A DNA stretch of 64,000 nucleotides from Sulfurospirillum sp. (GTDB lineage: Bacteria; Campylobacterota; Campylobacteria; Campylobacterales; Arcobacteraceae): positions 124,001 through 188,000 of the forward strand of contig JAKZMJ010000030.1 of assembly GCA_030491005.1 (NCBI GenBank), given 5' to 3'. Positions 1-64,000 of the stretch are shown here, in pieces. Each line of letters starts with the position of its first letter. Position 1 is the stretch's first letter. Made by a program: the position numbers and the translations under genes. The notes under the pieces are model-generated. The model was not told where the DNA came from, did no database searches, and saw nothing but the letters and a program-made list of their open reading frames with translations.

Positions 1-1
1 A

Positions 2-1012
2 TTAGAAAACTCACAAGAAAAACGAAAATTAGAGTTTGAAAATCTTGCAAATAAACTTTTTGAAGAACATAATAAAAAATCAAATATTAATTTAAATCAA
101 GTACTAAATCCTTTTAAAGAAAAAATTGACGACTTTAGTAAAAGAGTAAATGACATTTACACAGAAGAAACTAAACAAAGGGTTTCTTTAACAAACCAAA
201 TTGAAAACTTAAAAAGTCTAAATTATAAGATTTCAGAAGATGCTATAAATCTAACAAAAGCATTAAAAGGTGAGAATAAAACACAAGGCGATTGGGGAGA
301 GATGATATTATCTTCCATTTTAGAGCAAACAGGTTTAAGTGAAGGAAGAGAATATTCTACACAAGGCTCTTATACAAATGAAGAAGGAAAGAGATTAAGA
401 CCTGATGTAGTAGTTCATCTTCCTTCTAATAAAGATATCATAATTGATTCAAAAGTCTCACTTAATTCTTATTTAGATTATGTGCAAAGTGATGATGTTA
501 TTGAAAAAGACACTTATCTTAAGAATTTAAATAAATCTCTTATAGCTCACATAAAAGGCTTAAGTGTAAAAAAATATGAAGATATCAAAGACCTTAGGAC
601 ATTAGACTTTGTTTTAATGTTTATTCCAATTGAACAAGCTTTTTTACTAGCAACTTCAAAGAATCAAAATTTATTTAAAATGGCATTTGAACATAATATC
701 GTGCTAGTATCATCTTCAACACTCTTTGTTACCTTACGAACTATTGAAAATATTTGGAGATATGAGCATCAAAATGAAAATGCCTTACTTATTTCAAAAA
801 AAGCAGGTGATTTATATGATAAATTTGCCTTATTCTTAAAAGATATTGAACTAATAGGCACACATATTATACGAACGCAAAAATCATATGATGATGCTAT
901 GAAGAAATTAAGTACAGGAAACGGTAATTTAATTAAAAGAAGTGAAGAATTTATACAATTAGGTATTAAGGCAAATAAAAAAATTGATACATTAAAATAC
1001 TTAGAAAAATAA
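2..1012 (+). CDS. rmuC: DNA recombination protein RmuC, 3' part
   Basis: The frame is open from the left edge, so the 5' end lies outside the window. The visible part begins as a Lys/Glu-rich coiled coil and runs into the conserved RmuC core with QGDWGEMIL near nt 287-313, then RPDVVVHLP and IIDSKVSL. RmuC proteins have a nuclease-like fold and are linked to limiting DNA rearrangements; the exact biochemistry is not established. An internal ATG at 302 is not the start, because it falls inside the conserved GDWGEM motif. hemL follows after 19 nt. Confidence 0.9.
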   Translation, partial: LENSQEKRKLEFENLANKLFEEHNKKSNINLNQVLNPFKEKIDDFSKRVNDIYTEETKQRVSLTNQIENLKSLNYKISEDAINLTKALKGENKTQGDWGEMILSSILEQTGLSEGREYSTQGSYTNEEGKRLRPDVVVHLPSNKDIIIDSKVSLNSYLDYVQSDDVIEKDTYLKNLNKSLIAHIKGLSVKKYEDIKDLRTLDFVLMFIPIEQAFLLATSKNQNLFKMAFEHNIVLVSSSTLFVTLRTIENIWRYEHQNENALLISKKAGDLYDKFALFLKDIELIGTHIIRTQKSYDDAMKKLSTGNGNLIKRSEEFIQLGIKANKKIDTLKYLEK

Positions 1013-1031
1013 ATAATATAGGAAAAATTAA

Positions 1032-2333
1032 ATGTTTGAAAAATCACTAAATGCTTACAGCGATGCAAAAAAAGTAATACCAGCAGGAGTTAACTCACCT
1101 GTTCGTGCTTTTAATGGTCTTAAAGGAACTCCACCTTTTATACAAAAAGGACAAGGTGCTTATTTATTCGATATTGATGGTAATAAATACTTAGATTTTG
1201 TACAAAGTTGGGGTCCTTTAATATTTGGTCATTGTGATAAAGACATAGAAGAAGAAGTAATAAAAACGGTAAAATTAGGCTTGTCTTTTGGAGCGCCTAC
1301 CGTACTAGAAACCAAATTAGCAAATGAAATTACAAGTATGTATGATTATATAGATAAGCTTAGATTTGTAAGCTCTGGTACTGAAGCTGTGATGTCAGCT
1401 ATTAGATTAGCACGTGGGTTTACGAATAAAAACGATATTGTAAAATTTGAGGGTTGTTATCACGGACATAGTGATTCTTTATTAGTAAAAGCAGGTTCTG
1501 GCTTGGCTACTTTTGGAAGTCCAAGTTCAGCAGGAGTTCCAAGTGACTTAATTAAACATACGCTTTTATGTGAGTATAACAATATAAAAAATCTTAAACA
1601 ATGTTTTGAAGATTCAAGCGATATTGCTTGTATTATTATTGAACCAATTGCTGGAAATATGGGCTTAATACCAGCATCACAAGAGTTTTTAAAAGCTTGT
1701 AGAGATTTATGTGATAAGAATAATGCTTTATTAATTTTTGATGAAGTGATGTCAGGTTTTAGGGCATCTTTAAGAGGAGCTTCTAGCTTAGTTGATACAA
1801 AAGCAGATATTATTACTTTTGGAAAAGTCATAGGTGCAGGAATGCCCGTTGGTGCCTTTGCTAGTTCATCTAAAATAATGAACCATTTATCACCTGATGG
1901 AGCTGTTTATCAAGCAGGAACTTTAAGTGGAAACCCTGTTGCCATGAGTGCTGGCTTGGCTTCTTTAAAAAAGTTAAAAAGCAATAAAAATATTTATGAA
2001 GATTTAAATAAAAAAGCTTTAAGATTAGTTAATGGTTTGAAAAAAGTAGCAAATGAGCATAATATTTCTTTACAGATAAATACAAGAGGTTCTATGTTTG
2101 GATTTTTCTTTTGTGAAAATGAGCCTAAGAATTTTCAAGATGTGGGTCTTTGTGACTTTGAAGCTTTTGCAGTTTTTCATCATGAGATGTTAAAAAAAGG
2201 CTATTATTTTGCTTGTTCACAATATGAAACGGGATTTATTTCAAGTGTTATGACAAATGATATGATTGATAATTGTATAAGTGACGCTTCTTTGGTAATG
2301 CTTCAAATACAAGGAATGAATAATGCCAAATAA
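1032..2333 (+). CDS. hemL: glutamate-1-semialdehyde 2,1-aminomutase
   Basis: PLP-dependent fold-type I enzyme that converts glutamate-1-semialdehyde to 5-aminolevulinate in the C5 route of haem synthesis. The 433 residues match the family length. Visible motifs are SPVRAFNG near the N-terminus, [16 protein letters not shown] for cofactor binding, FDEVMSGFR, and [15 protein letters not shown] containing the Schiff-base lysine. AGGA at 1020 precedes the ATG. The 3' end overlaps the next gene by 11 nt, which suggests cotranscription with the two small membrane genes downstream. Confidence 0.97.
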
Positions 2334-2670
2334 AGACGATAATATAGAAGATATATTAAAATACAAAGATATAAATAAAGAAAAAAAAGATATGCCAAAA
2401 CATAAAGATAAATTACTTGCCTTAGATAATCTATCTTTAGGTATTTCTATGGTGGCATCTGTTGCTATAGGATTTGCTATTGGTTATGGATTAAAAGAAT
2501 TAACGGGATATTCATGGACTTTATGGCTTGGTCTTTTTTGGGGTATTAGTGCTGCTGTTTTAAATATATATAAAGCATATAAAAGAGGTCAAAAAGAATT
2601 TGAAGGTTTAGAAAATGATCCAAGATATTCACATAGGGCAAAATATGGTGATACAAAAATAGATGAATAG
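2323..2670 (+). CDS. AtpZ/AtpI-family small membrane protein
   Basis: 115 residues with a charged N-terminal third (about 1-35) and two hydrophobic helices at about 40-60 and 68-86, joined by a short GYSWTLWLG segment. The second helix ends in [13 protein letters not shown]. This pattern matches AtpZ/AtpI-type proteins, which are linked to F-type ATP synthase assembly or Mg transport. Here the gene lies beside hemL rather than an atp operon, so a role at the ATP synthase is family inference only. It overlaps both neighbours (11 nt and 8 nt). Confidence 0.75.
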
Positions 2671-3226
2671 AACAAAACTTATTAACTTTATAAAAATATT
2701 TTTACTTGTAGATGTATTTGTTATATTTTATTCTATCATTTTTGAAAATAATTTATTTTTATTAAATACTCAAGTTGCTTTTATATCATCAATGCTTATT
2801 ACTAGTGCATCATATTTGTCTTATAAAAAAACTATACAAAAACAATTAATGAATATAAACCCACAAGATAATCAAGAGAATAATAACTTAGATGATATTG
2901 ATGAAGAAAATGACCCATATTCTCTTTATTCGCAAGATACACAAAATAATTCCAAAGAAGAATTTAGTCCTGAAATTATTTCAAAAATACTCAAAGAAGA
3001 AAAAAAACAAATCAAACAAAATACTTTAAAAAATATGAAACTTACAAGCACCTCTTTTATGTCAGTATACAAAGTAGCAGGGTATGCTTTTTTGATTTTT
3101 GGCTTTTTCTCTCTTAATAACAATCATATTTTTTTAAGTATTGCTTTTATGATAGGAATTAGTATCGTGCCTTTTGGTATCTTATTATCAAATTTTGTTT
3201 TTGTATCAAGGGAAAATATAGAATAA
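2663..3226 (+). CDS. hypothetical integral membrane protein
   Basis: 187 residues, family not recognised. Two hydrophobic helices lie near the N-terminus (about 8-27 and 33-52). An acidic Asn/Asp/Gln-rich stretch (about 65-115) is probably soluble, and two more helices lie at about 135-153 and 157-177. The ATG overlaps the AtpZ-like gene by 8 nt, so translational coupling is likely. The weak sequence constraint of the central segment suggests a linker. No function can be assigned. Confidence 0.7.
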   Translation: MNRTKLINFIKIFLLVDVFVIFYSIIFENNLFLLNTQVAFISSMLITSASYLSYKKTIQKQLMNINPQDNQENNNLDDIDEENDPYSLYSQDTQNNSKEEFSPEIISKILKEEKKQIKQNTLKNMKLTSTSFMSVYKVAGYAFLIFGFFSLNNNHIFLSIAFMIGISIVPFGILLSNFVFVSRENIE

Positions 3227-3393
3227 CACAATTAGGCGATATTTTTTTAAGCTATAAGCCTATTTATTCACATAAAACTTGAAGAACCAATATAATGAAA
3301 AACGCTTTATCTTTTTCTTTGTGTTTTTCTTTTATAATGCACTCAAAGAAAAACCCTTTTTTTATTAAGGGTATAATTAAACAAAGGATATAT

Positions 3394-4497
3394 ATGGGAT
3401 TAGGTGTAGGAATAGTAGGACTTCCAAATATAGGAAAATCAACAACTTTTAATGCTTTAACAAAAGCACAAAATGCACAAGCACAAAATTATCCATTTTG
3501 TACAATTGAGCCAAATAAAGCGATAGTTCCAGTGCCTGATAAAAGGCTAGATGCACTAGCTAAAATAGTAATTCCTGATAAGATACAACACTCAACTATT
3601 GATTTTGTAGATATTGCAGGTTTAGTTAAAGGTGCTTCAAAAGGAGAAGGACTAGGTAATAAGTTTTTATCAAATATTAGAGAAGTTGAAGTAATACTTC
3701 ATATGATTAGATGTTTTGATGATGAAAATATAGTTCATGTTGAGGGGAATATCGACCCTTTACGAGATATTGAGATTATAGAAACAGAGTTAATTTATGC
3801 TGATATTACCCAATTAGAAAAGAAGATACAAAAACTAAGTAAAGAAGCGAAGTTTGATAAAAGTTCAGCTTGCCTGCTAAGTGTGGCAGAAGATTTATTA
3901 AGGCACATAGAAGAGTTACAAGCTGTTAGCTCATATGAAAATAAAGAAGATGAAGAATTTATAGCCCTTGATAAAGAGTTAAGATTTTTATCAAATAAAG
4001 CCATTATCTATGGTGCTAATGTTGATGAAGATACTTTAAGCGAAGGTATCAACGCTTATGTAAAAGTAGTTAAAGAACATGCTTTAAGTGTAAATGCTGA
4101 TGTTATAGTGCTTTGTGCTAGTATTGAAGAAGAGTTAATAGGGCTTGAAGAAGATGAGGCACAAGAGTTCTTAGAAGACTTAGGTGTAAAAGAGTCAGGC
4201 TTGGAGCAGATTATTCATAAAGCTTTTGATAAATTAGGACTTCAATCATATTTTACAGCAGGGAAAATAGAAGTTAGGGCTTGGACTATTAAAAAACAAA
4301 CAAAAGCACCACAAGCAGCTGCTGTGATACATAATGATTTTGAAAAAGGTTTTATAAAAGCAGAAGTAATAGCATATGATGATTTTATTAGTTTAGGTGG
4401 TGAGCTTAAATGTAAGGAAGCAGGTAAGCTAAAACTTGAAGGAAAAGATTATGTTGTTCAAGATGGAGATGTTATGCACTTTAGGTTTAATGTCTGA
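3394..4497 (+). CDS. ychF: redox-regulated ATPase/GTPase YchF (OLA1 family)
   Basis: Obg-related P-loop NTPase associated with ribosomes. The N-terminus MGLGVGIVGLPNIGKST contains the Walker A motif. DFVDIAGLVKGASKGEGLGN is the G3 region, and a C-terminal TGS domain ends in VQDGDVMHFRFNV. The reading frame extends upstream to an ATG at 3295, but the start chosen is the ATG at 3394. It is preceded by AAAGGA and gives 367 residues, the usual family length with the normal N-terminus. The upstream extension is low-complexity and unlike YchF. Confidence 0.96.
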   Translation: MGLGVGIVGLPNIGKSTTFNALTKAQNAQAQNYPFCTIEPNKAIVPVPDKRLDALAKIVIPDKIQHSTIDFVDIAGLVKGASKGEGLGNKFLSNIREVEVILHMIRCFDDENIVHVEGNIDPLRDIEIIETELIYADITQLEKKIQKLSKEAKFDKSSACLLSVAEDLLRHIEELQAVSSYENKEDEEFIALDKELRFLSNKAIIYGANVDEDTLSEGINAYVKVVKEHALSVNADVIVLCASIEEELIGLEEDEAQEFLEDLGVKESGLEQIIHKAFDKLGLQSYFTAGKIEVRAWTIKKQTKAPQAAAVIHNDFEKGFIKAEVIAYDDFISLGGELKCKEAGKLKLEGKDYVVQDGDVMHFRFNV

Positions 4498-4507
4498 TTC
4501 TACTATA

Positions 4508-4523
4508 TTATAAGTACTTATAA
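4508..4523. promoter_or_regulatory. 16-bp perfect palindrome upstream of hsdM
   Basis: TTATAAGTACTTATAA is perfectly self-complementary. It sits between ychF and hsdM, about 40 bp upstream of the putative -10 box. It could be an operator for the restriction locus. A run of seven T follows shortly after (from 4530), so a role at the ychF 3' end is also possible, although the palindrome itself has no loop. Confidence 0.4.
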
Positions 4524-4564
4524 ATACCCTTTTTTTAAGGTTTTGTTTAAATTTGCTGTATACA

Positions 4565-4570
4565 TATAAT
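4565..4570 (+). promoter_or_regulatory. putative -10 box for the hsdM operon
   Basis: TATAAT lies 28 bp upstream of the hsdM ATG, in AT-rich DNA without a clear -35 box. That is usual for housekeeping sigma promoters in Campylobacterota. It would drive transcription of the type I locus starting at hsdM. Confidence 0.5.
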
Positions 4571-4598
4571 TACACAATAACTTTTAAGGGTAAAATAA

Positions 4599-6944
4599 AT
4601 GAATCAAGCAGTACATAATAAACTAGTATCTTTTATATGGAGTATCGCAGACGATTGTCTTAGAGATGTGTATGTTAGAGGAAAGTATCGTGATGTGATA
4701 TTGCCTATGGTTGTTTTAAGAAGACTTGATGCACTACTAGAGCCTACAAAAGATGCTGTTCTTGAAGAAGTAAAGTTTCAAAAAGAAGATGTCGGACTTA
4801 CTGAACTTGATGAAAATGGTTTAAAAGATGCTAGCGGATATGTTTTTTACAACACAAGCCTTTGGACACTTCTAAGACTTCATAATACAGCTACAAATTC
4901 GCAAGCATTGCTAGAAGCAAATTTTAGTGAATATCTTGATGGATTTAGCAGCAATGTAAAAGAAATAATTGAAAAGTTTAATCTTCGAGCTCAAATCAAA
5001 CACATGGCTTCAAAAGATGTACTACTAGAAGTACTTGAAAAGTTTACATCGCCAAATATCAATTTGACCAATATAGAAAAAGAGGATGGTGATGGTAAAA
5101 AACTACCACCATTAACTAATCTTGGTATGGGTTATGTTTTTGAAGAACTTATCAGAAAGTTCAATGAGGATAACAACGAAGAGGCAGGAGAACATTTCAC
5201 GCCTAGAGAAGTAATAGACCTTATGACACACATAATTTTTGATCCAATCAAAGACAAACTACCACCAGTTATGACTATATATGACCCTGCTTGTGGAAGT
5301 GGTGGTATGCTTACTGAATCTCAAAATTTTATCAAAGATGAAGATGGAGAAATAAGAGCTACTGGGGATGTCTATCTTTATGGAAAAGAGATAAATGATG
5401 AGACTTATGCTATTTGTAAATCTGATATGATGATAAAAGGGGATAACCCTAAAAATATTAGAAATGGTTCTACATTATCAGTTGATGAGTTTAGTGGTAC
5501 AAAGTTTGACTTTATGCTTTCTAATCCCCTTTACGGTAAATCATGGGCTAGTGAAATGAAATATATAAAAGATGGTAAGGATATTATAGATCCTCGCTTT
5601 ATAGTTAGACTAAAAGATTATTGGGGAAAAGAAGCAGAAGCTGATGCAACTCCAAGAAGTAGTGATGGACAACTTCTATTTTTAATGGAGATGGTTAGTA
5701 AGATGAAGCCAATATCTTCAAGTCCAATAGGCAGTCGTATAGCATCAGTACATAATGGTAGTTCTCTTTTTACTGGTGATGCAGGTGGTGGAGAGAGTAA
5801 TATACGAAGATATATAATTGAAAATGATATGCTTGAAGCAATTATCCAACTACCAAATAACCTTTTTTACAATACTGGAATAACAACATATATATGGATA
5901 CTTTCAAATAATAAAACAGAAGATGGAAAAGGTAAAGTACAACTTATAGATGCTGGACAACTATACAAAAAATTACGAAAAAATCTTGGAGATAAAAACT
6001 GTGAGTTTACTCCAGAACATATTACAGAAATAATTGAAGTCTATCAAAGTATGAAAGTACAGGATAAAGATGATGAACAGAAACTTGCAAGTAAAGTATT
6101 TGATAATAGTGATTTTGGTTACTACAAAGTAAATATTGAAAGACCTAAAAGATTGAAATCACAATTTAGAGATGATTTAATAGAAACACTACGATATGAT
6201 AAATCTTTATTAGAACCTATGACTTGGGCATGTAAAGAATTTGGTAATGAAGTTTATAAAGATATAACTAAATTTGAAAAAGAGATTTTAGAGTGGTGTG
6301 AGAAAGAGGAAATTATCTTAAAAGCAAAACAGAAGAAATCACTTATTTCAAAAGCATTATGGACTAAATATGAGATGTATTTAAGTGTAGCTAATACTCT
6401 TAAAGAGCATATAGGAGATAAAGTTTCGGATGATTTTAATATCTTCAAAATAGAAATTGATAGAGTTATCAAACAAGAAAAAATAAAACTAAGTTCAGGT
6501 GAAAAGAATCAAATCTTAAATGCTATTTCTTGGTATGATGAGAGTGCTGTAAAAGTTGTTAAAAAATTATCTAAAATAACTAAAGAGAAGTTAGAAACAC
6601 TACTTGAACATTTAGGATGTGAAGAAGATAAACTTTGTGATTTTGGTTACTATAAAACTGATAAAGCGAATGAATATATAGAATATGAAGCACATACAGA
6701 TATAAGAGATAGTGAAAATATACCATTAGCTGATGATATTCATAGTTACTTTTTAAAAGAGGTAAAACCACATGTAGATGAAGCTTGGATAAATCTTGAT
6801 AGTGTAAAAATTGGATATGAGATAAGTTTCAATAAATACTTTTATAAACACAAACCTTTGAGAAGTATAGATGATGTTTCAAAAGATATATTAGGTCTTG
6901 AAGAACAGAGTGATGGCTTGATTAAAGAGATATTGGGGCTGTGA
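4599..6944 (+). CDS. hsdM: type I restriction-modification methyltransferase subunit HsdM
   Basis: 781 residues. An N-terminal HsdM helical domain (about 1-150) is followed by an N6-adenine methyltransferase domain. EHFTPREVIDLM leads into the S-adenosylmethionine motif DPACGSGGM, starting near residue 229. The catalytic motif at residues 309-312 reads NPLY (in SNPLYGKSW) where the family normally has NPPY or NPPF. The C-terminal part after about residue 540 is long, charged and helical. HsdM would act with HsdS to methylate adenine at the target site. The stop is followed one base later by the DUF1016 gene. The substitution raises doubt about catalytic activity. Confidence 0.93.
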   Translation: MNQAVHNKLVSFIWSIADDCLRDVYVRGKYRDVILPMVVLRRLDALLEPTKDAVLEEVKFQKEDVGLTELDENGLKDASGYVFYNTSLWTLLRLHNTATNSQALLEANFSEYLDGFSSNVKEIIEKFNLRAQIKHMASKDVLLEVLEKFTSPNINLTNIEKEDGDGKKLPPLTNLGMGYVFEELIRKFNEDNNEEAGEHFTPREVIDLMTHIIFDPIKDKLPPVMTIYDPACGSGGMLTESQNFIKDEDGEIRATGDVYLYGKEINDETYAICKSDMMIKGDNPKNIRNGSTLSVDEFSGTKFDFMLSNPLYGKSWASEMKYIKDGKDIIDPRFIVRLKDYWGKEAEADATPRSSDGQLLFLMEMVSKMKPISSSPIGSRIASVHNGSSLFTGDAGGGESNIRRYIIENDMLEAIIQLPNNLFYNTGITTYIWILSNNKTEDGKGKVQLIDAGQLYKKLRKNLGDKNCEFTPEHITEIIEVYQSMKVQDKDDEQKLASKVFDNSDFGYYKVNIERPKRLKSQFRDDLIETLRYDKSLLEPMTWACKEFGNEVYKDITKFEKEILEWCEKEEIILKAKQKKSLISKALWTKYEMYLSVANTLKEHIGDKVSDDFNIFKIEIDRVIKQEKIKLSSGEKNQILNAISWYDESAVKVVKKLSKITKEKLETLLEHLGCEEDKLCDFGYYKTDKANEYIEYEAHTDIRDSENIPLADDIHSYFLKEVKPHVDEAWINLDSVKIGYEISFNKYFYKHKPLRSIDDVSKDILGLEEQSDGLIKEILGL

Positions 6945-6945
6945 G

Positions 6946-7965
6946 ATGGAGATAATAAACAGTAATCTAATAGAAAATTTAAAATATCTTATAGTATCTT
7001 CACGGGGAAAAATTGTCCAATCAGTAAATACTACAATGGTACAAACATATTGGAATATCGGTAAAACACTTGTAGAAGATGAACAACAAGGAAATGCAAG
7101 AGCTACTTATGCTAAACAGCAATTAAAACAAATCTCACAAGAGCTAACAAAAGAGTTTGGAAAAGGTTTTGATGTTTCAAATTTACAAAATATGAGACGG
7201 TTTTATATTGCATTTCCAATTCAAGAGACACTGTCTCCTAAATTGAGTTGGAGTCATTATTGCAGATTGATAAAAATAGAAAATAAAACTGCTAGAGAGT
7301 GGTACATAAATGAATCAATAGAAAATAACTGGAGTGTGAGAGCCTTGGGAAGACAAGTATCAAAGCTATATTATGAACGATTACTTTCAAGTCAAGAAAA
7401 ATTACCACTCAGACAAGAAGCAGAAGAAAAAACAAAAAATCTTAAAATAGATGTGAAAGATTACTTACGAGACCCTTATATTTTTGACTTTTTAAATATA
7501 CCTAATAAAACTCTATTTGAATCAGATGTAGAACAATCTCTCATAGCCAATCTTCAAAACTTTTTACTAGAACTTGGTCGTGGTTTTGCATTTGTATCAA
7601 GACAACAGAGATTAAGTGTGGAGAAGCAAGATTTTTATATTGACCTTGTCTTTTATAACTTTAAACTAAAATGTTTTTTGCTTATAGATTTGAAAATTGG
7701 TAAACTTACTCATCAAGATGTAGGGCAAATGGATACCTATGTACGGATATACGATAAGTTTGAAAAAAATGAAGATGATAATCCTACCATCGGTTTGATT
7801 TTGTGTAGTGAACACTCAAAAGCAGTAGCAAAATACTCAGTTTTAAATGATAGTGAACAACTCTTTAGTTCCAAATATCTACCATTTTTACCTACAATTG
7901 AGGAGCTTCAAAACGAACTTTTAAGAGAGAGAGAATTATTGAGTATTGGTGTTGAAGATGAATAA
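6946..7965 (+). CDS. DUF1016/YhcG-type PDDEXK nuclease-domain protein
   Basis: 339 residues. The N-terminal DUF1016 region includes YWNIGKTLVEDEQ, FGKGFDVSNLQNMRRFY and LSWSHYCRL. The C-terminal PD-(D/E)xK-like core is near residues 225-255, where YIDLVFYNFKLKCF leads to LIDLKIGKL, giving an Asp and a D-x-K in place of the more common E-x-K. This family is often found between type I restriction genes, as here between hsdM and hsdS; its role is not established. It starts 2 nt after the hsdM stop. Confidence 0.88.
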   Translation: MEIINSNLIENLKYLIVSSRGKIVQSVNTTMVQTYWNIGKTLVEDEQQGNARATYAKQQLKQISQELTKEFGKGFDVSNLQNMRRFYIAFPIQETLSPKLSWSHYCRLIKIENKTAREWYINESIENNWSVRALGRQVSKLYYERLLSSQEKLPLRQEAEEKTKNLKIDVKDYLRDPYIFDFLNIPNKTLFESDVEQSLIANLQNFLLELGRGFAFVSRQQRLSVEKQDFYIDLVFYNFKLKCFLLIDLKIGKLTHQDVGQMDTYVRIYDKFEKNEDDNPTIGLILCSEHSKAVAKYSVLNDSEQLFSSKYLPFLPTIEELQNELLRERELLSIGVEDE

Positions 7966-8081
7966 ATCAAGTATTCAATATATAAAAAAATGGTTTCTAT
8001 TTTATACAAAAAGCCAACAGTTTGTTGCCCAAAATATAGGTTATAGATTTTTTTTATTCCAATTATGAAAAAGGTTTGAAA

Positions 8082-9380
8082 ATGAATAAATTAGAAAAAT
8101 ATTCAGCTTATAAAGATAGTGGCGTTGAGTGGTTGGGGGAGATTCCTGAGGGGTGGATGACTTTAGCAAATAAACACATATTTAAAATTAAACAAAATCT
8201 AGTTGGTAAAAAATCAAAGGAATATGACTTATTGTCTTTAACTCTCAAAGGGATTATTAAAAGAGATATGGATAATCCTAAAGGTAAATTTCCTACTGAT
8301 TTTGATACTTATCAAGAAGTTAAAATAGATGATTTTGTATTTTGTTTATTTGATGTTGAGGAAACACCTAGAACTGTTGGATTATCAGACTATGATGGAA
8401 TGATTACAGGTGCTTATACAGTAATGCAAGCTAATAGTTTAAATAAAGATTATTTGTATTATTTTTATTTAAACTTAGACAGTAAAAAAAGATTAAAATT
8501 TTTATATAAAGGACTAAGAAATACTATTCCCAAAGATGCTTTTTTTAGTTTTAAAACATTGATTCCACCAAAACAAGAACAAATAAAAATGGCTTCATTT
8601 CTTGATACTAAAACAGAACAATTAGATAAAGCTATAAAACAAAAAGAACAACTGCTAGAGCTTTTAAAAGAGCGACGACAAATTCTTATAAATAATGCTG
8701 TTACAAAAGGGATAGATAATACTGTAGCAATGAAAGATAGTAGAGTTGAGTGGATAGGTGAGATTCCTAAGCATTGGGAAGTTAAAAAAATGAAATATGT
8801 TGTGAAAAAGATCGCTGATATTGGCCATTATATGCCTGATACAGTTTCTGTTGGAAAACCATATTTAATGACTGGCGATATTTTAGATAGAGCTAGTTTA
8901 ATTAATTTTTCAAACTGTAAACAAATAGCAGAAAAAGATTTTTTAAAATTATCAAAAAAGATAAGACCAATGATTGACGACTTAATATTTGCGAGATATG
9001 CAACAATAGGAACAGTTTGTTATGTAGATATAGAAAAAGATTTTCTTGTTTCATACTCTTGTGTTACAATAAAACCTAATCCAAAAAGTATTATGGGTAA
9101 ATATTTATTTTACTATTTAAAATCAGATGCTTTTTCTAAAGAAATAAAAAAATATATAAATTCTAATACTCAAGGAAATGTTGGTATTGATTCACTTTAT
9201 AAAGCTAGATTAGTTATTCCACAGATTTTAGAACAAAATAATATAGTTAATTATATAGAAAAAAATAATCATAAAATTTATAAAGCAATAAAACTGCAAC
9301 AAGAGCAAATTATTAAACTAAAAGAATATAAAACTACTTTGATGGATAGTGTAGTAACTGGAAAAGTGAGGGTTGTATAA
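8082..9380 (+). CDS. hsdS: type I restriction-modification specificity subunit HsdS
   Basis: 432 residues with two target-recognition domains in tandem. Each half starts with a related conserved segment (DSGVEWLGEIPEGW near residue 12 and DSRVEWIGEIPKHW near residue 220). Each ends in a long helical spacer such as LDTKTEQLDKAIKQKEQLLELLKER. The subunit selects the bipartite DNA target for HsdM and HsdR. The start is ATG 8082 with AAGG eight bases upstream, in preference to an in-frame TTG at 8076. The half-to-half homology could allow domain exchange, but no silent cassettes are seen nearby. Confidence 0.93.
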   Translation: MNKLEKYSAYKDSGVEWLGEIPEGWMTLANKHIFKIKQNLVGKKSKEYDLLSLTLKGIIKRDMDNPKGKFPTDFDTYQEVKIDDFVFCLFDVEETPRTVGLSDYDGMITGAYTVMQANSLNKDYLYYFYLNLDSKKRLKFLYKGLRNTIPKDAFFSFKTLIPPKQEQIKMASFLDTKTEQLDKAIKQKEQLLELLKERRQILINNAVTKGIDNTVAMKDSRVEWIGEIPKHWEVKKMKYVVKKIADIGHYMPDTVSVGKPYLMTGDILDRASLINFSNCKQIAEKDFLKLSKKIRPMIDDLIFARYATIGTVCYVDIEKDFLVSYSCVTIKPNPKSIMGKYLFYYLKSDAFSKEIKKYINSNTQGNVGIDSLYKARLVIPQILEQNNIVNYIEKNNHKIYKAIKLQQEQIIKLKEYKTTLMDSVVTGKVRVV

Positions 9381-9420
9381 TGATTATCACTTCAAGAGAA
9401 ACTAAAATAATGGAGAAATT

Positions 9421-10470
9421 ATGGATTTAAAAAATATAAATATGGAGCTAATATTTAATAAACTGACTGAAAAAGGTATCTGTAAATTTGTTAGTCTTTT
9501 TGATATAGATGGTGAAATTGCATGCAGTAAGGAAGCATTAAAAAAACTTGTTAGAGAATCTATGGGGGAAGATACACTTTTTGAGTCAATTCCTATTGAA
9601 AAATTCATACAGTATTATCAAAATACTGAAAAAGCTGGACAAAAACACTTTTATTTTTATAATTTAGAAATAAATGACACTATACTTGAAAATATTGAGC
9701 ATTTTAAGAGCTTGCATACAAACGAAGACGACAGAAAGTTTGATACAGCTCAAGACGATGAATGGTTTTATAGAGAAGAGAATGATGAAATAACATGTAA
9801 ACTAATTAGTATAAAAGAAGTATATCAATATGACAATACATTAAATAAAGCTGTTAAAGATGGTGTTTTTTATAAAGCATATCATGTGAAAACTATACAA
9901 AATATTTTGTTTTTTAGATTTTATTTAAAAGAAAATAAAGTTGTCATAGGTATTGATAAATATAGTGATTTAGATACACCAACTGATATTAAGAAAAAAA
10001 TTATTAAAAGTTTCGAATTTATTTGTGGAAAAGATAGTCATATAGAGCTAGAAAACTTATTAGACAATGATACTGTAGAAAATTTATTAACTGTATCAAA
10101 TGCAATAAGTACAAATATTAAAAATGAAATTAATCAACATAAAAAATCAGCAATGTTTGCTAAGCATGCAGATTTAAGTAAAATACTTGATGATTTAGAT
10201 AATGGAGTATATCAACTAGAACAAGTAAAAGCTAAAAATCCAGACTTTGATATTAAAACACACCCAACTTACATAGCAGAACAGTCAAAAATGTATGATG
10301 ATGATTTACAAGTAGATATTGAAAATACTCAAATTTATTGGTTTACTCATCAATATAAAAAATCTGACTATTTTAGAATTAAAATTAACACAGGAGATAG
10401 TTGTATTACTACTTATTCACCTAGTATCTCTAAAGAGGAGTTTGACGATGTTATATCACAAGTTATTTGA
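9421..10470 (+). CDS. unrecognised protein, first gene of a two-gene module
   Basis: 349 residues, family not recognised. No signal peptide, membrane helix or zinc motif is visible. Residues 1-110 look mixed alpha/beta (FVSLFDIDGE, then HFYFYNLEI). The middle has strand-like stretches (YHVKTIQNILFFRFYLKENK, then VVIGIDKYSD). Residues 215-290 are helical (TNIKNEINQHKKSAMFAKHADLSKILDDL in pieces), and a short strand-rich C-terminus follows. GGAG six bases upstream supports the ATG. The 3' end overlaps the cyclase-like gene by 23 nt, so the two are probably translated together. Position inside the type I restriction locus suggests a defence role; this is inference. Confidence 0.7.
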   Translation: MDLKNINMELIFNKLTEKGICKFVSLFDIDGEIACSKEALKKLVRESMGEDTLFESIPIEKFIQYYQNTEKAGQKHFYFYNLEINDTILENIEHFKSLHTNEDDRKFDTAQDDEWFYREENDEITCKLISIKEVYQYDNTLNKAVKDGVFYKAYHVKTIQNILFFRFYLKENKVVIGIDKYSDLDTPTDIKKKIIKSFEFICGKDSHIELENLLDNDTVENLLTVSNAISTNIKNEINQHKKSAMFAKHADLSKILDDLDNGVYQLEQVKAKNPDFDIKTHPTYIAEQSKMYDDDLQVDIENTQIYWFTHQYKKSDYFRIKINTGDSCITTYSPSISKEEFDDVISQVI

Positions 10471-11368
10471 TTTAAAAGATATTGGTTTAAATTCGCCTAG
10501 TATAGCTTTATTGTTAGAAAAATTTAACTCGCTAGGTAATAGATCGTTAATTACTTATAATGATATTCAAAAAAGTATAAAACAAAAATTACTGATAGAT
10601 AGGGTTGTTGATTTTCTTCTTGAAAACAAGCTAATTGAATTAAATACTGAAGATGAAGAAGGTATTTATAAAATTCTTGTAGCTCTTCCTCAAACTAGTT
10701 TAGAAAAAGAATCTAAAGAATATATGGATAGTAAATTATTTTTTGCACAAAAAGAGCTACTGATAAAAAAAATAGAATCTTATAAGCGAAATCATAAAGA
10801 AGCTTATATATTATTTTTAGATTTAGCCAATTCAACTGAAAAATATGATGGTGATTTGATAAAAAAAAACCATATTATTAACAAAAGTTTTCCAAAAATT
10901 ATAAGTAAATGTATAGAATCATATTTTAATAGAACAAAAGGCTATTTAATAAGTCAAAAAGGAGATGAAGCACATTTGCTTTTTTTTAATAAAATTGATT
11001 TAGATAATTTTATTAAAAAATTTATTATTCTCTATAATGAAGAAATATTTGAAGAAATTGAAAAATTTAATTTAACAAGAGATATTGAAAATGACTTTTT
11101 AAATAAGATGTATTTAAAAATATTTATTGCTCGTTCTGAAGTAGATACACCAATTTATTCAGTTAATACTATGCCAAATTTTAATGATATGGATGCATTT
11201 ACTTTAATTAATAGAGTTGAAAAGAATTTTAAAGAATCTTTAGAAAAACTAGGTCAAGAAGAAATAGAAATGTATTTTATAGTATCTATCGATAAGTTTG
11301 ATGATAGTGAATTTATTGCTATAACCAATCAGGATAACCCTATTAATATCTTTTATAAGATATATTAG
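10448..11368 (+). CDS. winged-helix protein with divergent class III nucleotide-cyclase-like domain
   Basis: 306 residues. Residues 1-75 resemble a winged helix. Residues 118-260 align by eye with class III cyclases. FLDLANST (D125) matches the F-x-D-hydrophobic-x-x-S-T metal motif. QKGDEAHLLFF (D173) matches the second metal Asp. DAFTLINRVEK (249-259) matches the usual DAVNLAARLEK, keeping R256 but with Thr in place of Asn. The Lys and Asp that select adenine are not at their usual positions, so the nucleotide used is open. The start at 10448 keeps the full winged helix; an in-frame ATG at 10319 would overlap the upstream gene by 152 nt. Confidence 0.6.
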   Translation: MLYHKLFDLKDIGLNSPSIALLLEKFNSLGNRSLITYNDIQKSIKQKLLIDRVVDFLLENKLIELNTEDEEGIYKILVALPQTSLEKESKEYMDSKLFFAQKELLIKKIESYKRNHKEAYILFLDLANSTEKYDGDLIKKNHIINKSFPKIISKCIESYFNRTKGYLISQKGDEAHLLFFNKIDLDNFIKKFIILYNEEIFEEIEKFNLTRDIENDFLNKMYLKIFIARSEVDTPIYSVNTMPNFNDMDAFTLINRVEKNFKESLEKLGQEEIEMYFIVSIDKFDDSEFIAITNQDNPINIFYKIY

Positions 11369-11376
11369 GAATATGG

Positions 11377-12354
11377 ATGAGTAATATCCTAATTTATAAA
11401 AATGATAACGGCAATATAAAAGTTGATGTAAGATTTGAAGATGAATCTTTATGGCTATCTCAAACTCAAATATGTGAAGTATTTGGTAAAGCAAAATCAA
11501 CTATCAGTGAGCATATAAAAGCTATTTATGATGAAGAAGAACTAGATAAAGAAGTAGTTGTTCGGAATTACCGAACAACTGCTTCTGATGGCAAAAATTA
11601 TGATGTAGCTTATTATAACCTTGATATGATAATAGCTATAGGTTTTAGAGTGCGTTCTAGTACAGGTACAAAGTTTAGGATATGGGCAAAAGATAGGATT
11701 AAAGAGTATATAACTAAAGGCTTCGTTCTAAATGATGAACGATTTAAATCAGGTTCTTCTATGAACTATTTTGATGAACTTCAACAACGATTAAGAGATA
11801 TACGAATATCTGAAAAGTTCTTTTATCAAAAAATAAAAGACATATATAGCACAAGCAAAGACTACGATGCTAAAGATGAAAAAACAGTGGTATTTTTTAA
11901 ACTGGTACAAAATAAACTATTATGGGCTATCTCATCCAAAACAGCAGCTGAACTTGTACATAGTCGTGTAGATATAAGTAAACCTCTTTTAGGAATGACT
12001 TCTTTTGATAAAGATGGTAAAAATATCACTAAACGAGATGTAAGTATCGCTAAAAATTATCTTAATGTTGATGAGATAAAACTCTTAGGTCTTTTAGTAG
12101 AACAATACCTTGCATTTGCAGAAACGATGGCGATGCAACAAACACCAATGTATATGAAAGATTGGGCTGTACGATTAGATATGGTAATCTCTATGAATGG
12201 TAGAGAGCTGTTAAATCATGCAGGAAAAGTTAGCCATGATAAAGCAAAAGAAAAAAGTGAACAAGAGTATTTAAAATATAAAGAAAATAAAAAACAACTA
12301 CAAAGATTAGAAAGTTTAAAAGATCTTGAAGAAGATATAAAGAGGTTAAAATGA
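11377..12354 (+). CDS. rhuM: RhuM-family protein
   Basis: 325 residues of the RhuM family, first noted as a virulence-associated gene and common in type I restriction loci and islands. The N-terminal DNA-binding-like region contains LWLSQTQICEVFGKAKSTIS (about 26-45), which resembles a helix-turn-helix. It is followed by YYNLDMIIAIGFRVRSSTGT and FRIWAKDRIKEYITKGF. The C-terminus is a charged helix. It starts 8 nt after the cyclase-like gene and overlaps hsdR by 4 nt (ATGA), so it is part of the same transcription unit. Its role in the system is unknown. Confidence 0.88.
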   Translation: MSNILIYKNDNGNIKVDVRFEDESLWLSQTQICEVFGKAKSTISEHIKAIYDEEELDKEVVVRNYRTTASDGKNYDVAYYNLDMIIAIGFRVRSSTGTKFRIWAKDRIKEYITKGFVLNDERFKSGSSMNYFDELQQRLRDIRISEKFFYQKIKDIYSTSKDYDAKDEKTVVFFKLVQNKLLWAISSKTAAELVHSRVDISKPLLGMTSFDKDGKNITKRDVSIAKNYLNVDEIKLLGLLVEQYLAFAETMAMQQTPMYMKDWAVRLDMVISMNGRELLNHAGKVSHDKAKEKSEQEYLKYKENKKQLQRLESLKDLEEDIKRLK

Positions 12355-12826
12355 GAAGTCAAACAAATGAATTAGCATTAGAGCAAAGTATTGAAAAAGC
12401 ACTTACAGGTACAACTGCTGAAGAGCTAAAAGGTGTGGTAAGTGAACCAACACCTACATATGGAGTTAAAAATGACTTTTATGTAGGTTTTAATAGTAAT
12501 TTTAACAAAGAGTATGCCATAGATGAAAAACGATTTTGGAACTTCTTAGAATCAACTCAAGTTGATGAACTAGATAAATTAAAAAGAGATCCACAATATA
12601 AGCTAAAAATTATCCAAAGACTAGATAGGATGATAAAAAAGTATGGAATTTTAAAACTGCTTCGTAAAGGTCTTGATGTAGATGATGCTCATTTTACTTT
12701 AATGTTTGTAGCTCCACTTGCTTCAAGTTCACAAGCTATTAAAAAAAGATTTGATAGCAATGAGTTTAGCGTCACAAGACAGATTATTACACAAAAAAAT
12801 CAAAAACCAGATATGGTTATATTTAT
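12351..12826 (+). pseudogene. hsdR: hsdR, 5' fragment before the IS5-family insertion
   Basis: The N-terminal part of a type I restriction endonuclease subunit, from the ATG that overlaps the rhuM stop. It includes the nuclease-domain residues up to QITQKNQKPDMVIF-type sequence, in the region where HsdR normally continues as a second strand and MELK. The homology ends at 12826. Beyond this the frame reads about 10 residues into the insertion and stops at 12860. Removing the element and one TTAT copy rejoins this frame exactly to the downstream fragment as VIFINGLPIITMEL. Confidence 0.9.
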
Positions 12827-14209
12827 GGGCACCTCTAAAAATAGACAAAAAATCACATAATTTTCAAATACTTAGAAAATCATAAAATAAGTCTTTTATT
12901 TAATCCAAATAAATTTACAAATAACTCTCTATAAAGCTATTATTTAAAGCATTTGATACCACTATTTAGCTATAATTACAACATAAATTATTATAAAAAG
13001 TGAGTATATTATGGCAGGATTATTTGATTATGAGTTTCAGCTAGAAAAGATTAAAAAGCATCAACCACCTTTACAAAAGTTAAATGAAATTATTGATTGG
13101 GAATTATTTAGACAACCTATTGAAGAATCATTAATGAAAGAAGATAAAAAAAGTAATGCTGGTAGGAAACCATATGATAAACTCTTAATGTTCAAAATAA
13201 TTATACTTCAAAGATACTACAATTTATCGGATGAACAAACAGAGTTTCAAATCAAAGATAGATTATCTTTTATGAATTTTCTAGGTCTCCAAATAGGTGA
13301 TAATGTACCTGATAGAAATACAATTTGGCTATTTAAAGAAGAACTAAAAGAGAAAGATTTATCAAAAAAACTATTTGATATTTTTACTGCTAAACTTTTA
13401 TCTAATGGTGTTATTGCTAAAGAGGGAACACTTGTAGACGCTAGCTTCATCAAAGTACCTAAACAAAGAAATAAAAGGCAAGATAATGCTGATATTAAAA
13501 AAGGTGCTATTCCTTTAGAGTTTGGAAAGAATAAAAATAAATTAGCTCAAAAAGATATAGATGCCAGATGGGTTACCAAGTATAAAACTAGAGAATTTGG
13601 ATATAAAAATCATATATCAGTTGATCAAAAAACTAAAGTAATATCTACTTATACTGTAACACCCTCATCAACTCATGATTCACAAGTAATTAAAGAACTT
13701 ATCAATGAAGATGATACTACATTGTATGCTGATTCAGCATACAAATCAAAAGAGATAGAAGACTATCTTCAAAAAAATAATGTAAACTCAAAAGTTATCA
13801 ATCGAGCATATAGAAATAAACCACTTACTAATGCTCAACACAAACTCAATCATAAATATTCAAAAACTAGAGTAAGAGTAGAACATATATTTGGAACATT
13901 CACAACCTCTATGAATAAAGCTCTATCTTTAAAAGCTATTGGCATTGATAGGATTAAATCCTTAACAGGACTTCTAAATCTTACTTATAACTTTATACGA
14001 TATGAACAATTAGTAAGGTTAAAAAATATACCAATTATGAAAAGTTGATAATATATCAACAAAATAGTGAATATTATCACTATTTCAAGAGTAAATTATA
14101 GATAATTTATAGTTGAAATTGTCATATTTTCTCAAATAAAATTTATATTCTGATATTTTTTAATAAATATTTGGAAAGTGGTTTTTAAATGCTATTTTTA
14201 GAGGTTCCC
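12827..14209 (+). mobile_element. IS5-family insertion sequence, complete, inside hsdR
   Basis: 1383 bp. The terminal inverted repeats are GGGCACCTCTAAAAATAG on the left and, read inward, GGGAACCTCTAAAAATAG on the right, matching at 17 of 18 positions. It is flanked by direct TTAT copies at 12823-12826 and 14210-14213, a 4-bp target duplication. It carries one intact transposase. The noncoding ends (12827-13010 and 14049-14209) hold no further gene. Near-perfect ends and a clean duplication suggest a recent insertion. Confidence 0.95.
13011..14048 (+). CDS. IS5-family DDE transposase
   Basis: 345 residues, apparently intact. The N-terminal IS5 domain includes GRKPYDKLLMFKIIILQRYY and a DRLSFMNFLGL segment. 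The catalytic triad is visible as LVDASF (Asp near 143), LYADSAY (Asp near 240) and RVRVEHIFG (Glu near 291). It cuts and rejoins the element ends at 12827 and 14209. An AGTGAG-type sequence precedes the ATG. It is transcribed in the same direction as the split hsdR and may share its transcript. Confidence 0.95.
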   Translation: MAGLFDYEFQLEKIKKHQPPLQKLNEIIDWELFRQPIEESLMKEDKKSNAGRKPYDKLLMFKIIILQRYYNLSDEQTEFQIKDRLSFMNFLGLQIGDNVPDRNTIWLFKEELKEKDLSKKLFDIFTAKLLSNGVIAKEGTLVDASFIKVPKQRNKRQDNADIKKGAIPLEFGKNKNKLAQKDIDARWVTKYKTREFGYKNHISVDQKTKVISTYTVTPSSTHDSQVIKELINEDDTTLYADSAYKSKEIEDYLQKNNVNSKVINRAYRNKPLTNAQHKLNHKYSKTRVRVEHIFGTFTTSMNKALSLKAIGIDRIKSLTGLLNLTYNFIRYEQLVRLKNIPIMKS

Positions 14210-15888
14210 TTATAAATGGTTTACCAATAATTACAATGGAATTAAAAAAATTATCACAAAAAAATGGTAATGGTCAAAGTGCAAAAGTTGAGGGAATAAA
14301 ACAATATCAAAATAGAGATATTAAGGATAACCTTTATAACTTTGCAAGATGTATAGTACATTTTACAATTGATGAAGATGAAGCATATATGACTACTAAA
14401 CTAGATGGTAAGAAGACTTTCTTTTTACCATTTAATAAAGGTAACAAACATGGTAAAGGAAATCCAGTAAATCCTGATGGACATAAAACAGCCTATATAT
14501 GGGAAGAGGTATTTACTAAAGAATCTCTTGCAGGACTAATTCAACACTTTGTACGACTAGATGGAAAAGATGGCGATACCTTATCTAAAAGAACACTGTA
14601 TTTTCCAAGATACCATCAGTTAGCTGTAGTTAGAAAGATAATAGAAAATGCAAGTGAAAAAGGTGTAGGACAAACATATCTTATACAACATAGTGCAGGA
14701 AGTGGTAAGTCAAATTCTCTTACATGGGCAGCTTATCAGCTTATAGAAACTTATCCTAAAAGTATAGATACAGTTGGAAATAGAGGATTAGATAATCCAT
14801 TGTTTGATTCAGTAATTGTAGTAACAGATAGAAGACTTTTAGATAAACAGCTAAGAGACAATATAAAAGAGTTTAGCGAAGTTAAAAATATAGTTGCTCC
14901 AGCATATTCAGCAAAAGAACTTAAGGCAAGTTTAGAAAGTGGTAAAAAGATAATCATCACTACAATACAAAAGTTTCCATTTATAGTTGATGGTATATCA
15001 GACTTGAGTGATAAAAGATTTGCAATTATTATAGATGAAGCTCATAGTTCGCAAAGTGGTTCTGCTCATGATAATATGAATATTGCAATGGGAAAAGAAA
15101 AGAATAATACAATTGAAGCTGAAGAAGCCATATTAGAACTAATGAAACAAAGAAAACTAAAAAATAATGCTTCTTATCTTGCTTTTACTGCTACACCAAA
15201 ACCAAATACAATAGAAAAATTTGGAATAAAACAAGATGATGGAACTTTTGAGCCATTTCATCTTTATAGTATGAAACAAGCAATAGAGGAAGGTTTTATT
15301 TTAAATGTATTATCAAACTATACAACACTTAAAAGTTATTATGAGATAGTAAAATCTATAGAAGATAACCCTAAGTTTAATACTGCCAAAGCACAAAAAC
15401 AGCTCCGAGCATTTGTTGAGAGAAATGAAAAAACAATAGCTGTTAAAACAGATATTATCTTAGACCACTTTGTAAATAAAATAGTAAATACCAAAAAGCT
15501 AAAAGGAAAAGCCAAAGCAATGGTAGTTACTCAAGATATACAAACTGCTGTTTTATACCATTTTGCTATAACTAATAAACTAAAAGAGTTAGGAAATCCA
15601 TTTAAAACTATTATTGCATTTTCAGGTAAGAAAGAAGTAAAAGGGATTGAATATACAGAAGATGGGTTAAATGGCTTTGCTAGTAAAGATATAAGTGAAA
15701 AGTTTGATAGCTATGAGTATAGAATACTAGTAGTAGCCAATAAGTTTTTAACAGGATTTGACCAACCAAAACTTACTGCTATGTATGTTGATAAAAAACT
15801 ACAAGATGTGATGGCTGTTCAAGCACTATCAAGACTAAATAGGTCTGCTGATAAACTAGGTAAAAAACAGAAGATTTATTTGTACTAG
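14210..15888 (+). pseudogene. hsdR: hsdR, central fragment with the helicase motor
   Basis: Begins at the second TTAT copy; the homologous frame reads INGLPIITMELKK across the junction. It continues through the translocase: Walker A HSAGSGKSNS (near nt 14690), DEAH in IIDEAHSS (near nt 15040), YLAFTATPKPNT, and motif VI region VQALSRLNRS. The frame stops at 15886-15888 after an A6 run at 15862-15867. One more A would continue as LGKKTEDLFVLDFFNKVEDIK. A short product from ATG 14236 is possible but would lack the nuclease domain. Confidence 0.9.
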
Positions 15889-16757
15889 ATTTTTTTAATA
15901 AGGTTGAAGACATAAAATCATCATTTGATCCATTTTATACTGCTACTAGTTTAAGTGGAGCTACTGATGTAAATGTACTTCATGAATTAAAAGATTCATT
16001 GGATGATGTAGGTGTGTATGAATGGGAAGAGGTAGAAATTTTTATTGAAAAATATTTTAATAGAGTTGATGCAAGTGAACTTAGCCCTATTATAGATGTT
16101 GCAGCCCAAAGATTTAACATTGCTTTGGAAATAGAAGATGAAGAAAAGGTTGATTATAAAATCAAAGCAAAACAATTTGTAAAAATATATGGACAAATGG
16201 CTTCTATTATGCCGTATGAGATAGTAAACTGGGAAAAGCTATTTTGGTTTTTAAAGTTCTTAATACCAAAGCTAATTATAAAAGATAAAGACAAAGACAT
16301 ACTAGATGAGCTTTTAAATTCAGTTGATTTATCTACTTATGGACTTGAACGAGTAAAATTAAATATTTCAATTGGATTAGATGATAGTGAAACAGAGATT
16401 GATCCACTAAATCCAAATCCTAGAGGTACACATGGTGGAGAAGAAGAAACAGACCCTTTAGATGTCATCATAAATAGCTTCAATGAACGATGGTTTCAAG
16501 GGTGGGATGCAACACCAGAAGAACAAAGAGTTAGATTTATAAATATGGCTCAAAAGATGAAAGAACATCCAGATTTTAAAAGTAAATATGTAGATAATCC
16601 TGATACACATACAAGAGATTTAGCTTATGTAAAAATCTTTGATGATGTTATGAATAAACAAAGACGAAGTGAACTAGAACTTTATAAAAGAGTATCTCAA
16701 GATGATATTTTTAAGAGTGCTTTTCAAGATACTGTTAAGAGGTTGTTGAGTGTTTGA
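15867..16757 (+). pseudogene. hsdR: hsdR, 3' fragment after the frameshift
   Basis: The continuation of HsdR in the next frame, starting at the A6 run with TEDLFVLDFFNKVEDIK and ending in LELYKRVSQDDIFKSAFQDT. It is the helical C-terminal region that docks HsdR to the HsdM/HsdS core. An ATG at 15999 could start a 252-residue protein but has no convincing ribosome site. With the 5' and central fragments, the intact gene would have encoded about 1005 residues, a normal HsdR size. Confidence 0.87.
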
Positions 16758-16781
16758 TTTAATATTATTAGGAATATTGTA

Positions 16782-16973
16782 ATGTCATTATTATTTGTTA
16801 GATATGATTTTGAAAAAATTAATTTTAAAGAAATTAAACAAATGTTTAAAAAAGAAGGTGAAGAAATAGATGATAGTGATGACTTTCATATATCAGATAA
16901 CGGAATATTTGCAATTGCAGATAGTACAATAACTTCATCAGGGGGCACTAAAACTTTATTAAGCCATATTTAG
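16782..16973 (+). CDS. small protein, probably a truncated N-terminal fragment
   Basis: 63 residues from an ATG with TAGGAATA upstream. The sequence starts MSLLFVRYDFEKINFKEI and ends NGIFAIADSTITSSGGTKTL followed by LSHI. The last part has the look of an enzyme N-terminal motif cut short; the family is not recognised. The stop lies within a 9-bp inverted repeat, right before the toxin-antitoxin genes. This suggests that insertion of that module removed the rest of the gene. It could also be a genuine small protein. Confidence 0.45.
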   Translation: MSLLFVRYDFEKINFKEIKQMFKKEGEEIDDSDDFHISDNGIFAIADSTITSSGGTKTLLSHI

Positions 16974-16989
16974 GCGATATTCGCCTAAA
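16969..16989. repeat. hairpin at the end of the small fragment
   Basis: Arms TTTAGGCGA (16969-16977) and TCGCCTAAA (16981-16989) form a perfect 9-bp stem with a TAT loop. Only weak T content follows, so it is an imperfect terminator on either strand. It marks the junction between the restriction locus and the toxin-antitoxin genes. Confidence 0.6.
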
Positions 16990-17154
16990 ATTTATTAAAG
17001 ATTAAAAGGTATTCCTATGACACAACAACAAATTAGTAAATTATTAGATGTGCCAGATAGAACACTAAGAGATTGGAAAAAGAGCAGAAAAAGGCTATAT
17101 AGCTTATTGGAATCACTAGACTACAATGAATCAAAAGATAGAATTAATGTAGTA

Positions 17155-18318
17155 AGTACTACCATATAATTAAACATAACTTATATGCTCTTCAAACAAA
17201 GTAATTCAGTATCTAATAACTGCTCTTTTAAAGTATTAAAATTAATAAAATATTCATCTTTGCCAGTTCCATAATTAGCAAATATCTTTTTTACATATTC
17301 TAGTAAGTTATCATAACTCAAATAAGCAGTATATTCAATCCAATAATACTTCATAAACTTCCAAAGTATCTCTATAATATTTAATTGTGGTGAGTATGGT
17401 GGTAAATACAATAGTGTTAATCCACGATTAGACCATTTGGATAAATTAGCTTTAAACTTCTTACTTTTATGATAACTAGCATTATCAAGAATAACTACTG
17501 TTGGCTTTGTAAGTATTAAAGTAAAATCATCAAATACTTCTATAACTTTATTACTATTAACTCTTCCATCTGCTATATATGATTTTAAAGTACCATTTCT
17601 ACTAAGAAAACCTAAAACATTTATTCTTTTTATGGATAGTGTTTTAACTTGTGCTGTGTTATTTACTTCTGACCATAAATAAGGACAATTAGAAGTTGGT
17701 GAGAAACCACTTTCATCAAATCTAAATATATCTATCTTTCCTTTAGACTCTAGCTTCTCATATTGTATAATCTTTTGAACTTTTTGATTATATAACTTTT
17801 GATCAGGTTTTTTAGGAGGAACTTTTTTTACTCTAGTCCAACTTAATTTGCAGATTTTTTAAAAATTTTCTCATTGTTTCATTTGATACTTTTATATTAT
17901 ATTTATCTCTAATTTTAGCATTAACTATGGGTACTGATGGACAGTTTATAGCTATTGCTTTTACATCATCAATATTTAAATCTCTAAGTGGAGATTTTCT
18001 ACCACGACCAGACTTTTCATATAAACTTTGTATACCATCTTTTTTAAAGTTTCTAAACCATTTCCATATAGCTTGATGCTTTAAATCTAATAATTCAACT
18101 ATCTCATTTACTGTTTTACCTTTATAGCTTAACAGTATTGTTTCTGCTCTTTTTCTTGCTCTAAATTTATCATTATATTTAATGATATTTTCTAGTTCTA
18201 TTATTGTTTTTGGTGTTAAGTTTATTATATTTTTCATGCTGTATTATAGCATAATTATCTTTAATTACTTGTTAGTTTAGTGTATTTATTGAGTTATTTT
18301 TAAATTGTTGGTAGTACT
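17155..18318 (-). mobile_element. IS630-family insertion sequence
   Basis: 1164 bp. Both ends read inward as AGTACTACCA, then diverge partly (TATAATTAAACATAACT against ACAATTTAAAAATAACT). TA flanks both sides (17153-17154 and 18319-18320), the expected IS630 target duplication. Excision with one TA restores the host frame. The transposase on the minus strand is frameshifted. Confidence 0.9.
17181..18237 (-). pseudogene. IS630-family transposase, frameshifted
   Basis: The first part (18237 down to 17833) is the helix-turn-helix region with KHQAIWKWFRNFKKDGIQSL and GRGRKSPLRD, and it stops after NLQIKLD. The rest lies in another frame: SWTRVKKVPPKKPDQK, RFDESGFSP, VVILDNASYHKS and LYLPPYSPQLNIIEILWKFM, so all three DDE residues are present. 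The two frames meet at a run of six A on the minus strand (17855-17860). With five A the frame reads KFLKICKLSWTRVKKV without a break. The enzyme could still be made by slippage at that run. Confidence 0.87.
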
Positions 18319-18621
18319 TAGATACTGATGATATAGTTGTATTTGATCCTTCAATGTATTCTCATAATCTTTTTTGGCAAACAAATGAACAAAGTGAACA
18401 AAATGTTTATGCTATCATCTCAAACTATCTATCAAGTATGAATACGCAAGATATACAAAAATTATGTGAGCAGTTTGGTAAAAGTATGGTTAAAAGTGTT
18501 TTGGTAAATAAGTATAAAAAGATGTACTCTAAGGGGTATATATCTTACAATGGTATAGATATACCTTTAAGTGGCACTTACAATCATAATAAAATGTATA
18601 AACAATTAAATGGTGTAATAA

Positions 18622-19110
18622 ATGACTATTAATGTAAAACAAGCTTTAGATAAAATTAGTAATAATAAAATATTTGACGATGAACTCTACTTCGTAGGAG
18701 GTACAGCTTTAGCTTATTATTTAAACCATAGAATATCCGAAGATATAGATATAGTATCTTCTAAAGCTTTACCATATAGAAAAATCATTAAAGCTATTGC
18801 AACATTAGGAGCAATAAATCTTCAAGATGAAAATGCAACTGCTCTTAGAATGGCTTGATTATTTCCTGATGAGTATATGATAAAGTTTATACTTGATAAT
18901 GTAAAAATAGAGTTCTTTCAAGCTAATAGACCTATACAAAAAGAAATACTATCAAAGGCTACATTTAATAGTTTTGATAATTCAAATTTAAAAATACTTG
19001 ATGTTAAATCTGTAGCTAAACTCAAAGTTGTAGCACTAATAATGAGAATTAAATCAAGAGACTTAACTTTTGATGAGATAAAAGAACAAGTTACTATTAA
19101 ACTATCTTAG
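18622..19110 (+). pseudogene. AbiEii/AbiGii-type nucleotidyltransferase toxin with in-frame stop
   Basis: Reading through gives 162 residues. The N-terminal nucleotidyltransferase motif is clear: FVGGTALAYYL followed by HRISEDIDIVSS, with the D-x-D metal pair. A TGA at 18856-18858 interrupts the frame in LRMA-stop-LFPDEYMIKF, where TGG (Trp) would restore it. The first part alone is 78 residues. The family acts by transferring nucleotides to cellular targets and is neutralised by the upstream antitoxin. Loss of both partners fits joint decay, with toxin inactivation tolerating antitoxin loss. Confidence 0.82.
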
Positions 19111-19298
19111 AATAGAATTTTATTGATTAATACCCCAATGTTACAAAGCATTATAGTTAAAGTATTTATCTTAGATTTAATGTTTAAAATTTATTAATTT
19201 ATAATCTAATTGCTGTAAAAAATAATTTTTTATTTAAATTAAGTCTCTTTGTGCTAAAATCAAGCTAAATATTGTAAATATTACTAAAAAGGAAATGA

Positions 19299-21107
19299 TT
19301 GGAACCAATTGGTGTATTAAATGAAGGACAAATATATGACCTTCAAACTGCCGAAGCTTTAAACATCCAAGGAGATGTAATTAAAGCTGATAACTCACCT
19401 GAATCTTTAGAGATTTTAAGACATTCTTGTGCTCATATGATGGCACAGGCGATAAAAGAGTTATACCCTGAAGCTAAGTTTTTTGTAGGACCTACTGTTA
19501 AAGAAGGTTTTTACTATGACTTTAAAGTTGAATCAAAAATATCTGATGAAGATTTAATAATAATCGAAAAAAAGATGAAAGAAATCGCTGGAAGAAAGCT
19601 TCCTATTGAAAGATATGATACAACAAGAGCTGAAGTTTTAGAAAAATTTGCTAATGATGAGTTAAAACAAGCTGTTTTAAAAAATATTACTGATGATACC
19701 TTAACCTTATATAAGCAAGGAGATTTTGAAGATCTTTGTCGTGGTCCTCATATGCCAAATACTAGAATGATAAGAACTTTTAAACTAACAAGAGTTGCAG
19801 GTGCTTATTTAGGTGGTGATGAAAAAAATGAGATGATTACTAGAATTTATGGAATTGCTTTTTTTGATAAAAAGCAGTTGCATGATTATGTTCGTATGCT
19901 AGAAGAAGCTAAAAAAAGAGATCATAGAAAATTAGGGACACAGCTAGAACTATTTGCTTTTAATGATGAGATTGGAGCAGGGCTTCCTTTATGGTTACCA
20001 AATGGGGCAAGGCTTAGATCAAAATTAGAGCATATCTTGTATACAGCACATAGAGTAAGAGGGTATCAACCTGTTCGTGGACCAGAACTTCTAAAATCTG
20101 ATATGTGGAAAATATCAGGTCATTATGAAAACTATAAAGAAAATATGTATTTCACAACTATTGATGAACAAGAATATGGTTTAAAACCTATGAATTGTGT
20201 TGGGCATATACAAATTTATAAAAATAAATTAGTTTCATATAAAGATTTACCAATGAAATTTTTTGAATATGGTGTTGTTCACAGACATGAAATGAGTGGA
20301 GCAATGCACGGTTTATTTCGTGTGAGAGAATTTGCACAAGATGATGCACATATCTTTTGTACTCAAAACCAGATTAAAGAAGTTATCTTTGAAGTATTAG
20401 AATTTGTTGATGCTTTAATGAAAATGTTTGATTTTAAATACTCTATTGAAGTTTCAACAAAACCTGCAAAAGCAATAGGTGATGATATTTTTTGGGAAAC
20501 TACAACAAAAGGTATCATGGATGCTTTAGATGAGAATAATATTGAGTATGAAATAGATGAAGGTGGTGGAGCATTTTATGGTCCAAAAATCGACATTAAA
20601 ATAACAGATGCAATTGGAAGACAATGGCAGTGTGGAACTGTGCAAGTTGATATGAATTTGCCATCAAGATTTAATGCTGAGTATATAAATGCTAAAGGTG
20701 AGAAAGAACAAGTAGTTATGATTCATAGAGCTATTTTAGGTTCTTTTGAAAGATTTATAGGAATATTAACTGAACATTGTGCAGGTGAGTTTCCTTTTGC
20801 CATTGCACCAACACAAGTAATATTTATACCTCTTGCACAAACACATGAAAAGTATGCAGAAGAATTAAACAAAGACTTAGTGTATAATGATATGGATGGT
20901 GAAATTTATTCAATGAATGAAAGCTTGAATAAAAGAGTTAGAATGGCTGAAAAAAGAAAAGTACCAATGATTGTAGTAATTGGAGATGAAGAAGTCAAGA
21001 ATAATACAATAGCTTTAAGAAATAGAAGAACAAGAGAACAATCAAATATGAGTAGAGATGAATTTTTACTTATGTTAAATAAAATTAAAAAGGAGAGTAA
21101 CATTTGA
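19299..21107 (+). CDS. thrS: threonine--tRNA ligase
   Basis: 602 residues; charges tRNA-Thr with threonine in the cytoplasm. It lacks the N-terminal TGS domain, as is usual in Campylobacterota. The editing domain starts with [20 protein letters not shown]. The class II core contains [34 protein letters not shown] and the zinc-site region. The anticodon domain is C-terminal. The start is TTG at 19299 with AAAAGGA upstream; an ATG at 19295 is out of frame and stops quickly. infC begins within the last codons. Confidence 0.97.
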
Positions 21108-21634
21108 ATAAAAATTCCAAAAAAAACAATGTTATAATGAATGATGATATTACAGCAAGAGAACTTAGGTGTATGGGTGATGATGGTACAAATTATGGTA
21201 TTATTTCAACACATGACGCATTGTTAACAGCTGATGAGTTAGGTTTAGATTTAGTATTAATAGCCCCTGATGCAAAACCACCAGTTGCAAAAATTATGAA
21301 TTATGGTAAGTTTAAGTACCAGCAAGAAAAAAAGAAAAAAGAGGCAAGAAAAAATCAAAAAATCATTGTTTTAAAAGAAATTAAACTTTCTGTTAAAATT
21401 GCTGATAATGATATAGGGTATAAAGTAAAACACGCAAGAGAATTTTTAGAAGCAGGACATCATGTAAAATTTAGAGTATTCTTGCGAGGTAGAGAGATGG
21501 CTAATCCACAAGCAGGTGTTGAAGTATTAAAAAGAGTATGGCCTATGGTTGATGATTTAGCCGTCATGGAAAAAGAACCAAGACTTGAAGGAAGATATGT
21601 CAATATGATGGCATTACCTAAAAAAGATCATTAA
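21104..21634 (+). CDS. infC: translation initiation factor IF-3
   Basis: 176 residues; binds the 30S subunit and checks start-codon pairing. The N-terminal domain has [20 protein letters not shown], the lysine-rich linker [14 protein letters not shown] follows, and the C-terminal domain has [19 protein letters not shown]. The start is TTG at 21104, overlapping the thrS stop by 4 nt, with AGGAGAG seven bases upstream. A non-ATG start on infC is notable, because IF-3 discriminates against weak starts and in other bacteria autoregulates this way. Confidence 0.96.
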
Positions 21635-21645
21635 AAAAAGTAAGT

Positions 21646-21663
21646 AATTCTTATACAAGAATT
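21646..21663 (+). terminator. weak hairpin after infC
   Basis: AATTCTT (21646-21652) pairs with AAGAATT (21657-21663) across an ATAC loop, 12 nt after the infC stop. It is followed by mixed AT sequence without a strong T run, so termination would be partial at best. Confidence 0.3.
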
Positions 21664-21688
21664 TATCTAATTTTAAAATATCTTTGAA

Positions 21689-21694
21689 TATAAT
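21689..21694 (+). promoter_or_regulatory. putative -10 box for flgG
   Basis: TATAAT 30 bp upstream of the flgG ATG in AT-rich DNA. No sigma-54 or sigma-28 type element was seen upstream, so flgG may use the housekeeping sigma factor here. Confidence 0.4.
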
Positions 21695-21724
21695 TTAAGT
21701 AATCTTTAGACAAAAGGATTTGAA

Positions 21725-22513
21725 ATGATAAGAGGTTTATACACAGCGGCAACAGGGATGAATTCTATGCAACATCAAATTGATGTTACTTCAAATAATA
21801 TATCCAATGTTAATACCTTGGGTTTTAAAAAAGATAGAGCAGAATTTCAAGATTTGATGTATGAAAGCTTAAATTATACAGCTGGACAAACATCACAAAC
21901 TACAACTAATCCAACGGGTATGAATGTAGGTCTTGGCGTTAGAGTATCAGGAATACAAAAGAATTTTTTAGAAGGTGATTTAAAACTAACTTCAAATAAA
22001 CTAGATATTGCTATTGAAGGAAATGGATTTTTTAAAGTTACCCTACCAGATGGAGAGACTGCATATACTAGAAATGGTGCATTCAAACTTGATAGTGAAG
22101 GTAGTGTAGTAAATGGCAATGGATACAAGCTTGATCCTGAGATTGTAATACCTAGTAATATTGTTGATTTATCAATAGGAAAAGATGGGATAGTAACAGC
22201 TACCGATCCTACAAGTGGCGATACTATTAATCTTGGACAAATTACAATAGCTGACTTTATCAATCCAGCTGGTTTAAAAGCAGTAGGTGGTTCTTTATTT
22301 AGACAATCAAGTGCATCAGGAGATCCAATTGAAGCTAATCCTTCAAGTAATCAATTTGGAAGTTTAAGACAAGGAATGATTGAATTGTCAAATGTTAAAC
22401 TTGTAAATGAAATGGTTGATTTAATAACAGCACAAAGAGCTTATGAAGCTAATTCTAAAGCTATTACCACTACAGATAGTATGTTAGATATTGTAAATAG
22501 ATTAAAAAGATAG
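21725..22513 (+). CDS. flgG: flagellar basal-body distal rod protein FlgG
   Basis: 262 residues, the usual FlgG length. The N-terminal rod motif is YTAATGMNSMQHQIDVTSNN followed by ISNVNTLGFKK. The central motif is LDIAIEGNGFFKV, and the C-terminal motif SNVKLVNEMVDLITAQRAYE is followed by ANSKAI. It forms the distal rod outside the inner membrane and is exported by the flagellar type III system, so it has no cleavable signal peptide. The usual partner flgF is not next to it. AAAGGAT precedes the ATG. Confidence 0.96.
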   Translation: MIRGLYTAATGMNSMQHQIDVTSNNISNVNTLGFKKDRAEFQDLMYESLNYTAGQTSQTTTNPTGMNVGLGVRVSGIQKNFLEGDLKLTSNKLDIAIEGNGFFKVTLPDGETAYTRNGAFKLDSEGSVVNGNGYKLDPEIVIPSNIVDLSIGKDGIVTATDPTSGDTINLGQITIADFINPAGLKAVGGSLFRQSSASGDPIEANPSSNQFGSLRQGMIELSNVKLVNEMVDLITAQRAYEANSKAITTTDSMLDIVNRLKR

Positions 22514-22526
22514 ATAATTCTTTTTT

Positions 22527-22904
22527 ATGAAATTAGAAGAGTTAAAAAAAATTAGAGAAAAAAATTTTTTAAAATATAAAAACAAGAAAAAAGAATATTA
22601 TTTAAAACGAAAAATACAAAAAAAATCTTCTAAGCAAGATTTTATAGATTATGAAGAAGAGTTGAGTGGTGCTAATTTTGAAGAAAAAATTAGGCAAATA
22701 GTAAAAACTCAAAAGCAATATGTTGATAATAGAATAGATAAAATTATACTAAAAATTGAAGAGTATAAACTACAAAAACATAATTATTATAAAAATAATA
22801 AAAAACAAAGATTAGATTATGATAAGGAATATAGAGAAGCTAAAAAAGATGAATTGAAAAAATATAGAAAAAAATATTATGAAAGAAATAAGATAAAGAA
22901 ATAA
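22527..22904 (+). CDS. small basic coiled-coil protein, unknown
   Basis: 125 residues made almost entirely of Lys, Glu, Tyr, Asn and Arg, predicted as one long charged helix. There is no membrane segment or signal peptide. It follows flgG by 13 nt and precedes another coiled-coil gene, so it may belong to the same transcript. The family is not recognised. Its stop codon lies in a 13-bp tandem repeat. Composition this biased is not evidence of function; the frame is clearly open and in a gene-sized gap. Confidence 0.55.
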   Translation: MKLEELKKIREKNFLKYKNKKKEYYLKRKIQKKSSKQDFIDYEEELSGANFEEKIRQIVKTQKQYVDNRIDKIILKIEEYKLQKHNYYKNNKKQRLDYDKEYREAKKDELKKYRKKYYERNKIKK

Positions 22905-22910
22905 GATAAA
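22885..22910. repeat. 13-bp tandem repeat at a gene 3' end
   Basis: Two perfect copies of GAAATAAGATAAA (22885-22897 and 22898-22910), followed by a partial third. The unit is not a multiple of three and contains the stop codon of the preceding gene, so copy-number change would not lengthen it much. Confidence 0.75.
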
Positions 22911-22935
22911 GAAATAAAATACAAAAGAGTATATT

Positions 22936-24027
22936 ATGGCAGAAAATAAAAATATTGATGAGCTAAGTGTTGACGATTCAAGTTTAGAAGAACTAAGTGT
23001 TGACGATTCAAGTTTAGAAGAGCTTGTTGAATCTAAAAATGAAGACACATCAGTAATTGATGATATTACAATACAAAATGAAAAAAAATTAAACAAACAA
23101 AATAAAACTAAAAAGATATTATTCTCGCTAATTGGTGTCTTAAGTCTTTCTATTATAATAGTATTGTCCTTATTTTTTAGTGGTTTTTTTGATCCAGAAG
23201 AAGTTTCTAAATCAAATAAAAAGCCAAATAATACAAGCAAAGTTTTAGAAAAAAATGAAGATTATTTTGATAAAACTGATATTGATATTAATAAATTAAA
23301 TAATAAATTAAAGATGTTAACAAAAGAAGAACTAAATTTTGATAGTGATGAAGACATAAAAAAAGAAAAAAAACTTGAAGAAAAAAAGATTAATGAAGAT
23401 AAGAAAAAATTTGATGACTTTAAAAAACAAGCAAGAATTGAAGCTAGGCTAGAAGAAGAAAAAAGAAGATTAATAGAAGAAAAAAAGAAATTAGAAATAC
23501 AAAAACAAGAATTAGAAAAGAAAAGAGATGAATTAGAAAAACTTCAAAAAGAAATTGAAAATAAAAAACTTCAAGAAGAAATTGAAAATAAACAATCAGA
23601 AAAGAAATTAGAAAAGAAATTAGAAAAGAAATTAGAAATAAAATTAGAAGTAAAAGAAGAAATAAAAGAAGAAGTAAAATTAGAAATAAATAAAATCAAA
23701 CAAGAATCTGCACAGAGTAAGCCAACAGAAGTAAAAGAACTTATTAAAAAAGAAAATACAGATGATTTAAATAATTTTGTCAAACTAATTAATGTTGTTT
23801 CAATAAAAGGTAATTTGTATAAATCATATTTGAAAAAAATTGAAAAAATTAATAGAAACTTATTATTATGTAGAGATCACCTAAATAGAATTGATATATA
23901 TTTTGGACCTTATTTAAATGAAGAAGAAAGAGAAAAAGCTATTCAAGGGCTTTATGAAAATGGATTTGATAAATCTTACGGAATAGATTTAACAAAAGAA
24001 GAGTATAAAAATAGATGCAAATATTAA
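22936..24027 (+). CDS. single-pass membrane protein with coiled coil and possible SPOR-like end
   Basis: 363 residues. The acidic N-terminus has two identical LSVDDSSLEE units and is cytoplasmic. One membrane helix lies at about 60-80 (KILFSLIGVLSLSIIIVLSL). A long charged coiled coil follows (about 115-260). The C-terminal 70 residues include LLLCRDHLNRIDIYFGPYL and EREKAIQGLYENGFDKSYGI, which resemble the strand-helix pattern of SPOR peptidoglycan-binding domains; this is a weak match by eye. A cell-envelope or flagellar-site role is plausible given flgG upstream, but not shown. Confidence 0.6.
   Translation: MAENKNIDELSVDDSSLEELSVDDSSLEELVESKNEDTSVIDDITIQNEKKLNKQNKTKKILFSLIGVLSLSIIIVLSLFFSGFFDPEEVSKSNKKPNNTSKVLEKNEDYFDKTDIDINKLNNKLKMLTKEELNFDSDEDIKKEKKLEEKKINEDKKKFDDFKKQARIEARLEEEKRRLIEEKKKLEIQKQELEKKRDELEKLQKEIENKKLQEEIENKQSEKKLEKKLEKKLEIKLEVKEEIKEEVKLEINKIKQESAQSKPTEVKELIKKENTDDLNNFVKLINVVSIKGNLYKSYLKKIEKINRNLLLCRDHLNRIDIYFGPYLNEEEREKAIQGLYENGFDKSYGIDLTKEEYKNRCKY
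22963..23022 (+). repeat. 30-bp direct repeat inside a coding region
   Basis: Two adjacent copies (22963-22992 and 22993-23022), nearly or fully identical, encoding LSVDDSSLEE twice. The unit is in frame, so copy number could change without breaking the gene. Confidence 0.85.
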
Positions 24028-24045
24028 AAATATAGAGGCTTGATT

Positions 24046-24246
24046 ATGACACTTACAATTAATGGAACAAAAAAAACATTTCAAAATAAAAGTACTTTAG
24101 ATGATATTATCATTTCTTTAGATATAAAAAATAAAATAATGGCAGCAGCTGTTAATATGGAAATAGTAAAAAAAAAACAATGGAATACTTGTGTATTGCA
24201 AGATAATGATGAATTAGAGTTATTGCAATTTGTTGGTGGAGGATAG
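24046..24246 (+). CDS. thiS: sulfur carrier protein ThiS
   Basis: 66-residue ubiquitin-fold protein ending in QFVGGG; the terminal Gly-Gly is the site that becomes a thiocarboxylate for thiazole synthesis in thiamine production. MTLTINGTKKTFQNKSTLDD is a typical ThiS N-terminus. The start is ATG 24046 with AGAGG seven bases upstream, rather than TTG 24040, which is too close to it. No other thi genes are in the window. The next gene starts right after the stop. Confidence 0.87.
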   Translation: MTLTINGTKKTFQNKSTLDDIIISLDIKNKIMAAAVNMEIVKKKQWNTCVLQDNDELELLQFVGGG

Positions 24247-24579
24247 TTGAGTAGATTAAAGGGTTCTTTTGCTGAAGAAAAAGCTCTTAAATATTTACTT
24301 TTGCATAAATTTACAATATTAGAACAAAATTATTATGCAAAAAAACTAGGTGAAATTGATATTATCGCAAGTAAAGATGATATTTATCATTTTATAGAAG
24401 TTAAATCCTCTACAACTTATGAAAATGCCATAAACAATATAACAAAATCTAAATTATTTAAAATACAAAAAAGTATAGAATATTACTTACAAATTAAAAG
24501 GCTAGATGTTAGTTATTGTATAGATGCAATCATTATTGTTGAAGATAAAATTGATTTTGTAGAAAATATCACTATGTGA
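24247..24579 (+). CDS. YraN-family (UPF0102) nuclease-like protein
   Basis: 110 residues with the PD-(D/E)xK-like core of the UPF0102 family: GSFAEEKALKYLL at the start, then KLGEIDIIASKDDIYHFIEV followed by KSS, with the Asp, Glu and Lys of the motif. The biological role is unsettled; a link to DNA or Holliday-junction processing has been suggested for the family. It starts at TTG 24247, directly after the thiS stop, with GGAGG just upstream. It converges with the mscS gene, overlapping by 8 nt. Confidence 0.87.
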   Translation: MSRLKGSFAEEKALKYLLLHKFTILEQNYYAKKLGEIDIIASKDDIYHFIEVKSSTTYENAINNITKSKLFKIQKSIEYYLQIKRLDVSYCIDAIIIVEDKIDFVENITM

Positions 24580-26365
24580 GCTTTTTGTTTAACATAATTG
24601 TTTGAGTGGGATAAGCAAAGCTACAATTATTTTTTTTAACCAAAGAAGATATCTTTATCAAAACATCTTCTTTAGTTATAAGCCAGTCTTCCCAAGCAGG
24701 ACTTTTAGAAAAACAATAAATTAAGATATCAATAGATGAGTTATTATATTTATCAATATACACAAGTAATGTTTTTTTAACTCCACTTAAATCATCTTTT
24801 TTGATAGCTTCAAATTTTTTTGTTTTAGTACTTTCAATATTTTTAGGAGATGCTATTTTGGAATGATTTTCTAGCATATCATATAAATCTTTTTTTAACT
24901 GTATAATATCTTCCATCTTACTTTCATAAGTAATTCCCAAGTACATCTTTATTCTTCTTCCTATTTTTCTTTTTGACCAATTTCTAATAGGAGTATTTGC
25001 AAGCTGTGAGTTTGGAATAGTAATCATAGCATTATCAAAAGTTCTAATTCTTGTGCTTCTCATTCTAATATCTACAACAGTACCCTCAACATCATTAGTT
25101 TGTATCCAATCACCTTGTGAAAAAGAATTATCAGTCATGATATTTAACGACCCAAAAAAATTAGCCAAAGTATCTTTTGAAGCTAACGCTATAGCAATAC
25201 CACCAACCCCAAGTGATGCTGCTATAGCTTTAATATCTATGCCTAATTGTGAAAATAAAAATAATATTACAAGTAAAATTAAGATTATTTTAACTATTCT
25301 TAGAATAAAGATTATCATCTCTTTTCTTACATTTGGATACTTAGTTAATAAAGTATTTGCATATACATTTATACCATTATTTAATAAAGAATATAAAGTC
25401 CAAGTTAAAAGTGATATATATATTGTATTAATCCATGGCAAGATTTGTTGTATGATTGTAGGGTCTTTTATTAAAATATGTATAGCTATATGAATTGAGA
25501 AAATATATAAGCTTAAGACAAGTGGTCTATCAATTGTTTTTTGTAAGTATGCTCTTATATCTTCACTATCATCATATTTTTTTCTTATAAATATTTTTGC
25601 AATAAAACCAGCAACTATATTAATAATCCTAGTATTTAAAATCCTAATAAAAAAGATTATTAGAAGTACAATAATAATCTCACCAATAGTAAAGTTAAAA
25701 TAATAACTTGTAAATTCTGATAAATAAGAAATAAATGAAATAGAGTCAATAGTAGACATTAAGTATGCTAAGTTAAATTCATCAATGAAAAAATTAGTTT
25801 GTCTATATAAATACATATGTTCTAGTAAATATTTTAAAACAAATGATTGAGTGTTTGTTTGTTTTTGTAATTCTATATAATTTTTTGTATATTGTTTTGA
25901 TACTATATTTTCTTTAATTTTTTCATTTTCATATGTTTTGGTATAAGGAAGCAATATTTCCTTATTAAGTTCAATAATATTATTGTTCAATAATTTTATA
26001 AAATATTCTTTATCTTTAAACGTTTGTTTACCTTTTATAATATTCTTTAAAGTATTTTCATAAGATGCTTGTTGCTTTAAAATTAATAGTTGCACTTCAT
26101 CTCTTTTAACTGCAAGAGTATTATTCTTGCTTGTATTAATGTGTATTTTACTTGTAAGTAGTTTGACATTCTTTTTATTCTGATTAATGTCAGTTTTTAG
26201 ATATATTTTATTATTTATATTTTTAATAATATTTAAAATATATTGTTTTTGTAAGGCAAGTTGTTCATCAATTTGTTTTATTTCTATGTTGTTCGCACTT
26301 TGGCTAAATAAATATATAGGAAATAATAATCCAAGAAAGAATCTAACTAATACATTATTACTCAT
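24572..26365 (-). CDS. MscS-family mechanosensitive ion channel
   Basis: 597 residues. A signal-like helix comes first (FFLGLLFPIYLFSQS), then a periplasmic helical region (about 25-210). Several membrane helices follow, ending in the pore helix IKAIAASLGVGGIAIALASKD-type sequence (about 380-400). The MscS beta domain then reads GDWIQTNDVEGTVVDI and ITIPNSQLANTPIRNWS. It would release solutes on hypo-osmotic shock. GGAG precedes the ATG. The long N-terminal domain makes it closer to MscK/YnaI-like proteins than to short MscS. Confidence 0.92.
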   Translation of the reverse strand: MSNNVLVRFFLGLLFPIYLFSQSANNIEIKQIDEQLALQKQYILNIIKNINNKIYLKTDINQNKKNVKLLTSKIHINTSKNNTLAVKRDEVQLLILKQQASYENTLKNIIKGKQTFKDKEYFIKLLNNNIIELNKEILLPYTKTYENEKIKENIVSKQYTKNYIELQKQTNTQSFVLKYLLEHMYLYRQTNFFIDEFNLAYLMSTIDSISFISYLSEFTSYYFNFTIGEIIIVLLIIFFIRILNTRIINIVAGFIAKIFIRKKYDDSEDIRAYLQKTIDRPLVLSLYIFSIHIAIHILIKDPTIIQQILPWINTIYISLLTWTLYSLLNNGINVYANTLLTKYPNVRKEMIIFILRIVKIILILLVILFLFSQLGIDIKAIAASLGVGGIAIALASKDTLANFFGSLNIMTDNSFSQGDWIQTNDVEGTVVDIRMRSTRIRTFDNAMITIPNSQLANTPIRNWSKRKIGRRIKMYLGITYESKMEDIIQLKKDLYDMLENHSKIASPKNIESTKTKKFEAIKKDDLSGVKKTLLVYIDKYNNSSIDILIYCFSKSPAWEDWLITKEDVLIKISSLVKKNNCSFAYPTQTIMLNKKLT

Positions 26366-26465
26366 AAAAACTCCAATTTTAAAAATGAATTATAAAATAA
26401 GTTTGCTTAGAAATGAGTAATAATCAATCTAATTGATACCATAATCATATTAATCGTAATTTATA

Positions 26466-26972
26466 TTAATATGATATTGTATGTTTTATCTTAACAGTGT
26501 TTTGTATTATATTACTTATTTTATAATTTTGTACACCATTATATGTAAAATAGTTTTTATAGGCACTTAAAGTTTTTATTTTTTTTCTTTTATATTTCGT
26601 TACACACCTTGTTCTTGTTTCATAAGCACCATTATTAGAATAGTCATGGCCTCTAATATTATTCGCTATCTTACCACCAACTAAACCACCTATTATCTTT
26701 GCGGCAACCTTACCATTACCTTTCCCAACTTGATTTCCAATAATAGCACCAGCTGCAAGACCAATGATAGTGTCTAAACCAACAGAATTATTATTTGAAT
26801 CATTTGTATTATTATATGTTTCTTCATAACATTCTTTATAAGGTTTATTAATATAAGTATAGTTATACAAAGGGGTACTTTGTGTTACTTCTGCATAATC
26901 ATAATATTGACTAATTTGTTGTGAAAATAAAACAGAGCTAAATAAAGCTATCAGTGTTAATATTCTAATCAT
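26466..26972 (-). CDS. glycine-zipper 2TM-domain exported protein
   Basis: 168 residues with an N-terminal signal peptide (MIRILTLIALFSSVLFSQQ). The central glycine-zipper hairpin reads GLAAGAIIGNQVGKGNGKVA followed by AKIIGGLVGGKIANNI (about 68-105), as in Rickettsia 17-kDa-antigen-like proteins. Cysteines are present after the signal and in TRCVTKYK. It is likely periplasmic or outer-membrane associated. AAGGAAA precedes the ATG. Its function is unknown. Confidence 0.8.
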   Translation of the reverse strand: MIRILTLIALFSSVLFSQQISQYYDYAEVTQSTPLYNYTYINKPYKECYEETYNNTNDSNNNSVGLDTIIGLAAGAIIGNQVGKGNGKVAAKIIGGLVGGKIANNIRGHDYSNNGAYETRTRCVTKYKRKKIKTLSAYKNYFTYNGVQNYKISNIIQNTVKIKHTISY

Positions 26973-27004
26973 AATAATTTTCCTTGTTAAAATTTACTTA
27001 AAAT

Positions 27005-27307
27005 TTACTTAAAAGTAGCTATATATTTAGATAAAGCTTTGATTTTATCTTTATCAAGTCTTGATACTTGACCTTTCATAAGACCTTTCATAGCCTTTCC
27101 GTAAGTTCCATTTTTATATCCCAATAATGCTTCTTCAACTTTACTAGCTTTCCAACCTTTTATTATTTCACTTTTACCTAAAGCTTTTTTTTCACCATTA
27201 ATTCCATGGCATCCAGCACAAGCTTTATAAAAAGATGCTCCATTTGAAGCGTATAAACTAGAAGCACCAATTAACAGTATAGCTATTAGACTTAATTTTG
27301 TTTTCAT
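27005..27307 (-). CDS. small periplasmic cytochrome c (c553-like)
   Basis: 100 residues. The signal peptide runs to about residue 20 (LLIGASSLYASNG). The haem site CAGCH lies near residue 31, and a distal Met ligand is likely in KAMKGLMKGQ near residue 76. Length and order match class I cytochrome c, which carries electrons to terminal oxidases or peroxidase in Campylobacterota. It is apparently monocistronic. Confidence 0.92.
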   Translation of the reverse strand: MKTKLSLIAILLIGASSLYASNGASFYKACAGCHGINGEKKALGKSEIIKGWKASKVEEALLGYKNGTYGKAMKGLMKGQVSRLDKDKIKALSKYIATFK

Positions 27308-27520
27308 ATTGTATCCTTTTTTTTAATATGTAGAAGTATATCACTTAATTGTGAATTGATTGTGGAATGAAAGCAGTAAATGTTAAATTTATCTTAAAAA
27401 AAGATTATCTGCTCTTTTTGATATGCTTATTCATAGATTCGTATTAAAAAGACAAAACAAAATCTACACCCTTTTTATTGGCTTGTTTTTGTAATTAATG
27501 GGGTGATATAATAATCTTTA

Positions 27521-27584
27521 AATAAGAAATATAGTTCATATTTAAGTTAAAATTGAATATAATAAGAAATATAATTCATATTTA
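27521..27584 (+). promoter_or_regulatory. paired palindromic operators upstream of hipB
   Basis: A 24-bp sequence occurs at 27521-27544 and 27561-27584, matching at 23 of 24 positions, with a 40-bp period. Each contains the inverted repeat AAATAT-N5-ATATTT. The second ends 9 bp before the hipB start codon. This is the arrangement expected for dimers of the HipB antitoxin repressing their own promoter. Confidence 0.75.
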
Positions 27585-27593
27585 GGATGCGAT

Positions 27594-27842
27594 TTGAAAC
27601 TGCAAGAACTTGGAAATACGATAAAACTTTTACGAAAAAGTAAAAAATGGTCGCAAAATGATTTAGAAATATATTCAAATATCAGTAATCGAACTATTAG
27701 TAAAATAGAAAATGGCTTTTTAGATGAAGTTGGCATTAAAAAGGTTGCAACTATATTAGATTTGCTTGATATGGAATTTTTCATCAAATCAAAAGGACGA
27801 CCAAAAACATTAGAAGAGATAAGAGATGAACGAAAACAATAA
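27594..27842 (+). CDS. hipB: HipB-like antitoxin, XRE-family regulator
   Basis: 82 residues. The helix-turn-helix is at about 5-60: LGNTIKLLRKSKKWSQNDLE, followed by SNISNRTISKIENG. A C-terminal tail (KSKGRPKTLEEIRDERKQ) may contact HipA. The start is TTG 27594 with AGGA six bases upstream; the ATG at 27588 is in another frame. The gene overlaps hipA by 17 nt. It probably represses the operon by binding the paired operators just upstream. Confidence 0.87.
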   Translation: MKLQELGNTIKLLRKSKKWSQNDLEIYSNISNRTISKIENGFLDEVGIKKVATILDLLDMEFFIKSKGRPKTLEEIRDERKQ

Positions 27843-28995
27843 AGTAAAAGTATTTATCAATCAATTATCCTGTGGTAATATTATAAATATTGATGATAAA
27901 TTTATATTTAATTATAAAGAAGATAATAAAGACATTGTAAGTGTAACTATGCCTTTAAGAGATGAAAGCTGGGCATCAAAAACTCTTCATCCTATTTTTC
28001 AGATGAATATGCCAGAAGGTGCTTTAAAAGAAGCTATTGAAAATCATTTTTCAAAACTTTATGATATGAATGATATAAACTTCTTAAAACTTATTGGTCC
28101 ATATATGCTTGGTCGTGTCAAATTTAATAAACTTATTGATACTCAAAATACCTTGGTATTAGATGAAATATTAAGTAATGATAAACACAATTTATTTAAT
28201 GAACTTCTTCATAGATTTGCTATAAATTCAGGAGTATCAGGAATACAACCAAAATTACTATTAAAAGCACAAAATAAAACTACTATGCGATTTGAACACT
28301 ATATTATCAAATCATTTGAAGCCTCGTATCCTCAATTAGCTTTAAATGAATATTTTTGTATGAGAGCGATACAAAATGCAAATTTAAGTACACCAGAGTT
28401 TTATATTAGTGATGATTTGTCTATGTTTATTATAAAACGATTTGATATAAAAAATGATGAGAGTTATCTTGGATTTGAAGATATGTGTGTATTAACAGCA
28501 AGGGGTACTAAAGAAAAGTATAATGGTAGCTATGAAGAGATAATCAGAGTGATAAAAGATGTGATATCTCCAAGAAAAAGAAAAAAATCTATAATGATAT
28601 TTTTTAAAAGTTTGATTATGAATCATTTACTTCAAAATGGAGATGCCCATCTTAAAAATTATGGGGTATTATATGAAAATGATTTCGAAGATGCCTACTT
28701 GGCTCCAATATATGATGTTATAACGACTACAATATATATTAGAAATGATATACCAGCACTTAGACTTAGCGATGCTAAACTTTGGTGGAAAGAAAAAACT
28801 TATAAAACTTTTGCAAAGCAAAGCTGTGGATTGTCAAACAAAGAATATGATGAGATACTACATGCTTGTAAAAATGCGATTATAAAAACAAAAAAAGAGA
28901 TAGATAAGTTTCAAAGTAATGATAGTGAAGTTTTAAAATTTTTAGATAAATTAAAACAATGTTGGAAAGATGAGATACAAAACGAACTAATTTAG
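27826..28995 (+). CDS. hipA: HipA-family serine/threonine kinase toxin
   Basis: 389 residues. The N-terminal HipA subdomain includes FQMNMPEGALKEAIENHF. The serine-loop motif is SGVSGIQPK (135-143). The catalytic NGDAHLKNYG is at 271-280, followed by APIYDVITT as the metal motif. HipA kinases phosphorylate cytoplasmic targets such as aminoacyl-tRNA synthetases and cause dormancy; the target here is unknown. All key motifs seem intact, in contrast to the broken toxin-antitoxin pair at 17-19 kb. Confidence 0.92.
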   Translation: MNENNKVKVFINQLSCGNIINIDDKFIFNYKEDNKDIVSVTMPLRDESWASKTLHPIFQMNMPEGALKEAIENHFSKLYDMNDINFLKLIGPYMLGRVKFNKLIDTQNTLVLDEILSNDKHNLFNELLHRFAINSGVSGIQPKLLLKAQNKTTMRFEHYIIKSFEASYPQLALNEYFCMRAIQNANLSTPEFYISDDLSMFIIKRFDIKNDESYLGFEDMCVLTARGTKEKYNGSYEEIIRVIKDVISPRKRKKSIMIFFKSLIMNHLLQNGDAHLKNYGVLYENDFEDAYLAPIYDVITTTIYIRNDIPALRLSDAKLWWKEKTYKTFAKQSCGLSNKEYDEILHACKNAIIKTKKEIDKFQSNDSEVLKFLDKLKQCWKDEIQNELI

Positions 28996-29054
28996 TGATA
29001 TACTATCAAATATCCATATTTTTGGGTTTTCACAGTTAGATTTACACTCTCAAT

Positions 29055-29381
29055 TTATTTTAATTTATCAAAGATTTTATATGTTTCCCAGTAGATATTT
29101 ATATTTATTTTAAGTTGCTTTTCATTTAAAAGGGAGGGTTTTTTAATAGAAAATCTTTTGATAAATGCTTTTGGCATAATGGTTTTTTTTATTGTTGGGT
29201 TTTGTAGATACTCAAACATAGCTTTTTTAACACTATTCTCACTACTATATTTTAAAAGATATCTATAAAAATACTTATCAATTGAAACAGGTAGTTTATT
29301 ATGACATTTTACACAGTTTGTTTTATATGTATTTGCATTTAATGATAAAATCATTATACATAAGAAGAATATTTTTACCAT
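29055..29381 (-). CDS. small exported protein with one haem-binding motif
   Basis: 108 residues. The signal peptide is FFLCIMILSLNA. A single CVKCH haem site follows near residue 23, then a basic helical region with a possible Met ligand in KKTIMPKAF. It overlaps the 3' end of the histidine kinase gene by 7 nt, so it is the last gene of a DUF1104/regulator/kinase/cytochrome operon. It may be a periplasmic monohaem protein connected with what the kinase senses; this is inference from position. Confidence 0.72.
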   Translation of the reverse strand: MVKIFFLCIMILSLNANTYKTNCVKCHNKLPVSIDKYFYRYLLKYSSENSVKKAMFEYLQNPTIKKTIMPKAFIKRFSIKKPSLLNEKQLKININIYWETYKIFDKLK

Positions 29382-30544
29382 GATATAGCTATCCTTGTAC
29401 CTAGTTTTAATGTTGATTTTACTTCTATATTTAAGTTATATTCTTTTGCTATCATAGAAACTATATTTAAGCCTATGCCAAAACCACCAACAACTTTATC
29501 AAATCTTGTATATCTATCAAACAAAGATTCAATTTGTTTAGAGCTTAAACCTTTTCCTGAATCTTCTATAAAAAAATAATTATTATCTAATTCTATATAA
29601 ATGGAACCATCTATTTTATTGTATTTAATTGCATTTGATAATAAATTATCAATTAGTTTTGAGATTTTTTTATTATCAATAAATAAATAAATTTCATCTT
29701 TTATATTTATTTTAAATTTTATTTTTTTGATATTGGCTAATGTTTGAAAGTATTCTATTCTTAGTTTTAAAACATTACTTAAATTAATATTTTGATTTTG
29801 TGAAATAATTTTATTATTTAAAGTCAAAAATGTAAGGTCTTCATATATATTTGATATAGTTTTAGCAGCTATGTCTATTCTTTTGATTTTTCTTTGCATT
29901 TTTTCATCTAAAGATGGAATATTTATCATTTCAATATTATTAAGTATAGTGGAAATTGGAGTATTTAATTCATGAGTAGTATCTTTGATAAATCTATCAA
30001 GTAATAAGATTGAGTCTTTCATAGGTTTTAGAAATAGTTTTAATAAAAAAAATCCAATAATAACCATAAAAATAAAAGCAAAAGTGATAAAAATAAATAT
30101 TTCTTTTTGAAGTTTATTAAACCATTTTAAATCATCATTTACTTCAAGAATAATAAATTTAGCACCTAAATAATAAGATTCTGGTTCTTTTATAAAATGT
30201 ATACTAGAGTTTGTAGTATAAATTATATTATCTAATTTGACATTTTTATTATTTAAGGTAGAAAATATTAATTTTTTATCACTATCATAAATCGCTGATT
30301 TAAACTTTTCATCTCTTGGATAATATTTATATTTATCAAAATTAATATGTAAATCTTTTAGTCTCCAAATCAAATCATTAGAATATTCTTGAAGTATAAT
30401 TCTTTGTTTTTGTAAAAAAAGATCTTTTTGGAATGTAAAATATAAAAAAGATATAAAAACTAATATAACAACAGTGAAAAACGAATATAAGGATAAAAAT
30501 CCAAATAATGTTCTTTTTTCACTTTGAGATAAATCTATATCCAA
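29375..30544 (-). CDS. sensor histidine kinase
   Basis: 389 residues. There are two membrane helices (about 20-40 and 150-172) around a periplasmic sensor domain. The H-box is FIKDTTHELNTPISTILNN, with the ATP-binding N-box NLLSNAIKYNK and G-boxes in EDSGKGLSSKQ and GGFGIGLNIV. It phosphorylates the regulator encoded just upstream. The start chosen is TTG 30544, 26 nt inside the regulator gene, because the paralogous pair at 50-52 kb has the identical overlap; an in-frame TTG at 30562 is an alternative. Confidence 0.88.
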   Translation of the reverse strand: MDIDLSQSEKRTLFGFLSLYSFFTVVILVFISFLYFTFQKDLFLQKQRIILQEYSNDLIWRLKDLHINFDKYKYYPRDEKFKSAIYDSDKKLIFSTLNNKNVKLDNIIYTTNSSIHFIKEPESYYLGAKFIILEVNDDLKWFNKLQKEIFIFITFAFIFMVIIGFFLLKLFLKPMKDSILLLDRFIKDTTHELNTPISTILNNIEMINIPSLDEKMQRKIKRIDIAAKTISNIYEDLTFLTLNNKIISQNQNINLSNVLKLRIEYFQTLANIKKIKFKINIKDEIYLFIDNKKISKLIDNLLSNAIKYNKIDGSIYIELDNNYFFIEDSGKGLSSKQIESLFDRYTRFDKVVGGFGIGLNIVSMIAKEYNLNIEVKSTLKLGTRIAISW

Positions 30545-31187
30545 GTTTTTTAAGGCTAACAATTTTTTCTTTTCCTAATATTTTTCTAAGATTTTTTATA
30601 TATGTTCTTAAAGAACTGTTACTGTGCTGTTCATCATAATCCCAAAGATAATTATATATTTTATTATGACTTACTAATTCATCTTCACATTGTAAAAAAA
30701 GTTTTAATAATTTTAATTCCTTATAATGCAAATCTACAAGTATTTTATTTTCTTTTAACTCATTAGACCTTGTGTCAAAGGTAAAATCTTTATAAAAGCT
30801 TATTATAGTATGTTTTTTTGAGAATTCTTTTTTTAAAATAGTTTGAACTCTTAATAAAAGTTCTTTTAATGCAAAGGGTTTTCTAATATAATCATCACAA
30901 CCACTACTAAAACCTTCTTCAAGATTATTCATAGAATTTAAAGAAGTAATAAAAATACAAGGCGTAAGATTATTTTGCTTTCTTATTAACTTAAGAAGTT
31001 CAAAGCCATTTAATACAGGAACATTAACATCAAATAAAAAAATATCAAATTTTTTCTCATATATTATTGCTTGAGCTTCGTCTGCATCATATACAGGAAT
31101 AGCTTCAAAGCCTTCATCTTCTAAATAATCAATAATCGTTTGACTTAAAGATAAATCATCTTCTAATAATAATACTCTACTTTTCAT
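30519..31187 (-). CDS. OmpR-family response regulator
   Basis: 222 residues. The receiver domain contains LLLEDDLSL, the phosphoacceptor in FLFDVNVPVLNGFELL, and the conserved Lys in DDYIRKPFALKELL. The C-terminal winged helix ends SLRTYIKNLRKILGKEKI and then LKKLGYRF. It likely controls this operon or nearby envelope genes; no binding site was identified. It overlaps the upstream small gene by 11 nt and the kinase by 26 nt. Confidence 0.92.
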   Translation of the reverse strand: MKSRVLLLEDDLSLSQTIIDYLEDEGFEAIPVYDADEAQAIIYEKKFDIFLFDVNVPVLNGFELLKLIRKQNNLTPCIFITSLNSMNNLEEGFSSGCDDYIRKPFALKELLLRVQTILKKEFSKKHTIISFYKDFTFDTRSNELKENKILVDLHYKELKLLKLFLQCEDELVSHNKIYNYLWDYDEQHSNSSLRTYIKNLRKILGKEKIVSLKKLGYRFISK

Positions 31188-31404
31188 TTTGTTTTTTTAT
31201 TAGATTTTTAAGATATTGTTTTTTTTCTTTTTCATTCATCGTGCTTATTCTGCTTTTCAATTCTTTTTGGAACTTTGTATTATTTGGTTTTTTGACATAA
31301 CCCATAATCGCTATTAACTCTTGTGTACTCATTTCTGAAAAGTTCTCAGCAAATACTAAAGAAGTGAAAAAGAAGATAAATAAAATGACAAATATTTTTT
31401 TCAT
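31177..31404 (-). CDS. DUF1104-like small exported protein
   Basis: 75 residues. The signal peptide is FVILFIFFFTSLVFA. The mature part FSEMSTQELIAIMGYVKK and the following ISTMNEKEKKQYLKNLIKK resemble the DUF1104 family of epsilonproteobacterial periplasmic proteins. It is first in the operon with a two-component system. In other members such small exported proteins may serve as stress or metal sensors; there is no direct evidence for that here. Confidence 0.68.
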   Translation of the reverse strand: MKKIFVILFIFFFTSLVFAENFSEMSTQELIAIMGYVKKPNNTKFQKELKSRISTMNEKEKKQYLKNLIKKQNEK

Positions 31405-31519
31405 AATTAATTCTTTTTATATTTTTTATATTCAATCATAGCATAATCATTGTGGAGGAATTGTGAAATATTGAGCAATAAATAAATTATAGCTATATGC
31501 TAGAATATAAACTGCTAGC

Positions 31520-32104
31520 TTATAATACTAAAGGAGTAATAACATATCTTCTTTTCTTTTCTGTTTCTTCTAAATCTAATATTTCATCATCTATACCTAT
31601 TCTATCTTGTGCTGAACTTAGGATATCACCTGTGTGAATATTAATTAATTTAATAAATACAATTAAGTTTTTCTTTGTAAGTATATATGTCCCAACTACT
31701 GCATATCTTGAGCTTGTAATTGTTTGATTTTTAATATCTTTTTGTTTTCTTGTTAATACATTAAACCCGTGTTTCCCAAGCATAAAACCTGCACCTAGTT
31801 CAACTTCTTTTACAAGAATATCATTATTTAATAAACTATCTTTTAAGCTATGCGATAATAAAAATCCTAATCTTGAATGATTTTGTAATTTATCTAAATT
31901 TACAAAATCAGAAACAAGAACAACTTCATCTAAAGAAATATATCTTTTTAATTTTGTAGATGACTTTTTTACCAAGTTTGATACTAAACTATGAAAGTCA
32001 TTTGTACCTCTCAAATCTTTATGATATGAACAAGAATTTAAAAATACAAGTAAAACTATTAAAGTAGAGAATAACTTGAATAGTTTATTTGTTTTTTTAA
32101 TCAT
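31520..32104 (-). CDS. FlgO-family lipoprotein, copy 2
   Basis: 194 residues. A lipoprotein signal has the lipobox LNSC at about residues 22-25. The FlgO-type domain follows: SLDEVVLVSDFVNLDKLQNH, LGFLLSHSLKDSLL, GFNVLTRKQ, RYAVVGTYILTKKNL and INIHTGDILSSA. FlgO proteins are outer-membrane lipoproteins linked to motility in Vibrio. It lies 5 nt after a related gene, so the two form a tandem pair in one operon. Confidence 0.82.
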   Translation of the reverse strand: MIKKTNKLFKLFSTLIVLLVFLNSCSYHKDLRGTNDFHSLVSNLVKKSSTKLKRYISLDEVVLVSDFVNLDKLQNHSRLGFLLSHSLKDSLLNNDILVKEVELGAGFMLGKHGFNVLTRKQKDIKNQTITSSRYAVVGTYILTKKNLIVFIKLINIHTGDILSSAQDRIGIDDEILDLEETEKKRRYVITPLVL

Positions 32105-32109
32105 AAAGT

Positions 32110-32775
32110 TTATTTTTCTTTTATAATTCTAATTGTTCTAGCAGGTTTACAATCTTTAAACAAAATACAATCATTTCTTCTTTCGTGATTGTAAGTTGAT
32201 CTTGCAGTTGAGATAATTTTCCCTGTAATATTATCAATAACTCTTGCATTTAACATAATCTTTCCATACTGTCTTGAATAAGTTCCTACAACTACATAAG
32301 TATTTGGTATATCACGTTTTAATTTTTTAACTTTTCTACTAATAAAGTATTCACCTTCATCATTTATAGATACATTTAATTGTCCTCTATATTCAATAAT
32401 ATTAAAACCTCTATTTGATAGTTCATTAATTAAACTTTCACTAATAATTCGACCAAATTCTGTAGTTTTTTTCAAGTTATCAAGTCTAACAAAAGAAGTT
32501 ATCAATACAGGTTTATTTGTATTCATTTTTTTATTTCTCATCATTTGCGTAGCAAGTGAAGTAATGGTAGCTTCAATTGTATTTTGTTTCACAACATTTT
32601 TTTGTTTATCTTGTGCTATTTCTAAATGTTTTTTTGTAATTTGCACTTTAGTATTTTCGTCAGCTATGCCATTATTTGCATAATTAGCATTGTATTTTGA
32701 TTGGTTGAATGTACAACTAACGAATAAAATTGTCGCAAATACGACAAAACCAATTTTGAAAAAAGCTGTATACAT
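32110..32775 (-). CDS. FlgO-family lipoprotein, copy 1
   Basis: 221 residues. The signal peptide ends in the lipobox FVSC near residue 20. The domain matches the neighbouring gene in order: VLITSFVRLDNLKKT, FGRIISESLINELSNRGFNI, TYVVVGTYSRQYGKIML and ARVIDNITGKIISTA. It is longer in the N-terminal linker, which is Asn/Lys-rich. AAAGGGG precedes the ATG. The pair is divergent from rpsA. The shared domain order points to an old duplication. Confidence 0.82.
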   Translation of the reverse strand: MYTAFFKIGFVVFATILFVSCTFNQSKYNANYANNGIADENTKVQITKKHLEIAQDKQKNVVKQNTIEATITSLATQMMRNKKMNTNKPVLITSFVRLDNLKKTTEFGRIISESLINELSNRGFNIIEYRGQLNVSINDEGEYFISRKVKKLKRDIPNTYVVVGTYSRQYGKIMLNARVIDNITGKIISTARSTYNHERRNDCILFKDCKPARTIRIIKEK

Positions 32776-32968
32776 AAATTCCCCTTTGTATATGTGCCAA
32801 GATTTTATTAAAAAATAACTTACATACTCTTGAACCCAAATTAATTTACTAATTCAGAAAATACATAAAGTCAAACAATATCAATATATCACAAACTTAG
32901 CTAGTACTAATATAGTATAAGATATAATTGTCATTATTTATAAAAAACGTTTAAAACGAAGGAATGAA

Positions 32969-34621
32969 ATGCATATCGAAGATATTGAACTTGGTGAAGA
33001 CTTAAATTTTGAGCAAATGCTTAATGAGTCTTTCGAAAATACTGAAAATAACTCTATTGTTGATGGGATAGTTGTTGAGCTTACTGATGAGTTTGTCCTA
33101 ATTGATGTTGGTCAAAAAATTGAAGGAAGATTATATCTTTCTGAAATTACCATTAATGGCGAGGTGCAATATAAGCAAGGCGACACTATTCAAGTAGTGC
33201 TTATGGGACTTAGAGGTGAGAGACCATCTATATCACATAAGAAAGTTCTTCAAAAGCTTAAGTTTGAAGCATTTATTCAACAGCACAAGGATAATTTGGA
33301 AGAAACTATCATTGAGGGAAAAATTACTTCTGTTAAAAATAGAGGTGGTTTTATCATTGAAGATGATAATGGTTTAGAATATTTTATGCCAATGGCACAA
33401 TCATATTTAAAATCGTTTGGTGCTGTTGGTAAAAAAGTTAAGGCAAAAGTTCTAAAAGTAAATGCTGAGCAGAACTCTATTATAGTTTCAAGAAAAAAAC
33501 TAATTGAAGAAGCAAAAATTCAAAAAGACTTGAAAGTTTCGCAAATTATGGAAAAGGGCGAAGTAGTTAATGGTATTATCAAAAAAATTACATCGTACGG
33601 AATGTTTGTTGATTTAGGTGGAATGGATGGACTTGTAAATTATAATGAAATATCTTATAAAGGTCCAGTTAATCCTGCGAATTATTATAATGAAGGTGAT
33701 GAAGTTAGTGTTTTAGTTATGTCTTATGATAAAGTAAAACAACATCTATCTCTTTCTATTAAAGCAGCAATTCCAGATCCTTGGGAAGAAATTAGAGATG
33801 AATTAGAAGTTGGTGATACAATTACAGTTACTATTTCAAACTTTGAATCTTATGGAGCATTTGTTGACTTAGGAAATGATATTGAAGGATTATTGCATAT
33901 ATCTGAAATTTCTTGGAATAAAAGCATTAAAAATCCTAAAGACTTACTAACATTAGGTGATGAAGTTAATGTTGAAGTTATTGAATTAAGCGTTGAGAAA
34001 AAAAGACTAAGAGTTTCTTTAAAGAATTTACAAGAAAAACCTTTTAAACAATTTATAACAAGTAATAAAGTTGGAAATATTGTAAATGGTACAATAGCTA
34101 CACTTACTGAATTTGGAGCTTTTATTACAATTGATGGAGTTGATGGTTTATTACATAATGAAGAAGTATCATGGGATTCTAGTGATAAATGTAAAAACTT
34201 ATATAAAAAAGGTGATGAGATCGAAGTTAAAATCATTAAAATAGATTTTGACAAAGAAAATATTTCTTTAAGCGTTAAAGAAATATTACCATCTCCTGCG
34301 AAACAATTTCAGCAAGAACATAAAACTGGAGATATCGTAAAAGGTAAAATTAAAGATATAAAAGACTTTGGTATTTTTATTATTTTAGAAAATAATTTAG
34401 ATGGTTTAATTAGAACAGAAGATTTAGAACCAGTTCTTGTTGAAGAAATAAAAATAGGAGATGACTTAGAAGCTGTTGTAATAAATATTGACACAAAAAG
34501 AAATAGAGTTAGATTATCAGTAAAAAGATTAGAACAACAAGAACAAAAAGAGCTATTAAAATCAGTAAATGATACATCTTCTATGACTCTTGGTGATTTA
34601 TTAGAAAATAAACTTAAATAA
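32969..34621 (+). CDS. rpsA: 30S ribosomal protein S1
   Basis: 550 residues with six S1/OB-fold repeats, each carrying a G-x-(F/Y)-(V/I)-x-(L/I) turn, for example SYGMFVDLGGMDGLV, SYGAFVDLGNDIEGLLHISE and EFGAFITIDGVDGLL. It binds mRNA and helps load it on the 30S subunit. AAGGAATGAA precedes the ATG. Five collinear genes (rpsA, serA, efp, pyrG, recJ) follow with short gaps and are likely partly cotranscribed. Confidence 0.96.
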   Translation: MHIEDIELGEDLNFEQMLNESFENTENNSIVDGIVVELTDEFVLIDVGQKIEGRLYLSEITINGEVQYKQGDTIQVVLMGLRGERPSISHKKVLQKLKFEAFIQQHKDNLEETIIEGKITSVKNRGGFIIEDDNGLEYFMPMAQSYLKSFGAVGKKVKAKVLKVNAEQNSIIVSRKKLIEEAKIQKDLKVSQIMEKGEVVNGIIKKITSYGMFVDLGGMDGLVNYNEISYKGPVNPANYYNEGDEVSVLVMSYDKVKQHLSLSIKAAIPDPWEEIRDELEVGDTITVTISNFESYGAFVDLGNDIEGLLHISEISWNKSIKNPKDLLTLGDEVNVEVIELSVEKKRLRVSLKNLQEKPFKQFITSNKVGNIVNGTIATLTEFGAFITIDGVDGLLHNEEVSWDSSDKCKNLYKKGDEIEVKIIKIDFDKENISLSVKEILPSPAKQFQQEHKTGDIVKGKIKDIKDFGIFIILENNLDGLIRTEDLEPVLVEEIKIGDDLEAVVINIDTKRNRVRLSVKRLEQQEQKELLKSVNDTSSMTLGDLLENKLK

Positions 34622-34625
34622 TATT

Positions 34626-36209
34626 ATGAGTAAGTATACTATTGTTGTTTGTGATCATATTCATGAAGATGGATTAAATATATTAAAAGCAAGTAAAGAC
34701 ATAAATTATGTCTATGCTGCTGATATTGATAAAAAATCATTACTTAGTGTCATTAAAGATGCACATATAGTAATTACAAGAAGCTCTACAAATGTTGATA
34801 AAACTTTTTTAGACAAAGCTCTTAATTTAAAAGCATTAATAAGAGCTGGTGTTGGTTATGATAATGTTGATATTATTACATGTAGTAAAAAAGGTATTAT
34901 TGCTATGAATGTTCCAACTGCAAATACTATTGCTGCAGTTGAGTTAACAATGGCACATATTTTATCTTGTATGAGAAAATTTCCTTATGCTCATAATCAA
35001 TTAAAAGAGCAGAGAATATGGAAAAGAGAAGATTGGTATGGCAATGAATTATATGGTAAGAAACTAGGAGTTATTGGTTTTGGAAATATTGGACATAAAG
35101 TAGCATTGCGTGCTAAAGCTTTTGAAATGGATGTTATAACATATGACCCTTATATTCCTTCAACAAAAGCCACTGATTTGGGTATTGCTTATACATCAAA
35201 TTTCCAAGATATACTAAATTGTGATTTAATTACAATTCATACACCAAAAAACAAAGAAACACTTAATATAATTAATGAAGAAGAAATTTCAAAAATGAAA
35301 AACGGTGTTATACTTATTAATTGTGCAAGAGGTGGATTGTATAACGAAGAAGCACTATATAATAATTTAAAATCTGGTAAAATAGCAATGGCTGGAATTG
35401 ATGTCTTTATAAATGAACCAGCAGTAAATCACCCTTTATTAGATTTAAATAATGTGATAGTTACTGCACATTTAGGTGCGAATACAAAAGAGTCACAAAA
35501 GAAAATAGCTATACAAGCCGCACAAAATGCAATAGAAGCTGCAAGAGGTATATCATATCCCAATGCACTTAATTTACCAATTGATGAGTCTAAAATACCT
35601 GCATTTGTTAAACCATATATAGAATTAATACAAAAAATGGCATTTTTAAGTACACAAAATGACAAAAGTCCTATTCGTTCAATTTGTATTTCAGCACAAG
35701 GTGAGATAGCTTCTTATCTTGAACCCTTATTAACTTTTGCCACTGTTGGTGCTTTATTTGTTTGTAGTGGTGGGGAAGTTAATTATGTAAATGCTAAATT
35801 TTGGGCAGAAGAAAAAAATATCAAATTTTCTACTTCAAAAATAACACATATTGATGGATATAGCAATAAGGTATCTATTAAAATAATCACACAAAATGGT
35901 ATAAATACAATATCTGGAACTGTATTTGATAATGAAATACAAAGAATAACAGAAATTGATGACTTTATTTTTGATATTGAACCAAAAGGTAATATGATAA
36001 TGATTAGAAATTCTGATGTTCCTGGAGTTATTGGTGAAGTTGGAAAAATATTAGCTGATTATGGACTAAATATCGCAGACTTTAGATTATCAAGATATAA
36101 GAATGAAGCCTTAGCAGTAATTGTAATTGATGATTGTGCTACTGCCCCTGTATTAGAGAGTTTATCAAATATAGACGCTGCTATTTGTGTGACTTACGCA
36201 GAAATTTAA
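34626..36209 (+). CDS. serA: D-3-phosphoglycerate dehydrogenase
   Basis: 527 residues, the long form. It oxidises 3-phosphoglycerate to 3-phosphohydroxypyruvate, the first step of serine synthesis. The NAD fold shows GVIGFGNIGHKVALRAKAF. Catalytic motifs are INCARGG (Arg), DVFINEPAVNHPL (Glu) and VTAHLGANT (His). An intervening domain and a C-terminal ACT domain (MIMIRNSDVPGVIGEVGKIL) follow, the latter typical of serine feedback control. It starts 5 nt after rpsA. Confidence 0.95.
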   Translation: MSKYTIVVCDHIHEDGLNILKASKDINYVYAADIDKKSLLSVIKDAHIVITRSSTNVDKTFLDKALNLKALIRAGVGYDNVDIITCSKKGIIAMNVPTANTIAAVELTMAHILSCMRKFPYAHNQLKEQRIWKREDWYGNELYGKKLGVIGFGNIGHKVALRAKAFEMDVITYDPYIPSTKATDLGIAYTSNFQDILNCDLITIHTPKNKETLNIINEEEISKMKNGVILINCARGGLYNEEALYNNLKSGKIAMAGIDVFINEPAVNHPLLDLNNVIVTAHLGANTKESQKKIAIQAAQNAIEAARGISYPNALNLPIDESKIPAFVKPYIELIQKMAFLSTQNDKSPIRSICISAQGEIASYLEPLLTFATVGALFVCSGGEVNYVNAKFWAEEKNIKFSTSKITHIDGYSNKVSIKIITQNGINTISGTVFDNEIQRITEIDDFIFDIEPKGNMIMIRNSDVPGVIGEVGKILADYGLNIADFRLSRYKNEALAVIVIDDCATAPVLESLSNIDAAICVTYAEI

Positions 36210-36218
36210 AGGAATATT

Positions 36219-36779
36219 ATGGCAATTAGTATGAGTGAGTTAAAAAAAGGAATGAAGATTGAGCATGATGGCATACCTTATAAAATAATTGAATATCAAC
36301 ATGTAAAACCAGGTAAAGGTGCTGCTTTTGTTAGATGTAAGATTAAATCTTATTTAAATGATAAAGTAATTGAAAGAACATTTCATGCAGGTGATAAATG
36401 TGAAATTCCTGATTTAGAACAAAAAACAATGCAGTTTTTGTACGATGATGGCGATATGTTACAATTTATGGATAATAATACTTACGAACAAATTGCCTTG
36501 ACTTATAAACAAGTAGGCGATGTCAAAAAATGGATTATTGATGGTACAAATTGTGATATGATGTTTTTTAAGGGAAAAGCTATAAGTGTCGAACCACCAA
36601 TGACTATGGAACTTAAAATACTTGAAACACCACCAAATTTTAAAGGTGATTCTCAAGGTGGTAAAAAACCAGCAAGCTTAGAAGGTGGTGCAGTTGTTCA
36701 AATTCCTTTTCATATTGTTGAGGGTGAGTTTATAAAAGTTGATACTAGAACTGGTGAATATTTAGAAAAAGTTAAATAA
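36219..36779 (+). CDS. efp: translation elongation factor P
   Basis: 186 residues, three OB-like domains. The loop KPGKGAAFV carries the Lys near residue 34 that is usually modified. The C-terminal motif reads [13 protein letters not shown]. It rescues ribosomes at polyproline stretches. AAAGGAATATT precedes the ATG. It starts 10 nt after serA. The modifying enzyme genes are not in the window. Confidence 0.97.
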
Positions 36780-36818
36780 TTTTTTAAAATACAAGTTATT
36801 ATTAAGGTAAATAAATAA

Positions 36819-38435
36819 ATGACAAAATATATTTTTGTAACAGGTGGAGTATTAAGTTCGCTAGGAAAAGGAATCACTTCTGCATCTATTGCTACAATTT
36901 TAAAACAATCTGGATTTAGTGTTTCAATGTTAAAAATAGATCCTTATTTAAATGTTGATCCAGGAACTATGAGTCCTTTAGAACATGGAGAGGTTTTTGT
37001 AACTGCTGATGGTGCTGAAACTGACTTAGATATAGGACATTATGAGCGTTTTATTGGTACGACATTAAGTGCTAAGAATAACTTTACAACAGGACAGGTT
37101 TATCAAAGTGTTTTAAAAAAAGAGAGAGAAGGTGGCTACTTAGGTAAAACAATTCAAGTAGTTCCTCATATTGTTGATGAAATTAAAGATAGAATTAGAA
37201 GAGCTGGAAAAGAACATGAGTTTTTAATAGTTGAATTAGGTGGAACTGTTGGGGATATTGAAGGTTTACCTTTTATGGAAGCTATTCGAGAATTAAAACA
37301 TGAATTAGATAATTCCAACACTATGAATATTCATGTTACTTTAATACCTTATTTAGCAGCAGCTGGTGAGCTTAAAACAAAACCAGCACAACATGGAGTA
37401 CAAGAATTAAGAAGAATTGGTATTACTCCACATATGCTTGTATGTAGGACTGAAAGACCCCTACCAAAAGACTTAAAAAGAAAACTTGCAATGTTTTGTG
37501 ATGTGAATTCAGATGCAGTTATTGAAGCTAATGATGCTGCTTCTATTTATCAAGTCCCTTTAAATTTTATAAAAGAAGGTATTTTAAGTCCTTTATCAAA
37601 TCATTTTAATATTAAAATTAAACCAAATATGGAAAAATGGGAAACATTAGTTAAGCAAATTATTTTACCTAAAGATGAAATTACAATTGCATTTGTTGGT
37701 AAATATTTAGAGTTAAAAGAATCTTACAAATCATTAACAGAAGCATTAATTCATGCAGGTGCTAATTTAAATACAAAAATAAATATTAATTGGTGTGATA
37801 GTGAAAGAATTGAAGATGTAGGAGCTTATGAAATTATTGGAAATTCTGATGCTATTTTAGTAGCAGGTGGATTTGGTAATAGAGGAATTGATGGAAAACT
37901 TAAAGCAATTAAATATGCAAGAGAAAATGAAACACCATATTTAGGTATTTGTTTAGGTATGCAATTAGCTGTGATTGAATATGCAAGAAATGTTCTAGGT
38001 TTAGAAGATGCTAATTCTATTGAATTTGATAAAGAAACTTCTAATCCTTTAATTTATTTAATTGATGAATTCATTGATCAAAGTGGAGATACTCAATTAA
38101 GAACACATAAATCACCAATGGGTGGGACTATGAGATTAGGGGAGTATCCTTTTAATCCAAAAGATGGTACTAAAATCAAAAAAGCTTATGGAAACAATGA
38201 AGTATATTTTGAAAGACATAGACATAGATATGAAGTAAATCCTTTTTATAAAACTAATTTGGAAAATGCTGGAATGATTATATCAGGTGATTCAAATGGT
38301 TTAATTGAAACAGTTGAAATTAAAGATCACCCTTGGTTTGTTGGAGTTCAGTTTCATCCTGAGTTTACTTCTAATTTAGAAAAGCCTAATCCTATTATTT
38401 TAAATTTTATTAAAGAGGCTTTAAATAATAGATAA
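36819..38435 (+). CDS. pyrG: CTP synthase
   Basis: 538 residues; makes CTP from UTP with glutamine. The synthetase domain has [19 protein letters not shown] and [20 protein letters not shown]. The glutaminase domain has [17 protein letters not shown] (catalytic Cys) and VGVQFHPEF (His and Glu). AAGG lies upstream of the ATG. recJ begins within the last codons. Confidence 0.97.
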
Positions 38436-39999
38436 ACAAGATTTAATCACTAAAGAGAAATTATTTTCTATTTTAAGCAAAAGACATAAAAATAGAAAAT
38501 TTTCTAAATTATCACAAATTCCAAAGCCCGATACTTTTAAAGATATAAAAAAAGCTACAAAAAGAATTAAAAAAGCTATTTTAAACAAAGAACAAATTAC
38601 AATTGTGGGTGATTATGATGTAGATGGTGTCGTATCAACAACAATTATGATTGATTTTTTTAATCTTATAAATATTGAAGTTAATTTTATAATACCAAAT
38701 AGATTTAAACACGGTTATGGCTTATCTGTCAAAATAGTTGATATGATTACTTCAGGTTTAGTAATTACTGTTGATAATGGTATAGGTGCTTGTGAAGCAG
38801 TAAACTTACTAAATAATAAAAATATAGATGTAATCATTACAGATCACCATACTGTTTCAAAGAATATCCCAAATGCTTATGCAATAATTAATCCAAAACA
38901 AGAAGATTGTAAGTTTGTAGTAAAAAATATTTGTGGTGCTCAAGTTGCTTGGTATTTATGTGTTGCTTTAAAACAAGAATTACAAGTAGATATTGATATG
39001 GCAAGTTTTTTTGACCTCTTATGTCTTGCTATAATTGCTGATATAATGCCAATAACTGACCTTAATTATCTAATGGTAAAATATGGTTTAAAAAAAATCA
39101 AATCATCACAAAGACCTGCTTTTAAAAAATTAAATGAAAAAATGAAAAAAAATATTTTTATTTCAGATGATATAGCATTTTTTATAGCACCCTTGATTAA
39201 TAGTGCAGGACGAATAGATGATGCAAAACTTGCCTTATCTTTCTTATTATCAAAAGATGAATATGAAGCAAGTCATAATTTAAGTGTGCTTGAAGAATTA
39301 AATTCATATAGAAAAACCATTCAAGAAAGTATTTTACAAAAAGCATATATTAAAACAAGAAAGCAAGATAAAGCTATTGTAGTTTGGGGTGAAGATTGGC
39401 ATGAAGGAGTAATAGGCATAGTTGCTGCTAAATTATTACATAAGTATAAAAAACCAGCTTTTGTATTTTCTATTTCTAATGGTATTGCAAAAGGAAGTGC
39501 AAGAGCTAATGCAAATATTAACCTTTACTCAATAATTAAGCAAACTTCTAAACTTTTACTTGGTTTTGGTGGGCATAAAAATGCTGCTGGTTTATCTTTA
39601 GATGAAAAAAACCTTGAAGAATTTAAAGTTCAGATTAATGCACAATTAGAAAAAGAAACACAACTATATATAGAACCTAAAGTATTAGGGGAAATAGATG
39701 TATCTTGCGTTGATTTAGAGTTTATTGAGATAATACAAAGGTTTGAACCTTATGGCTTAGATAATATTAAACCAATATTTTTTATAAAAAAGGCAAAAAT
39801 ACTAAAAGTAGAACTATTTGGAAAAGATAAAAATCACTTAAAATTAACTCTAAATAGTAATGGATTTATATACGAAGCTTTAAAGTTTTACTCAACACAA
39901 AATATAGATGACCATTATATAGACTTAATAGTTAATGTTACTAAAAATGAATTTATGGGAAAAATTTCCATACAATTTTTAATTCAAGATATTTTATAA
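38425..39999 (+). CDS. recJ: single-stranded-DNA-specific exonuclease RecJ, non-standard start
   Basis: A 5'-3' exonuclease of the DHH family used in recombination and repair. Motifs are [17 protein letters not shown] (DHH) and the DHHA1 part [13 protein letters not shown]. The frame is open from 38425, but no ATG, GTG or TTG occurs before GTG 38605, which lies within the first catalytic motif. AAAGAGG (38412-38418) is ideally spaced from ATA 38425, giving about 524 residues, the usual size in this lineage. The start is inferred, ATA 38425 or 38428. It overlaps pyrG by 11 nt. Confidence 0.82.
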
Positions 40000-40026
40000 T
40001 AAGATATATTTTTTATTTAAATAACT

Positions 40027-40332
40027 CTACAATGTACAATTATTATCTATGGACATAAATTTACACAACTCACACGAAACTGAGTTAGCACTTCTTTTTG
40101 AACAAATTATAGGAATTTTTTTTCTTTTAGCTTCTTTTTTATATTTATACATTGCATTGTGATTTATAAAATCTGTAAGCATTAAAACAAAATCTGTATT
40201 TTTAGGAATATCTTTCCTGCACGCACTAGATTTTTTTCTAGTGTCCCAATGGGTTATACTATATATTCCAAACTTAGCTAAAATACCTTGAATGGTACTT
40301 ATCTTATCTCCTCCAATTATTAAAATACTCAT
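40027..40332 (-). CDS. DUF2325-family protein
   Basis: 101 residues. SILIIGGDKISTIQGILAKF is a typical DUF2325 N-terminus; FVLMLTDFINHNAMYKYK and SKRSANSVSCELCKF follow. Several cysteines (one early, four near the C-terminus) suggest metal or redox binding. The function is unknown. The ATG overlaps by ATGA the stop of a 19-codon upstream frame, which implies coupled translation. Small DUF2325 proteins in this lineage are sometimes near iron genes; none is adjacent here. Confidence 0.82.
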   Translation of the reverse strand: MSILIIGGDKISTIQGILAKFGIYSITHWDTRKKSSACRKDIPKNTDFVLMLTDFINHNAMYKYKKEAKRKKIPIICSKRSANSVSCELCKFMSIDNNCTL

Positions 40333-40388
40333 CTTATTTCCAAAGTAATGACTTTTTTAATTTCTTCTTTTAAAATGTTTTTAAGCAT
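40329..40388 (-). CDS. possible 19-residue leader peptide before the DUF2325 gene
   Basis: ATG at 40388 with AAGGA six bases upstream encodes MLKNILKEEIKKVITLEIR and ends at TGA 40331-40329, overlapping the next ATG as ATGA. Good ribosome site, spacing and overlap support real translation, either as a small protein or as a coupling leader. It is too short for family recognition. Confidence 0.45.
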   Translation of the reverse strand: MLKNILKEEIKKVITLEIR

Positions 40389-40641
40389 ATTTTTCCTTTT
40401 TAAATTTATATTGATATGAAATAGTATCAAAACAAACTTAATTTATACTGATTATGATAACTATTATTATATAATAGATAGAGCTAGAAAATAAATTAAA
40501 ATATTCTAAAATTAAATTTTATAAAAAAAGTAGCATTATTCAATGGATTAATCTAGGTTCTTATGTACCACTTTAAGTGTGAATTGGAGATTTTATATAG
40601 GTGTCTTGTACTTATGAGTTGAATTGAGGAATTAAAACAAA
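40389..40641. other. intergenic region between csp terminator and DUF2325 leader
   Basis: AT-rich, with no coding frame of note. It should contain the minus-strand promoter for the DUF2325 leader. No RNA gene or riboswitch was recognised. Confidence 0.5.
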
Positions 40642-40671
40642 AAAAGGAGTGAAAACGAATTCACTCCTTTT
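40642..40671 (-). terminator. rho-independent terminator of the cold-shock gene
   Basis: AAAAGGAGTGAA (40642-40653) pairs perfectly with TTCACTCCTTTT (40660-40671) across a 6-nt loop. Read on the minus strand, a T run follows. It lies 23 bp after the csp stop. Confidence 0.9.
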
Positions 40672-40694
40672 AATATATTTCTTGCGAAAACAAA

Positions 40695-40913
40695 CTATAA
40701 AATAGTAACGTTCTCTGCTTGAGGTCCTTTTTGACCTTCTCCTATTTCAAAAGAAACTTTTTGTCCTTCTTCAAGAGAAACTCTTCCATATCCAGTGTTA
40801 TTGATTTGTCTAAAGTGTACAAATACATCTTTACCACCATCATCTTGTTGAATAAACCCAAAACCTTTTTCACTATTAAACCATTTTACTGTTCCGTTAA
40901 CTTGCTCTGCCAT
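40695..40913 (-). CDS. cold-shock protein, CspA family
   Basis: 72 residues, one cold-shock domain. RNP1-like [10 protein letters not shown] and RNP2-like VFVHFRQI are visible, with [11 protein letters not shown] near the start. It binds single-stranded RNA/DNA and acts as an RNA chaperone. AAAGGAATT precedes the ATG. The long upstream gap (40914-41375) may include a structured 5' leader. A strong terminator follows. Confidence 0.96.
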
Positions 40914-41375
40914 TATGCAATTCCTTTAAATATAATACACCTCATCACTGAAGTGGTCGAAAATAAAAAAGTGAAATATTTCTTTAGGTGTATTATGCTG
41001 TTAACTTAAAAAAAAGGCTAGCAATAAAAACAATCCAAAGATGAAAGTCACAATCATCTTTCTGTCACAAAATTATAGCTAAAAATAATAATAATAGCAA
41101 ACTTTTGTATAAGTACATTTCATATTTATCTTAATTGGAGTATTCTTTAGTAAATAAAGAGTATTAAAAAGCCATTTTAAGTATGATAAATAAGGAAGGC
41201 AGTAAGCATAACTATCTTTTGCATATTCTAAAATGAGCATTAGCTTAGTAGTTAAGCATACTTACTTTAAGCATCTTATGAGTGATATAATATATTTATT
41301 TTATTTTATTTATAGTTTGTAGAGATACACTTAAAATAAATTTTGATAGAATACAAAAAATAAAAAAGGAAAATA
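40914..41375. other. 462-bp gap between csp and globin genes
   Basis: No gene-sized frame. It carries two divergent promoters, one for csp and one for the globin gene. A short inverted repeat, AAAGATGA with TCATCTTT nine bases apart, lies near 41037-41061 and might be part of a csp mRNA leader. The right part is AT-rich with no recognised element. Confidence 0.5.
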
Positions 41376-41831
41376 ATGCAATACAATATTACACAAGCAG
41401 TATTTGGAAGTAGACCAAATGTAAGTTTACCAAATCCAGAAATATTAAATATTATAAAAGAAGAAGGAATGAGACAAATAATTCATGAACATTATGAATT
41501 ATTAAAAGTATCGTCTATTAAAGAACTATTTCCTCCAAATGAAAAAGCACTTGAAATGGCAAAAAAACATGCTTCTGATTTTTTTATTCAAATTTGTGGG
41601 GGTACACGACACTTCGATGCCAATAGAGGTAGACCGATGATGGTAGGACGACATTCACCTTTTAAAATCACAAAAGAAGCAAGAGTGGTATGGCTAGAAT
41701 CATACATTCCTATTTTAAAAAAATTAGATTTAAGCGATGAGTTGAAATTGTCTTTTTGGAATTATTTAGATATTTTTTCAATATGGATGATTAATACTGA
41801 AAGTCACAATGAAAGTTCTTTTCATTCGTAA
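41376..41831 (+). CDS. truncated globin, probably group II
   Basis: 151 residues. GGTRHFDANRGRPMMVGRHS matches the group II pattern, with the proximal His in the GRHSPF segment. The Trp in VVWLESY corresponds to the conserved G8 Trp. It would bind haem and oxygen or NO in the cytoplasm. AAAAAGGAAA precedes the ATG. It is monocistronic and ends at a bidirectional hairpin. Group III globins described in Campylobacter have a different pattern. Confidence 0.82.
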   Translation: MQYNITQAVFGSRPNVSLPNPEILNIIKEEGMRQIIHEHYELLKVSSIKELFPPNEKALEMAKKHASDFFIQICGGTRHFDANRGRPMMVGRHSPFKITKEARVVWLESYIPILKKLDLSDELKLSFWNYLDIFSIWMINTESHNESSFHS

Positions 41832-41834
41832 AGT

Positions 41835-41859
41835 AAAAAACCAATAATATTGGTTTTTT
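41835..41859. terminator. bidirectional terminator between globin and yaiI
   Basis: AAAAAACCAAT (41835-41845) pairs with ATTGGTTTTTT (41849-41859) across a 3-nt loop, with a T run on both strands. It lies between two convergent genes. Confidence 0.85.
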
Positions 41860-42310
41860 ATTGACTCATATTTGCTTGTAAAAATTTATTTAAAGAATTT
41901 GCAAAAGCTTGTGCATCCTTTGCTCCAAAAGCACTAGGTCCAGATGTGTGTTCTCCACTATCTCTAATATTTTGCATTAAGTTTCGTATAGCTAAGTATT
42001 GTTGAATATTATCAACTGTATATATCTCACCTCTGTGATCTATTGCATGAGCCATTTTACTGATACATCTATTAGCTAAGGGAATATCAGCTGTTATTAC
42101 AAGGTCATCTTTTTCTAAGATATTTATGATTTCATCATCAGCTTCATTCGCACCTTGATTAACTACTTTATAGGAAATATATGAAGATTTACCTATATGT
42201 ATTTTTTTATTTGCAATTACGATAGTTGTAAGCTTTCTTTTTTCTATTGCTCGCAGTATAATTGGTTTTAATAAATTAGGAAACGCATCTCCATCAATGA
42301 ATAAAGTCAT
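41858..42310 (-). CDS. YaiI/YqxD-family (DUF188) protein
   Basis: 150 residues. LFIDGDAFPNLLKPIILRAI starts the PIN-like fold. DDEIINILEKDDLVITADIP and ASA-like C-terminal region SGPSAFGAKDAQAFANSLNK are family hallmarks. The function is unknown; a nuclease-type fold is predicted. The start is ATG 42310 with AGGAGA seven bases upstream, rather than the upstream ATG at 42346, since the family begins at MTLFIDGDAF. Confidence 0.9.
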   Translation of the reverse strand: MTLFIDGDAFPNLLKPIILRAIEKRKLTTIVIANKKIHIGKSSYISYKVVNQGANEADDEIINILEKDDLVITADIPLANRCISKMAHAIDHRGEIYTVDNIQQYLAIRNLMQNIRDSGEHTSGPSAFGAKDAQAFANSLNKFLQANMSQ

Positions 42311-42384
42311 TTTTACTTCTCCTAAAGATAGAGATAAATTTAGCATATAAAATCCTTATTAAATAAGAATATTATATTAAGTTT

Positions 42385-42876
42385 TTAAAGTGTTATATTT
42401 CCTATTTCTCTATCTATCATAAATAAACCACGACCTTCTATTCCTATGATTTCTATTTTATCTAAAATAGATTTGAATAGTTTTTCTTCTTCATGTTGCT
42501 CTGCTACATACCATTGTAAAAAGTTAAAAGTAGAATAATCTTTTTGGCTTAAAGCAAGGTCTACAAGCTCATTTATTTGAGAAGTTATCATTTTTTCATG
42601 TTCATATGTTTGCTCAAATACAGCCTTAAGATCAGTAAATTCGATATCTGGTTTTTTAATAGCATCAATGATAGCTAAAGCACCTGTATCTTGAACATAA
42701 TCAAATATCTTTTGCATATGTGACATCTCTTCTGAGGCGTGACTTTTCAAAAATTTAGCAGAACCATTAAGCCCTTTATAGTCACACCAAGCACTCATTT
42801 GCAAGTATAAATTAGAAGAATAAAACTCTAGGGAAATTTGTGCATTTAACTTTTGTAATACATTTTGACTTAACAT
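42385..42876 (-). CDS. ftn: non-haem ferritin
   Basis: 163 residues, a four-helix bundle. Ferroxidase-site residues are seen in SLEFYSSNLYLQMSAW, KSHASEEMSHMQKIFDY and WYVAEQHEEEKLF. It stores iron in a 24-mer shell in the cytoplasm. AAAAAGGT precedes the ATG. An iron-dependent (Fur) site was not clearly identified in the AT-rich upstream gap. Confidence 0.95.
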   Translation of the reverse strand: MLSQNVLQKLNAQISLEFYSSNLYLQMSAWCDYKGLNGSAKFLKSHASEEMSHMQKIFDYVQDTGALAIIDAIKKPDIEFTDLKAVFEQTYEHEKMITSQINELVDLALSQKDYSTFNFLQWYVAEQHEEEKLFKSILDKIEIIGIEGRGLFMIDREIGNITL

Positions 42877-43100
42877 ATTTATAACCTTTTTATTATTTAT
42901 TTTACTGTAAATATGGTATAAAAATTTTACTTAGCAATACTTTAATTTATGAAACAATCTTTATATTTCATCATTATAATTAGTGCTATAAATATTCGAA
43001 ATAACTTAAAATAAAAATAAAAAGATATAATTTATTTGGGTATACTACTTGTGTATTTTGTCTAAAATACGACTTATAATTTCACTTAGATAAGGAAGAT

Positions 43101-44714
43101 ATGAAATTTATATTTATGATATTAATCGGTCTAAACATATTTGCCAATGAAATTAATATTAATTTTAAGAATTTAAAAATTATGGAATTAATAAAAATTA
43201 CATCCAAAATTCTTGATAAGAATATATTAAATACCTACAAAATAAAAGGCAAAGTTAATTTTTTATCAAACAAAGCTATTAATAAAGAGAATATTTTAGA
43301 TATTTTATTGTTTACTTTAGAATCTAAAGGTTTTACTTTTGAAGCAAACAATGATATTGTAAGAATTATTAAAATAAATGAAAAATCTACAAATATCAAA
43401 ACTATTAAGCTTCAAAAGTATTTTGCAATAGATGCAAAAAGTGAACTAGAAAAAATTTCCAAACTAGCTTTTAATGAACAATCTAAAGTTAGCATAGTAG
43501 CTAATACTTATGATAACTCCATAGTATTAATAGGGAATCGTAAAAATATACAATATTTATCTTCACATATTTTGAAACTTGATAAACTAGATACAGTTTT
43601 AAAAACTGAAACTAGGCTCATAGATTTAGAAAATACACAAGCTAAAGATATAAAAGAAATAATTGAAAATATGCTAAAACAAAAAGTTGATAATAAAGGT
43701 AAGTATACAACAAACATCACAATGGATAAGCAAAATAATACTATATTATTATTTGGGCAAAAAAATACTTTAGATGATTTATCAAAATTAATAAAACAAT
43801 TAGACAAAGCAAAATTACAAGTTTATGTAAAAGCTAAGATTATTGAACTTAATAATGATTTGTTAAATGAAGTAGGAATTAAATATGGAATTTTAGGAGG
43901 AAGAATTCATAATGGAGGATTGTATAGCTTTAGTTCTTCATTAAATAATGGTAATGCTAGTTTATTAAAATCTAAAAATTTTAATTTACAAGTTCCAAAT
44001 CTAAAATCATCTCTAGCCTTAGGCGCTAGCTTGAGTTTACTTAATAAAACTTATGCCTTAAATATTCTATCCCAACCATCAATATTGTGCATTAATAATA
44101 AAGAAAGTTCTATTTATGTAGGAGATACCGTATCTATTCAAACAGGTACAACTATAACTAATGGTGGGAATATTACTAATACTTATAAAAGACAAGATAT
44201 CGGATTATTATTAAAAGTTAAGCCTCAAATATCAAGAAATAACAAAGTTACCTTAGATATTCACGTAATACTAGAAGGAATAAAAAATATTAATGCAAAT
44301 AGTACAAATCCGAATACTTCAAAAAAAGAAATTATTACAACGGCAATAGTTAATAATGGTGAGAGTATTATACTTGGTGGTTTACTTGAACAAAAGAATG
44401 AAAAAACAATAGAAAAAATACCCTTTCTTGGCGATATTCCTCTTCTTGGTGAACTCTTTACAAATAAGCTTCATTCAAGACAAAATAAGAATTTGGTCAT
44501 AATTGTAACTCCTTATATTATTCCTAAAAGCAAAGACTTAACTTATGTAAGAAATGAATTAGCAAAATTACAGCTAATGGAAGATGAATATTTAGAAGAT
44601 ATTATAAGCAACTTACTAAATAAAAAAAACAAAAAACAAACTATTTTAAATATAGAACAAAAAAATAAACAAATGCATGAGAAACGCTTAAAAGCTATAT
44701 TTAATTTTAAATAG
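43101..44714 (+). CDS. secretin, GspD/PilQ/MshL-type outer-membrane pore
   Basis: 537 residues with a signal peptide (FIFMILIGLNIFANE). N-terminal N0/N1-type domains come first (about 20-240). The secretin domain contains LSQPSILCINNKESSIYVG, then ESIILGGLLEQKNEK and IPFLGDIPLLGELFTNK, the diagnostic C-terminal motif. It forms the outer-membrane channel of a type II or type IV pilus-like system. No other pilus or secretion gene is adjacent, so it is separated from its partners. AAGGAAGAT precedes the ATG. Confidence 0.9.
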   Translation: MKFIFMILIGLNIFANEININFKNLKIMELIKITSKILDKNILNTYKIKGKVNFLSNKAINKENILDILLFTLESKGFTFEANNDIVRIIKINEKSTNIKTIKLQKYFAIDAKSELEKISKLAFNEQSKVSIVANTYDNSIVLIGNRKNIQYLSSHILKLDKLDTVLKTETRLIDLENTQAKDIKEIIENMLKQKVDNKGKYTTNITMDKQNNTILLFGQKNTLDDLSKLIKQLDKAKLQVYVKAKIIELNNDLLNEVGIKYGILGGRIHNGGLYSFSSSLNNGNASLLKSKNFNLQVPNLKSSLALGASLSLLNKTYALNILSQPSILCINNKESSIYVGDTVSIQTGTTITNGGNITNTYKRQDIGLLLKVKPQISRNNKVTLDIHVILEGIKNINANSTNPNTSKKEIITTAIVNNGESIILGGLLEQKNEKTIEKIPFLGDIPLLGELFTNKLHSRQNKNLVIIVTPYIIPKSKDLTYVRNELAKLQLMEDEYLEDIISNLLNKKNKKQTILNIEQKNKQMHEKRLKAIFNFK

Positions 44715-45252
44715 GCTTTTGCTTACTTTGGTCTTTTATCGTAATTGATATTATTTTTTGCTCTTTTAAAGGTTTATTTCTTTTATCTGTAGGTATAAAA
44801 TTTAGCTTTTGTACTATATCCATACCTTTTATTACATAAGCAAAAATTGTATGCTTACCATTTAACCAATATGTAGCAACACTTGTAATAAAAAATTGAC
44901 TGCCATTTGTATTTCGTCCAGAATTTGCCATGGCAACAATACCAGCTTTATCAAAAAGTGCTTTTGAACTAAATTCATCTTTAAAAGCTTTACCCCAAAT
45001 TGACTCTCCTTTCATACCTGTACCACTTGGGTCTCCGCTTTGAATCATAAAATTTTTTATAATTCTATGAAAAGTTAGTCCATCATAATACTTATTTTTA
45101 GAATGAGTAATAAAGTTTTCAACTGCCTTGGGTGCTATATCAGGTCTTAACTCAATTTCAATGGTACCTTGTGTTGTTTTTAAAACAGCAATAGGATTAG
45201 ATCCTTCTAGCAATAAGACTAGAGAAAATAAAATAAAAAATAGTTTTGTCAT
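44707..45252 (-). CDS. peptidyl-prolyl cis-trans isomerase, cyclophilin type, exported
   Basis: 181 residues. The signal peptide is FFILFSLVLLLEGS. The cyclophilin core reads FHRIIKNFMIQSGDPSGTG, followed by MANSGRNTNGSQFFITS and LNGKHTIFAYVIKGMD. It helps proline isomerisation in periplasmic folding. Its 3' end overlaps the secretin gene by 8 nt in convergent orientation. Confidence 0.94.
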   Translation of the reverse strand: MTKLFFILFSLVLLLEGSNPIAVLKTTQGTIEIELRPDIAPKAVENFITHSKNKYYDGLTFHRIIKNFMIQSGDPSGTGMKGESIWGKAFKDEFSSKALFDKAGIVAMANSGRNTNGSQFFITSVATYWLNGKHTIFAYVIKGMDIVQKLNFIPTDKRNKPLKEQKIISITIKDQSKQKPI

Positions 45253-45387
45253 AAAAATCCTTTTTTCAAGTATTTATAAAAAAATAGTATATTCTTATTT
45301 TTTTTAAGCTTTTATTAATAGCTTATTTCAGTATAATAAAATATTGAAGCACTTACACAAAAATTGATATTATAAAAAGGATAATAT

Positions 45388-45753
45388 ATGGAAATACCAG
45401 CAATACCACAACCAACATTTTATATATTCAAATGTGAACATCGCTCAGCTCCTGGCATACCAAAACCTTCTTGTGTAAATGAACAAAGTAGAGATTTGTT
45501 TGATCACTTAAGCCAAGAAATGATGAGAAAAGGAATTATGGGTCCAGTACTTGCTATTAAAACATCTTGTTTGGGGCGCTGTCAAATGGGACCACTTATG
45601 ATAATTGAACCAGGACATCATATGTATTGTCAATTGTCTAAGGAAAAAATAGATAGAATTATAAAGGAGCATATAATAGATGGAAATATAGTAGAAGAAT
45701 TTTTAATTCCAAAACAATACTGGGGTGATAGTATTGTTTTAAATAAGACTTAA
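45388..45753 (+). CDS. thioredoxin-like [2Fe-2S] ferredoxin-domain protein
   Basis: 121 residues. Four cysteines fit the thioredoxin-like 2Fe-2S pattern: one in FKCEHRSAP, one in PKPSCVNEQ, and two in TSCLGRCQMGP. The C-terminal RIIKEHIIDG is typical. It likely moves electrons; its partner is not known. It sits before panD with a 15-nt gap. Confidence 0.87.
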   Translation: MEIPAIPQPTFYIFKCEHRSAPGIPKPSCVNEQSRDLFDHLSQEMMRKGIMGPVLAIKTSCLGRCQMGPLMIIEPGHHMYCQLSKEKIDRIIKEHIIDGNIVEEFLIPKQYWGDSIVLNKT

Positions 45754-45768
45754 CAAAAGGTTAAACAT

Positions 45769-46152
45769 ATGACAATTGAAATGCTTTATAGCAAGATACA
45801 TAGAGCAACAGTTACAGATGCTAATTTACATTACATAGGTTCTATTACAATAGATGAGGAGCTACTAACTGCCTCAGCTATTAAAGTTGGACAAAAAGTT
45901 GAAATAGTTAATGTAAATAATGGTGAAAGATTTGCTACATATGTTATAAAAGGTAAAGCAGGGCATAAAGATATTTGCTTAAATGGGGCAGCAGCTAGAA
46001 AAGTTGAAATTGGCGATAAGATAATTATTATTGCTTATGCTTCATATACACAAAAAGAATTAGAACACTATGAACCAAAAGTTGTAATATTAGATGAGCA
46101 AAATAATATTACAGAAATTACAAATAAATTAGAAGGAGATAACAATGATTAA
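45769..46152 (+). CDS. panD: aspartate 1-decarboxylase
   Basis: 127 residues. The protein self-cleaves at Gly-Ser in [10 protein letters not shown] to form the pyruvoyl group, and decarboxylates aspartate to beta-alanine for coenzyme [19 protein letters not shown] is the other active-site motif. AAAAGGTT precedes the ATG. It overlaps ybaB by 8 nt. Confidence 0.96.
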
Positions 46153-46468
46153 TGGTTTAGACTTAAGTAAGCTTAATTTGAATGATATAATGGGTCAAAT
46201 GAAAGATATAGCTAATAAAACAAAAGAAGAGGATAGTAATAAAAAGTTTACATCACAAGTTGGTGGGGGTTTAATAAAGCTTACGCTTAATGGTAATTGC
46301 GAAGTTACAGATTTAAAAATTGATGATACTTTATTAAGTGATAAAAATATGTTACAAATACTTTTGATATCTTCAATGAATGATGTCTTAAAGCAAGTGG
46401 AAGAAAATCATAAAACTTCAAGTATTAATTTTATGAAAAACTTTAACCCACTTGAACAAGAAAAATAA
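46145..46468 (+). CDS. YbaB/EbfC-family nucleoid-associated protein
   Basis: 107 residues. [18 protein letters not shown] followed by [20 protein letters not shown] and [11 protein letters not shown] is the YbaB pattern. It dimerises and binds DNA, and usually sits near recR/dnaX; here it lies between panD and the prenyl synthase. AAGGAG in the panD end gives its ribosome site. Confidence 0.9.
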
Positions 46469-47339
46469 CATAAATAAACTAATCAATGATTTTGAAGATT
46501 ATTTAATAAATAATCTTCCAAAAAGTGTGACATTTCATCCTTATTTTGAAGATGCTTTATCTTATACATTAAAAGCATCTGCAAAAAGATTTAGACCTAT
46601 GTTGCTACTTTGTGTAGTTCGTGCAAATAATACTTTATTTCTTAAAAATGCTATGAGTGTTGCGTTGAGCTTAGAAATGATTCATACTTATTCTTTAATT
46701 CATGATGACCTTCCAAGTATGGATAATGCTAATTTAAGAAGAGGACTTAGTACTTTACATACTAAGTACGATGAAGTAACTGCTATATTAGTAGGAGATG
46801 CTTTAAATACTGAGGCTTTTCATTTACTCTCACAAGCACCTTTTAGTAGTGATATTAAAATTGAACTTATTAAATGTTTATCTCAAAATGCAGGAATAAA
46901 TGGAATGATTATTGGTCAAGCTATTGATTGTTATTTTGAAAATCAAACATTAGAACTTAAAAATTTAGAATTTCTACATATTCATAAAACTGCGAAACTA
47001 ATAGCAGCTTCATTAAAAATGGGTGCAATTATTTGTGAATTAGATTCCAAAGTACAAAATGATTTATATAATTTTGGCTTAGATATTGGTCTTTTGTTCC
47101 AAATTCAAGATGATATCATTGATGAAACTCATTCAAGTAAAGAAGCTGGTAAAACAACTAATAATGATACAAATAAAAATTCTTTTGTAAATTTACATGG
47201 GCTTACATTAGCTATAAATGTAGCAAATCAATTAGCACAAAAATGTATAAACACTCTTAATAACTTTGAAGAACATTTAAAAGAATCCTTAAAAGAAAGT
47301 TTATTAGAATATATATATAGACACATTAAAAAGCAATAA
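46452..47339 (+). CDS. ispA: polyprenyl (farnesyl/geranylgeranyl) diphosphate synthase
   Basis: 295 residues. It condenses isopentenyl diphosphate with allylic diphosphates. The first aspartate-rich motif is LIHDDLPSMDN (DDxxxD), and the second is FQIQDDIIDETHSSKEAGK. KRFRPMLLL is the substrate Arg segment. The start is TTG 46452, overlapping ybaB by 17 nt; no better start is upstream of the KASAKRFRP region, and the ribosome site is weak. Chain length cannot be read with certainty. Confidence 0.9.
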   Translation: MNKKNNINKLINDFEDYLINNLPKSVTFHPYFEDALSYTLKASAKRFRPMLLLCVVRANNTLFLKNAMSVALSLEMIHTYSLIHDDLPSMDNANLRRGLSTLHTKYDEVTAILVGDALNTEAFHLLSQAPFSSDIKIELIKCLSQNAGINGMIIGQAIDCYFENQTLELKNLEFLHIHKTAKLIAASLKMGAIICELDSKVQNDLYNFGLDIGLLFQIQDDIIDETHSSKEAGKTTNNDTNKNSFVNLHGLTLAINVANQLAQKCINTLNNFEEHLKESLKESLLEYIYRHIKKQ

Positions 47340-47412
47340 TATTTACAAGTTATTGTTCAATAATTAATAATACTTAAGAAAGATAAAAATATACTTTTTA
47401 TAAGGTATTTTT

Positions 47413-47418
47413 TATAAT
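47413..47418 (+). promoter_or_regulatory. putative -10 box for the signalling cluster
   Basis: TATAAT, placed so that transcription would begin near 47425. That is after the in-frame GTG at 47420 and before ATG 47453, which favours the ATG as the kinase start. Confidence 0.45.
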
Positions 47419-47452
47419 TGTGATATACTTTTTAAAAAAGGTTAATATTATC

Positions 47453-49078
47453 ATGGCTAATATTCCTATAATAAGTATATTTTCAAATAGCTTATTTAGA
47501 AAAATATTTATGATTTTATTTATAAGTATATCTTTGATTTTGCTAATTTTTGCACTACAAGCATTGAAATTACAAAAAAGTTCTCTTATTGATTCTTTAC
47601 ATTTCGAAGCTAAAAGTATATGCGATGAAATTATTTTTTATAACAAAGAAGATATATTAATTTATAATGAAATTAATATTTTCGAACAAAGTTATGAATA
47701 TGTACAAGAAAATGAACATATACTAAATCTAATAATTGCTAAAACAAATGAGAATCCTATAAAAATTGAACACAACAAATGGTCTATGCTAGAAAAAAAT
47801 TTCAAAAAAATCAATCAACAATCAAAACCTTATGACATTATTCTTAACAACAAAGGTCAAGAAGTTTTTTATTATGAATGTCCAATACAATTATCTTTAA
47901 TTAACAAAGGTTGGATTTATTTAAATTTATCACTTGATGATTATAATAAAAGAGTAGATATAATTAATAATCAATTATTATATTTAGCAATGATTTTATT
48001 TCTTATCATAATCTTCATCTCATATTTTATAGCAAAAACATTTTCAAAACCTATTATTAAACTAAATGAAGTATCAAAACAAATTGCACTGGGAAATTTA
48101 TCTTTAAGAGTTGATATTGATTCAAATGATGAAATAGGAAATTTAGCCAAAACTTTTAATACTATGGTTAATAATCTTGAACATTCAAAAAAAGAACTTA
48201 TTAAATCTCACGAGAAATTAGAATATAGTGTTAAGCTAAGAACACAAGAACTGGTAGAGGTAAATATTCAATTAAACTATAAGTCAATTGAATTAAATGA
48301 ATTAAATGAAACTTTAGCACACAAAGTTCAAGAAGCAATAAAAAAACAACAAGACCAAGAACAAATTTTAATCCAACAATCAAGGTCAGCAGCTATGGGA
48401 GAGATGATAGGAAACATTGCTCATCAATGGAGACAGCCTTTAAATATCTTAGGATTAATTATTCAAAATATTCATTTTTCTTATCAAATGAATGAATTAA
48501 CTAACGAATTTATGGATAATGCTGTTAAAAAAGCAAATATTCAAACAAATAATATGTCAAAAACAATTGATGATTTTAGAAACTTTTTTCAGCCAAATAA
48601 AGAAAAAAAATCTTTTTTATTAAATGAAGTTGTACAAAAATCTTTGCTCTTAGTAGAATCCCCATTTTCTTACAATAATATTAAACTAATAGAAAAAATA
48701 AATAAGGTACAAAATGTTTACGGCTTTCCAAATGAATTTTCACAAGCATTAATTAATATATTAAATAATGCAAAAGATGCCTTAGTTGAAAATAAGATAA
48801 AAGATTCAACTGTAATAGTAAGTGTATTTGATGATGATAAGTTTGGTTATGTTACAATACAAGACAATGCGAAGGGAATTAAAAAGAATGTAATTGGTAA
48901 AATATTTGATCCGTATTTTACTACAAAACAAGATGAAAAAGGTACAGGTATCGGTCTTTATATGTCTAAAATAATTATTGAACAAAATATGCTAGGTAAA
49001 CTAGATGTTCACAATAGTTCTAATGGTTCATTATTTACTATAAAAATACCACTTCATAAAGGATATAATTTATGTTAA
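47453..49078 (+). CDS. sensor histidine kinase with HAMP domain
   Basis: 541 residues from ATG 47453. A membrane helix (about 15-37), a periplasmic sensor (to about 180), a second helix and a HAMP domain (SKPIIKLNEVSKQIALGNLS) come first, followed by a coiled coil (about 245-310). The H-box is MIGNIAHQWRQPLNILGLI, the HWRQPL type common in Arcobacter and Sulfurimonas. The ATP site follows (INILNNAKDAL, GTGIGLYMSK). It overlaps the next gene by 7 nt, so the two form a signal pair. Confidence 0.9.
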   Translation: MANIPIISIFSNSLFRKIFMILFISISLILLIFALQALKLQKSSLIDSLHFEAKSICDEIIFYNKEDILIYNEINIFEQSYEYVQENEHILNLIIAKTNENPIKIEHNKWSMLEKNFKKINQQSKPYDIILNNKGQEVFYYECPIQLSLINKGWIYLNLSLDDYNKRVDIINNQLLYLAMILFLIIIFISYFIAKTFSKPIIKLNEVSKQIALGNLSLRVDIDSNDEIGNLAKTFNTMVNNLEHSKKELIKSHEKLEYSVKLRTQELVEVNIQLNYKSIELNELNETLAHKVQEAIKKQQDQEQILIQQSRSAAMGEMIGNIAHQWRQPLNILGLIIQNIHFSYQMNELTNEFMDNAVKKANIQTNNMSKTIDDFRNFFQPNKEKKSFLLNEVVQKSLLLVESPFSYNNIKLIEKINKVQNVYGFPNEFSQALINILNNAKDALVENKIKDSTVIVSVFDDDKFGYVTIQDNAKGIKKNVIGKIFDPYFTTKQDEKGTGIGLYMSKIIIEQNMLGKLDVHNSSNGSLFTIKIPLHKGYNLC

Positions 49079-50364
49079 ATACATCATACGATATTGACAA
49101 AACACTATTATGGAATTTAACTATCTTATATGTTGAAGATGAGAAATTAATTACGCAAGAAGTAGAGTTTTTCTTATCTAAGTATATTAAAAATATACAT
49201 ATAGCCCATGATGGAGAAGAAGGCGAGAGGCTATATCATAAAATTAAACCAGATATTATAATCACAGATATTCAAATGCCTAAACAAAATGGTTTAGAAA
49301 TGATAAAAAAAATCAATGACAACAACATTCCTGTTATTGTAACAACAGCATTTAGTGATGTTGAATATTTTGTAGAAGCTTTAGAGCTTAATATTAATAA
49401 ATATATTATTAAACCTATTGATTTAAAAAAACTTTTAGAAGATATCCAAGAATGTGCAACTATTAACAATATCAAAAATGAACTTTTTAAACACGATAAT
49501 TTAATGAATATAATAAATACAAATATTCTTCTATCAATAACAAATACAAAAGGTATTATTATTGAAGTAAGTGATGCTTTTTGTAAGTTTGTAGGGTATT
49601 CAAAAGAAGAAATCATTAATAGCTCTCATGTACTATTTAAGCACAAAGACACACCTAGTTCTTTCTATAAGCATTTGTGGTCTTCAATAAAAAGTGGTAA
49701 GATTTTTGTAGGAGAAGTTAAAAATATCAAAAAAAATGGTGAGGAGTATTTTCTTAAGATTAGAATAACACCTATTTTTAAAGATAATATTATTATTAAT
49801 TATATCGCAATAGGTGAAAATATTACGGACAAAAAAAAACTAGAACTATTAGTAATAGAAGATGATTTAACCAAACTATACAATAGAAGACATTTTAATG
49901 AAATTTTAAATAAAGAAACTAGAAGAATTAAAAGACATAAAGGTACATTGCATATGTTGATATTAGATATTGATTATTTTAAAAAATATAATGATACATA
50001 TGGTCATCCACAAGGAGATGAAGCTTTACGGATAATTGCAAATATTTTTAAAAGCTCTATGACAAGAGTTAGTGATTATGCTTTTAGACTTGGGGGTGAA
50101 GAGTTTTGCTTAATTTATACAGATATGAGCAAAGAAGAATCGATAAATTTATCAAAAAGAATTGTTAAAAATGTTGAAAATTTGAAAATAAAACATAGAG
50201 CAAGTATTATTTCTCAATATTTAACAATATCAGCAGGATTAATTATTGAAGATGGATCAAATATAGATGAAAAGCTTTTATATAAAAATGCAGATGAAGC
50301 TTTATATATAGCAAAAATGAATGGTAGAAATCAAGTTGTGATTTCTAAGCATTGTGTAAAATAA
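49072..50364 (+). CDS. response regulator with PAS and GGDEF domains, diguanylate cyclase
   Basis: 430 residues in three parts: receiver (ILYVEDEKLI, phosphoacceptor in DIIITDIQMPKQNGLEM), PAS (about 140-255, with GYSKEEIINSSHVLFKHKDT), and GGDEF (LTKLYNRRHFNEIL, active site RLGGEEFCLIY). It would make c-di-GMP when activated by the upstream kinase. Upstream of the active site there is no clear RxxD inhibitory site. Stop and start overlap with the kinase gene. Confidence 0.93.
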   Translation: MLNTSYDIDKTLLWNLTILYVEDEKLITQEVEFFLSKYIKNIHIAHDGEEGERLYHKIKPDIIITDIQMPKQNGLEMIKKINDNNIPVIVTTAFSDVEYFVEALELNINKYIIKPIDLKKLLEDIQECATINNIKNELFKHDNLMNIINTNILLSITNTKGIIIEVSDAFCKFVGYSKEEIINSSHVLFKHKDTPSSFYKHLWSSIKSGKIFVGEVKNIKKNGEEYFLKIRITPIFKDNIIINYIAIGENITDKKKLELLVIEDDLTKLYNRRHFNEILNKETRRIKRHKGTLHMLILDIDYFKKYNDTYGHPQGDEALRIIANIFKSSMTRVSDYAFRLGGEEFCLIYTDMSKEESINLSKRIVKNVENLKIKHRASIISQYLTISAGLIIEDGSNIDEKLLYKNADEALYIAKMNGRNQVVISKHCVK

Positions 50365-50374
50365 ATGGTAAATA

Positions 50375-51037
50375 ATGAAAGTTTTATTATTAGAAGATGA
50401 TTTAGCTCTTAGTGATATTTTACAAGATCATTTAATTCATAAAAAAATTGATGTAACATTATGCAATAATGGTCAAGAAGCTTTAGAGTATTTGGTTGAA
50501 GAAGTTTTTGACTTTGCAATTTTAGATATTAATACTCCTATTGTATCTGGACTTAAAGTATTAAAAATTATTAGAAGTGAATATAAAATAACAATACCAA
50601 TTATAATAATAACTGCATATCATGATACAAAATATCTAAAAGAAGCTTTTGAGAATCAAGTTGATGATTATATTAAAAAACCATTTGACCTAGAAGAACT
50701 TGACCAAAGAATTAATAAACTTTGTCGGCATTTTTCGATTGAACAAAAAGATATTATAAAAATTGATAATATCTTTTTTACTCCATATGAATGTGAATTA
50801 GTAATCAATAATAAGAGAGTTTTTATAGCCAAAAAAGAAAGAGATATCTTAAAGTATTTTATTACACATAAAAATAGAGTAATTTCAAGTGAAGAACTAT
50901 TACAAAATATTTGGCAATATAGTGAGCAACCAAGTGATGCGACAATAAGAGTTTATATAAAAAATTTAAGAGAATTATTAGGTAAAGATAGAATTATTAC
51001 AATTAGATCACTTGGATATAAATTTGAACAAAAGTGA
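50375..51037 (+). CDS. OmpR-family response regulator, paralogue
   Basis: 220 residues. The receiver domain has LLLEDDLALSDIL, the phosphoacceptor in FAILDINTPIVSGLKVL, and the Lys in DDYIKKPFDLEEL. The DNA-binding domain ends ATIRVYIKNLRELLGKDRI and SLGYKFEQK. It is similar in order and motifs to the regulator at 30519-31187. Its 3' end overlaps the kinase gene by 26 nt. Confidence 0.92.
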   Translation: MKVLLLEDDLALSDILQDHLIHKKIDVTLCNNGQEALEYLVEEVFDFAILDINTPIVSGLKVLKIIRSEYKITIPIIIITAYHDTKYLKEAFENQVDDYIKKPFDLEELDQRINKLCRHFSIEQKDIIKIDNIFFTPYECELVINNKRVFIAKKERDILKYFITHKNRVISSEELLQNIWQYSEQPSDATIRVYIKNLRELLGKDRIITIRSLGYKFEQK

Positions 51038-52208
51038 AAAAAAATCACTTTTTAGTTTCTTGCTAATATATGCAGGCTCAACGCTATTGATGCTAGGCGT
51101 ATTATTATACTCTTATTATGTAAATGAACTTGAAGCATTAGATACACATTGTACAATACAAATGCAAAGTACTGCAAATAAAATAAGAGGCGATATTCTA
51201 AAAGCTTATATGGATAAAGAAACATTTAATCCAAGCAAACTAAAAGAAAACTCTATGAAGTATGGCTTGTTTTCTAAAAATAAAAAAGAAATTTATTCTA
51301 ATTTATTTAACAAAGAATTAAAATTTGATAACACATCTTATTTTAGTGATACTCATTCTTTTCATATCTCAACAATAGATGAAAATATGGGGATAGATGT
51401 AAAATATATTATAATAGAAACTGATCAGCTTCCAAATGATGTGAAAGAATTAAAATATATTATGATTGGCATTTTAATATTTAGTACTATCTTTATTCTT
51501 CTTGTTGGTTATTTCCTAGCAAGGCTTTTATTAAAACCAATAAAGAATAAATTTGAAATACTTGATAATTTTATTAAAGATAGCGCTCATGAATTAAATA
51601 CTCCTGTTTCTATTTTATTAGCTTCAAGTTCGACTTTAAAACAAGGTAGACATGAAGAAAAAATGCTAAAATATATTATAAGTAGTGCAAAGCAAATATC
51701 ACAAATTTATAATGATATGCACTTTTTAGCTTTCGATGATAAAAATATTTCTTTGGATGAACTTATAAATTTAGATGAACTAACATATGAGTGTATTGAC
51801 TTTTATAAAGATATAGCACTTATAAAAAATATAGAGATAATCACAAAAATAGATACTATTACTATTTTTATAGATAAGATGAAAATGCAAAAAATACTTA
51901 ATAACTTAATATCCAATGCAATTAAATATTCAAAAAAAGATGGGCAAATTATTATTTGTATTAAAAATAATATTTTAAGTATACAAGATTTTGGTATTGG
52001 TATTACACAAGAAGATCAAAAAATTATATTTAAGCGTTATAAAAGAGGAAGTAACAACGAAGGTGGTTTTGGCATTGGACTTGACATAGTCTCAAAAGTA
52101 TCAAAAGAATATAATTTAAGTTTAAATCTTAATTCTAAACTCAAACAAGGTTCAACTTTTTCAATTGATATGAAAAATATTATAAAACAATCGCCTAAAG
52201 CTCATTGA
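51012..52208 (+). CDS. sensor histidine kinase, paralogue
   Basis: 398 residues from TTG 51012. Two membrane helices (about 14-35 and 150-172) flank a periplasmic domain. The H-box is FIKDSAHELNTPVSILLAS, with NLISNAIKYSKKDG and GGFGIGLDIVSKV as the ATP site. The N-terminus MDINLNKSEKKSLFSFLLIY parallels LDIDLSQSEKRTLFGFLSLY of the kinase at 29375-30544. No other start lies between the overlap and the first helix except TTG 51024. Confidence 0.89.
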   Translation: MDINLNKSEKKSLFSFLLIYAGSTLLMLGVLLYSYYVNELEALDTHCTIQMQSTANKIRGDILKAYMDKETFNPSKLKENSMKYGLFSKNKKEIYSNLFNKELKFDNTSYFSDTHSFHISTIDENMGIDVKYIIIETDQLPNDVKELKYIMIGILIFSTIFILLVGYFLARLLLKPIKNKFEILDNFIKDSAHELNTPVSILLASSSTLKQGRHEEKMLKYIISSAKQISQIYNDMHFLAFDDKNISLDELINLDELTYECIDFYKDIALIKNIEIITKIDTITIFIDKMKMQKILNNLISNAIKYSKKDGQIIICIKNNILSIQDFGIGITQEDQKIIFKRYKRGSNNEGGFGIGLDIVSKVSKEYNLSLNLNSKLKQGSTFSIDMKNIIKQSPKAH

Positions 52209-52234
52209 ACTCAAAATAAAATATAAACACTATG

Positions 52235-52321
52235 TGGTAGCTGTGAAGGGACTTGAACCCTTACATCAGTAAAGATATGTGATTTTGAATCACACGCGTC
52301 TACCAGTTCCGCCACACAGCC
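52235..52321 (-). tRNA. tRNA-Leu (anticodon CAA)
   Basis: Read on the minus strand: acceptor GGCTGTG pairs with CACAGCT (one G-T pair), followed by A and an encoded CCA. The anticodon loop TTCAAAA gives CAA. A long variable arm, a class II tRNA feature, and a T arm AAGGG-TTCAAGT-CCCTT are present. Length is 87 nt including CCA. Confidence 0.96.
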
Positions 52322-52329
52322 ACTAAAAG

Positions 52330-52350
52330 CTTATTTTAAACTAAAATAAG
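52330..52350. repeat. hairpin between HU terminator and tRNA-Leu
   Basis: CTTATTTTA pairs with TAAAATAAG across a 3-nt loop. It sits 9 bp upstream of tRNA-Leu on the minus strand. It may be part of the tRNA promoter region or a second, weak terminator. Confidence 0.5.
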
Positions 52351-52360
52351 TTAAGAAATA

Positions 52361-52394
52361 AAAAAGGTTCTTTTAAAATATAAGGAACCTTTTT
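52361..52394 (-). terminator. terminator of the HU gene
   Basis: AAAAAGGTTC (52361-52370) pairs with GAACCTTTTT (52385-52394) across a 14-nt AT-rich loop. A T run follows on either strand, and it lies 16 bp after the HU stop. Confidence 0.85.
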
Positions 52395-52409
52395 TAATAT
52401 AAAAATGAA

Positions 52410-52694
52410 TTAAGAGTTTTTATTAGCTACTGATTCTTTTAAATATTTTCCTACTTTAAATTTAGCTACAGTGGTAGCTGGAACATCAACTGTTCTATCA
52501 GTACCTGGTACTTTCGCAATTCTTGCAGCTCTATCTGCTGTACTAAATGTACCAAAACCTATAAAACTAACCACTTCTCTTTTAACTAATGTCTCTGTAA
52601 TAGTTTCTAAAACTGCTTCAATAGCAACTTTAGTGTCTTTTTTAGATAATCCAGCCTTAACAGATACTGCATCGATAAACTCTGCTTTGTTCAT
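52410..52694 (-). CDS. hup: HU-family DNA-binding protein
   Basis: 94 residues. MNKAEFIDAVSVKAGLSKKD and VSFIGFGTFSTADRAARIAK match HU, and the arm region is TDRTVDVPATTVAKFKVGK. It bends and compacts DNA as a dimer. AGGAG precedes the ATG. It is single-gene, with its own terminator. Confidence 0.95.
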   Translation of the reverse strand: MNKAEFIDAVSVKAGLSKKDTKVAIEAVLETITETLVKREVVSFIGFGTFSTADRAARIAKVPGTDRTVDVPATTVAKFKVGKYLKESVANKNS

Positions 52695-52801
52695 AAAAGA
52701 ACTCCTTCAAATAAAATTTGAATAACTTTATAGTAATAAAGCTTTAAAATAGCTAAATTAAGCCTTAGAATGGTCTTTTTAGAGTTTTTTTAAATTTATT
52801 A

Positions 52802-53377
52802 TTAAAATGAAAATTTTATATTCATCAATCTTACGGAGTTTTCTAAGATAGCTACTTTTTTTACTAATTGATTAATATCTCTATCATAAACATAAGTACC
52901 TATTCCTTTAATAATCATCAAGTGATTATTCGTTTGTTTCAGATATTTTGTTATTTCTAAAGTGTTTCTATCATACCAAGTATCAAAATCACCAGGGTCA
53001 TAAATCTTAATTGAGCCAAATGTTGTTTTACCAAAATAGTCATTAAAAACAATTTCATCATGATTAAACGTATATGCTGTTGTATAAATAGGAACACCAA
53101 ATGCTATGTATTTTGCTTCATGTATGTTGTTGTATATACTAGCATGAACATGTGCCTCAATACTTGCTATATTCCACCTGTAATCTTCTTTATTAATATT
53201 TAATTCACAAAAAGATTTTTCTTCCATTTCATCGAAAATCGCATCTGCTGTATTAATAACAAAAGAATCATGGTTGATTTTTTTTGATATAGAACCATGA
53301 TATATTCCAAAAAAATTTTTTCTAAACATTGTTAGAGATAAATTACTCAACATTTTTACCGTATTAATATCAATCAT
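52802..53377 (-). CDS. class II aldolase/adducin-like protein
   Basis: 191 residues. The fold is suggested by NFFGIYHGSISKKI, the metal-binding histidines in IEAHVHASIYN, and a Gly-Thr segment in IKGIGTYVYDRDINQLVKKV near the end. It lacks some usual active-site residues, so it may not be a sugar aldolase. It lies just upstream of HU and downstream of the Bat operon on the same strand, with no clear partner. Confidence 0.72.
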   Translation of the reverse strand: MIDINTVKMLSNLSLTMFRKNFFGIYHGSISKKINHDSFVINTADAIFDEMEEKSFCELNINKEDYRWNIASIEAHVHASIYNNIHEAKYIAFGVPIYTTAYTFNHDEIVFNDYFGKTTFGSIKIYDPGDFDTWYDRNTLEITKYLKQTNNHLMIIKGIGTYVYDRDINQLVKKVAILENSVRLMNIKFSF

Positions 53378-53415
53378 AATTACAAATCCTAATTATTTCT
53401 ATTTTAAAGTAAAAC

Positions 53416-54285
53416 CTAATAATAAGCTTTTATCACAATACCCTTACTTTCTTTTATAGATGTCACATAATAATTAGTTGGGATTATAATAATATCTGAT
53501 TTTAATACTTCTTTAATATGCCAAAAAGCTTCAAGCACTCTCTCTCTTGCTAGCCCCTTAAATAAATATTCTTTTACAGTTTTTTTAACATCTTTAGGTA
53601 AATTCTTAAAATCATTTGTATTTAATTTTTCATATAAAACATCATCATCTTGAGCAATAACTCCAATAATTTCAAATCTAGCTAATTTTTTATATTTATT
53701 TATAAATATTTTTATATTATCTTTACAACTTTTTGATAAAAAATTACTTCCCTTTTTTGATTTATAGCATTTTAAAAGCTTAAATTTTTCAGAAAGAAAT
53801 AGTTTTCTTACATCTAAGTTACTTACTGTTGTTATATTTTGTATTTTTGAACTTCCTAATGTTTGAATTTTTTTATTCATAAAATTTATTTGTTTCTTAT
53901 GTGTTTCTTTTAATTTGTTCATTTCTTCATTCATAAAAACAATTTCTTGCATATATTTTGCTTTTACTTTTTCAATAGTTTTTTTATTTTGATTTTCATT
54001 AATATTTTCTTGATTTTGAATTACATTTTTACTTTTTGCTGTAGGTGCGATATTTGTTTTATTTTGTTCAACTAATACATAAAAAATTATACAAATCAAT
54101 ATGAAATTAATAAATATTAAAATATACATTAAAAGGTTATTAATTGTTTTTTTATTATCATTTGCTATTCTTTGAATACCTGAGTTAGCTTTATTTTGTT
54201 TTATAAAATCTTGTTTTGTATTGTTTTCTTGTCCAAAAGTTTTTTTTAATGCCAATTTTAACTCTTCAGTTTTATCATCTACCAT
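53416..54285 (-). CDS. membrane protein with coiled coil, last gene of the Bat operon
   Basis: 289 residues. The N-terminal 50 residues are charged; one membrane helix follows (LLMYILIFINFILICIIFYV, about 48-67), then a coiled coil (about 95-150). The C-terminal domain has FEIIGVIAQDD and GLARERVLEAFWHIKEVL, which weakly recall the OmpA-like peptidoglycan-binding fold. It starts 4 nt after the vWA gene. Its function is unknown. Confidence 0.65.
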   Translation of the reverse strand: MVDDKTEELKLALKKTFGQENNTKQDFIKQNKANSGIQRIANDNKKTINNLLMYILIFINFILICIIFYVLVEQNKTNIAPTAKSKNVIQNQENINENQNKKTIEKVKAKYMQEIVFMNEEMNKLKETHKKQINFMNKKIQTLGSSKIQNITTVSNLDVRKLFLSEKFKLLKCYKSKKGSNFLSKSCKDNIKIFINKYKKLARFEIIGVIAQDDDVLYEKLNTNDFKNLPKDVKKTVKEYLFKGLARERVLEAFWHIKEVLKSDIIIIPTNYYVTSIKESKGIVIKAYY

Positions 54286-54289
54286 AACG

Positions 54290-55192
54290 CTAGTCCTTGT
54301 TTCTTAAATAAATAAATAAGATTAATGTAATAATAGCTAAAAAAAGTGGATAAAAAAATAAATACTCTTTTAAAATAATCTTATTTCCTTTAATCTCTGA
54401 TTTTTCAAGAGTATCTATTTGTTTATAAATTTGTATTAAATCTTGTTTTGAATATGCAAAAAAAGATTTTCCCTTAGATTTTTTTGCAATTTTATCTAAG
54501 ATAACTCCATTAATCACTCCAATACCTATGGTATATACTTTAATCTTATATTTTTTCAGCATTTTAATCAATATATTAAAAGGAATTTTACTAGAGTTAT
54601 CTTCTCCATCTGTTAATAATATGATTATCTTACTTTTTGATTTAGATGTTTTTAAAATATTTACACTTGATATTAGAGAATCAATAATAGCTGTTTGCTC
54701 ACCTACCATACCTACATCAAAATAATTTATAATTAAACTTTGAGCTTCTTTATCAAAAGATAAAGGTGATGCCATCATAACTGAACTTCCAAAAATAATT
54801 AATGCTATATTATCATTTATTCTTTTTGGAATAAAATCTTTTATAATTTCTTTTACTACTTGAAACCTTGTTTGATATTGATTATTTGGATTAAAGCCCA
54901 ATTTATTCATAGATCCACTTGTATCAATGTTTAAGACAATATCTATACCATTTTTTTTGATAATTTGAGTATTTTTTATTTTAATAGGTGATGCTAAAGA
55001 TATTATTAAAGAAACAATTATGAAATATTGTAATATAAAAATTAAGACATAAGACTTACTTTTGCTTTGATTAAAAATATTTAAATGAGGCAAAATATAC
55101 ACAGGTCTCTTTTTCTTGCAAAATAATGAACATAAAATAAATGGAATAATTAATAAAAAAATAAATGGATATTCAAAACTTATATTAAACAT
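54290..55192 (-). CDS. von Willebrand factor A-domain protein, BatA-like
   Basis: 300 residues. An N-terminal hydrophobic pair (about 8-25 and 47-67), a vWA domain with the metal site DTSGSM near residue 93 and TDGEDN, and a C-terminal membrane helix (YPLFLAIITLILFIYL) are visible. Bat proteins with a MoxR ATPase form envelope-stress or metal-insertion complexes in other bacteria. It overlaps the upstream gene by 8 nt. Confidence 0.87.
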   Translation of the reverse strand: MFNISFEYPFIFLLIIPFILCSLFCKKKRPVYILPHLNIFNQSKSKSYVLIFILQYFIIVSLIISLASPIKIKNTQIIKKNGIDIVLNIDTSGSMNKLGFNPNNQYQTRFQVVKEIIKDFIPKRINDNIALIIFGSSVMMASPLSFDKEAQSLIINYFDVGMVGEQTAIIDSLISSVNILKTSKSKSKIIILLTDGEDNSSKIPFNILIKMLKKYKIKVYTIGIGVINGVILDKIAKKSKGKSFFAYSKQDLIQIYKQIDTLEKSEIKGNKIILKEYLFFYPLFLAIITLILFIYLRNKD

Positions 55193-55595
55193 GAAGCATA
55201 CCTAAAAATTCTTGTAGTTTTAGTTTTGTATTAGTATTTAATTTATTATTTTCGTTTTTATATTTATATTGCGATAAATCTTCTATAAGAATGTCTTTAC
55301 ATACTTCTTCTTCTTGTGTTTTAGCTAATAGTCGTAAGTATTTTGTCAAAGTATATGCTAAATTTTTTTCTAATTTTTTAGACTTGTTATCTTCAAGAGT
55401 ATATAATAAATTTTTAAATTCAATAAAATATTTTTTTCTTATATTGTCTCTTTTTTTAATATAAAATTTATAAATATAAAAAATAAGTACTAATACAATT
55501 ATAAAAATTATTACAGCAAATAAAATAAATAAATAAAAAGAATTATCAGGTATATCTACGATATCTTTAATACCATATAATTTTAAATTTTGCAT
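55185..55595 (-). CDS. small membrane protein of the Bat operon (DUF4381-like)
   Basis: 136 residues. One strong membrane helix lies at about 21-46 (FILFAVIIFIIVLVLIFYIY), followed by a helical cytoplasmic region. Position between DUF58 and vWA genes matches DUF4381-type proteins; sequence support is weak. It shares one base with the DUF58 gene and overlaps the vWA gene by 8 nt, so coupled translation is likely. Confidence 0.68.
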   Translation of the reverse strand: MQNLKLYGIKDIVDIPDNSFYLFILFAVIIFIIVLVLIFYIYKFYIKKRDNIRKKYFIEFKNLLYTLEDNKSKKLEKNLAYTLTKYLRLLAKTQEEEVCKDILIEDLSQYKYKNENNKLNTNTKLKLQEFLGMLHV

Positions 55596-56428
55596 TATCT
55601 TAAAAGCCTTAATAGTTTTGATAAAACAAGTTCGTGCGTATAAATTTTTGTAAATCTTATATTACAATTTTGCAAATGTTCAAAAAGTATATGGTCATTC
55701 TTTTTTACTTCTTTTATATAATTATGTATTGTTTTTTGATTTAAATTTATATTTAACTTTGTATTAGTATTTGCATCTATTAAATTTACATCTCCAAGTG
55801 CGAAAGGTTGTTCTTCAAAATTATCTCGTACAATGATTACAATAATTTCATGTTTTTTACTCAATAGTTTCAAATCTAAATCTTTTGTATCAAAAAAATC
55901 TCCTATTAAAAACAGTATAGATTTATGTTTGATTTTTTTAAATAATGAATTTGTAAGATTTTTATAATTTATTGATTTTCCAAGACAAGAATAAGTAGAT
56001 ATTTTTTCACACATAGTATTTACACTAAATAACCTTTTTGATTTCTTAGTACAAAGTGTCACATCTTCATTTGCTATAAATGAGCTAAAAGGGTCATTTT
56101 GTTTTATAGCACAAAATCCCAAAATAGAACAAATCTCTATTATAATATCTTGTTTAAATTTTGTTGACCCAAAATAAATGGAACCACTTAAAATAGGAAT
56201 GATATTGATATTTAATTCTTTTTGGGCATGAAATACTTTTACATAAGGTTTTTTTAATTTTGCACTTATCACCCAGTCAATATTTTTAACATCATCACCA
56301 TACTCATATTCTTTTAATTCTAAAAAATCATATCCTTCACCTTGTAATAATGATGAATTATTTCCTATTATTTCAGAAAATATTTGTCTTTTAGTTTTAA
56401 TTAGAATTTTCTTTAAGTTTTCTTGCAT
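55595..56428 (-). CDS. DUF58-domain protein
   Basis: 277 residues. The motif GEGYDFLELKEYEYGDDVKN, followed by IDWVISAKLKKPYVKVFHAQ, is the DUF58 signature, and a vWA-like fold follows (ILFLIGDFFD). It is always found with MoxR ATPases. It is directly after the MoxR gene with no gap. It has no membrane helix, so it is probably cytoplasmic. Confidence 0.9.
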   Translation of the reverse strand: MQENLKKILIKTKRQIFSEIIGNNSSLLQGEGYDFLELKEYEYGDDVKNIDWVISAKLKKPYVKVFHAQKELNINIIPILSGSIYFGSTKFKQDIIIEICSILGFCAIKQNDPFSSFIANEDVTLCTKKSKRLFSVNTMCEKISTYSCLGKSINYKNLTNSLFKKIKHKSILFLIGDFFDTKDLDLKLLSKKHEIIVIIVRDNFEEQPFALGDVNLIDANTNTKLNINLNQKTIHNYIKEVKKNDHILFEHLQNCNIRFTKIYTHELVLSKLLRLLR

Positions 56429-57382
56429 TTAAGGGATATCAATCTTTTCAAGTATTTTATCAATCAAATCATCAACTTTTATATCAAGTGCTTCAGCTTC
56501 ATATGTAAGTATAATACGATGTCTTAAAATAGGTTTTAGCAATAAAGCAATATCAATAGGACTTACATAATCTTTTTGCCTTAAAAATGCCATGGCTTTT
56601 ACAGATTTAAACATATCAATGGTAGCTCTTGGACTTGCCCCAAATTGTATATAATCTTTAATATCATCAAGATTATAAAGCTCTGGTGTTCTAGTCGCAC
56701 AAATCAAGTCTACAATATATTCTTCTAATTGTTTATCAATATGAATATTTGAAATTTCTTCTTGTATTTGTTTTAATAATTCTTTATTTAATACTTTTTC
56801 TAAACTTACTTTAACATTTGAAGTAACTTTTTTTGCAATTTGATATTCTTCTTCTTTATTATTATAATCCACTATAACCTTAAACATAAACCTATCTAAT
56901 TGAGCTTCAGGAAGACTATATGCACCTTCTTGCTCAATTGGGTTTTGTGTAGCAAAGACTAAAAATGGTTCTTCAATTTTAAATGTATTTTCTGCAATAG
57001 TAACTTGTCTTTCTTGCATAACTTCTAATAAGGCAGATTGCACTTTTGCAGGTGCTCTATTGATTTCATCAGCGAGTAACAAATTGGTAAAAATAGCACC
57101 TTTTTTAATATTAAAAGTCTCAGTCTTCATATTATAAATCTGAGCTCCTATAATATCACTTGGTAGTAAATCAGGAGTAAATTGTATTCTTTTAAAATCT
57201 AAATCAATAACATTTGCAATAGTTTTAATAGCAGTTGTTTTAGCAAGTCCTGGAACTCCTTCTAATAAAATATGCCCATTAGTAAATAATCCTATTAAAA
57301 TATAATCTATCATATCATGTTGACCGACAATGACTTTTGAAAGTTCATTTTTCAATAATTTGATTTTCTCAAAATAATTCAT
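56429..57382 (-). CDS. MoxR-family AAA+ ATPase
   Basis: 317 residues. Walker A is in LLEGVPGLAKTTAIK, Walker B in LLLADEINRAPAKVQSALLE, sensor 1 in FATQNPIEQEGAYSLPEAQL, and the sensor-2 region contains FGASPRATIDMFKS. It works as a chaperone-like motor with vWA proteins. It is first in a five-gene operon (57382-53416). Confidence 0.95.
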   Translation of the reverse strand: MNYFEKIKLLKNELSKVIVGQHDMIDYILIGLFTNGHILLEGVPGLAKTTAIKTIANVIDLDFKRIQFTPDLLPSDIIGAQIYNMKTETFNIKKGAIFTNLLLADEINRAPAKVQSALLEVMQERQVTIAENTFKIEEPFLVFATQNPIEQEGAYSLPEAQLDRFMFKVIVDYNNKEEEYQIAKKVTSNVKVSLEKVLNKELLKQIQEEISNIHIDKQLEEYIVDLICATRTPELYNLDDIKDYIQFGASPRATIDMFKSVKAMAFLRQKDYVSPIDIALLLKPILRHRIILTYEAEALDIKVDDLIDKILEKIDIP

Positions 57383-57757
57383 TAGTAACCTTGTTTTAAA
57401 AATAACAAGATTCTATCTAAATGCTAATAAAAATTTGATTTTACTTCTGTAACTTATAAAGATTAAAGCAATATATAATAAATACTTAAGGCAATTAAAA
57501 ACTTCATACATTATTATAATATTTCATATTAGAAAAAAAGTAATAGTAATATTGTATAAAATATTACATCAATATAGGCTAAATCGGTATCTTTCTAAAA
57601 TCTATTGATAGTTACATATAATCAACATATAAATTTCATAATTTAGCATTAATGCTATGTAAATGCTATTATTGACATATATACTTCTTGTATATGTTTT
57701 ATCTAAGTCCTAAATTTGGTTATTTAGTGTAAGCAAAAAAAACAAAAGGAAAAAAAT
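57383..57757. other. 375-bp intergenic region between MoxR and aapJ
   Basis: It carries divergent promoters. A perfect palindrome AGCATTAATGCT lies at 57645-57656, and TTGACA at 57672-57677 could be a -35 box for aapJ, though no well-spaced -10 is clear. AAAAGGAAA serves as the ribosome site of aapJ. No gene or structured RNA was recognised. Confidence 0.5.
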
Positions 57758-58774
57758 ATGAATATTTTAAAAATTGCAACTCTTGGTGTTGCATCTTTAG
57801 CTATTATGGCAACAACTGCAAATGCAGGTATTCTTGAAAAAGTTAAAAAAGCAGGTGTTTTAAAATGTGGTGTTTCAACAGGTACACCTGGTTTCTCTGC
57901 TCCTGATTCAAGTGGTACTTGGAAGGGTATAGATGTTGATTTTTGTAGATCAGTTGCAGCTGCTGTTTTAGGTGATAGTTCAAAAATTACATTTATTCCT
58001 CTAACTGCAAAAGAGAGATTTGTAGCATTAGCTTCTGGTGAAATTGATGTATTATCAAGAAATTCTACTTGGACAGCAACAAGAGATACATCTTTAGGTG
58101 TAACATTTGCAGGAATTAATTATTATGATGGTCAAGGTTTTTTAGTTAATAAAAAACTAGGTGTTAAATCTGCAAAAGAGCTTGATGGTGCAACTTTTTG
58201 TATTCAAGCAGGAACAACAACTGAGCTTAACTTAACTGATTATTTTAAAGCTAATAAAATGGATTATAAAGCTGTAACTTATGATACGTCTGGACAAACA
58301 GCAGATGGTCTTAAAAAAGGTAGATGTGATGCATTAACTTCTGATGCTTCTCAATTAGCTGGAATTCGATCTAAAATGCCAAATCCAAATGATTATGTAA
58401 TGTTACCTGAAATTATTTCAAAAGAGCCATTAGGACCAGTTGTAAGACAAAATGATGATAAATGGTTTAATATTGTAAAATGGACAATGTATGCTACTTT
58501 ACAAGCTGAAGAATCAGGTGTAACAAAAGCTAATGTTGATCAAAAAATGAAATCAAATGATCCTCAAGTTCAAAGACTATTAGGAGTTACTGGTAAAGCT
58601 GGTGTCAATCTAGGTTTAGATAATGCTTGGGCTTATAGAATTGTAAAACAAGTTGGTAATTATGGTGAGTCATATGATGCAACTGTTGGTAAAGATTCTC
58701 CTTTAGCAATTCCAAGAGGTATTAATGCTTTATGGAATAACGGTGGTTTAATGTACCCTATGCCTATAAGATAA
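57758..58774 (+). CDS. aapJ: general L-amino acid ABC transporter, substrate-binding protein
   Basis: 338 residues with a signal peptide (IATLGVASLAIMATTANA). The mature part GILEKVKKAGVLKCGVSTGT, GIDVDFCRSVAAAVLGD and LLGVTGKAGVNLGLDNAWAY match the AapJ/BztA group. It binds amino acids in the periplasm and delivers them to AapQM. A hairpin after the stop may lower expression of the downstream membrane genes. Confidence 0.95.
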   Translation: MNILKIATLGVASLAIMATTANAGILEKVKKAGVLKCGVSTGTPGFSAPDSSGTWKGIDVDFCRSVAAAVLGDSSKITFIPLTAKERFVALASGEIDVLSRNSTWTATRDTSLGVTFAGINYYDGQGFLVNKKLGVKSAKELDGATFCIQAGTTTELNLTDYFKANKMDYKAVTYDTSGQTADGLKKGRCDALTSDASQLAGIRSKMPNPNDYVMLPEIISKEPLGPVVRQNDDKWFNIVKWTMYATLQAEESGVTKANVDQKMKSNDPQVQRLLGVTGKAGVNLGLDNAWAYRIVKQVGNYGESYDATVGKDSPLAIPRGINALWNNGGLMYPMPIR

Positions 58775-58791
58775 TTTATAAATACCAAAAT

Positions 58792-58824
58792 AAAAAAGAA
58801 AAAGATTAAATCTTTTTCTTTTTT
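58792..58824 (+). terminator. terminator or attenuator between aapJ and aapQ
   Basis: AAAAAAGAAAAAGAT (58792-58806) pairs with ATCTTTTTCTTTTTT (58810-58824) with a 3-nt loop, followed by T. Partial read-through would give more binding protein than permease, the normal arrangement for such operons. Confidence 0.82.
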
Positions 58825-58913
58825 TATTTATAAATAAATAATATAATAGTTTTTTTAAAAATAAAAAATATACATTAAGAAAATTAAATTTTTCTTATCT
58901 TATAAGGTTTGCA

Positions 58914-60101
58914 ATGAAAAATAGAAATAAAACTTCTTTTTTTTCTAAAGGTTTTTTAAATAATCCAGAAAAAAGAGCAATTCTTTATCAAATAGTTACC
59001 CTTGCTCTTCTTGCTTTAATAGTTAATTATTTTATTGGAAATATGTTTGAAAATGTTGAAAAAAGAGGAATTACAACAGGATTTGCCTTCTTAGGCGATG
59101 AGGCTGGTTTTGGAATAGGTCAAACTTTAATTGAGTATAATGATGTAAGTTCATCTTATGGAAGAGTATTTGTTGTAGGTCTTCTCAATACTTTATTAGT
59201 TTCAGCTATAGCCATTGTTTTTACTAGTATAATCGGACTTCTAATTGGGATTGGAAGATTATCATCAAATTGGTTAGTTTCAAAAATGTGTATGATTTAT
59301 GTAGAAATATTTAGGAATGTTCCAATTTTACTACAAATTTTATTTTGGTACAGTATTTTAATATCAATACTACCACATCCTAAAAAAAGCTTTGTTTATT
59401 TTGATTCTGCTTTTTTAAATAATAGAGGATTTATCATACCAAAACCCATACTAGAATCAAATGCGATTTTTGTTTTTGTAACATTTTTACTAGCTTGTGC
59501 TTGTGTGTTTTACCTAATAAAGTGGTCAAAAAAACGACATGATGAAACAGGAGAAGAATTTCCTATAGTTAAAGTTTCACTTGCTATATTAATAATATCT
59601 CCACTTTTTGTTTACTTTATATCAGGTCAACCAATAAGTGCGGAGTATCCAGTTTTTAAAGGATTTAATTTTAAAGGTGGACTAACAATAATGCCTGAAT
59701 TAATGGCTTTAGCTTTTGCACTTAGTATTTATACAGCAACATATATAGCTGAAGCAGTTCGAGCTGGTATTGAAGCAGTTCCAACTGGACAAAAAGAAGC
59801 AGCTAAGTCTTTAGGATTAAAAGATAGATTAATATTGCAAAAAGTGGTATTACCACAAGCTTTAAGAGTTATAATTCCTCCTGTTATTAATCAATATTTA
59901 AATCTTGTTAAAAACTCATCATTAGCAACAGCTATTGGGTATCCAGAGATTGTTACAGTGTTTTCTGGAACAACATTAAATCAAGCAGGACAAGCTATAG
60001 AAATAATATTAATGACAATGGCAGTTTATTTAACATTTTCACTTCTTATTTCATTAGTTTTAAATTATGTTAATGAAAAAACAAAGATAAAGGAGAGATA
60101 A
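58914..60101 (+). CDS. aapQ: amino acid ABC transporter permease AapQ
   Basis: 395 residues with about eight membrane helices. The long N-terminal extension (about 1-90) is typical of AapQ. The permease motif EAVRAGIEAVPTGQKEAAKS followed by LGL (EAA loop) couples it to the ATPase. It pairs with AapM in the inner membrane. The ATG follows a gap with TAAGGTTT upstream. Its stop overlaps the aapM start by one base. Confidence 0.94.
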   Translation: MKNRNKTSFFSKGFLNNPEKRAILYQIVTLALLALIVNYFIGNMFENVEKRGITTGFAFLGDEAGFGIGQTLIEYNDVSSSYGRVFVVGLLNTLLVSAIAIVFTSIIGLLIGIGRLSSNWLVSKMCMIYVEIFRNVPILLQILFWYSILISILPHPKKSFVYFDSAFLNNRGFIIPKPILESNAIFVFVTFLLACACVFYLIKWSKKRHDETGEEFPIVKVSLAILIISPLFVYFISGQPISAEYPVFKGFNFKGGLTIMPELMALAFALSIYTATYIAEAVRAGIEAVPTGQKEAAKSLGLKDRLILQKVVLPQALRVIIPPVINQYLNLVKNSSLATAIGYPEIVTVFSGTTLNQAGQAIEIILMTMAVYLTFSLLISLVLNYVNEKTKIKER

Positions 60102-61183
60102 TGGCTATATTTAAATTAACGCAAGCAAGAACTGCTCCTTCAGATACAAAAGGTCCAATTCATTGGATGAAAGAAAAATTATTTTCAAGTATAGGAAATA
60201 CAATTTTAACTTTATTAGGATTTTATTTAATATATATAAGTGTTCCTCCTGTTCTTGATTGGATGATTTTTGATGCCACATGGAGTGGAACAAAAGAAGA
60301 AATCACAAAAGATGGTGCTAGATGGATTTTTATAATTGAAAAATTTGATCAATTTATGTATGGGTTTTATCCTGAAGCTGAGCAATGGAGACCAAATTTA
60401 GTTTTTGCTTTATTTTTTGTATCTATTGCAATATTTAAAATGAATATATCTTCAAATGCAAGATTAATTTTATTAATCTCTTACCCTATAATTTCTTTTA
60501 TTCTAATATCAGGTGGGATATTTGGTTTAGTACATATTGAAACACATAATTGGGGTGGATTGATGCTTACTATGGTGGTGGCAGCTGTTGGTATTATAGC
60601 ATCTTTTCCTATTGGAGTACTATTAGCTTTAGGTAGACAGTCGCATATGCCCTTAATTAGAACACTATGTATTGGGTTTATAGAATTTATTAGAGGTGTA
60701 CCTTTAATTACTATCTTATTTATGGCATCAGTTATTTTACCTTTATTTTTTCATGAAGGAATTGAATTTGATAAATTATTACGAGCGTTAATTGGAATCA
60801 CATTATTTCAATCAGCTTATATAGCAGAAATAATAAGAGGTGGATTACAAGCTATTCCAAAAGGTCAATATGAAGCAGCAAATGCCTTGGGTTTATCTTA
60901 TTGGCAAGCTATGTTTTTAATAATTTTGCCACAAGCTTTAAAAATATCGATACCAAATATTGTAGGATCTTTTATTGCTTTATTTAAAGATACAACCTTG
61001 ATTTTAATCATAGGGTTATTTGATATTTTAGCAATGGTAACATTAACAGTTAGTGATAGTAAGTGGCTAGGATTTGAACTTGAAGGTTATGTTTTTGTAT
61101 CAATGATTTATTGGGTTATATGTTTTTCAATGTCTCAGTATTCAAAAGCAGTAGAACAACGATTTAATACAGAAAATAAATAG
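60101..61183 (+). CDS. aapM: amino acid ABC transporter permease AapM
   Basis: 360 residues with about seven membrane helices. The EAA loop is EIIRGGLQAIPKGQYEAANA followed by LGLSYWQ. A periplasmic loop near residues 60-110 holds MYGFYPEAEQWRP, as in other AapM proteins. It starts within the aapQ stop (TAATG), so translation is coupled. Confidence 0.94.
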   Translation: MAIFKLTQARTAPSDTKGPIHWMKEKLFSSIGNTILTLLGFYLIYISVPPVLDWMIFDATWSGTKEEITKDGARWIFIIEKFDQFMYGFYPEAEQWRPNLVFALFFVSIAIFKMNISSNARLILLISYPIISFILISGGIFGLVHIETHNWGGLMLTMVVAAVGIIASFPIGVLLALGRQSHMPLIRTLCIGFIEFIRGVPLITILFMASVILPLFFHEGIEFDKLLRALIGITLFQSAYIAEIIRGGLQAIPKGQYEAANALGLSYWQAMFLIILPQALKISIPNIVGSFIALFKDTTLILIIGLFDILAMVTLTVSDSKWLGFELEGYVFVSMIYWVICFSMSQYSKAVEQRFNTENK

Positions 61184-61191
61184 GATAAAAT

Positions 61192-61938
61192 ATGAGCGAA
61201 TTAGATTATATAATAAAAATGAATGGTGTCAATAAATGGTATGGAGATTTTCATGTTTTAAAAGACATAAATCTAAATATCAAAAAAGGCGAAAAGCTTG
61301 TTATTTGTGGACCATCAGGTTCTGGAAAGTCAACTACAATTAGGTGTATGAACCATCTTGAGCATTTTCAAGAAGGTACTATTCATATAAATGGGACAGA
61401 GCTTATTGATGATGTTAAAATAGTACGTCATATTAGGTCACAAATTGGAATGGTATTTCAACATTTCAACTTGTTTCCTCATCTTTCTATTTTACAAAAT
61501 CTTATACTTGCACCTACTTGGGTTTATAAAAAACCAAAAAAGGAAGCTATTGCAACTGCTATGCACTATTTAGAAAGAGTAAAAATAGCAGATCAAGCAC
61601 ACAAGTATCCAAATCAGCTTTCAGGTGGTCAACAGCAAAGAGTAGCAATTGCTAGGTGTTTATGTAAGAACCCTGAAATTATGCTATTTGATGAACCAAC
61701 ATCTGCACTAGATCCTGAGATGGTATCTGAAGTACTTGATGTTATGGTTGGACTTGCAGATGAGGGTATTACCATGGTTTGTGTAACTCATGAAATGGGA
61801 TTTGCAAAAAAAGTTGCAGATAGAGTAATATTTATGGATCAAGGTCAAATCATTGAGGAAAATGAACCAAATGAGTTCTTTGACAATCCACAATCAGATA
61901 GATTACAGTTATTTTTAGAACAAATTTTAGACCATTAA
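61192..61938 (+). CDS. aapP: amino acid ABC transporter ATP-binding protein AapP
   Basis: 248 residues. Walker A is in [14 protein letters not shown], the signature is [15 protein letters not shown], Walker B is in [19 protein letters not shown], and the H-loop is in [11 protein letters not shown]. It powers uptake through AapQM. A hairpin terminator follows the stop. Confidence 0.96.
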
Positions 61939-61943
61939 TATAT

Positions 61944-61973
61944 AAAACTTAAGATTTATTAATCTTAAGTTTT
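61944..61973 (+). terminator. terminator of the aap operon
   Basis: AAAACTTAAGATT (61944-61956) pairs with AATCTTAAGTTTT (61961-61973), loop TATT, with T-rich sequence after. The stem is AT-rich but 13 bp long and perfect. Confidence 0.8.
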
Positions 61974-62033
61974 AATTCTTCTATGCCTCTTTTCTCACAC
62001 TATTTTGTACTATAATATGCTAAAGGATAAATT

Positions 62034-63419
62034 ATGAAATCTAGTGTTTTTGATATATTTAAAATAGGCATAGGTCCTTCAAGTTCTCATACAGTGGGAC
62101 CTTTAATAATTGCAAATAAATTTGCTTTTTTATTAGAAGAAAAAAAACTATTAAATAAAATAAACAAATTACAAATTACTTTATATGGTTCTTTAGCAGC
62201 AACTGGCTTGGGACATTCAAGTGATAAAGCTATATTAATAGGTTTAAGTGGTAAAAACCCACAAAATATTGATACCAAATCAATAGATAAAGAAGTTGAA
62301 AAAATAAAAAAAGATAAAAAAATAAATCTTTTAGATAAAGTGTTCATACCTTTTAATTATAATAAAGATTTAATATTAAAAATGGAATTTTTACCATACC
62401 ACCCAAATGCTGTAACTATAATTGCATATAATGAAAATGAAGAATTATTAAAGAAAACTTATTATTCTATTGGTGGTGGTTTTGTAATTGATGAAACTCA
62501 AATAAATATAAAGAAAACAAATGAAACCCAAATAAGTATACCTTATGAATTTAATAGTGCTACAGAACTAATATCTTTATGTAAAGAAAATAATTTGAAA
62601 ATTTCGCAACTTGTTATGGAGAATGAAAAAGCACTTAGAAGTGAAGAAGAAATAAACAATAAATTAAAGCAAATATGGGAAGTTATGCAACAATGTATTG
62701 AAGATGGTTGTAAAGCTGAAGGATTAATGCCTGGGAGATTAAAAGTTCCAAGACGAGCTCATAAATTATATGAAAAATTAAATGCAAAAAAGAATTTTTC
62801 AATGATAGATCCCTTAGAAGTAATGGACTGGATAGATTTATATGCTTTAGCAGTTAATGAAGAAAATGCTTCAGGAGGAAGAGTCGTAACTGCTCCTACA
62901 AATGGAGCAGCAGGAATTGTACCTTCTGTTATAACTTATATGAATCATTTTATCAATAAAAATTTATCAAGTTATGATATGAAAAGTATTAATGAATTTT
63001 TATTAACAGCTGGTGCAATTGGAATGTTATATCAAAAAAATGCCTCAATTTCTGGTGCTGATGTTGGTTGTCAAGGTGAAGTAGGAGTTGCTTGTTCTAT
63101 GGCAGCAGGTGCATTAGCACAATGTATGGGTGGGACATTAGACCAAGTTGAAAATGCAGCTGAAATAGGAATGGAGCATAACTTAGGACTTACATGTGAT
63201 CCAATTGGTGGATACGTACAAATTCCTTGTATTGAAAGAAATGCAATGGCAGCCATGAAAGCTGTAAATGCTGCACGAATGGCTATTAACGGCGATGGAA
63301 AACATTTTGTTTCTTTAGATTCAGTTATAAAAACTATGTTTATTACAGGTAAAGATATGATGAATAAATACAAAGAAACATCTTTAGGTGGCTTAGCTGT
63401 TAATACGATTGAGTGTTAA
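62034..63419 (+). CDS. sdaA: L-serine ammonia-lyase, single-chain, iron-sulfur type
   Basis: 461 residues. The N-terminal part [16 protein letters not shown] is the beta-domain motif. The catalytic alpha part has [40 protein letters not shown] and [15 protein letters not shown], with cysteines suited to a 4Fe-4S cluster. It converts serine to pyruvate and ammonia. It lies right after the amino acid transporter, so uptake and use of serine may be linked. AAAGGATAA precedes the ATG. Confidence 0.95.
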
Positions 63420-63482
63420 AAATTATATTTACAAGAAAGTATAAGTTAGAATACTTAAGTTAAAAAACATATAGGTAAAAAA

Positions 63483-64000
63483 GTGCAAATTAAATTAAAA
63501 ATACCTCAAGTAAAAGATTATATAAATTTATTTGCACTTTCTGCTATATGGGGTACAGCATTTATAGGTATAGAAATTGCTATTAAGCAGTTTGATTTTT
63601 TTCAAGTTACCTTTGCTAGAGTTTTTATAGCATTTTTGTTTTTATTGCCTTTTGCCTTATATAAAAAAGTATTATTTCCAAAAGATAAAAAAATATGGAA
63701 ATTATTAATATTGGCTTCAATACTAAATACAGCAATACCTTTTTCACTTATAAATGCAGGTCAAGTACATATAACAAGTGGTATGTCTGGAATTATGCTA
63801 GGCTTTGGACCTTTTATTACCTTACTACTTGCACATTATATGACAAACGATGAACATATATCAAAATATAAATTATATTCTGTTGTATTAGGATTTGTAG
63901 CTTTAATTTTACTTTTAGGCGATAACTTATTTGCCTTGGATATAAAACAACTTCAAGGTCAAGGTTTGGTTTTACTTGCCTCTTTATCTTATGCTTTATC
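63483..64000 (+). CDS. EamA/DMT-family transporter, 5' part
   Basis: The frame runs off the right edge with 172 complete codons in view. Five membrane helices are visible, with the DMT motif LFALSAIWGTAFIGIEIAI at the start and GQVHITSGMSGIMLGFGPFI. Proteins of this family export metabolites such as amino acids or related compounds; the substrate cannot be predicted. The start is GTG 63483 with AGG nine bases upstream. Confidence 0.85.
   Translation, partial: MQIKLKIPQVKDYINLFALSAIWGTAFIGIEIAIKQFDFFQVTFARVFIAFLFLLPFALYKKVLFPKDKKIWKLLILASILNTAIPFSLINAGQVHITSGMSGIMLGFGPFITLLLAHYMTNDEHISKYKLYSVVLGFVALILLLGDNLFALDIKQLQGQGLVLLASLSYAL

Follow-up and report, generated by a model that had tools for sequence, protein, structure and literature searches.

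Two overlapping genes of Sulfurospirillum sp. may constitute a rare mobile signalling cassette inserted among restriction-modification genes, which encodes a cyclase-like enzyme (P1) and a soluble partner (P2), and we put the probability of this explanation at about even. As judged from its catalytic positions and predicted fold, P1 is class III cyclase-like. It is expected to act as an active but unusual cyclase, not as a standard adenylate or guanylate cyclase, because both metal-binding aspartates and the arginine have been kept, the base-selecting positions and the transition-state asparagine have been changed, and there are precedents for the loss of this asparagine. We infer an antiviral purpose for the pair.

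In the window (the whole analysed stretch of 64,000 nucleotides), the P2 gene comes first (9421..10470, forward strand, 349 aa) and is followed by the P1 gene (10448..11368, forward strand, 306 aa). Both genes are intact and start with ATG, and their reading frames overlap by 23 nt (10448..10470, forward strand), from which translational coupling is probable. By reading of the sequence, GAGGAG stands ahead of the P1 start codon. The longest mechanically called ORF of P1 begins with TTG at 10319; the conserved start is the ATG at 10448, and the same holds for the relative from GLR69 described below. The surrounding type I restriction locus comprises hsdM (4599..6944, forward strand), hsdS (8076..9380, forward strand, PF01420), located just 5' of the pair, and rhuM (11377..12354, forward strand, PF13310, E 1.4e-96; PADLOC candidate PDC-S05), the next gene after P1. 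It should be mentioned that a gene for a YhcG/DUF1016 PD-(D/E)XK nuclease (6946-7965; PADLOC candidate PDC-S02) lies between hsdM and hsdS in the type I operon. The hsdR gene is broken into three pieces (12351-12860, 14236-15888 and 15999-16757), of which the first and the last were assigned by position and by eye and are without profile match; a DDE-transposase insertion sequence (13011-14048) interrupts its N-terminal part, and the gene is broken again at about 15888-15999. The placement of the two genes between hsdS and rhuM/hsdR with 23 shared nucleotides, made earlier in a sequence-only reading, agrees with these coordinates, and its remark that both were intact beside a dead hsdR is borne out by the full ORFs and the three hsdR pieces. 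No structured RNA was matched in the P2-P1 region with Rfam, and promoter and terminator scans of the region gave the same results as its shuffles.

Homologues of the pair were collected in two surveys. The first, which covered about 85,000 species genomes and reached close relatives only, returned one further pair, in the metagenome-assembled genome of Helicobacteraceae bacterium isolate GLR69 (locus L001), with 87% identity in P2, 75% in P1, the same gene order and a 23-nt overlap. The second survey, of about 400 genomes of the same order, added a divergent third copy in genome G123 (locus L023), with 53% identity in P2, 51% in P1, the same gene order and a 20-nt overlap. Furthermore, the decayed remains of a further P2 copy lie at the end of a contig in genome G110 (locus L025, 16-381); as read by eye, they consist of N-terminal residues, and the conserved KLTEKGICK is followed immediately by a stop codon. 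No homologues of P2-P1 were obtained from plasmids, phages or viral contigs. Matches of the G123 copies in tblastn at E 1-10 were taken as chance, as were the weak genome matches other than G123 and G110, which had short coverage, stops or E-values of about 0.001-0.01; one of the weak matches, in G037, overlies unrelated genes. Since three full copies and one decayed fragment were found, the family is rare at the similarity reachable by these searches.

The proteins themselves are maintained by purifying selection, as dN/dS values between the window and GLR69 were low (0.054 for P2 and 0.177 for P1; 0.155 for rhuM). The lower value for P2 than for P1 is in keeping with a partner whose contacts are constrained at many points, or which has an active site. 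The GC content of the pair is low, 22-25%. Synonymous divergence across the block shared by the window and GLR69 was uneven (1.31 in P2, 0.85 in P1 and 0.49 in rhuM), which suggests that the block is a mosaic, with a later exchange of rhuM than of the P2-P1 pair.

The genomic contexts of the three copies differ. The block common to the window (9411..12352, forward strand) and GLR69 (L001, 6963-9932) contains P2, P1 and rhuM only, at 82.9% DNA identity; over the 17 kb read in GLR69 the type I genes have been lost, rhuM has been kept and the pair is intact, and the more distant genes look like housekeeping genes. Just upstream of the GLR69 pair there is an ORF of 157 aa (L001, 6484-6957) without a Pfam match, which by eye resembles the arm-binding N-terminus of a tyrosine integrase fused to an hsdS-like C-terminal remnant. 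In G123, the pair adjoins a type IIG restriction enzyme-methyltransferase (PADLOC, E 4.5e-198) and a GmrSD/Orf5-like protein. Direct repeats of 134 nt, corresponding to the 5' end of the type IIG gene, occur at L023 positions 1-134, 2235-2368 and 7162-7295 and are 83-100% identical; two of the three bracket the pair, as if a cassette had entered a tandem series of type IIG genes. The repeat at 1-134 follows directly on P1 and is cut off by the contig end; rhuM does not lie between them, and the minimal unit therefore consists of P2 and P1. Going by these arrangements, the unit moves among restriction genes of different types. A neighbourhood survey had been proposed as a check in the sequence-only reading, and the pairing was indeed kept outside a type I locus, between type IIG genes in G123 and after the loss of type I genes in GLR69; a known non-defence family did not emerge from it. 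The restriction-gene contexts are the best evidence for a defence role, which is circumstantial and comprises three contexts, and with so few copies found the link to defence rests on few of them.

Three motifs of P1 pointed out from the sequence at the outset were located at residues 123-130 (FLDLANST, 10814..10837, forward strand), 171-180 (KGDEAHLLFF, 10958..10987, forward strand) and 249-259 (DAFTLINRVEK, forward strand, of which AFTLINRVEK, residues 250-259, corresponds to 11195..11224). The first motif, invariant in all three copies, carries the metal-site Asp125 and the second the metal-site Asp173; the third has Arg256 at the position of the transition-state arginine and Thr252 where class III cyclases carry asparagine. 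D125 and D173, assigned to beta1 and the beta2-beta3 hairpin, are invariant in all P1 copies and 48 residues apart, and the likewise invariant R256 follows D173 by 83 residues. Among true cyclases of related bacteria (n=23), the corresponding spacings are 44-45 and 81-94. A pattern drawn up on the basis of the general consensus of class III cyclases, [hydrophobic]-x-D-[ILVM]-x-x-[FSY]-[TS] followed by GD and then by R-[LIVMSA]-E at class III spacing, occurs at identical columns in the three P1 copies (D125, D173 and R256), and not one of 100,000 shuffles of the alignment columns (three sequences) gave it in full. When 224 ORFs of at least 150 codons from all loci were searched, the 36 matches were P1 copies and PF00211 cyclases only, these counts including repeats, as the loci overlap. 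As the motifs had already been named in the sequence-only reading, the test with this pattern is in part post hoc. The order and spacing of the P1 motifs are more than chance.

Positions responsible for substrate choice have been altered in P1. In Rv1625c, metal is bound by D256 and D300 (44 apart), the base by K296 and D365, and the transition state by N372 and R376 (PMC4174876). The asparagine four residues before the arginine, carried by local cyclases, is Thr252 in all P1 copies. The substrate-specifying lysine, four residues before the second metal aspartate and present in local cyclases, is replaced by S169 in the window and reads S/S/K across the three copies, with K in G123. The substrate-specifying Asp/Thr, eleven residues before the arginine, is T in local cyclases and F245 in P1, with phenylalanine in all three copies. 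Two residues before the second aspartate, P1 has K in the window and Q in G123, and all local cyclases have I; pyrimidine cyclases select the base near this position (F60, K104 and F109 in AnPycC; F100, R142 and Q144 in EaPycC; PMC11224242). According to PMC4886424, DUF2652 proteins have lost the asparagine and kept the arginine, and Rv1900c is also without the transition-state asparagine.

Comparisons of P1 with Pfam, NCBIfam, PADLOC and PHROGs gave nothing above chance, and neither did Pfam scans of its homologues. There was no match to PF00211 (Guanylate_cyc) at E<=10, to PADLOC models at E<=1 or to the GGDEF and mCpol profiles of Pfam; P1 has diverged too far for profile methods in general. 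HMM and profile-profile (hhalign) comparisons built from 26 cyclases of related bacteria produced no signal either, and sequence-profile homology of P1 to ordinary cyclases is therefore not claimed. AlphaFold models of both proteins were made from two-sequence alignments only, with the G123 copy left out, and were of poor confidence (mean pLDDT 40 for P1 and 37 for P2). The P1 model shows the order beta1, alpha, beta2-beta3 with GD in the turn, alpha, beta4, alpha, and its secondary structure outlines a three-helix, winged-helix-like region at residues ~13-66 (10484..10645, forward strand), in keeping with the low confidence of the model a tentative assignment. In a Foldseek search of the P1 model against 350,542 PDB chains, class III cyclases occupied all top 23 rows (E 1.2e-4 to 5.5e-3), a result which we treat as supportive only, because of the poor AlphaFold confidence. 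VIA-align gave the P1 model Z-scores of 7.2-7.6 for cyclases, level with those for GGDEF, Cas10 and designed ferredoxin folds, and thus did not separate class III from these. The P2 model, made in the same way and similarly poor, served as a control and retrieved nothing at E<=0.001 and no coherent family with Foldseek. Residues 118-280 of P1 resemble a class III cyclase domain in divergent form. The earlier suggestion that P1 is class III cyclase-like was thus upheld by the shuffling test and by the top 23 Foldseek rows of a pLDDT-40 model, structure prediction, one of the checks proposed for it, having retrieved class III cyclases from the PDB, if with low confidence.

With class III adenylate and guanylate cyclases (PF00211), P1 shares the two metal aspartates and the arginine in the same order and at near-canonical spacing, and its low-confidence model suggests a similar strand and helix order. 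It differs from them in that the substrate lysine, the Asp/Thr and the asparagine are replaced by S/K, F and T, respectively, and in the lack of a profile match. Since the substrate and transition-state features are missing, it is named here class III cyclase-like and not class III cyclase.

Pfam, NCBIfam, PADLOC and PHROGs contained no family matching P2, and Pfam scans of its homologues were likewise negative, so both genes are undescribed in the libraries searched, as had been proposed. No Pfam matches of TIR, CNBD or transmembrane type were detected in P2 at E<=10, and it has no hydrophobic segment (maximal Kyte-Doolittle value 0.69 over 19 aa), which agrees with the first description of the partner as neither TIR nor membrane protein. 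We consider P2 a soluble partner and a candidate effector or sensor. Its affiliation with Hcp (PF05638), prompted by weak matches to one Hcp (E 0.037 and 0.012; about 1 in tblastn), was rejected, as shuffled P2 reached the real score in 67 of 2485 cases and the profile-profile probability was 0.1%. A KwaB-like identity (PF16162) was also discarded, there being no match in the genome of the window and none for P2. Fold searches with the P2 model pointed at no coherent family.

The following way of working can be proposed. P1 would be a soluble enzyme, probably a homodimer, in which a winged-helix-like N-terminal region precedes the cyclase homology domain, with D125 and D173 binding metal and R256 contacting phosphate. 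Infection or foreign nucleic acid would trigger P1, either directly via the winged-helix-like N-terminus or through P2. The product may be a cyclic nucleotide different from the usual cAMP and cGMP, since the purine-selecting positions have been changed. P2, encoded by the overlapping upstream frame, would be the dedicated partner of P1 and most likely its effector, responding to the nucleotide and stopping growth or blocking the invader; less likely, it would be a sensor that switches P1 on.

The main rival to an active cyclase is a pseudo-cyclase, which would have kept the fold and would bind a nucleotide as a sensor without making a cyclic product, so that the pair would answer to nucleotide pools or phage nucleotide metabolism. 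The replacement of the base-selecting lysine, the Asp/Thr and the transition-state asparagine is in line with this, as is a divergence that escapes all profiles; however, both metal aspartates and the arginine are invariant across copies about 50% identical, whereas in a pseudo-enzyme nothing would prevent their loss, and we regard a pseudo-cyclase as rather unlikely. It is improbable that P1 should be grouped instead with a different palm-fold lineage, that of GGDEF, Cas10 or mCpol-like proteins, and have a cyclic di- or oligonucleotide as its product, in the manner of Panoptes or type III CRISPR: although P1 has a GDE hairpin motif and GGDEF and Cas10 chains equal cyclases in VIA-align score, Foldseek puts class III cyclases first, FLDLANST matches the class III form D-[IL]-x-x-[FS]-T, GGDEF and mCpol matches in Pfam are lacking, and there is no 2TM-beta partner, P2 being devoid of transmembrane segments.

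Two further explanations dispense with a separate signalling system. The pair might regulate the expression or activity of the adjoining restriction genes, which would suit the winged-helix-like N-terminus predicted for P1 and the position of the pair, always beside restriction genes or their remnants. We hold this to be unlikely, as the neighbours differ (type I genes in the window, type IIG and GmrSD-like genes in G123), the GLR69 pair is intact beside a mere hsdS-like remnant, and the pair in the window is intact next to a broken hsdR. The view that the genes are carried along passively, or form an addiction pair with no relation to nucleotide signalling, is the least probable of the four, despite the patchy distribution, the low GC and the cassette-like borders and repeats in G123, given the conservation of cyclase-type motifs in P1 and the strong purifying selection on both proteins.

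Returning to the signalling cassette, the closest parallel in its proposed working is Pycsar (the class III pyrimidine cyclase PycC with a PycTIR or PycTM effector), likewise a two-gene unit of a soluble cyclase-like protein and a dedicated partner. Like PycC of clades D and E, P1 has polar, variable residues at the base-selecting positions (PMC11224242). P1 gave no PADLOC match at E<=1, at a divergence that is beyond profile methods in general; P2 differs by the absence of TIR, CNBD or transmembrane segment, and the pair by the upstream, overlapping position of the partner gene. As the CNBD-TIR/TM effector feature is missing, P2-P1 is described as Pycsar-like in its proposed working and is not filed as Pycsar. 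DUF2652 cyclase-like proteins (PMC4886424) resemble P1 in being cytosolic and class III-like but divergent, with the aspartates and the arginine kept and no asparagine; P1, unlike them, has no Pfam match to DUF2652 or any cyclase family, and an overlapping partner gene is not described for these proteins in the part of that source considered. Panoptes (mCpol and 2TM-beta) is also a two-gene defence system of a palm-fold nucleotide cyclase and a partner (PMC12657230), from which P1 differs in having neither an mCpol Pfam match nor a GGDD motif, and P2 in having no transmembrane segment. It is possible, and we suggest it tentatively, that the pair represents a cyclic-mononucleotide immune system distinct from Pycsar, with a divergent cyclase, unusual base selection and a new soluble effector without known cyclic-nucleotide-binding domain.

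The idea lends itself to a direct test by point mutation, with D125, D173 and R256 as the invariant residues. P2-P1 may be a small, undescribed immune-signalling pair; if the proposed working is true, cyclic-mononucleotide immunity would gain a second type made up of two genes, with an effector outside the known families and possibly an unusual signal. P1 would then also suggest that current profile libraries overlook divergent cyclases, and the number of such systems may be underestimated.
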